From an uncultured Pseudomonadota bacterium (GTDB lineage Bacteria; Pseudomonadota; Gammaproteobacteria; Methylococcales; Methylomonadaceae): DNA of 37,855 bases. The translations under genes and the position numbers were made by a program. This document shows, piece by piece, positions 1 to 37,855 of this stretch. The DNA lies in NCBI GenBank assembly GCA_903953455.1, contig CAJBJW010000364.1, positions 1 to 37,855 of the forward strand. Direction: 5' to 3'. Below the pieces are notes generated by a model. That model did not search any database and was not told the origin of the DNA. It was given only the letters and a program-made list of their open reading frames with translations. Positions within the stretch are counted from its first letter, which is position 1, and every line of letters starts with the position of its first letter.

Positions 1-1390
1 CATCACGAATCATTTTATCGTCTGGCGGTTCGATAAAAGGAAAATCGGCAATATCACCCAAATTTAACGCGGTCATCTGTAAAATAACGGCGGATAAATT
101 TGTCCGCATGATTTCAGGTTCAGTAAATGGCGGACGCGCTTCGTAATCTTCGCGTGAATACAGCCGAATACAAATCCCTTCGGCAACACGCCCACAACGC
201 CCAGCGCGTTGGTTTGCACTCGATTGCGAAATTCGCTCAATAGGTAATCGTTGAATTTTACTGCGCGGACTATAGCGACTGATTCGCGCATGACCCGTAT
301 CAATCACACCCCGAATATTAGGTACCGTTAATGAGGTTTCCGCGACGTTTGTTGATAATACAATGCGGATTTTGCCGCCTTTGGGTTTAAAAACACGCTC
401 TTGCTCGCTCACACTGAGTTTGGAATACAGTGGCAAAATTTCATATTGATTGGGATGATGTTTTTTAAGTGACTCGGTGGTTTCACGGATTTCATGCTCG
501 CCACTCAAAAAAATCAACATATCACCTCTCAAATCACGAGAAAGCTCATCCACGGCATCTAAAATAGCATGTTGCAAATCATCCGTCGTTTCGTCTTCCT
601 CATCCTCTTTCGCTTCGATAGGACGATATCGCATTTCAACAGGATACGTTCGACCTGAAACTTCAATAATGGGCGCATGGTTAAAATGCGCTGAAAAACG
701 CTGAGTATCAATGGTTGCCGATGTCACAATCAATTTTAAATCGGGGCGTTTAGGCAATAACCATTTCATGTACCCCAGTAGAAAATCGATATTTAAACTA
801 CGTTCGTGCGCTTCATCAATGATAATGGTGTCATACTGACTTAAAAACGGATCATTTTGCGATTCTGCCAGCAAAATACCGTCTGTCATTAATTTAATTA
901 ATGAATCCGCATGCGTTTTATCATTAAAGCGAATTTTATAACCGACGGATTTCCCAATTGACTCACCAAGTTCTTCAGCAATACGATCTGCAACCGTACG
1001 CGCTGCAATTCGACGTGGCTGAGTATGACCAATAAATCCTGCGGCGCCACGCCCTATTTCTAAACAAATTTTAGGTAACTGCGTTGTTTTTCCTGAACCC
1101 GTTTCGCCACACATAATCACGACTTGATTGTTTTTTATCAACTGAGCAATATCATCCTTTTTACCTGTAACAGGTAAATCAGGAAAATTTAATGCAGGGA
1201 AACTTGCACGACGTTTTTCATATTGCGCAGATGATGTGTCAACGCGACGACGCAGCGTATCAAAAGCAGAAAATTCAGCTTTTTTATTGCGACGCAATGC
1301 ATCAAGTTGACGCTTCAATCCATGACGGTCTTTTGCTAAACAGAATGGAAGTTGTTTTGAGAGCTGTGTAATTAAATCGGAGGTTAACAT
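1..1390 (-). CDS. hrpA: ATP-dependent RNA helicase HrpA, N-terminal part (truncated by window start)
   Basis: Manual reverse translation from ATG at 1390 gives [34 protein letters not shown]...[45 protein letters not shown]...[20 protein letters not shown]...LIVTSATID...[21 protein letters not shown]...[13 protein letters not shown] helicase motifs and HrpA-like N-terminus. Missing from the ORF track because it runs off the window. Confidence 0.93.
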
Positions 1391-1469
1391 CAAAAATGCC
1401 GCACAAATAAAAGCGATTATACGTTATCCTTCTTGTAATTTGTGATGTAGCATCATATAAACATCACTT

Positions 1470-2267
1470 TCAATCAGGAGCCTTATCGAGCATTTCAACA
1501 CTTACTGACATATTTAACGCCAATACGGCAGGGCCAAATTGATTAAAAATAGCCACATCCGTGGCGTCACGTCCATACGCCACGCGAACGCGCCCACCCT
1601 TTGGTTTCTTTTGCGTAGGATCAAACGTGTACCATCGTCCACCGACATACGCTTCAAACCACGCGTGAAAATCCATCGGTTCAAGTCCGTGCAGATATCC
1701 CACCACCATCCGCGCTGGAATACAAAGTCCGCGACAAAGTGCAATGCCAAGGTGGGCAAGTTCACGACAAACGCCTTCACGTTGCTGATTCACTTCCACT
1801 GCAGATAGCTGAAAATGTGTAGAATTTGAATTAAAGCGAATGTTTTTCTGTATCCACAATACAATTTCACTGACCTGATCGTAACCCGGTTTTGCGTCAC
1901 CGACAATTTCTCGCGCCAAATCAACAAAACGATCCGATTCGCAGTAGCGTGTAGGCAGTAAATAAGTCAGCACATTGTCAGGCAAATACTCAATATTTTC
2001 AAACGGTGCGCCAGCACATACATCAATATCCTCAGCCGTTAAAATATCTGATGATGTATGAATGGAAAAATCACCTGAAGATGCAATTAAACGCTGACAA
2101 AGATTGCCGTAGTTATCGGTAAACTCAACTACAGGCACACTAGGTTTGACTGTATAAGATTCACGAGAAACCCACTGCTCAACGCCACTACGCGGACGAA
2201 GCATGAGTATAAAAGGCGTTTCAATACTGAGTTCAAAAGTCATAATACAGCCGGTTCTAAGCCACAT
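1470..2267 (-). CDS. Transglutaminase-like (cysteine protease fold) family protein
   Basis: 265 aa; '[32 protein letters not shown]...[21 protein letters not shown]' carries the Cys-His-Asp transglutaminase-like pattern. Start may be the internal Met [11 protein letters not shown] (about 2243). Confidence 0.85.
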
Positions 2268-2329
2268 TGCATTTTTCCTTTTGTTTGCGAAGTCATTACT
2301 ATCACATGGGATTTAATAAAATCCCGTTT

Positions 2330-3100
2330 TTATTTTTCCATAAGTGTTGTTAAAAGATTTGCAAGTGTTGCAAAATCTTCTGCTCCACGACTTTTTGGGG
2401 CATAATCACGCACCGGTTTCGCACTTCCAAAGGCTTCTGCTAATTTAATATCACTACGAATACCTCCCAAAACGCGCAAGGTACCAAATTGACGTGTCAT
2501 TTGTGAATTTATATCACGATGTTGACGCACATTACCTGCCACCATCATGGGTAAAAAACCTAAGATTTTTAGGGTTGGATTTTGCTCTGATATGATTTTG
2601 AATAAAACACGTACTAATTGACGTACCCCCTCAAAAGAAAGAGGATGTGGAACATACGGAACGAGCACCCAAGTCCCCGCACATAGCGCATTTAAAAGAA
2701 GATTATCTAATGAAGGTGGTGTATCAACAATCACTAAGTCAAATTTTTCAGACACCGCGTCTTGGCTCAACGCTCTCAAAAGTAATTGTTGATCGTGGCC
2801 ACATCTGTCATGCTGAAAAGCCGTATTAGCTGGCAATAATGAAACATTTTTAACACACGTTTGACGTATGCAGTCTAAAATCGACCAGTTGGACTGCGTA
2901 AACATATCGTGAACAGTCGACTCACCTACATTCACCTTCACCCCTAAACCCACCGCGCAATGCCCTTGCGAATCTAAATCGATAAGCAACACTCGCTGAC
3001 CTGAAGCTGCAAACTCACAAGCAAGATTCACCGACACAGTGGTTTTTCCTGCACCACCTTTTCGATTACTAATGACTAAAACGCGCACGCGCTCACTCAT
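2330..3100 (-). CDS. ParA/MinD-family ATPase
   Basis: Deviant Walker A 'RKGGAGKTTVSVNLA', 'VLLIDLDSQGHCAVGLG', 'FDLVIVDTPPSLDNLLLNAL'. Confidence 0.9.
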   Translation of the reverse strand: MSERVRVLVISNRKGGAGKTTVSVNLACEFAASGQRVLLIDLDSQGHCAVGLGVKVNVGESTVHDMFTQSNWSILDCIRQTCVKNVSLLPANTAFQHDRCGHDQQLLLRALSQDAVSEKFDLVIVDTPPSLDNLLLNALCAGTWVLVPYVPHPLSFEGVRQLVRVLFKIISEQNPTLKILGFLPMMVAGNVRQHRDINSQMTRQFGTLRVLGGIRSDIKLAEAFGSAKPVRDYAPKSRGAEDFATLANLLTTLMEK

Positions 3101-3468
3101 AAACTTAATGTTTCTTGAATCACATCTTGTAGTTGCTGATGTGTAAAGGGTTTTTGCAAAATACCTTTCACGCCTAACATTTCAGCTGAATCTAAATTAA
3201 AACCGGCTGTAATTGCCCGTCTACCACCTGAAATAGCAATAATGGGCAATTCAGGATTCGCATTAAGTAATTCCATAATCACCTCTATGCCATCTTTATT
3301 TGGCATTATGATATCGGTAATAATTAAATCCGGTTTAAATTGATGAAAGCTTCTCACACCCTCCTCACCATCTTGTGCCATGAAAACTTGATGACCATCA
3401 CGTGTTAGCATCTTTTTTAATAAATCACGCAATTGTTCTTCATCGTCAATTACTAATATTTTTGCCAT
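3097..3468 (-). CDS. Single-domain response regulator (CheY-like receiver)
   Basis: 'KILVIDDEEQLRDLL', phospho-acceptor context 'PDLIITDIIMPNKDG', 'GILQKPF'; no output domain; overlaps the ParA gene by 4 bp. Confidence 0.92.
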   Translation of the reverse strand: MAKILVIDDEEQLRDLLKKMLTRDGHQVFMAQDGEEGVRSFHQFKPDLIITDIIMPNKDGIEVIMELLNANPELPIIAISGGRRAITAGFNLDSAEMLGVKGILQKPFTHQQLQDVIQETLSL

Positions 3469-3495
3469 AAATAAAACCTTTCAGAAAAAATAAAA

Positions 3496-3609
3496 CTACC
3501 ACATTCTCACATAATGCCACAAATTAGAAAAGCTCAAATTTAGGTGGAGCATATTCAGCACTGCGCGGTGATGACTGAATCTATTCGATGCATTTTCAGC
3601 GAGAGCCAT
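3496..3609 (-). CDS. Possible small protein or leader peptide (37 aa)
   Basis: Manual reading: AAAGGACAATTACT-ATG gives MALAENASNRFSHHRAVLNMLHLNLSFSNLWHYVRMW*. Shine-Dalgarno-like AAAGGA at suitable spacing; ends 27 bp before the response-regulator start. Confidence 0.3.
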   Translation of the reverse strand: MALAENASNRFSHHRAVLNMLHLNLSFSNLWHYVRMW

Positions 3610-3790
3610 AGTAATTGTCCTTTAAAAGTTTAAAATTTATGAGAGATCGGTTTTTTTAATTGGATATGACTAAACTTCTCCCATCAGCCACATTAAAATA
3701 GATTTCAATATTCTTGTTACAGTTTTTAAGGCTACCTATCCATACATTTTCGTTTAGCAAGCAAATCACGGTAAACGTATTGCTTAGAAT

Positions 3791-3800
3791 TTGCTATAAT
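3791..3800 (+). promoter_or_regulatory. Candidate extended -10 promoter element (TTGCTATAAT) upstream of gyrA
   Basis: TGnTATAAT-type extended -10 about 100 bp before the gyrA start; no strong -35 needed. Confidence 0.5.
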
Positions 3801-3902
3801 CCACCCATTATTTATGGTGTAACTTTTAAAGATTATATAAAAACAATTTTTGCACCAAAAATACCACTCATTCATTTTTGCAACACTTAAAAATAGAGAG
3901 CC

Positions 3903-6539
3903 ATGTCAAACTTCGCTAAAGAAATTATTCCCGTTAATCTCGAAGATGAGATGAAGCAGTCCTACCTTGATTACGCGATGAGTGTCATTGTTGGGCGTGC
4001 ACTACCTGATGTGCGTGATGGATTAAAACCCGTACATCGACGCGTGCTTTATGCTATGAGTGAATTAGGAAATGATTGGAATAAATCCTACAAGAAATCC
4101 GCACGCGTTGTCGGGGATGTCATCGGTAAATACCATCCTCATGGTGATACTGCTGTTTACGACACAATGGTTCGTATGGCCCAGCCATTTTCAATGCGGC
4201 ACATGCTAATTGATGGACAAGGCAATTTCGGTAGTGTTGACGGTGATTCTCCTGCTGCGATGCGATACACTGAAGTACGTATGGCTAAAATCGCCCATGA
4301 AATGCTCGCCGATATAGACAAAGAGACCGTCGATTTCACCCCCAACTATGATGAATCCGAGTCTGAACCTGCTGTTCTACCAACGCGTATTCCAACGTTA
4401 CTAATTAATGGATCATCGGGCATTGCTGTTGGAATGGCAACGAATATTCCCCCACACAATCTCAGTGAAGTAATTAGTGCGTGTTTAGCCTTAATTGACG
4501 ACCCTAATCTCACCATTGCCGACTTGATGACACATATTCATGGCCCTGACTTCCCGACAGCTGGTTTTATAAACGGGGCTGCGGGCATTGGCCATGCTTA
4601 CGAAACAGGACGCGGAAAAATTTATTTACGTGCGCGTTGCCACTTTGAACCTATCGGGGATAGCTCACGCGAAGCAATCGTGACAACTGAACTTCCCTAT
4701 CAAGTCAACAAAGCGCGCTTACTTGAAAAAATCGCAGAACTAGTTAAAGAAGGTAAATTAGAAGGGATTTCAGGCCTACGTGACGAATCTGACAAAGATG
4801 GCATGCGCATGGTTGTCGAACTCAAACGTGGTGAAGTAGCTGAAGTAGTTTTAAATAATCTTTATAAACAGACACAATTTCAAACTGTTTTTGGCATGAA
4901 TATGGTTGCACTACTTAACGGTCGCCCCTATTGCTTAAACTTAAAAGAAATTCTGGATGCATTTATCAATCATCGTAGAGAAATTGTTACTCGTAGAACC
5001 GTCTATTTGCTTCGTAAAGCCCGTGAACGCGCTCATATTTTAGAAGGTTTAGCAATTGCACTCGCTAACATCAATGAAATGATTGAATTGATTAAGGCTG
5101 CAAAAACACCTGCTGAAGCTAAAGAAGGTTTATTAGCTACGCTATGGGAAGCCGGTCTTGTTTTATCACTGATTGAACGCACCAATGCCGTTGATTCACG
5201 CCCTGATAATTTAGCGCTTGAATTTGGATTAGCAGGTAATTTTTATCGCTTATCCGAAGCACAAGCACAAGCCATTTTAGAATTGCGTTTGCATCGGTTA
5301 ACTGGCTTAGAACAAGAAAAAATCGTCAACGAATACACACAATTGCTCGAGCAAATTGCATTTTATTTGCATATCCTAGCGGATGATTTACGCTTAATGG
5401 AAGTGATACGTGAAGAGTTAGTCGCCATAAAAGAACAATACAGTGAACCTCGCCGTACTGAAATCATGATAAATCAATCGGATTTAACCAATGAAGATTT
5501 GATTACAGAAGAAGATATGGTAGTCACTGTTTCTTATGAAGGTTATGTCAAAGCGCAACCTTTAAGTGACTATCAAGCCCAGCATCGAGGTGGACGTGGC
5601 AAATCAGCCACAGCGACAAAAGAAGCGGACTTTATCGAGCAACTTATTGTTGCCAATACGCACGACACTATTCTCTGTTTTTCATCAAAAGGTAAAGTTT
5701 ACGCACTGAAAGTTTATCAACTCCCCATTGCAAGTCGCGCATCGCGTGGTAAACCTTTCGTCAATTTACTGCCTTTAGAAGCGAACGAAAAAATTAACGC
5801 ATTTTTAGCGACACGTGATTATGACGAAAATAAATTCGTCTTTATGGCAACTTCTGCAGGCACTGTTAAGAAAACACCGTTAAGTGAATTTGCCTATCAG
5901 CGAACAAGCGGCAAAATCGCCATTGATTTACGCGAAGAAGACACGTTAATTGGCGTGGCCATCACCGATGGCCAGCAAAATATCATGCTCTTTAGCAGCA
6001 ATGGTAAAGCTATTCGCTTTAATGAAGCCGATGTTCGTTCAATGGGGCGAGGTGCTGCCGGTGTACGTGGATTTAGATTAACAGAAGATCAAAAAGTGAT
6101 TTCACTGATTGTTGCTTCAGAAGGCGATGTGCTAACTATTACAGAAAATGGATTTGGTAAACGGACAATTGTTGATAAATTTCGTCATCAAGGACGCGGC
6201 GGTTCAGGTGTTATTGCGATGCAAACCTCGGAGCGAAATGGCGAAGTCATTGGTGCATTACTCGTGAGCGATAACGATGAACTGATGATCATTACCGATG
6301 GTGGCACACTCGTTAGAACGCGAGTAGCCGAAATTTCAGTTGTTGGTCGCAGTGCTCAAGGGGTTCGTGTAATTCGTTTAGATGAAGGTGAAAAAGTGGT
6401 CGGCGTGGATCGTATCGCTGGATTGCCCGATGATGAATTGAACGCTACCGACGATTTTATTAGTGATGATGACAGCGAAAACCCTATTATTCACGACATA
6501 AATGACGATGAAATTATCGACAATTCCCAAGAGGATTAA
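3903..6539 (+). CDS. gyrA: DNA gyrase subunit A
   Basis: 878 aa; '[33 protein letters not shown]', '[24 protein letters not shown]...[21 protein letters not shown]' and GyrA-box '[10 protein letters not shown]' with acidic C-terminal tail. Confidence 0.98.
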
Positions 6540-6544
6540 ACACA

Positions 6545-6967
6545 ATGGAAAACTTCACCCCTTATTCTGCGCTGATTGGCGGCTGTCTAATAGGCTTATC
6601 AGCAGCGTTGTTGTTATTTTTTAATGGCAGAGTTGCAGGTATTTCTGGCATAATTGTTGACAGTTTTAGTGCGGAAATAGAAAATCGTTACTGGCGAGCA
6701 TTTTTCTTAATAGGATTAATGTTCAGTGCTGCCATTGTGAATACTTTTTTCCCCGTTGTACCTGTAACCTATTCTCGTAATATTTTACTGGTCATTGTGT
6801 CGGGTATTTTAGTTGGATATGGCACACGCCTTGGTAATGGATGTACAAGTGGACATGCCGTTTGTGGTTTAGCGCGCTTTTCATTGCGCTCAGCGGTAGC
6901 AACACTTACATTCATGTCAACAGCCATATTGACAACGTATATCATGCGACATGTTTTAGAGTACTAA
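6545..6967 (+). CDS. YeeE/YedE-family membrane protein (sulfur-compound transport family)
   Basis: Multiple hydrophobic segments and 'GTRLGNGCTSGHAVCGLARFSLRS' signature. Confidence 0.88.
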   Translation: MENFTPYSALIGGCLIGLSAALLLFFNGRVAGISGIIVDSFSAEIENRYWRAFFLIGLMFSAAIVNTFFPVVPVTYSRNILLVIVSGILVGYGTRLGNGCTSGHAVCGLARFSLRSAVATLTFMSTAILTTYIMRHVLEY

Positions 6968-6968
6968 A

Positions 6969-7388
6969 ATGACCAAAAATATAGCTGCCTTAATTTGTGG
7001 AATATTATTTGGTATAGGATTAACCATTTCTCAAATGAGTAATCCAGATAAAGTCCTTGCTTTTTTGGATATTACTGGAAACTGGGACTTGAGCTTAATG
7101 CTTGTGATGTTTGGCGCCCTAACCACACTAAGTGTGGCGCAATATTTTATTTTAAAACGCCCAAAACCTGTATGTGATAGTCAGTTTCATTTACCTAAAA
7201 AAGGTAATCTCATTGATACTAGACTTATTTTAGGTGCAGTAATTTTTGGTGTAGGTTGGGGACTTGTCGGGTATTGTCCAGGTTCAGCGCTCGCAGCACT
7301 GAGCGATGGCAAATTTGAACCCTTTATTTTTACCATTGCCTTAGGGATAGGCATGATTTTATTTAGTCGGTTCCATAATAAAAAATAA
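6969..7388 (+). CDS. YeeE/YedE-family partner protein (DUF6691-like)
   Basis: 'GILFGIGLTISQMSNPDKVLAFLDITGNWDLSLMLVM', 'GVGWGLVGYCPGSALAAL'; one bp after the preceding gene. Confidence 0.88.
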   Translation: MTKNIAALICGILFGIGLTISQMSNPDKVLAFLDITGNWDLSLMLVMFGALTTLSVAQYFILKRPKPVCDSQFHLPKKGNLIDTRLILGAVIFGVGWGLVGYCPGSALAALSDGKFEPFIFTIALGIGMILFSRFHNKK

Positions 7389-7426
7389 TGTAATTTAAAT
7401 TACCGCGTACTTGGAGACGTCATACT

Positions 7427-9244
7427 ATGAAAAAACATTTCATGAACATTTTCTTTATTCTTGCCATCAGTAGTGCAAGTTACTTTGTTTTTGAACGAAT
7501 GAACTCTGAACCACCTGTTGATAATTCACTGGCATATTCAGACTTTATTTCGCGTGTTAAAAATAAACAAGTTGACCGTGTTGAAATAATGGGGCAAATG
7601 ATCAAGTTACGTACATCAGATGGCGAAACTTACGAAACATTTAACCCAGGTGATGGTCATCTCATTGACGATTTACTTGCTGCTGATGTACAAATTCGCA
7701 CAAGAGTGCCTACTCAACAATCGATGTTTATGCAAATCTTCATCGCTTGGTTCCCCATGTTCTTATTTATTTTAGTATGGGTCATTTATATGCGTCGTTC
7801 ACAAGGAATGGGCGCAAATGGCTTTGGTAAAAGCAAAGCGAAAATGCTAGAAGAAGATAAATTAACCGTTAAATTTGCAGATGTTGCAGGTTGCGAGGAA
7901 GCAAAAGAAGAAGTATCGGAATTAGTTGATTTTCTAGCTGATCCACAAAAATTCCAAAAACTTGGCGGTCAAATTCCACGCGGTATTTTAATGGTTGGCC
8001 CGCCAGGAACAGGTAAAACACTCATTGCAAAAGCCATTGCAGGTGAAGCAGGTGTTAAATTTTTTAGTATTTCAGGTTCTGACTTTGTTGAAATGTTTGT
8101 AGGTGTTGGTGCATCACGTGTGCGCGATATGTTTGCACAAGCAAAAGAGCATTCACCTTGTATCATTTTCATTGATGAAATTGACGCGGTTGGACGTCAA
8201 CGCGGTGGTGCTGGCATGGGAGGAGGCAACGATGAACGTGAGCAAACTTTAAACCAATTACTCGTCGAAATGGATGGTTTTAACGGAAATGAAGGTGTCA
8301 TTATTATTGCCGCAACTAACCGTGCTGATGTACTTGATAAAGCACTACTTCGTCCAGGTCGCTTTGATCGTCAAGTTAATGTTGGTTTACCTGACGTACG
8401 TGGTCGCGAACAAATCCTCAATGTTCACATTAAAAAAGTACCTGCCGCTTTAGATGTCAAGTTATACGACTTAGCGAGAGGTACACCAGGCTTTTCTGGC
8501 GCGGATTTGGCTAATATTGTCAATGAAGCAGCTCTACTCGCTGCACGCTCCAATAAAAAAGAAGTTACCATGAGTGACCTCGAAAAAGCCAAAGACAAAA
8601 TTCTTATGGGCGCTGAAAAACGCACCATGGTGATGAGTGAAGAAGATAAATTACTCACTGCATATCATGAAGCGGGACATTGTATTGTCGGTCAACTATC
8701 ACCCGAACATGACGCTGTTTATAAAGTCAGCATTATGCCACGTGGTCGCGCCTTAGGTATTACGATGTTCCTGCCTGAACAAGATCAATACAGTGCAAGT
8801 AAACGTAAACTTGAGAGTCAAATTGCGAGCTTATTTGGTGGACGCATTGCGGAATTGATGATTTACGGTGGAGATCGTGTTACAACCGGTGCATCTAACG
8901 ATATCGAAAGAGCGACTGAACTAGCACGTAACATGGTAACTCGATGGGGATTTTCTGAAAAATTAGGTCCTCTAGTTTACGGTGAAGAAAGTGGTCAACC
9001 ATTTATGGGATATGCGGCTAAAGGTGGTAAAAACTCTGAATCTGTAACCCAACAAATAGATGAAGAAATTCGTGGCGTGATTGATTCGAATTACCAACGT
9101 GCTGAGAAAATTTTGCAAGATAACATCAGTATTTTGCATAATATGGCAAAAGCATTAATGAAATGGGAAACCATTGATAAAACACAAATCGATGCGCTAA
9201 TGATGGGCAATGAGCCATTGCCACACCCAGAGTTCCCGCAATAA
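7427..9244 (+). CDS. ftsH: ATP-dependent zinc metalloprotease FtsH
   Basis: 605 aa; '[19 protein letters not shown]', '[21 protein letters not shown]', '[13 protein letters not shown]', zinc motif 'HEAGH'. Confidence 0.97.
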
Positions 9245-9255
9245 ATTCTTAAAAT

Positions 9256-9284
9256 ACCGCGAATACTATTTTGGTATTCGCGGT
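9256..9284 (+). terminator. Hairpin after ftsH
   Basis: Perfect 11-bp stem ACCGCGAATAC/GTATTCGCGGT, 7-nt loop, followed by short GTTTATTT. Confidence 0.65.
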
Positions 9285-9305
9285 GTTTATTTCGCTAGAT
9301 CCTCT

Positions 9306-9653
9306 ATGAAAATAACACTCTACCATAATCCTCAATGCAGTAAATCACGTGAAACATTAAAACTTTTGCAAGAAAAAGACGTTGAAGTGATTATTTTTGA
9401 ATATCTAAAAAACCCGCTTACACTTTCTGAATTAGAATCTATTTCACAAAAACTCAATATGCAACCGCGTCAATTTATGCGTACACAAGAAGATGCCTAT
9501 AAAACAGAAAATTTAGCGGATGCGACTTTATCCAATAAGGATCTTTTTCAAGCAATTATCAATCATCCAAGGTTACTTGAACGCCCTATTGCTATTTCGC
9601 AAAACAGCGCAGCAGTTGGTCGTCCACCTGAAAACGTTTTAGCGTTATTGTAA
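9306..9653 (+). CDS. ArsC-family reductase (arsenate reductase/YfgD-like)
   Basis: Start reassigned to ATG 9306: MKITLYHNPQCSKSRETLKLL...'IINHPRLLERPI'. The ORF-track extension upstream crosses the ftsH terminator. Confidence 0.88.
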   Translation: MKITLYHNPQCSKSRETLKLLQEKDVEVIIFEYLKNPLTLSELESISQKLNMQPRQFMRTQEDAYKTENLADATLSNKDLFQAIINHPRLLERPIAISQNSAAVGRPPENVLALL

Positions 9654-10024
9654 TGGTTAAATTAGAAGCAAAATTCTATTATTGGCTAGCACTCAGTGCA
9701 TTTTTAGGATTATTTACGTTACTTATGCTTTGGCATACCATTCTGGCACCTTCAACACGTTTTCCCATTGCCCTACTCCTCATAATTACCGTTACACCGC
9801 TACTAATTCCCCTCAGAGGCATACTTAAGGAAAATAGAAAGAGTTGCGGATGGATGGCCTATATCAGTCTATTTTATATCATTCATGGTGTCACTGAATG
9901 CTATGCAAACGATGCAGAACGCTATTATGCCTCTTTAGAAGTCTTTTTTAGTATACTACTGTTTTTAGGGTCTGCATTTTATGTGCGCACTGTCAGCAAA
10001 ACAATCGAAATACCTCATGCCTGA
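9653..10024 (+). CDS. Small integral membrane protein, DUF2069-like
   Basis: Hydrophobic segments; 'YISLFYIIHGVTECYAN' pattern; position between arsC-like and hda genes. Confidence 0.7.
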   Translation: MVKLEAKFYYWLALSAFLGLFTLLMLWHTILAPSTRFPIALLLIITVTPLLIPLRGILKENRKSCGWMAYISLFYIIHGVTECYANDAERYYASLEVFFSILLFLGSAFYVRTVSKTIEIPHA

Positions 10025-10721
10025 ACAATATCCGCTTCATTTTGAATTTCTAGCAAATCAGACATTTAATGATTTTTTTTCTGGAGAAAATCAACCAATC
10101 ATCGAAAATCTACAACATTGTGTATTAGGAAATGGAGAGAAAAATATTTTTCTTTGGGGAAAGTCCGGGCAAGGAAAAAGCCATCTACTCCAAGCGTGTT
10201 GTCATTTTGCACAACAACATCAAAAACCTTCATTTTATTTTGATTTATCGCGTAATTCCAGACATCAACCAGCCATTCTAAAAGGTATTGATGAATATGA
10301 TGTGGTGTGCCTTGATAATGTAGACACTGTTGTTGGAAATGAAAGCTGGGAACTTGCTATATATGAACTGATGAAATATCAATATCAGAAAGGACACCAA
10401 TTAATTATTTCATCAAGTTATTTGCCAAATCACTTGGAAGTTATCACGAGCAACCTAAAAGAATATTTAAACTGGGGTTTAATTCTACAATTGAAAACCC
10501 TAGTAGATACTAACAACATTGACGCACTCATTTTCAAAGCAGATTCAATGGGATTTGAGATTTCACCGCAGGCAGGTCGATTTTTAGTTATTCAACATCA
10601 AGCTGAACTGCATGATCTGTGGCTTTTACTTGAAAAAATAGACCGGGCATCATTAGCTGCCAAGCGAAAATTAACGGTTCCATTTCTTAAACAATTATTC
10701 AATACCACCAAACTCTATTGA
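10017..10721 (+). CDS. hda: DnaA regulatory inactivator Hda (DnaA-homologous AAA+)
   Basis: Start ATG 10017 gives MPEQYPLHFEFLANQTFNDF...'NIFLWGKSGQGKSHLLQACCHFA'...'DVVCLDNVDTV'. Overlaps the preceding ORF by 8 bp. Confidence 0.88.
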   Translation: MPEQYPLHFEFLANQTFNDFFSGENQPIIENLQHCVLGNGEKNIFLWGKSGQGKSHLLQACCHFAQQHQKPSFYFDLSRNSRHQPAILKGIDEYDVVCLDNVDTVVGNESWELAIYELMKYQYQKGHQLIISSSYLPNHLEVITSNLKEYLNWGLILQLKTLVDTNNIDALIFKADSMGFEISPQAGRFLVIQHQAELHDLWLLLEKIDRASLAAKRKLTVPFLKQLFNTTKLY

Positions 10722-10814
10722 CGTGTAATGGTCAATTAAATTCTTAACAGAACATCTTCTAAGTTCGGACTCTATGCGTTTTTGAGTGAACTCTTCAAAA
10801 AATTTAGCACATAA

Positions 10815-10851
10815 AAAACCCACCCTAGGCTTTAAATCTAGAGTGGGTTTT
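10815..10851. terminator. Bidirectional rho-independent terminator between hda (+) and tal (-)
   Basis: AAAACCCACCCTAG / CTAGAGTGGGTTTT, 14-bp stem with one mismatch, A/T tracts on both sides. Confidence 0.85.
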
Positions 10852-10867
10852 ATTTATTAAACGAAAA

Positions 10868-11854
10868 TTAAGCTTCTAGAGCAGCTAAACGGTTCGCTAA
10901 CAATTCTTCCAAAACAACAAGCGCTTTTGCAAAACCATCAATGCCTTCTGCAAGTTTTTCTGAAGCCATACGGTTTTCAGCATGCATATGCTCAAACGTT
11001 GCATGATCAACACTAATTTTCTCAATTGACGATGCAGCAGCGTTCTCTACTGTCAATTTACGTGGCAATTCACCCTGTGTTTTTTGTAATTCATCAAGTA
11101 ATGAAGGTGCAATTGTCAGTAAATCACTACCTGCTAATTCTGTAATTTCGCCAACGTTACGGAAACTTGCGCCCATAACTTCAGTGTTGTAACCGAATTT
11201 TTTATAATAATTATAAATTTCAGTAACAGATACAACACCCGGATCTTCAGCAGGCGTATATGAATCACGACCTGTATCTTTTTTGTACCAATCTAAAATA
11301 CGACCCACAAAAGGTGAAATTAACGTAATACCATTTTCAGCACACGCAATCGCTTGATGCAAACCAAACAGTAATGTTAAGTTACAGTGAATACCTTCTT
11401 TCTCTAAAACTGCTGCAGCTTGGATACCTTCCCATGTTGCTGCAATTTTAATCAATACACGCTTACGATCAATGCCTGCGGCTTCGTACTGCGCGATTAA
11501 TTCACGTCCTTTGGTAACGGTCGCAGCGGTATCAAAAGATAAACGTGCGTCTACTTCTGTTGAAACGCGACCAGGAATGATTTCTAAAATTTTCAAACCA
11601 AACGAGACGGCTAAACGATCAAACGCCAATGTGACAACATCCGCTGCAGATGCACTTGCACCTAAAGTCCCACGCGCCCCTTTCAATGTATCATCAACAA
11701 TACCTTGATATTGTGGCATTTGAGCAGCTGCTGTGATTAAAGACGGGTTTGTTGTTGCATCACGCGGCGTAAAAGCTTCAATAGCTTGAATATCACCAGT
11801 ATCTGCCACAACTACTGTGACTTCTTTCAATTGCTCAAGTAAAGACTTACTCAT
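10868..11854 (-). CDS. tal: Transaldolase
   Basis: 328 aa; '[23 protein letters not shown]', '[31 protein letters not shown]', '[13 protein letters not shown]'. Confidence 0.97.
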
Positions 11855-11894
11855 TGTAAATTACCTATGTTATAAATTAAATAATGAATATAAA

Positions 11895-12497
11895 TTAGCG
11901 TTGACCTTGCAAGTATTTTTCAACACCTGTCACAGCAACACTTTCAACCACAGCGTTTACGACCGCAATTGCTTCAGCTTTAGCTTGAGAAGCCGTTACA
12001 AGAGCTTGTCTGGCTAAATATTTACTGACACTGCTTGTAGTTGTTTCAGGACGACTTTGCAAATAACTTTCAACGCTAGTTGTTTTTTGTTTTGGCGGTG
12101 TATGTCGATCTGCTACATTTTTTTTAAGCATATACTTCGCGACACCACTCATAGGCGTGTTAATCTGACTTGCCAAATAACGTTCAACACCAGATTTTAC
12201 AACAGGTGCACTATCTTTATTGTTATTTAAATATTTTGCAACACCCGTTAACACGACAACAGGCTTATTTCGCTCGTTAATAGCTTGTCGTGCTAAATAC
12301 TTAGCCACACCACTAGGTTGATTGAGCTCTTGACTTTTCAAGTATTTATCAACTTTACTGAGCGAAGGTGTTGTTGTTTGGATTTCTAAATAACGACTTA
12401 CACCAGTCCCATCATGAGCTAAAATAGCATTTCGCGCTGAGGATGTCGTGTAAGCATTTTCAGAATGTGTACCAAAAAGACTTGAAAAAAAGCCCAT
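11895..12497 (-). CDS. Uncharacterised repeat protein with nine [ST][GS]Vx[KR]Y[LM]xxQ motifs (RuMP-cluster protein 2)
   Basis: 200 aa; motif copies TGVSRYLEIQ, SKVDKYLKSQ, SGVAKYLARQ, TGVAKYLNNN, SGVERYLASQ, SGVAKYMLKK, TSVESYLQSR, SSVSKYLARQ, TGVEKYLQGQ; no apparent signal peptide or TM helix. Confidence 0.9.
   Translation of the reverse strand: MGFFSSLFGTHSENAYTTSSARNAILAHDGTGVSRYLEIQTTTPSLSKVDKYLKSQELNQPSGVAKYLARQAINERNKPVVVLTGVAKYLNNNKDSAPVVKSGVERYLASQINTPMSGVAKYMLKKNVADRHTPPKQKTTSVESYLQSRPETTTSSVSKYLARQALVTASQAKAEAIAVVNAVVESVAVTGVEKYLQGQR
11901..12407 (-). repeat. Protein-level repeat array (9 GVxKYL motifs)
   Basis: Conserved Tyr at residues 36, 52, 67, 89, 107, 122, 145, 160 and 195 (spacings 16, 15, 22, 18, 15, 23, 15, 35). 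Confidence 0.9.
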
Positions 12498-12499
12498 AA

Positions 12500-13138
12500 C
12501 TACCCCCGATCTGTATCGTTTTGAGCAGATGATTTGTGTGCGACATTTTGTCTAGCAATATATCGAGCCACATTTGTTGGAATCGTGTTGCGTTCTAAAT
12601 ATTTACTTACTCCTGATACTTTAGGAATTCTAGCATTTAAGTAACGTGTTACACCCGTTTCACCTGAAGCATAAACGCTATGGTGAGATACAGTTGAAGA
12701 CGTTTTAGAGCTTTTAGCCAAAGCAAAGCCACCTACTGCTGCCGCCGCTAACAAACCTAAAAACAACAAATTAGAATCACCTTCTTTTTCTACTTTGGCA
12801 ACAGATACATTTTCACTCACAGTTGATGCTGATTGAATTGAAGGTGTTGATTTGGTATGTTTATAGTTTTCATCACTATAAAGCACTTTAGGCTCGAAAT
12901 TTGTTGCAGGGTATCTTGCATCGAAAGCTTCTTCAACTACTGGTGCAGGAGTTGCCGCAGGTGCAGATTTCGTTGTTGCTGCGGGAGCAGCCGGTGCAGA
13001 AGATTTTACAGAAGCGTCTTGATATAGAACTTTAGGTTCAAAATCTGCTGCTGGATATTGATTACCAGCAATTGCGACAAATGAATTGGCCATCAGCAAC
13101 GTGGTGACAGCAATTTGTAGTAAATTATTTTTTTTCAC
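12500..13138 (-). CDS. Uncharacterised exported/membrane-anchored protein with duplicated YPAxxFEPKVLYxD motif and three C-terminal GVxKYL motifs (RuMP-cluster protein 1)
   Basis: 212 aa, GTG start; signal-like MKKNNLLQIAVTTLLMANSFVAIAG; YPAADFEPKVLYQD and YPATNFEPKVLYSD; Ala/Pro linker; hydrophobic LLFLGLLAAAAVGGFAL followed by AKSSK; then TGVTRYLNAR, SGVSKYLERN, TNVARYIARQ. Confidence 0.88.
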   Translation of the reverse strand: MKKNNLLQIAVTTLLMANSFVAIAGNQYPAADFEPKVLYQDASVKSSAPAAPAATTKSAPAATPAPVVEEAFDARYPATNFEPKVLYSDENYKHTKSTPSIQSASTVSENVSVAKVEKEGDSNLLFLGLLAAAAVGGFALAKSSKTSSTVSHHSVYASGETGVTRYLNARIPKVSGVSKYLERNTIPTNVARYIARQNVAHKSSAQNDTDRG

Positions 13139-13219
13139 ATTGACACCTATCGATTAAAAGTAATCGTCACCCATTTATCACAGAGAAAACAGATGACGAG
13201 TACTAAATAAATTTAGAAA

Positions 13220-15205
13220 TTAAAGTACCGCTTTAACGTGTTTGACTACATTTTCAACGGTGAAACCAAAATGCTCAAATAATACGCCACCAGGTGCAGA
13301 CTCACCAAACGTATCAATACCAACTACTTCACCTTCTAAGCCAACATATTTACGCCAAAAATCAGATACACCTGCTTCAATAGCGACGCGTTTCACGCCA
13401 GGTATCAAAACACTGTCTTTATAAGCTTTATCTTGACGATCAAAAACATTAGTTGAAGGCATTGAAACAACTCGTGCATGAATCCCTTCTGCTTCAAGTG
13501 CAACTTGCGATTTAATCGCTAATGCAACTTCAGAACCTGTCGCAATTAATACTACATCTGCTTTACTTGATGCTTCAGCTATAATATAAGCACCTTTACG
13601 CATTGCTACAATTTGAGCTTCATCGTGTGCAATCGCAGGAATAGCTTGTCGACTTAACACTAAGCTTGTTGGGCCATTATGACGTTCAATAGCACTTACC
13701 CAAGCAACAGCTGTTTCAGTTGAATCAGCTGGACGCCAAACATCCATATTTGGAATGTAACGTAATCCAGATGTATTTTCGATAGGTTGATGTGTTGGAC
13801 CGTCTTCGCCTTGACCAATAGAATCATGGGTTAACACAGCAATAGTTCGCTGTTTCATCAATGCGGCCATGCGTAATGCACTTTTTGCATAATCTGAGAA
13901 CATATGGAATGTGCCACCAAATGGAATAAATCCACCGTGCAAGGCCATACCATTCATGATGGCATACATACCAAATTCACGAACGCCATAAGAAATATAG
14001 TTACCAGGTTTTTTACCACTAACGTGTGTAAAACTTGGACAGCTAGTCAAATTTGAACCCGTTAAATCAGCAGAACCACCTAAAAATTCAGGTAACGTTG
14101 CCGCTAAACCGGCAATGACTTTTTGTGATGATTGACGAGATGCTAAATTTTCAGCTTTTTCGTTAAATGCGTGGATTAATTCGCTCGTTACAGTTGCCCA
14201 GTTAGACGGCAGCTCTCCTGCTACACGACGTTTAAACTCCGCTGCTAATTCTGGATGTGCTACTGCATAAGCATCGAATTTTGCATTCCATGCCGCTTCT
14301 ACTGAATTTCCTTTTGCTTTTGCATCCCAACCTGCGTAAACATTTTCTGGAATAACAAAAGGAGCATGCGTCCAGCCTAACGCTTCACGCGTTAACGCAA
14401 CTTCTGCATCACCTAATGCTGAGCCGTGACAATCGTGACTGCCACTTTTATTTGGTGAACCAAAACCAATAATGGTTTTGCAGCAAATCATAGAGGGCTT
14501 ATCTGTTACCGCTTTTGCAGCAGTCACTGCAGCATTTATTGCATCTGCATCGTGACCATCTACAGATTGAACATGCCAACCGTAAGCTTCAAAACGTTTT
14601 ACTGTGTCATCAGTGTACCAGCCATCAATATGGCCATCAATAGAGATGTTATTGTCATCCCAAAATGCAACTAATTTACCAAGTCCCCAAGTACCGGCTA
14701 ATGCACACGCTTCATGAGAAACGCCTTCCATTAAACAACCATCACCTAAAAACACATATGTATGGTGGTCAACAATTTCATGGCCTGGACGGTTGAATTG
14801 GTCAGCCAATAATTTCTCTGCCATGGCAAAACCAACACCGTTGGTGACACCTTGACCTAATGGACCTGTTGTAGTTTCGATACCTGGCGCATAACTGTAT
14901 TCAGGATGTCCTGCGCATTTGGAATGCAATTGACGAAACGACTGCAATTCTTTCATTGGCAGGTCGTAGCCAGATAAGTGCAGAAGAGAGTAAATTAGCA
15001 TTGAACCATGACCATTTGATAATACAAAACGATCGCGATCTGCCCAATTTGGATTTGTTGGATTATGTTTTAAATGGTCGTTCCACAACACTTCAGCGAT
15101 GTCTGCCATACCCATTGGCGCACCGGGGTGTCCTGAATTGGCTTTTTGTACTGCATCCATGCTTAAAGCGCGTATGGCATTCGCTAATTCTCTACGCGAA
15201 GTCAT
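13220..15205 (-). CDS. tkt: Transketolase
   Basis: 661 aa; '[21 protein letters not shown]', '[25 protein letters not shown]', '[18 protein letters not shown]'. Confidence 0.98.
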
Positions 15206-15237
15206 ATTTTTCTCCTTTTGATAATTGGATTAAAAAA

Positions 15238-15268
15238 TTGCACTATTAAAAAAATTTTAATAGTGCAA
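15238..15268 (-). terminator. Strong hairpin just upstream of tkt (terminator-like or attenuator/processing element)
   Basis: Perfect 14-bp stem TTGCACTATTAAAA / TTTTAATAGTGCAA, 3-nt loop; on the minus strand followed by TTTTTT; 33 bp before the tkt start. Confidence 0.55.
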
Positions 15269-15299
15269 CCCGTTTTTTATTACGTGAGTAACCAAAACA

Positions 15300-15335
15300 G
15301 TTAAAGTGAACAATTCTACAATTATTCACTTTAAC
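15300..15335. promoter_or_regulatory. Second hairpin/inverted repeat in the hpi-tkt intergenic region
   Basis: GTTAAAGTGAA cAATT ctac AATTa TTCACTTTAAC: 11-bp stem + 1x1 mismatch + 4 bp, 4-nt loop. Confidence 0.5.
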
Positions 15336-15344
15336 ATTAATTAC

Positions 15345-15878
15345 TTATTCTAAATTAGCGTGTCTTGAACGCATAATCTCTTCAGGAATACCTTTCTCAT
15401 GAATAATATGAGAAATAGTAGATTCCAAAAAGAGCAATGTTGACAATTCAAATACAGTCCCCATTGGCATCCCAACCACTTTGCCATACAAATCAGAACG
15501 ACCAATTTGGAACACACCGTCTGCCATATCACCAATAGTTGATTTTGATTGTGCTGAAATCAACATGATTTTAGCGCCAATTTTTTTCGCACTTTTAGTG
15601 AACGCAACAAGCTGTTCCGTTTCACCTGATCCTGAGATGACAATGAGTAAATCGCCTTCTTGAATGCTCGGGGTAACGATTTCACCGACAACATTAACGT
15701 TGTAACCACCATGCACCAACCGCATTGCAAAGAAATTGCCGACAAGTTTTGAACGACCTGCGCCCGCAATGAAAATGCGAGCAGCTTCATCGAGCATTGC
15801 AGTCAGTTTTTCATCGTATGATTCCTCAGTTGCCTCAAGGATGCCTGTGATTTTTTCTAAGATTAGCTCTTGGTGCAT
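15345..15878 (-). CDS. hxlB: 6-phospho-3-hexuloisomerase
   Basis: 177 aa SIS-domain; 'IFIAGAGRSKLVGNFFAMRLVHGGYNVNVVGEIVTPSIQEGDLLIVISGSGETEQL', 'MPMGTVFELSTLLFLE'; adjacent to hexulose-6-phosphate synthase. Confidence 0.96.
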   Translation of the reverse strand: MHQELILEKITGILEATEESYDEKLTAMLDEAARIFIAGAGRSKLVGNFFAMRLVHGGYNVNVVGEIVTPSIQEGDLLIVISGSGETEQLVAFTKSAKKIGAKIMLISAQSKSTIGDMADGVFQIGRSDLYGKVVGMPMGTVFELSTLLFLESTISHIIHEKGIPEEIMRSRHANLE

Positions 15879-15890
15879 AAGGATTCCTAA

Positions 15891-16541
15891 TTAAACTGCG
15901 TCTACTAATTCACGAATTTCACGTGCCGCTTCTGCTGGAGAAGCTGCACCGTAAATTGCTGCACCAACCACGATGATGCTAGCGCCAGCGCGAACTACAT
16001 CTTGAACGGTTTTAGTATTGATACCGCCAGCAACTGAAATACGAACGTTTAATCCTAAAGATGCAACCAAGCTTAAATCTGCAAAAGGTGTGTGACCTGC
16101 TGCTTGAGCGTCTAAACCAGTGTGAACACCGATAATTTGCGCACCAGCGTCAACAGTTGCACGTGCGCAAGCTGCTTTGTCATCAACATTGATTAAATCA
16201 ATTTGCGCTTCAGCTGCGTGTGCATTAGCTGCTTTGATAACACCTTTGCAAGTTGCTAAACCTGAAACACCTAATACTGTACAAATATCCGCACCAGCTG
16301 CATAAAAAGGTGTTGCTTCATATTCGCCAGCATCCATTGTTTTCAAATCAACTAACAATAATTTGTCAGGGAATTCAGCACGCAATGCTCTAACTAAGTT
16401 AACACCGTTGTGTTTAATGCAAGGTGTGCCGATTTCAAAAATATCAACAAAAGGCGCAACTTGTTTCGCTAATGAAACTGTTGCATCGAAATCTAATGAA
16501 TCTAATGCCATTTGAATTAATGGTCTTGCCATGATGTACAC
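15891..16541 (-). CDS. hxlA: 3-hexulose-6-phosphate synthase
   Basis: 'MARPLIQMALDSLDFDATVSLAKQVAPFVDIFEIGTPCIKHNG', 'LLLVDLKTMDAGEYEATPFYAAGADICTVLG'. Start may be internal MARPL (16532). Confidence 0.97.
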   Translation of the reverse strand: MYIMARPLIQMALDSLDFDATVSLAKQVAPFVDIFEIGTPCIKHNGVNLVRALRAEFPDKLLLVDLKTMDAGEYEATPFYAAGADICTVLGVSGLATCKGVIKAANAHAAEAQIDLINVDDKAACARATVDAGAQIIGVHTGLDAQAAGHTPFADLSLVASLGLNVRISVAGGINTKTVQDVVRAGASIIVVGAAIYGAASPAEAAREIRELVDAV

Positions 16542-16594
16542 TCCAAAAAAGTTATAGTTATAGTTAATTGTTACGCTAATTTATGCGGGGTTAA

Positions 16595-16623
16595 CTTTAA
16601 AGTAGAAATGGTAGGCGTGTCAA
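16595..16623 (-). promoter_or_regulatory. Candidate promoter for the hxlA (hps) gene cluster
   Basis: On the minus strand a perfect -35 TTGACA, 17-bp spacer, weak -10 TTAAAG, in the glnS-hxlA gap. Confidence 0.35.
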
Positions 16624-16635
16624 TGCAAAATGTAT

Positions 16636-18297
16636 CTAATCCTTCTCCCCATTATCACGCAGTGTCACTGTTCGGTTAAACACCAAATTATCTAAAGTAC
16701 TTTCTAAATCTAAACAAAAATAGCCTGTACGTTCAAATTGATAACGATTTTCAAGTGTTGCACTATGTAAACTTGCCTCAACACGGCAATCCCTTAATAT
16801 TTGCAATGAATGCGGATTAACCACATCTAAAAAGCTTTCCTCGTTATCTGGTTGAGGCACAGTAAACAGACGATCATACAAACGTATTTCTGCTGGGCAT
16901 GAATGCACCTGTGATACCCAATGAATAACTCCCTTTGCTTTACGACCCTCAGGATTTTTACCTAATGTATTTTCATCGTAAGTACAGAGCAACTCAATGA
17001 TTTCACCCACCTCATTCTTAATGACTTCATCGCAACGAATCACATAAGCACCACGCAAACGCACTTCCTCTCCTTGAGTTAATCGTTTATATTTTGGTGG
17101 TGGATTTTCTGAAAAATCATCACACTCAATCAAAATAGTCTTAGAAAATGGCACGATACGTTTACCAAATTCGTCTCTTTGAGGATGATTACTCACTTCT
17201 AGGTTTTCCACTTTATCGTCAGGATAATTGGTAATCACAATGCGTAGTGGATTTAAAACTGCCATAGCTCGAAACGCATTGGTATTGAGATCTTCACGAA
17301 TGCAATATTCCAAAACCCCCATTTCAATCCATGAATTTTGCTTAGTAATCCCAATACGTTCACAAAAATCTTTAATCGCCTGAGGCGTAAATCCTGCACG
17401 ACGCAACCCCGCAATGGTTGGCATACGCGGATCATCCCAACCTGATACATGTTTTTCTGTCACCAGTTGATTTAATTTACGTTTACTTACGATTGTGTAT
17501 TCAAGTTGCAACCGTGCAAACTCAATTTGCTGTGGATGACATGGCGTTTGAAGCTTATCAAGTACCCAATCGTAAAGTGGACGATGATCCTCGAACTCTA
17601 ACGTACAAAGTGAATGCGTAATTCCTTCAATCGCATCTGAAATACAATGTGTATAATCGTACATCGGGTAAATGCACCACGCGTCGCCAGTTCGTTGATG
17701 ATGAACTCGACGAATGCGATAAATAGCTGGGTCACGCAAATTAATATTAGGTGAAGCCATATCTATTTTTGCACGCAACACATATTGTCCATCTGCAAAC
17801 TCACCTGCACGCATACGAGAAAACAGATCCAAATTCTCCTCAATTGAGCGGTTGCGATCAGGACTTTCTCTCCCCGGTTGCGTCAACGTGCCACGATAAA
17901 GTCGAATTTCTTCAGCCGATAAACTGTCAACATACGCTAAATTATGCTTAATTAATTCAATAGCATATTGATACAGTTGCTCAAAATAATCTGATGCATG
18001 ACGGAGTTGTGTCCATTCAAAGCCGAGCCATGCAACGTCGCGTTTAATGGACTCCATGTATTCAATACTTTCTTTTTCGGGATTTGTGTCATCAAATCGC
18101 AGATTGCAATTACCTTTATTTTCTAAAGCCGTTCCAAAATTCAAACAAATTGACTTTGCATGACCAATATGCAAATAACCATTAGGCTCAGGTGGAAAGC
18201 GAGTCACCACTTTTCCATCATGCTTATTTGTCTGCAAATCATTTGCAACGATTTGGCGAATAAAATGTGAAGGTTGTGTCAGTTCGGTTTTTTGCAT
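16636..18297 (-). CDS. glnS: Glutaminyl-tRNA synthetase
   Basis: 553 aa; '[24 protein letters not shown]', '[10 protein letters not shown]', '[31 protein letters not shown]'. Confidence 0.97.
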
Positions 18298-18531
18298 AAT
18301 TTAGGGTTCATTTCAAGGAAAAAATATAAACAAACAACGCGATAAACTGCGTCAAATCGAGGATTTTCCACCATAGTAAAGCAATCTGTTTCGTCTAACA
18401 AGGCATGAAGCGACAGATAAACTTTACAAATCACAAGTGAATTGCGTCTTGTTCAAGCCTTTAGATTGTTTTACTATTCGCATCGCTTTGCTCTTTTGGT
18501 AAAGTAAAAACATGGAAATTTGATAAACTCA

Positions 18532-19380
18532 ATGAATTCTTTACCTTTGCTCTTACAAATTATTATTTTTACCTCGGTGGGTGGCGTACTAAGCGTATTG
18601 GCGGCGGGATTATTTTTACTTCTCCCCCCCAAACAACGCAATCAAGTTCTGCCACATGGAATTAGCTTTGCTATTGGCGCACTACTAGCGGTTGCATTTT
18701 GGGGGCTTATTCCTGAAGCTTTTCAACATGCAAAACCTGATCAGATACAATTATTATCTGGCACTATTTTAGCTGGGATATTAGGTTTCTTTGTACTTGA
18801 AAAATTGTTAATTTGGCGGCATTGTCACTTTGGTGAATGCGAAGCCCATGGGGATGATGAACATCAACATCCCGAAAATTATCAACATGACCATGACACA
18901 CATTCACATGGTCACGGAGCAAAAACAGCCGGTATTTTTATTATTTTAGGTGATAGCATTCATAATTTTGTGGATGGTGTGCTCATTGCTGCTGCATTTC
19001 TAATGGATCCCCATTTAGGGATTGTGACCAGTTTAGCTGTTGCTACCCATGAAATTCCTCAAGAGGTAGGCGATTTTGCTATCTTGCTACAAAGTGGTTA
19101 CTCACAACGAAAAGCTCTTTTTTATAATGTATTATCGAGCTTAACAACCGTTGTAGGTGGTGTACTCGCTTATTTTAGTCTGGAAACACTGCATGAAAAG
19201 TTGCCTTATTTTCTGGCATTAGCTGCGTCTAGTTTTATCTATATTGCCGTTGCAGATTTAATTCCTTCATTACATAAACGCACAGATATTAAAACATCAC
19301 TTCAGCAAATTACCTTAATTGGCGCGGGTGTTGCGCTAATATGTACACTTCAAAATATTGCACACCATGTGGCATTATAG
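18532..19380 (+). CDS. ZIP-family metal transporter
   Basis: Start ATG 18532 preferred over the TTG in the track; His-rich loop 'HQHPENYQHDHDTHSHGHG'; 'DSIHNFVDGVLIAAAF' and 'ATHEIPQEVGDFAILL' ZIP signatures. Confidence 0.93.
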   Translation: MNSLPLLLQIIIFTSVGGVLSVLAAGLFLLLPPKQRNQVLPHGISFAIGALLAVAFWGLIPEAFQHAKPDQIQLLSGTILAGILGFFVLEKLLIWRHCHFGECEAHGDDEHQHPENYQHDHDTHSHGHGAKTAGIFIILGDSIHNFVDGVLIAAAFLMDPHLGIVTSLAVATHEIPQEVGDFAILLQSGYSQRKALFYNVLSSLTTVVGGVLAYFSLETLHEKLPYFLALAASSFIYIAVADLIPSLHKRTDIKTSLQQITLIGAGVALICTLQNIAHHVAL

Positions 19381-19397
19381 ATATTATTTGCTTTACA

Positions 19398-19429
19398 ATA
19401 ATTGACTATTTTAGTTGGTTAAGTATAGT
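19398..19429 (+). promoter_or_regulatory. iscR promoter overlapped by an IscR type-1-like site
   Basis: ATAATTGACTATTTTAGTTGGTTAA (19398-19422) resembles the published type-1 consensus ATASYYGACTRwwwYAGTCRRSTAT (21/25 by eye); contains -35 TTGACT with -10 TATAGT after a 16-bp spacer. Confidence 0.65.
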
Positions 19430-19467
19430 TAAGTAACTTTTTATTTTTTTCTGTAAGGATATTACCC

Positions 19468-19938
19468 ATGCGTTTAACTACTAAAGGTCGTTATGCCGTG
19501 ACAGCCATGCTGGATTTAGTGCTACACAGCCAAAATACACCTGTAACATTAACTGAAATCGCAACTAGACAAACCATCTCTTTATCCTATTTGGAACAAC
19601 TGTTTTCACGTCTGCGAAAAGCGGATTTAGTCAAAGGTGTTCGTGGACCAGGTGGAGGTTATAGAATTCGTCAAACACCTGAATTAATTAGCATTGCGTC
19701 GATTATTGAAGCCGTTAATGAGCCTATTGATTCAACTAAATGTGGTGGTGAAGAAAACTGTCAACATGACAGCATTTGCCTTACCCACGATTTATGGGCT
19801 GGATTAAGTGACCACATTCAAGATTATTTATCACAAATCACGTTGGCAGACTTAATTGCGCAGCGTGACGAACGTCGTAATATAGTTAAATGCAGCGAAT
19901 CCATTGTCAAGTTTGAAAAACCACTCAAGTACGGTTAA
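19468..19938 (+). CDS. iscR: Rrf2-family Fe-S cluster regulator IscR
   Basis: 'MRLTTKGRYAVTAMLDLVLH', 'ISLSYLEQLFSRLRKADLVKGVRGPGGGYRI', Cys ligand region 'KCGGEENCQHDSIC'. Confidence 0.94.
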   Translation: MRLTTKGRYAVTAMLDLVLHSQNTPVTLTEIATRQTISLSYLEQLFSRLRKADLVKGVRGPGGGYRIRQTPELISIASIIEAVNEPIDSTKCGGEENCQHDSICLTHDLWAGLSDHIQDYLSQITLADLIAQRDERRNIVKCSESIVKFEKPLKYG

Positions 19939-19962
19939 CAAATTAGCTATTTAAGCTGAATA

Positions 19963-19987
19963 AAAAACCGCTCATGTGGCGGTTTTT
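19963..19987. terminator. Bidirectional terminator between iscR (+) and dnaE (-)
   Basis: AAAAACCGC-TCATGTG-GCGGTTTTT. Confidence 0.88.
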
Positions 19988-20015
19988 ATTTACATAAAAA
20001 ATATGAACTCAATAT

Positions 20016-23000
20016 TTAGTAGGTTATACGAACCGCACTTTGACCTAGCCATAATTTTAATTGATGCATGAACTCGTCTGTTGCTTTGACACGCCACTGC
20101 GCTCCCAATTGTACCCGTGCCCGAGTTTTTTCAGTACTATAATCAATTGTTATGAGCGTATCCCCTCCTTTAAATTCACTCAACAACGCTTTCATCTTAT
20201 CCAAATTTCTTGCTGCATTTGCATCATTATTTTGCCATTTAAGATGTATTTCCTTTCTCGCTTGCTCAATGGGATATATATGCTCAATTTTTAATAACGG
20301 TATATTTAGATAGCTATCTATCGATAAATTGCCTTCCGCAATTAAAAGCTTATCCCGAAAATTCGAGGAAAACATCGATTGATTGACTTCAAAACTTTCA
20401 CGCTGTGCACTCAATTCAAGGCGCCCTGTATTGTCATCAAATATTACAGATCCGCGCAACTTACCTTGTTTGTTTTGTCGAACACCAATTTCAATAGCAA
20501 GCCCTGCGACCCGCACTGTGGTATTCCATTGATTAGGTGATAATTCTTCAAGTAATCGAGCAATGTTTTTAGGCGCAATTAACTTTAATTCATTTGCATA
20601 TTGATCAATGGGGTGCCCCGTTAAAAACAAACCCAACACAGCCTTTTCCTCAGCGAATCTTACGCTTTCCGACCACGGTTCCACTACGGTCGTATAGGTC
20701 GGCGTATCGCTTATTTCACTTGACACCTCGCTACCTAAACCGAACAAATCACTCTGACCAACCGCTTTCATGCGTATGTGATGCTCAGCTACTTTTAAAA
20801 TGGTAGGTAACTCTGCTAAATGGGCTGCACGATTGTCATCAAACTCATCAAACGCACCCGCACGAATAAGCGCTTCTAGTACGCGACGATTAAATTTACG
20901 CAAATCCACACGCTGACACAAATCATACAAATTTAAAAAAGTGCCATTATTTTCACGTTCGCATAGCATATCTAAAATCGCATTCTCTCCTGCCCCTTTG
21001 ATTGCCCCCAATCCATAAATCAAATCATCATTGTCGTTGACGGTAAATTTATAATGGGACACGTTAATTGACGGGGGAATAATGTTCAGCTTCATTTGCC
21101 GACACTCATCAAGCGCAATAACTACTTTGTCTGTATTGTCCATATCGGCAGATAACACCGCTGCCATAAAGGCGGCTGGATGATGCGCTTTTAGCCATGC
21201 TGTTTGATACGCAACTAATGCATAAGCGGCAGAATGCGATTTATTGAAACCGTATCCAGAAAATTTATCCACCAAATCAAAAATGTAATTAGCAATTTCG
21301 TCACTTACACCATTCGTCAACGCACCACTGACAAAGACATCACGTTGCTTTGCCATTTCTTTTGCGTCTTTTTTACCCATTGCACGCCGCAAAATATCCG
21401 CGCCACCAAGCGTGTAACCCGATAATTCACGGGCAATTTGCATGACCTGTTCTTGATATAAAATAACGCCATTAGTAGGCTCAAGAATAGGTTCAAGCAA
21501 TGGATGCGCATATTCAGCGGCTTTGGTTTTATGTTTCACATTCACATAATCATCCACCATGCCCGACTCTAAAGGCCCTGGACGATAAAGTGCAACCAGC
21601 GCGATAATATCGTTAAAGCAATCGGGTTTGAGTTTTTTGATGAGCTCTTTCATTCCACGCGATTCTAACTGGAATACCGCCGTGGTCAGGCCTTTTTTAA
21701 GTAATTCATAAGAAGCAAAATCATCGCGCGCAATGGCACTTATATCAACAATTGACCTGCCTAACTTTTTCTGTTTCGCATTGATTGTCTGTAGCGCCCA
21801 ATCAATGATTGTAAGTGTACGCAAACCTAAAAAGTCAAACTTCACAAGTCCGACAGATTCCACATCATTTTTATCAAATTGCGTAACTAAATTATTCCCT
21901 TCAATATCACAGTAGAGCGCCGTAAAATCCGTTAACTTTGTCGGCGCAATGACAACGCCACCAGCGTGTTTACCCGCATTTCGAGTTGTTCCCTCTAGTG
22001 AGAGTGCCATATCAATAAGGGATTTAACATCTTCTTCTGTATCATAAGCTTGCTGAAGATCAGGACTGCTTTTCAGCGCATCCGAGAGCGTAATGCCAAT
22101 TTCCATGGGAATCAGTTTTGCAAGTCGATCCACAAAGCCATAAGACAAACCAAGTACGCGCCCTACATCTCGAATAACCGCTTTTGCCGCCATTGAGCCG
22201 TATGTAATAATTTGCGACACTTGATTTCGCCCATAACACTCAGCAACATAATCAATGACCTCATCACGTCGATCCATACAAAAGTCGATATCAAAGTCAG
22301 GCATCGAAATACGTTCGGGATTTAAAAATCGCTCAAATAAAAGTTCAAATTCAATCGGATCTAAATCCGTAATTTTTAGCGCATACGCCACAAGCGATCC
22401 CGCACCTGAACCCCGACCAGGTCCAACAGGAATATCATGATTTTTTGCCCATTGAATAAAATCCGCAACAATCATGAAATAGCCCGAAAAACCCATTTGG
22501 GTAATCACATCAAGCTCAATTTTAAGACGCTCTAAATACACCGCTTCATTTTCACTTTGACTACCGCTACCCGTTAACGCATATTTTTCAAAACGCTCAC
22601 GTAACCCTTTCTCTGATTCACTAATAATAAAATCATTAATTGTCATGCCCTCAGGAACGGGAAAATCCGGCAGAAAGTTTTTACCTAGTGTTAGCGTTAA
22701 ATTACAACGTTTGGCAATTTCAACTGTATTTTCTAGTGCTTCAGGAAAATCAGCAAACAACGCCACCATTTCATCTTCACTGCGCAAATACTGCTGATTG
22801 GTGTAGTCTTTTGGACGACGCGGATCATCAAGAACACGTCCTTGGTTAATACATACCCGTACTTCATGAGCAGCAAAATCACTTTCTTTTAAAAAACGAA
22901 CGTCATTTGTAGCAACAACTGGCAACACCAACTCCTCCGCCAATTCCGCCACTAAGGCAATATAGCGTTCTTCATCAACCTTTCCAACGCGCTGAAGTTC

Positions 23001-23504
23001 CAAATAAAAACGATTAGGAAATAAATTTTTCCAATACATTGCAAGTGTTTTGGCTAGTGCGTTATTTTCATTGAGTAATGCCTTACCAATATCACCCTGC
23101 ATCGCACCAGAAAGTGCAATCAGCCCAATATTATTTTGCTCAATCCATTCTCTCTGCAAAATAGGCACACCATCTTTGTTTTGACCTTGCTGATAAGCTT
23201 GCGAAACTAATTCTGTCAACGTGATATAGCCGGTATGATTGATTGCAAGCAACGTTAAACGATAAGGCGAATCTGGTGCTTCAGCATTTGCAACTAGCAC
23301 ATCCGAACCAGCAATCGGCTTGATACCTTGCGCTATTGTTGCTTTATATAATTTCACTAAACCAAATAAATTAACGTGATCAGTTAGCGCAATGGCTGGC
23401 ATATTAAAATCTGTTAATTGTTTTATCAGTGGTTTAATCTTAACTAAACCGTCAATTAACGAGAATTCGCTGTGAACTCTAAGATGAATAAATCGTGGCT
23501 GCAT
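20016..23504 (-). CDS. dnaE: DNA polymerase III subunit alpha
   Basis: 1162 aa; PHP domain 'FIHLRVHSEFSLIDG', 'VGPGRGSGAGSLVAYAL', 'PDFDIDFCMDRRDEVIDY', 'FNKSHSAAYALVAYQTAWLKAHHP'. Confidence 0.98.
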   Translation of the reverse strand: MQPRFIHLRVHSEFSLIDGLVKIKPLIKQLTDFNMPAIALTDHVNLFGLVKLYKATIAQGIKPIAGSDVLVANAEAPDSPYRLTLLAINHTGYITLTELVSQAYQQGQNKDGVPILQREWIEQNNIGLIALSGAMQGDIGKALLNENNALAKTLAMYWKNLFPNRFYLELQRVGKVDEERYIALVAELAEELVLPVVATNDVRFLKESDFAAHEVRVCINQGRVLDDPRRPKDYTNQQYLRSEDEMVALFADFPEALENTVEIAKRCNLTLTLGKNFLPDFPVPEGMTINDFIISESEKGLRERFEKYALTGSGSQSENEAVYLERLKIELDVITQMGFSGYFMIVADFIQWAKNHDIPVGPGRGSGAGSLVAYALKITDLDPIEFELLFERFLNPERISMPDFDIDFCMDRRDEVIDYVAECYGRNQVSQIITYGSMAAKAVIRDVGRVLGLSYGFVDRLAKLIPMEIGITLSDALKSSPDLQQAYDTEEDVKSLIDMALSLEGTTRNAGKHAGGVVIAPTKLTDFTALYCDIEGNNLVTQFDKNDVESVGLVKFDFLGLRTLTIIDWALQTINAKQKKLGRSIVDISAIARDDFASYELLKKGLTTAVFQLESRGMKELIKKLKPDCFNDIIALVALYRPGPLESGMVDDYVNVKHKTKAAEYAHPLLEPILEPTNGVILYQEQVMQIARELSGYTLGGADILRRAMGKKDAKEMAKQRDVFVSGALTNGVSDEIANYIFDLVDKFSGYGFNKSHSAAYALVAYQTAWLKAHHPAAFMAAVLSADMDNTDKVVIALDECRQMKLNIIPPSINVSHYKFTVNDNDDLIYGLGAIKGAGENAILDMLCERENNGTFLNLYDLCQRVDLRKFNRRVLEALIRAGAFDEFDDNRAAHLAELPTILKVAEHHIRMKAVGQSDLFGLGSEVSSEISDTPTYTTVVEPWSESVRFAEEKAVLGLFLTGHPIDQYANELKLIAPKNIARLLEELSPNQWNTTVRVAGLAIEIGVRQNKQGKLRGSVIFDDNTGRLELSAQRESFEVNQSMFSSNFRDKLLIAEGNLSIDSYLNIPLLKIEHIYPIEQARKEIHLKWQNNDANAARNLDKMKALLSEFKGGDTLITIDYSTEKTRARVQLGAQWRVKATDEFMHQLKLWLGQSAVRITY

Positions 23505-23601
23505 GGAGTTTGCTGTAAAAATAGAAAGGTTGAATCGACTTTTGAATGTGCATAATCATAACTGAATTTAGAGCGTCGATGTTACCAACGCATTTATGCG
23601 C

Positions 23602-23607
23602 TATAAT
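23602..23607 (+). promoter_or_regulatory. Candidate -10 (TATAAT) for the polyprenyl synthase gene
   Basis: TATAAT 39 bp before the start codon at 23646, in the divergent dnaE gap. Confidence 0.4.
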
Positions 23608-23645
23608 GTACAAAAATTTCCTTTTGGCCTTTAATAAGAAAAAGA

Positions 23646-24641
23646 ATGAGTTCATCTTCTCAAAATCCAACAATTGATTTCAACGCCATTAAACAATTAA
23701 GCAGCCTCGAAGCAAAAGCGGTTGATCAACTGATTATTGACGAACTACGCTCCGATGTAATTTTAATTAATGAAATTGGTCGATACATTATCAGTAATGG
23801 CGGAAAACGATTGCGCCCCATGTTGCTTCTTCTTGCAGCTAAAGCATTAGGTGGCGTATCAGATAATCATCTCATTTTAGCTGCCGTCATCGAGTTTATT
23901 CATACCGCAACATTACTGCATGATGATGTCGTTGATGAATCTGAATTACGTCGCGGCAATCAAACCGCTAATGCCGTTTGGGGAAATGCAGCAAGTGTAT
24001 TAGTAGGTGATTATCTCTATTCTAGCGCATTTGAAATGATGGTACGCACAGACAATATGCGCGTCATGGGCATTTTATCTAAAACCACAACAGCCATTGC
24101 CGAAGGCGAAGTCCTTCAACTACTCAACTGCAACAACCCCCAAACTACAGAAGCAAAATACCTAGAAGTCATTGCCCGCAAAACCGCTATTTTATTTAGC
24201 GCAGCAACGCAACTGGCAGCGGTGATATCGAATGCGAGTAATGAAATTGAAACTGCATTAGCCAACTACGGTCAACATTTAGGCATTGCTTTTCAACTCA
24301 TTGATGACGCACTGGATTATCAAGCAACCGCTGAAGAACTTGGTAAAAATCTTGGGGATGATTTAGCTGAAGGCAAACCCACGCTTCCTCTAATTTACGC
24401 TATTGAACACGGCACAAGCGAAGAAGCAGACATTATTATTGATGCCATTAAAAATGGCAGAAGAGATGCGTTCAATGCGGTTTATGAAATCATTACACGC
24501 ACAAAAGCAATCGAATACACAACAGACCGTGCGGATGAAGAAGCTCAAAGAGCTATTGATGCACTAAACGTTTTACCTAAATCTGAGTATAAAGAAGCGC
24601 TTATTTTATTGGCCAAATTTGCTGTACAACGTAATTATTAA
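23646..24641 (+). CDS. ispB: Polyprenyl (octaprenyl) diphosphate synthase
   Basis: 331 aa; 'GGKRLRPMLLLLAAKALGG', first Asp-rich motif 'LLHDDVVDESELRRG', second 'LIDDALDY'. Confidence 0.93.
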   Translation: MSSSSQNPTIDFNAIKQLSSLEAKAVDQLIIDELRSDVILINEIGRYIISNGGKRLRPMLLLLAAKALGGVSDNHLILAAVIEFIHTATLLHDDVVDESELRRGNQTANAVWGNAASVLVGDYLYSSAFEMMVRTDNMRVMGILSKTTTAIAEGEVLQLLNCNNPQTTEAKYLEVIARKTAILFSAATQLAAVISNASNEIETALANYGQHLGIAFQLIDDALDYQATAEELGKNLGDDLAEGKPTLPLIYAIEHGTSEEADIIIDAIKNGRRDAFNAVYEIITRTKAIEYTTDRADEEAQRAIDALNVLPKSEYKEALILLAKFAVQRNY

Positions 24642-24765
24642 ATTAAAACTCTCTGGCTTTACAATGTAGTACAAAATAGTTATCACAAATAGTCATGTCA
24701 TAATTGAATGCAATTTAACGCAATCATGGCAATGTAATTAAAAACTAATTGAAGTGGAGCGATGT

Positions 24766-26010
24766 ATGTCGTGGAATGAACCTGGTGGCGGTAAAAAAGA
24801 TCCTTGGAGTGGTCGTGGGGATGACAAAAATGTGCCCGAATTAGACGAGGCGATCCGTGTTCTGCAGTCAAAATTAGATAAATTATTTGGCGGATCAGGC
24901 GACAACCAAGATAATAATGGGTTTTCAGGAAATTCACTGAAAGGCTTAGGTTTACTTGCCATTAGTGCAGGTGTTATTTGGGGATTGAGTGGCTTTTACA
25001 TTGTTGATGAAGGAAATCACGGTGTGGAAACGCGTTTTGGTAAATATATTGGCACCACACAAGCGGGCCTTAATTGGCATATTCCATCGCCTATTGAATC
25101 TGTTACATTAGTAAATGTAAAACAACAGCGTTTTATTGAAGTGGGTTACCGAAGTAATGGTGGCGATCAATCTATAGGCGGCTCTGTTCCTAAAGAAGCC
25201 CTCATGCTCACTAAAGATGAAAATTATGTCGATGTCCGTCTTGCTGTTCAGTATCAAGTCAAAGACGCGAAAGCCTTTATTTTTAATGTATCAAACCCAG
25301 CGGCTACGCTTAAACATGTTACCGAAAGTGCGCAGCGTGGTGTAATTGGTGGCAGTACCATGGATTTCGTATTAACGGAAGGACGTGGTGAAATTGTCGC
25401 ACAGATTAAAACTGAAATTCAGCAAGTGATGGACAGTTACAATACAGGGATCCAAGTCACCAGTGTGAATTTACAAGATGCACAACCGCCTGAACAAGTA
25501 CAAAACGCGTTTGCCGACGCCATTAAAGCGCGTGAAGACGAGCAACGATTAATTAACGAAGCGCAAGCCTACGCAAACGACGTTATTCCAAAAGCGCGTG
25601 GTGCTGCAGCACGTAAGATGCAAGAAGCTGAAGGCTATAAAGAGCAAGTGCTCGCACAAGCACAAGGTGAAACCAGTCGCTTTTCACAATTATTAACACA
25701 ATACAGCAAAGCACCCGATGTAACTCGCAAACGCCTCTATATTGACGCCATGGAATCCGTATTAAGCAGTACAAATAACGTGATCGTGGACGTTAAAAAT
25801 GGCAGTAATGTGATGTACTTACCGCTTGATAAACTCGCGCAAATGCCACAAAACACAAATACTGCACCTATCATTAATGCCCCACATGTATCATCGGCAA
25901 GTGTTGAGCCTGCTTCACCTGCCCCAGTGATTCAAAATACACCGATGTTAGTACCCAGTATCGAACATTCAAATGGGCGTAGTCGCATCAATGATATGAG
26001 AGGTCGTTAA
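24766..26010 (+). CDS. hflK: Membrane protease modulator HflK (SPFH/prohibitin family)
   Basis: MSWNEPGGGKKDPWSGRGDDKNVPELDEAIRVLQSKL; 'VDEGNHGVETRFGKY'; followed by hflC. Track start is an upstream GTG. Confidence 0.95.
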   Translation: MSWNEPGGGKKDPWSGRGDDKNVPELDEAIRVLQSKLDKLFGGSGDNQDNNGFSGNSLKGLGLLAISAGVIWGLSGFYIVDEGNHGVETRFGKYIGTTQAGLNWHIPSPIESVTLVNVKQQRFIEVGYRSNGGDQSIGGSVPKEALMLTKDENYVDVRLAVQYQVKDAKAFIFNVSNPAATLKHVTESAQRGVIGGSTMDFVLTEGRGEIVAQIKTEIQQVMDSYNTGIQVTSVNLQDAQPPEQVQNAFADAIKAREDEQRLINEAQAYANDVIPKARGAAARKMQEAEGYKEQVLAQAQGETSRFSQLLTQYSKAPDVTRKRLYIDAMESVLSSTNNVIVDVKNGSNVMYLPLDKLAQMPQNTNTAPIINAPHVSSASVEPASPAPVIQNTPMLVPSIEHSNGRSRINDMRGR

Positions 26011-26011
26011 A

Positions 26012-26866
26012 ATGAATAACAATCAAGTGATAATTGGCATGGCAAGTCTTGCATTGGTTGGCATGATGAGTGTTTTTACCGTCAACGAAGGTGAAAAAGC
26101 CATTAAGTTTCAATTAGGCGAAATTGTCAAAGATGATTACACCCCCGGTTTACACGTTAAACTCCCTATTATCAACAATGTGCGGCACTTTGATGCTCGA
26201 ATTCAGACGATGGATTCAAAACCAGAGCGTTTTTTAACCGCTGAAAAGAAAAACGTTATCGTGGATTCATTTGTCAAATGGCGTATTGGCGACGTAAAAA
26301 CGTTTTATACCGTCGTAGCTGGCGATATTGATCAAGCTAATTTGCGCCTAGATCAGATTATTAAAGATTTATTTCGCAGTGAATTTGGTAAACGTAATAT
26401 TAAACAATTAGTATCCACTGACCGTAGTGAAATTCGTGAACTATTGATTAAAAATTCGAAAAGTTTGGCGGCGGCACTTGGGATGGAAATTGTTGACGTG
26501 CAAGTGATGCGTATTGATTTACCTGAAGAAGTCAGCTCATCAGTTTTCCGGCGCATGGAAGCTGAACGCGAGCGCGTAGCAAGAGAATTCCGCTCTGAAG
26601 GCGCGGAGGCCGCTGAGCGTATTCGCGCGGATGCAGATCGCCAACGTGTTGTCACGTTAGCGAATGCCTATCGTGACGCTGAAAAATTACGTGGTGAAGG
26701 CGATGCCACCGCAGCTGAGATTTACGCTAAAGCGTATAATCAAGACAGTGATTTCTTTGGATTTTACAGAAGTTTGAATGCGTATAAAAAGACACTGACC
26801 AGCTCGAGCACATTAGTACTTGAACCAAACTCAGATTTCTTCCAATATTTTAAAAGTAAAAAATAA
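26012..26866 (+). CDS. hflC: Membrane protease modulator HflC
   Basis: 'FTVNEGEKAIKFQLGEIV', 'RMEAERERVAREFRSEGAEAAERIRADADR'. Confidence 0.96.
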   Translation: MNNNQVIIGMASLALVGMMSVFTVNEGEKAIKFQLGEIVKDDYTPGLHVKLPIINNVRHFDARIQTMDSKPERFLTAEKKNVIVDSFVKWRIGDVKTFYTVVAGDIDQANLRLDQIIKDLFRSEFGKRNIKQLVSTDRSEIRELLIKNSKSLAAALGMEIVDVQVMRIDLPEEVSSSVFRRMEAERERVAREFRSEGAEAAERIRADADRQRVVTLANAYRDAEKLRGEGDATAAEIYAKAYNQDSDFFGFYRSLNAYKKTLTSSSTLVLEPNSDFFQYFKSKK

Positions 26867-26910
26867 ACGTAGTGACACATTTGGTGTCAGTACGATAATG
26901 AATGAAAAAT

Positions 26911-26934
26911 AAACGCTCCACATTTGGGGCGTTT
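26911..26934 (+). terminator. Terminator-like hairpin between hflC and hisZ
   Basis: AAACGCTCC-ACATTT-GGGGCGTTT (one G-T pair) followed by T-rich sequence. Confidence 0.6.
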
Positions 26935-26954
26935 TGTTTGAATGGAAATAAAGA

Positions 26955-28139
26955 ATGCAACAAAATGCTTGGCTATTACCTGATGGTATCGATGAATTAC
27001 TTCCCAATGAAGCCCACCGTTTAGAAAATCTACGTCGTGCAATATTAGATACGTTCACTCACTGGGGGTATCAGTTAGTCGTTCCACCTATCATCGACTT
27101 TCTTGACTCACTTTTGACAGGAACAGGACATGCGCTTGATTTGCAAACTTTCAAATTAACCGATCAAATCAGCGGAAAAATGCTTGGCGTTCGCGCAGAC
27201 ATGACTCCGCAAGTAGCTCGAATTGACGCGCATAATCTAAAGCATGATCATCCCTCACGCTTGTGCTATGCCGGAACTGTTCTGCATACGCGTGGTGATG
27301 CGCTCGAAAAAACACGCTCACCTATGCAAATTGGTGCAGAACTTTATGGTCACGCGGGTAAAGAAAGCGACTGTGAAATTATTCGTTTAATGCTGGAAAT
27401 GCTGGCGATGTCAGGTGTTTTAAATGTACATTTAGATTTAGGTCATGTCGGCATTTATCGCGCACTTGCAGAAAAAGCGCATTTAACGCATGTACAGGAA
27501 AGCCAATTATTTGATGTACTTCAACGCAAAGCGCGTCCTGAGTTAAAAGAATTGCTTGATACTTACCATCTATCCGATGATTTAAAAGCTGCATTCTTAA
27601 AACTACCCGAATTGAACGGCGATAAATCTGTTCTAACAAAAGCGAAAGAATTTTTACATTTTGAAGAAGTTCAAGCAGCATTGGCTGACTTAGACGGAAT
27701 TTCACAAGAATTGACACGCTATTTTCCTTCACTTTCAATCAGCTTTGATTTAGCCGAACTCCGTGGTTATCACTATCACACAGGTGTTGTATTTGCAGCG
27801 TTTGTTCCCACCATTGGTAGAGAAATCGCCCGTGGTGGTCGTTATGATAATATTGGTGCTATTTTTGGCCGCAATCGCCCAGCGACAGGATTTAGTGCTG
27901 ATTTGCGCGTATTAACAGCACTCAACAAACAAAATGAAATCGAGCAACCGCTACGTGAATTGATTTTTGCACCTTATATTTACGACGTCAATTTACATGA
28001 AACGATTCGTGATCTGCGCACTAAAGGACATAGCGTAGTTCAACACTTACCTAATCAAATTGGTGGGGCGAAAGAATTAGGTTGCACAGCCATCTTGACA
28101 AAAAATTCACAAGACGACTGGGTAATTGAGTCGCTTTAA
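26955..28139 (+). CDS. hisZ: ATP phosphoribosyltransferase regulatory subunit HisZ
   Basis: 'WLLPDGIDELLPNEAHRLENLRR', 'MLGVRADMTPQVARIDAH', class II tRNA-synthetase-like fold; hflC-hisZ-purA order. Confidence 0.93.
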   Translation: MQQNAWLLPDGIDELLPNEAHRLENLRRAILDTFTHWGYQLVVPPIIDFLDSLLTGTGHALDLQTFKLTDQISGKMLGVRADMTPQVARIDAHNLKHDHPSRLCYAGTVLHTRGDALEKTRSPMQIGAELYGHAGKESDCEIIRLMLEMLAMSGVLNVHLDLGHVGIYRALAEKAHLTHVQESQLFDVLQRKARPELKELLDTYHLSDDLKAAFLKLPELNGDKSVLTKAKEFLHFEEVQAALADLDGISQELTRYFPSLSISFDLAELRGYHYHTGVVFAAFVPTIGREIARGGRYDNIGAIFGRNRPATGFSADLRVLTALNKQNEIEQPLRELIFAPYIYDVNLHETIRDLRTKGHSVVQHLPNQIGGAKELGCTAILTKNSQDDWVIESL

Positions 28140-28275
28140 ATGAATTTTAACTGATAATTTACACCTTACAATAATTGAACAACTATTACGTAACTTAAAA
28201 GAATGAATATGATTGAATGATTTTACGCAGGTTCCAAAATTTACAAATTCTTCACGATCAATCAAAATATATTAA

Positions 28276-29583
<1,308 letters not shown>

Positions 29584-29598
29584 CGGAGCAAAAATAAC

Positions 29599-29880
29599 AT
29601 GGCAGAAACAGTCGACGAATTAACCGTCACCTATGAAGAAGGCGGCATTGAAACCGTTAAAGAACTTGATAAAAAAGTCTTAACAAAAGGCGCATGGGCA
29701 ACTGTGATGTATCGCTATCAAGAATGGAGTCCTGCAAAAGAAGAATACAGTGCAGATAAATTTACTATTCGTCGCTATCAAAAACGTGACGGTAGTTATC
29801 AACAAAAATCGAAATTTAATATTTCGAGTGTTGATCAAGCTAAAAGTATGATTGAAATTTTACAAGAATGGACAAAATAG
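29599..29880 (+). CDS. Conserved-looking small cytosolic protein of unknown function
   Basis: 93 aa, 'MAETVDELTVTYEEGGIETVKELDKKVLTKGAWATVMYRYQEWSPAKEEYSADKFTIRRYQKRDGSYQQKSKFNISSVDQAKSMIEILQEWTK'; 15 bp after purA; followed by a terminator. Confidence 0.75.
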   Translation: MAETVDELTVTYEEGGIETVKELDKKVLTKGAWATVMYRYQEWSPAKEEYSADKFTIRRYQKRDGSYQQKSKFNISSVDQAKSMIEILQEWTK

Positions 29881-29903
29881 TCTGTTTAAACAGTTGATTG
29901 CAT

Positions 29904-29942
29904 AAAAAAAGCCGGCATGAAAAATCATACCGGCTTTTTTTT
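29904..29942. terminator. Bidirectional terminator between the 93-aa ORF (+) and argG (-)
   Basis: AAAAAAAGCCGGCATGA / TCATACCGGCTTTTTTTT with one mismatch. Confidence 0.9.
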
Positions 29943-29957
29943 CGTTTAAGAAATAAC

Positions 29958-31172
29958 TTATTTGGCTTTACGCTTTGCCGCAATTCGTAGACGCAACGCA
30001 TTTAATTTAATAAAACCCGCCGCATCTTTTTGATCATAAGCACCCTTATCATCTTCAAATGTTGCAATGCTTTCATCAAATAAACTGTCTGTTGTCGATT
30101 CACGACCCACCACAATCACGTTACCTTTATAAAGTTTTAATCTCACTTTACCATTAACATTCAGTTGAGATTCATCGATCATCGTTTGGAGCATTTGACG
30201 CTCAGGACTCCACCAGTAACCGTTATAAATCAATGTTGCATAACGTGGCATCAATTCATCTTTTAAATGTGCAACTTCACGATCTAGCGTGAGCGACTCG
30301 ATAGCACGATGCGCTTTCAACATAATCGTTCCTGCTGGCGTTTCGTAGCAACCACGCGATTTCATGCCCACATAACGATTTTCAACAATATCAAGACGAC
30401 CAATCCCATTTTCGCCGCCGATTTTATTTAATCGCTCGAGTACCGTTGCAGGTGAAACTGGCTCGTCATTGATGGCAACAACGTCCCCTTTCGCATACGT
30501 TAATTCAATATAAGTCGCTTTATCCGGTGCATTTTCAGGCGACACAGTCCAGCGCCACATTGTTTCTTCGGGCTCCGTCCACGGATTCTCAAGGACACGA
30601 CCTTCGTAAGAAATATGGAGTAAATTCGCATCCATCGAATAAGGTGATGTGCCACCTTGTTTCATTTCAACTGGAATCTCGTGTTTCGCCGCGTAATCAA
30701 GCAGTGATTGACGTGAGTTCAAATCCCATTCACGCCAAGGAGCGATAACATGAATATCTGGACGCAGGGCGTAAGCACCAAGCTCAAAGCGTACTTGATC
30801 GTTACCTTTACCCGTCGCGCCGTGTGAAATCGCGTCGGCACCTGTTTCATTCGCAATTTCAATTAAGCGTTTTGCAATCAACGGACGCGCAATAGAGGTC
30901 CCTAAGAGATATTCGCCTTCATAAATGGTATTTGCACGAAACATAGGAAAGACGAAATCACGCGCAAATTCTTCACGCAAGTCATCAATATAAATTTCCT
31001 TAATTCCCATTAATTTTGCTTTCGCGCGTGCTGGTTCAACTTCTTCGCCCTGCCCTAAATCGGCGGTAAACGTCACCACTTCACATTGATACACATCTTG
31101 TAGCCATTTCAAAATAATAGAGGTATCAAGACCACCCGAATACGCTAAAACAACTTTTTTTATACCTGACAT
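29958..31172 (-). CDS. argG: Argininosuccinate synthase
   Basis: '[20 protein letters not shown]', '[14 protein letters not shown]'. Confidence 0.98.
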
Positions 31173-31202
31173 AATTTCCCTAACTATTTAAAAATTAAAC
31201 GA

Positions 31203-32525
31203 TTATCTTTTAATAATACTAATGCCTTTGAGCAAATTCAACGCTTCATTTAACGCGTAATCTTTTGTTTCAGCAGCGGCTTTTTCTTTATTTTCGGCTT
31301 CAGTTTGAGCTGCGGCTTTTTCTTTTGCATTTTGTAAATGATTCGACAAGTCCGCTTCTTTAACTGGTTTGAAATCGGATTTCTCAAGTGCTTCTAATTT
31401 CATTTGTGCAAGAGCGATATCTGGTTCAATGCCTTCTGCTTGAATCGAGCGACCTGATGGGGTGTAGTAACGTGCTGTAGTGAGTTTTACAGCAGAACCA
31501 TTACTTGTTGGCAGAATCGTTTGCACCGACCCTTTACCAAACGATTTCTCACCCATAATAATGGCGCGTTTTGAATCTTGAAGTGCGCCCGCCACAATTT
31601 CTGATGCTGACGCAGAACCTGCGTTAATTAAAACCACCATAGGTGCTTCATCAATTAAATCATCTGGCGCGGCATTGAAACGCATTTCAGAATTCGCAAT
31701 ACGGCCTTTAGTGTAAACAATTAAGCCATTTTTCATAAACGCATCACTGACTTCAACAGCGGCATTCAAAACGCCACCTGGATTGTTGCGCAAATCTAAA
31801 ACAAGACCGTTCAAGTTACCGCCATTTTCTTTCTTAAGCGCTGCTAAGCCTTCTTTTAGATTTTCTCCTGTTGCAGACTGGAAACTGCTAATGCGAACAT
31901 AACCATAATTTTTATCTAGCAATTTACTTTTAACACTTTTGGTTTTAATCACATCTCGAATGATGCTAATTTTAAGCGGTGTATCAAGGCCTTCACGAAC
32001 AATTGTTAATAAAATTTTACTACCCGCCGCGCCACGCATACTTTTCACTGCATCCGCTAAACTCATCCCTTTAACTGGCTTATCATCAAGGCGAATAATT
32101 AAATCGCCCGCTTTAATGCCGGCACGTTGCGCTGGTGTGTCATCAATGGGGGATACAACCTTAACAAAACCATTTTCCATCGACACTTCAATACCAAGAC
32201 CGCCAAATTGACCCGTCGTACCTTCTTTTAATTCTTGAAACTCATCTGCAACCAAATAAGCAGAATGAGGATCTAAACCACTTAACATGCCACGAATGGC
32301 GTCTTCCAATAATTTTTTATCTGAAACAGGCTCAACGTAATCTTGTTTGATTCGTCCAAAAATTTCCGTAAACGCTTTCAAATCTTCTAAAGGCAGTGCA
32401 TCTGATACTTGCGCGGTCGCTTCAGTCTGTGTTTCAGCTTGAGCCAAAACAGTACTGCTGATGCCAACAATACCGCCAAGAGCTACGCCTAGGGACAATA
32501 AATAGATATTTTTATTTTTTAACAT
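31203..32525 (-). CDS. S41-family C-terminal processing peptidase with PDZ domain
   Basis: 'YVEPVSDKKLLEDAIRGMLSGLDPHSAYL', PDZ segment, catalytic 'INAGSASASEIVAGALQD' and 'GEKSFGKGSVQTI'. Confidence 0.95.
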   Translation of the reverse strand: MLKNKNIYLLSLGVALGGIVGISSTVLAQAETQTEATAQVSDALPLEDLKAFTEIFGRIKQDYVEPVSDKKLLEDAIRGMLSGLDPHSAYLVADEFQELKEGTTGQFGGLGIEVSMENGFVKVVSPIDDTPAQRAGIKAGDLIIRLDDKPVKGMSLADAVKSMRGAAGSKILLTIVREGLDTPLKISIIRDVIKTKSVKSKLLDKNYGYVRISSFQSATGENLKEGLAALKKENGGNLNGLVLDLRNNPGGVLNAAVEVSDAFMKNGLIVYTKGRIANSEMRFNAAPDDLIDEAPMVVLINAGSASASEIVAGALQDSKRAIIMGEKSFGKGSVQTILPTSNGSAVKLTTARYYTPSGRSIQAEGIEPDIALAQMKLEALEKSDFKPVKEADLSNHLQNAKEKAAAQTEAENKEKAAAETKDYALNEALNLLKGISIIKR

Positions 32526-32649
32526 AATTTTATTTATATACTCGAATAATGTTTGAATTTAATTTTTTAAAGTGAACGTTTTACGATACGGACAAAATAG
32601 CGCGTCGCTTTTTCTTAATCCGAACGTTTTTATCTATTTGAATCTATTG

Positions 32650-33912
32650 TCAATGACACCACTCCATAGGATCAACTGCCTTTCCTTTTTTGCGAATACC
32701 AAAATACAAGCTCGCTTGATTATGCCCACCACTTAATCCCACTGAGGCAATAACATCACCCGCATTGACGACATCGCCTATTTTTTTATATAAACTTTGA
32801 TTGAACGCATATAAGCTAATATAGCCTTTACCGTGATCAACAATAATCAGCAAACCATACCCACGCATCCAATCTGCATACACAATTTTACCATCTGTGA
32901 TGCTTTGAATTTCTGTACCTTCAGGTGCAGCAATTAAAACGCCATCGAGCTTACCTTCTTCTCGCGCACTACCAAATTTCTGTATTAACTCACCTTTTAC
33001 AGGCCAAGGCAAATCACCTTTTAATGCCGTAAAATCATTTTGTAGCGCAGGAAAATTCGTAACACCCGATAATTTTACCGACTCACCACTATTTTCTTCT
33101 TTTTTAATGCTTACTTCAGGTGTCGTGTCTTCATCAACTATTTTAGGGGCAACAAACGCAGCATCTTCAGCTTCTAATCGCTCTTTGCGTTGCGCTCGCG
33201 CTTTGATAATTTCATCATTTAAATCACTACTTGAATTTTGCAACGAATTTAACAAACTTTTCAGCTCACTTTCACTGTCTTTTAATCGATTAAGTTGCTG
33301 TTCATTAGACAAAATATCGGGTGAAACTTGACTTAACAATTCAGAACGTTTTTTTCTCAATGAATCGACGGCAACTTGTTCTGATTTTCTTTGTGCTAAA
33401 TTACGATCTAACTCCGCCGTCCCTGCCTCATTTTGTGATTTAAGTTCCTCGAGTCGATGCAATGACTGGGTGACATTATTTAATTGATTCACACGTCTTG
33501 CACTTAAATAATCGTAATAAGCGAGCATTCGACTAGATAATATGGGATTTTCCTGATTAAGCAATAGCTTTAATCGTTCTTTATTTCCCATCGCATACAT
33601 CGTTTTAATTTGCCCTGATAGCTCATCATTTTGTTTGAGCAAATCCACATTCAATGCTTTTATTTCAACATGAATTTTCTCTAAATTCTGTTTCTGGTGC
33701 GATATTTGAGTCTCTAAATTCTTCAATAAGGCGGCCGTACTTCCATATAACTTATCAAATTCTGCCAACTGACTATTGAGCAACTTCGTCTGCGCAGCTT
33801 TATCCACCGTAATAATCATATCGCGTGAGGTTAAAATCTCAGCGTCACTATTCGCCGCGACACAAAGGAGTAAACAGACACATCCAATTTTTTTCTGTAT
33901 TTGCACCGTCAA
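32650..33912 (-). CDS. envC: Murein hydrolase activator EnvC-like (coiled coil + LytM/M23 domain)
   Basis: N-terminal signal-like sequence, long coiled coil, C-terminal 'GVLIAAPEGTEIQSITDGKIVYADWMRGYGLLIIVDHGKGYISLYA'. Confidence 0.9.
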   Translation of the reverse strand: MTVQIQKKIGCVCLLLCVAANSDAEILTSRDMIITVDKAAQTKLLNSQLAEFDKLYGSTAALLKNLETQISHQKQNLEKIHVEIKALNVDLLKQNDELSGQIKTMYAMGNKERLKLLLNQENPILSSRMLAYYDYLSARRVNQLNNVTQSLHRLEELKSQNEAGTAELDRNLAQRKSEQVAVDSLRKKRSELLSQVSPDILSNEQQLNRLKDSESELKSLLNSLQNSSSDLNDEIIKARAQRKERLEAEDAAFVAPKIVDEDTTPEVSIKKEENSGESVKLSGVTNFPALQNDFTALKGDLPWPVKGELIQKFGSAREEGKLDGVLIAAPEGTEIQSITDGKIVYADWMRGYGLLIIVDHGKGYISLYAFNQSLYKKIGDVVNAGDVIASVGLSGGHNQASLYFGIRKKGKAVDPMEWCH

Positions 33913-33929
33913 TTAACCTAATAATTTGC

Positions 33930-35516
33930 TCATAGATTTAAAAGAGATCGACCGCTCATTTCAGCGGGTTGATCAAGATGCAAAATTGCCAGCATAGTTG
34001 GCGCAATATCCGCCAAATTTCCACCCTGCTCTAAACTTCCTTCTCCTTCAACATAAACTAGCGGTACTAAGTTTGTAGTATGTGCCGTATGTGCTTGTCC
34101 TGTTGAAGTATCGCGCATTTGCTCAATATTGCCATGATCAGCGGTTACAAGCATACGTCCACCAACGGAAATTAACGCATCTACGACGCATTGCAGCGCA
34201 TCATCAATTGCTTCAACTGCTTGAATTGCAGCATCTAATATACCGGTATGCCCCACCATGTCACAATTCGCAAAATTACAAATAATGACATCATGATGAC
34301 CTTCGTTAATCGCTTTCACTAAATGATAAGTTACCTCTGGCAAACTCATCTCAGGCTGCAGATCATACGTTTTTACTTTAGGTGATTGTACCAAAATGCG
34401 CGACTCCCCTTCAAAAGGCTCATCACGTCCTCCATTGAAGAAAAATGTCACATGCGCATATTTTTCAGTTTCTGCTAAACGCAACTGCGTCATTCCTAAT
34501 TGCGACAGATAATCGCCTAAGCTATTTTTAATCTCCGTTGAGGGAAATGCAATGGGATAGGTAAATTTTTCATGGTATTCCGTCAGCGTTGCAAAATAAC
34601 CTCGATGCGGTGCATGATGTCGCTCAAAATTTGAAAAATCAGGTTGCGTAATTGCTTGGCTAATTTCACGTGCTCTATCGGCTCGGAAGTTCATAAAGAC
34701 AACGGAATCATTTTCACCAATTGAAACAACAGATTGCTCGTTATCGGCAATCAGCGTTGGCAATACAAATTCGTCGCTCTCCCCTCGTGCATAAGCCGCA
34801 TCTAAACCGGCTTGAGCAGTTGTGGCAAAATGAGGAGCTTGCGCTTTCATTAACATATTGTAGGCTTGCTCAACACGATCCCAACGGTTATCACGATCCA
34901 TCGCATAAAAACGCCCCGTCATAGAGGCTATTTTACCCACCCCCAGCGTCGCCATTTTTGACTCTAAATAGATGAACGAACTCGCGGCACTTTTTGGTGG
35001 CACATCACGTCCATCTAAAAATGCATGAACATACACTTTTTTCAAACCACGTGTAGCGGCAAGTTCTACCATTGCCCCTATTTGTTGCTCGTGGCTATGC
35101 ACACCACCAGCGGACAATAAACCAAGGATATGAAGCGCATTATCCTGTTCTTTCGCGCGATCAACAGCTTCACATAAAACCGTGTTTTCAAAAAAATGTC
35201 CGTCAACAATCGCGTCATTCACTTTAGAAAATTCTTGCGGCACATAACGCCCACTGCCAATGTGCAAATGCCCAACTTCTGAATTCCCCATTTGACCTTC
35301 AGGCAAACCCACAGCATGCCCAGAACAATTGAGATAGGTCATGGGATATTTTTTTTGTAATTTGTCCCAACATGGCGTTTTTGCCAGCGCAATTGCATTA
35401 CTCTGTGACTCTGGCGAATAGCCAAATCCATCAATAATCAATAAAACTAATGGTTTTACAGGGTGATTCATGACTCTTTTCCTTTTTGATAACCCAGTTA
35501 AATCGGTGTTTTTCAA
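33930..35516 (-). CDS. gpmI: 2,3-bisphosphoglycerate-independent phosphoglycerate mutase
   Basis: 'PLVLLIIDGFGYSPESQSNAIALAKTP', 'GQMGNSEVGHLHIGSGR', 'VTADHGNIEQM'. Likely start MNHPVKPLV (about 35471). Confidence 0.97.
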   Translation of the reverse strand: MKNTDLTGLSKRKRVMNHPVKPLVLLIIDGFGYSPESQSNAIALAKTPCWDKLQKKYPMTYLNCSGHAVGLPEGQMGNSEVGHLHIGSGRYVPQEFSKVNDAIVDGHFFENTVLCEAVDRAKEQDNALHILGLLSAGGVHSHEQQIGAMVELAATRGLKKVYVHAFLDGRDVPPKSAASSFIYLESKMATLGVGKIASMTGRFYAMDRDNRWDRVEQAYNMLMKAQAPHFATTAQAGLDAAYARGESDEFVLPTLIADNEQSVVSIGENDSVVFMNFRADRAREISQAITQPDFSNFERHHAPHRGYFATLTEYHEKFTYPIAFPSTEIKNSLGDYLSQLGMTQLRLAETEKYAHVTFFFNGGRDEPFEGESRILVQSPKVKTYDLQPEMSLPEVTYHLVKAINEGHHDVIICNFANCDMVGHTGILDAAIQAVEAIDDALQCVVDALISVGGRMLVTADHGNIEQMRDTSTGQAHTAHTTNLVPLVYVEGEGSLEQGGNLADIAPTMLAILHLDQPAEMSGRSLLNL

Positions 35517-35659
35517 TCAAATAATCTTATCGTGTTACCGCAACAGTAAAAAATAAGGTATGATTTCGCTAAATTTAGCATTGCCATGCGGCATTATAGC
35601 AATACACGCGGGCAGTGGTTACTTGAAATTCTTTTATTTACTTCTTAACAAGTGTACTC

Positions 35660-36109
35660 ATGGATCGCTATCTCGAATTTATCTTAAATCATTACATTCT
35701 ATCGCTCGCATTAGCGGTGGTCACTTTTCTTCTTATTCAAGAATTTTTTGACGTCATATTCAAAAGGTTTGAGGCTATTTCGCCTCTGTTAGCTGTTGCT
35801 AAAATGAATGACCACAATACAATCGTTATCGATGTACGTGAGTCACCTGACTTTATTCAAGGGCATATTGAAAATGCAATTAATGCCCCGTTAAGCAATC
35901 TAAGTGAACAGATGCCACAACTTAGCAAATACAAAAAAAATGTAATACTGCTCACTTGCCAGACAGGTACTCGAGCGAGCGCTGCAGCCAAACTATTCGC
36001 TAACGCTGGATTTGACCATATTTTACTTCTTACCGGTGGCATGACGGGGTGGCAAGATGAATATAAATTGCCCATTAAAATTACAAGTAAAAATCGTGTG
36101 ATATCTTAA
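35660..36109 (+). CDS. Membrane-anchored rhodanese-like protein (YibN-type)
   Basis: N-terminal TM helix, 'VIDVRESPDFIQGHIENAINAPL', active-site loop 'LTCQTGTRASAAAKL'. Confidence 0.9.
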   Translation: MDRYLEFILNHYILSLALAVVTFLLIQEFFDVIFKRFEAISPLLAVAKMNDHNTIVIDVRESPDFIQGHIENAINAPLSNLSEQMPQLSKYKKNVILLTCQTGTRASAAAKLFANAGFDHILLLTGGMTGWQDEYKLPIKITSKNRVIS

Positions 36110-36171
36110 AATTATTAGACTCACTCACCCCTTCTTTTTATTTTTAACTTTATTAAACTTTGAGAAAAAAC

Positions 36172-36645
36172 ATGGCTGAAGATACCGCTGCAGTAGAAAA
36201 ACAATTCGCAATTCAAAAAATTTACACGAAAGACATTTCGTTTGAAACACCCAATTCACCTAAAGTATTTATTGAAAAATGGGAACCTTCTGTTGAATTC
36301 AATCTTGCAACACAAGTTCAACAATTAGATGAAACATTAATGGAAGTGGCTATTAAACTCACCATTACCGTCAAAAGCGGTGAGCTTGTCGCTTACTTAG
36401 TTGAAGTGTCTCAAGCGGGTATTTTTGTTCTCGGTGGATTTAATGATGAAGAAATGAGCGGCATGGTTGGTAGTTTCTGTCCCAATATTTTATTCCCTTA
36501 CGCTCGCGAAGTGGTTTCTGATTTAGTAGCAAAAGGTGGTTTTCCACAGTTCATTCTTGCGCCAGTTAATTTCGATGCACTCTTTGCGCAACAAGTTCAA
36601 CAAGCACAAGCGAAGCAAGCGCCTAGCTCAGAAACTATTAACTAA
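36172..36645 (+). CDS. secB: Protein-export chaperone SecB
   Basis: MAEDTAAVEKQFAIQKIYTKDISFETPNSPKVF; 'EVSQAGIFVLGGF', 'CPNILFPYAREVVSDLVAKGGFPQFILAPVNFDALF'. Confidence 0.97.
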   Translation: MAEDTAAVEKQFAIQKIYTKDISFETPNSPKVFIEKWEPSVEFNLATQVQQLDETLMEVAIKLTITVKSGELVAYLVEVSQAGIFVLGGFNDEEMSGMVGSFCPNILFPYAREVVSDLVAKGGFPQFILAPVNFDALFAQQVQQAQAKQAPSSETIN

Positions 36646-36647
36646 CT

Positions 36648-37646
36648 ATGAGCGACAAAATAGCGGTACTTGGCGCAGGATCGTGGGGAACAGCGCTTGC
36701 TATGCAAGCGGCGCGTAATGGTTGCCCAACGCTACTTTGGGGACACAATCCCGCGCACATGGAAACACTCAAGCAAGATCGTGAAAATCATCGCTATTTG
36801 CCCAATTTGCTTTTTAGTGAAAATTTAGCCATTACAGACGATTTGGCTGATATTGCTGCATTTAGCGATTTGATTTTGGTTTCTGTTCCATCACATGCTT
36901 TCAAAGATACCCTGCTTAAATTAAAACCATTAGTATCCAGTAATGTGAAAATTGCTTGGGCAACCAAAGGGTTTAATAAAGAAAATGGTGGCTTGTTGCA
37001 TGAAATTGTTGCTGACATTTTTGGTGAAAACACCCCTGCCGCATTGATTTCTGGTCCTAGTTTTGCCCGTGAAGTAGCCGCAGATCTCCCTACTGCCATT
37101 AGCATCGCATCAACACAACCTGAATTTGCGACGCAACTTGCCCACATAATGCACAGTAAACGCTTTCGTACCTATACCAACAACGATTTAATCGGTGTTG
37201 AAGTCGGCGGTGCGGTTAAAAACGTCATGGCTATTGCCGCCGGCATTGCTGATGGATTAGGATTTGGTGCCAATACTCGTGCTGCGTTGATTACACGAGG
37301 GCTCAATGAAATTATTCGCCTTGGCGTCGTAATGGGAGGCAAACAAGACACTTTTATGGGTCTTGCTGGCCTTGGTGATTTACTCTTGACCTGCACCGAT
37401 AATCAATCGCGTAATCGTCGCTTTGGCCTCGCTTTAGGACAAGGAAAAACGAGTGCTGAAGCCACGCAAGAAATCGGACAAGAAATTGAAGGCGTATCCG
37501 CGGCAAAGCAAACCTATTTGCTCGCTCAACGGTTTGGCATTGATATGCCTATTACCGAGCAAACGTACAAAGTGCTTTATGAAGGCTTAACGCCTCTTGA
37601 AGCCGTACAAAATTTATTGGCGCGTGAACAGAAAGCAGAATCCTAA
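36648..37646 (+). CDS. gpsA: Glycerol-3-phosphate dehydrogenase [NAD(P)+]
   Basis: 'IAVLGAGSWGTALAMQAARNG', 'GVEVGGAVKNVMAIAAGIADGLGFGANTRAALITRGL'. Confidence 0.98.
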   Translation: MSDKIAVLGAGSWGTALAMQAARNGCPTLLWGHNPAHMETLKQDRENHRYLPNLLFSENLAITDDLADIAAFSDLILVSVPSHAFKDTLLKLKPLVSSNVKIAWATKGFNKENGGLLHEIVADIFGENTPAALISGPSFAREVAADLPTAISIASTQPEFATQLAHIMHSKRFRTYTNNDLIGVEVGGAVKNVMAIAAGIADGLGFGANTRAALITRGLNEIIRLGVVMGGKQDTFMGLAGLGDLLLTCTDNQSRNRRFGLALGQGKTSAEATQEIGQEIEGVSAAKQTYLLAQRFGIDMPITEQTYKVLYEGLTPLEAVQNLLAREQKAES

Positions 37647-37663
37647 TTCATTTACCATAAGGC

Positions 37664-37701
37664 AAAAAACCGCTTTCAATCTAAGCTGAAAGCGGTTTTT
37701 T
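37664..37701. terminator. Bidirectional terminator between gpsA (+) and the next gene (-)
   Basis: AAAAAACCGCTTTCA / TGAAAGCGGTTTTTT, perfect 15-bp stem. Confidence 0.93.
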
Positions 37702-37724
37702 TTATACCCTCAACCCAGATGTCT

Positions 37725-37855
37725 TTAAACTTTGAGTAAATCGTCTTTTGATGCGTCAACAATCGCTTTAATTTTATCGGCTTCAACGCGAGTCATTAGC
37801 GGTTTAAAATCATTTAACTGATGATTGACAAGTGGCTTTAACTCATCAATCCAAC
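37725..37855 (-). CDS. C-terminal fragment, probably methionyl-tRNA synthetase (truncated by window end)
   Basis: Manual reading: ...WIDELKPLVNHQLNDFKPLMTRVEADKIKAIVDASKDDLLKV*; 'PLxTRVExxKIxAxVxASKxD' resembles the end of the MetG core. Confidence 0.5.
   Translation of the reverse strand, partial: WIDELKPLVNHQLNDFKPLMTRVEADKIKAIVDASKDDLLKV

Follow-up and report, generated by a model that had tools for sequence, protein, structure and literature searches.

Two motif-sharing proteins encoded in a RuMP gene cluster: a candidate membrane-tethered scaffold for formaldehyde assimilation

Two adjacent genes among the RuMP formaldehyde-fixation genes of the window (the whole stretch of DNA analysed, 37,855 nucleotides) encode proteins, here called P2 and P1, that share a short repeated motif, and genes for this motif adjoin stand-alone hps, the gene for hexulose-6-phosphate synthase, in almost every gammaproteobacterial methanotroph sampled. 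The observation of P1 and P2 is confirmed, the link of the motif genes to RuMP genes is strong, and the motif family is apparently undescribed and unnamed. That P2 and P1 together form a membrane tether plus a multivalent linker for formaldehyde assimilation, with Hps as the likeliest client, is a reading to which we assign about an even chance.

Architecture of the locus and of the two proteins

P2 (212 aa, GTG start) and P1 (200 aa) are separated by 2 bp, and the minus-strand order is hps, hpi, tkt, P2, P1, tal, with intergenic gaps of 2-139 bases. Exact placement of the open reading frames (ORFs) bears out the preliminary description of this DNA, which had the two genes adjacent between tkt and tal, on the same strand as hps-hpi-tkt-tal. 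The features are:

15891..16541, minus strand: hps, hexulose-6-phosphate synthase (TIGR03128, 243 bits, above cut-off)
15345..15878, minus strand: hpi, phosphohexuloisomerase (ORF, named from gene order and the preliminary description; tblastn marker)
13220..15205, minus strand: tkt, transketolase (ORF, named from gene order and the preliminary description; tblastn marker)
12500..13138, minus strand: P2, putative membrane-tethered motif protein (ORF; 35 relatives of the same layout aligned, from 16 genera)
13067..13138, minus strand: P2 signal-peptide-like segment, residues 1-24, putatively cleaved (invariant A24; model helix 3-24)
12878..13057, minus strand: putative periplasmic part of P2 with two YPA-x-x-F-x-P-x-V-x-Y repeats, residues 28-39 and 76-87 (invariant columns)
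12716..12772, minus strand: predicted transmembrane helix of P2, residues about 123-141 (model helix and charge bias)
12548..12658, minus strand: putative cytoplasmic tail of P2 with 3 motif copies, V163, V177 and V190 (alignment and motif count)
11895..12497, minus strand: P1, soluble multi-motif protein (ORF; AlphaFold pLDDT 62, pTM 0.18)
11907..12407, minus strand: P1 motif array, 9 copies, V33, V49, V64, V86, V104, V119, V142, V157 and V192 (count and predicted helices)
10868..11854, minus strand: tal, transaldolase (ORF, named from gene order and the preliminary description)

V-x-x-Y-[LMI] occurs three times in P2 and nine times in P1, as against means of 0.09 and 0.12 copies, respectively, in composition-preserving shuffles (maximum 3), so that the counts of three and nine given earlier are right for this core. 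The longer pattern to which they had been attached, [ST]-[GS]-V-x-[KR]-Y-[LM]-x-x-Q, matches strictly only 0 times in P2 and 5 times in P1 (2 and 7 without the final Q), and is therefore to be read as a consensus, in which capacity it is accurate: among 829 copies of V-x-x-[YF]-[LMIV] in 122 unique relatives, where those positions were fixed by the search, the free positions are T/S in 96%, G in 71%, K/R in 92% and, three residues past L, Q in 51%, and the aromatic position is Y in 97% and F in 2%. Motifs in the window are spaced by 13-23 residues with a single gap of 35 (15-23 and one of 35 in P1; median 20 in relatives). P1 has 6 to 18 copies in most genomes of the window's family, and the proposed multivalency is upheld by relatives with up to 17-18 copies in one protein.

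Both genes are under purifying selection, the motif most strongly. Whole-gene dN/dS against congeners is 0.10-0.22 for P1 (six congeners) and 0.15-0.27 for P2 (five congeners), with 0-0.07 at motif positions versus 0.17-0.32 elsewhere, synonymous sites being near saturation in distant pairs. Together with the shuffles, these values rule out a chance or non-coding origin of P1 and P2. No tandem DNA repeat was found over the P1/P2 region, and Rfam and tRNA scans of the region gave no match.

P1 and P2 are predicted to be largely disordered. The AlphaFold model of P1 (mean pLDDT 62, pTM 0.18) has no globular fold but contains nine helical segments, each beginning within about one residue of a motif V; the earlier suggestion that S/T-G caps a short helix starting at V is thus matched at nine of nine P1 motifs, at low confidence. 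In many relatives P1 begins with a short N-terminus of hydrophobic and aromatic character. In the P2 model (pLDDT 58, pTM 0.17) helices appear at the N-terminus, the membrane segment and the three motifs. Across the 35 P2 relatives A24, just ahead of the first YPA repeat, is invariant, as are Y28, P29, A30, F33 and P35 of the first repeat, P77, A78, F81, P83 and V85 of the second, and V163, Y166, V177 and Y180 of the motifs; the YPA repeats, which within the window occur in P2 alone, are as conserved as the motif. Net charge is -2.9 before the membrane helix and +3.5 after it, and the negative-then-positive bias recurs in 35 of 35 relatives; by the positive-inside rule, therefore, the motifs of P2 are expected in the cytoplasm and the YPA repeats in the periplasm. 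The division into one membrane and one soluble protein made in the preliminary description thus stands, with the motif side cytoplasmic by charge bias.

Linkage to stand-alone hps and distribution of the motif

Of 301 genomes from the order, 229 were matched with a single query, and a profile added several more that this query had not detected. The genes of the window's family (f1) usually follow the arrangement hps-hpi-tkt-P2-P1-tal. Families f3 and f5 have the motif gene between tkt and tal, f4 usually has it just upstream of hps-hpi (between tkt and tal in genus g37), and f10, a family outside the order, has it between hps and tal; we infer that f1 is Methylomonadaceae and f10 Methylophagaceae. 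Because gene order varies between families, the link exceeds frozen synteny. Some close relatives of the window's locus come from MAGs labelled Methylococcaceae or uncultured proteobacteria.

Linkage was counted in 28 near-complete genomes, picked in part for the motif matches that most of them had given in earlier searches. Of their 52 motif loci, 39 have hps no more than 10 kb away, where 0.5 would be expected by chance. Within the same distance a motif gene accompanies 42 of the 43 stand-alone hps copies but none of the 11 fused hps-hpi copies (recognised by an open frame of 396 aa or more). This contrast is drawn without phylogenetic correction, and its Fisher value of 1e-10, which counts related copies as if they were independent, is a guide only. 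The one stand-alone hps lacking a motif gene is in genome G005, which also encodes, away from hps, a membrane protein with two YPA repeats and no motif (L251:7534-8154).

Which enzyme is the constant neighbour can be read from 61 RuMP-linked loci, drawn from 28 genera in 5 families, where the proteins encoded in the window served as tblastn queries to mark hps, hpi, tkt and tal: within 5.5 kb and on the same strand, Hps is present at 61 loci, Hpi at 57, Tkt at 52 and Tal at 46. These loci were preselected as RuMP-linked and unlinked loci were left out, so the table ranks the enzymes and is no measure of linkage. The preliminary description had proposed linkage to all four enzymes; RuMP linkage holds across genera and families, but Hps alone is constant. 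Where hps-hpi-tkt is tandemly duplicated in g2 genomes (L058, L061) the motif gene is repeated alongside, and lone extra hps copies adjoin a motif gene (L055 and f10 loci). Two further observations concern individual loci and residues. L125 (genome G018, f6) and L126 (f3) have near-identical gene layouts, apparently representing one contig, and one of the two contigs may be misbinned; L125 was omitted from the table. Residue 208 of Hps (window 15918-15920) is E in 67 of 69 motif-linked Hps proteins, not E in the 11 fused enzymes, and Q and K in two further Hps proteins; it is the one position that discriminates linked from fused Hps and a possible docking-site clue, but as a single position too weak to use.

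Beyond the order, a class-wide sample of 274 genomes contains five with a true Hps, over the cut-off, and exactly these five have the motif. Four of them reach E 1e-4 with the motif profile; in the fifth, G003, whose reading frames are broken, the match is at 3.9e-4 and lies beside hps. The five represent two deep lineages, and linkage and co-occurrence rest on Methylococcales and f10. The other 269 class genomes gave no match to the profile at 1e-4, a phylum-wide sample of 349 genomes was matched in the window's own genome only, and the plasmid records searched gave no match; the samples contained no identified Methylophilaceae RuMP methylotrophs. Homologs lying mostly outside methylotrophs, which the preliminary description had named as a ground for abandoning its proposal, thus did not turn up in the class and phylum samples. 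Since the system is also present in f10, an Hps-bearing family outside Methylococcales that is probably non-methanotrophic, it is not methane-specific.

The motif also occurs away from RuMP genes. Thirteen of the 52 motif loci in the 28 near-complete genomes are not near hps, and these mostly encode a third motif protein or a ChpA/PilL-type kinase. The third protein (about 260-320 aa) carries the motif four or five times and ends in a Cys/His-rich domain with the conserved signature C-x-x-T-x-K-G-x-x-C ... C-x-x-H; Pfam gave nothing above cut-off for it, and a match of its relatives to DPC2, a diatom pyrenoid component, was rejected as low complexity (17 bits versus a cut-off of 70). RuMP genes are absent from the stretches examined around its loci L123:8942-9769, L135:8779-9552 and L211-L216. 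Motif copies in f10 are found as well in frames of 1800-2050 aa, one of which, when examined, proved to be a ChpA/PilL-type kinase encoded beside PilG/H/I/J-like genes. It is about 2000 aa long and contains Hpt, CheW and receiver domains; in this kinase (L121:5748-11852) four motif copies sit in a linker at residues about 896-965. The motif proteins of f10 have neither the YPA repeat nor the membrane helix. That an unlinked third protein and a pilus chemosensory kinase contain it too implies that the motif is not RuMP-exclusive and is a reusable element, whose partner may be something other than Hps.

YPA repeats, too, are found elsewhere. Small secreted-looking proteins carry two or three YPA-x-x-F-x-P repeats (L238-L247, L249), and YPA proteins adjoin an SsuABC/NrtABC-like ABC transporter in nine genomes of eight genera. 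In g5 genomes (L051:7788-8066, L069, L071, L072) a secreted-looking protein of about 93 aa with YPA repeats only is encoded between tkt and the motif gene. At L250:7353-8132 a YPA-repeat tail is fused to a Polyketide_cyc2 (SRPBCC) domain behind a signal-peptide-like start; MxaD of methylotrophs is a member of the Polyketide_cyc2 fold family.

Proposed function and competing explanations

We propose that each [ST]-G-V-x-[KR]-Y-L copy would act as an N-capped short helix docking on a globular partner, most likely Hps. A single helix would anchor P2 in the inner membrane, its motifs facing the cytoplasm and its YPA repeats the periplasm, and P1 would carry many motifs along a disordered chain and cross-link client enzymes. 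Stand-alone Hps would thereby be clustered at the membrane, with Hpi, Tkt and Tal close by, and would catch the formaldehyde arriving from the periplasm. The genes, the motif and the selection acting on it, the linkage, the charge bias and the predicted disorder are what the analysis shows; protein binding by the motif, Hps as its partner and the formation of a cluster or condensate are what we infer. Hps is the best client candidate because it is the constant neighbour, because lone and duplicated hps copies are accompanied by a motif gene, and because the fused enzyme, which already joins two steps, is motif-linked nowhere in the sample. The scaffold advanced in the preliminary description accordingly survives in its linkage, helices, topology and multivalency, but not in an equal role for all four enzymes.

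A fairly unlikely alternative is that the motif binds another, more general partner, such as a membrane-organising, polar or intracytoplasmic-membrane factor, and that RuMP genes are its neighbours through a joint need in C1 growth; in that case the role of P1 and P2 would be to organise membranes or to position something besides RuMP enzymes. The third motif protein, at loci without RuMP genes in several genera, the motif copies in the long f10 frames with their kinase, and the hydrophobic, aromatic N-terminus of P1 all speak for such a partner. It fits poorly, however, with the finding that stand-alone hps is almost always linked and fused hps-hpi never, in the same genomes, and with the absence of the motif from the 269 genomes of the class that lack true Hps, a group in which ChpA-type kinases as well as general membrane factors are widespread. 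A formaldehyde- or flux-sensing regulatory module, altering the activity or expression of Hps and not its place, would agree with the sensor-like layout of periplasmic part, single membrane helix and cytoplasmic tail, and with recurrence of the motif in a chemosensory kinase. Yet no catalytic or ligand-binding domain was recognised with Pfam or NCBIfam, both proteins are predicted to be largely unfolded, and as many as 17-18 motif copies are hard to account for by regulation alone, which makes this explanation improbable.

An extension of the main explanation would make P2 a trans-membrane adaptor. Its YPA repeats would dock a periplasmic C1 protein (e.g. methanol dehydrogenase or a factor associated with it) and its motifs would bind Hps or P1, placing formaldehyde production directly opposite its capture on the two sides of the membrane. 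Conservation of the YPA repeats on a par with the motif, and their recurrence in small secreted-looking proteins and in the Polyketide_cyc2 fusion, are in its favour; no methanol dehydrogenase gene was a neighbour at the loci read, however, and the f10 motif proteins manage without YPA repeat or membrane helix, and we regard the adaptor as unlikely. Fairly unlikely, too, is the most far-reaching form of the proposal, that gammaproteobacterial RuMP bacteria build a membrane-tethered, multivalent formaldehyde-fixation condensate in which P2 connects the site of formaldehyde production in the periplasm with that of its capture by Hps in the cytoplasm; if true, C1 assimilation outside the Calvin cycle would have its own counterpart of the pyrenoid or carboxysome.

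Should the motif dock Hps, major aerobic methane consumers would possess a natural scaffold for formaldehyde fixation, which would help to explain how a toxic intermediate produced in the periplasm is captured in the cytoplasm and would offer a natural module for clustering RuMP enzymes in methanol- or methane-based biotechnology. Ferenci, Strom and Quayle are said to have described the Hps of Methylococcus in 1974 as a particulate enzyme. The RuMP operons of Methylococcus capsulatus Bath, which we take to include a P2 relative, were depleted in a CRISPRi screen, an operon-level result (PMC13108547). Even without a scaffold function, a motif family tightly bound to stand-alone hps in most sampled methanotroph genomes is a clear experimental target.

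Relation to known enzyme assemblies

Searches of Pfam and NCBIfam with P1 and P2 returned nothing significant, nor did a PDB sequence search and a fold search with the P1 model. A literature search with the motif letters found no paper naming the motif and nothing relevant; a known unrelated function of the motif, which the preliminary description had held would count against a scaffold, was thus encountered in neither the family libraries nor the literature searched.

Assembly of RuMP enzymes has precedents. Fusions and complexes of Mdh, Hps and Phi have been engineered, clustering the enzymes for better formaldehyde capture (PMC8879981); these are man-made, whereas P1 and P2 would be a natural, separate scaffold. 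The fused Hps-Hpi enzymes of Methylococcales are likewise a natural way of holding the first two RuMP steps together, but a covalent one, and their 11 copies have no motif gene within 10 kb.

The motif of CsoS2, a protein of alpha-carboxysomes, differs from that of P1 and P2. Carboxysome shell genes were not recognised by eye among the neighbouring ORFs, and Pfam and NCBIfam held no carboxysome-protein match for P1 or P2 up to E 1, so that no similarity to CsoS2 was found at this level. The likeness is one of design: CsoS2 is disordered, contains repeats and ties a carbon-fixing enzyme into a larger assembly (PMC11570498). Rubisco linkers have been sought as largely disordered proteins with repeating structured elements spaced 20-120 residues apart (PMC11570498). 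P1 shows the disorder in its model (pLDDT 62, pTM 0.18) and, at low confidence, the repeated elements in its nine helices, while its gaps of 15-23 and 35 residues, with a median of 20 in relatives, fall at the lower limit. Because the spacing of 13-23 residues lies at or below the 20-120 range, adjacent motifs may not bridge two large enzymes.

The pyrenoid linkers EPYC1 and CsLinker resemble P1, as modelled, in being largely disordered chains with repeated short helices and, in the reading proposed for P1 and P2, in the tie to a carbon-fixing enzyme. The organisms and the enzyme are different, no sequence relation is shown, and binding and condensation by P1 and P2 are only proposed. Unlike these linkers, P1 has a putatively membrane-anchored partner, P2, that carries the same motif.
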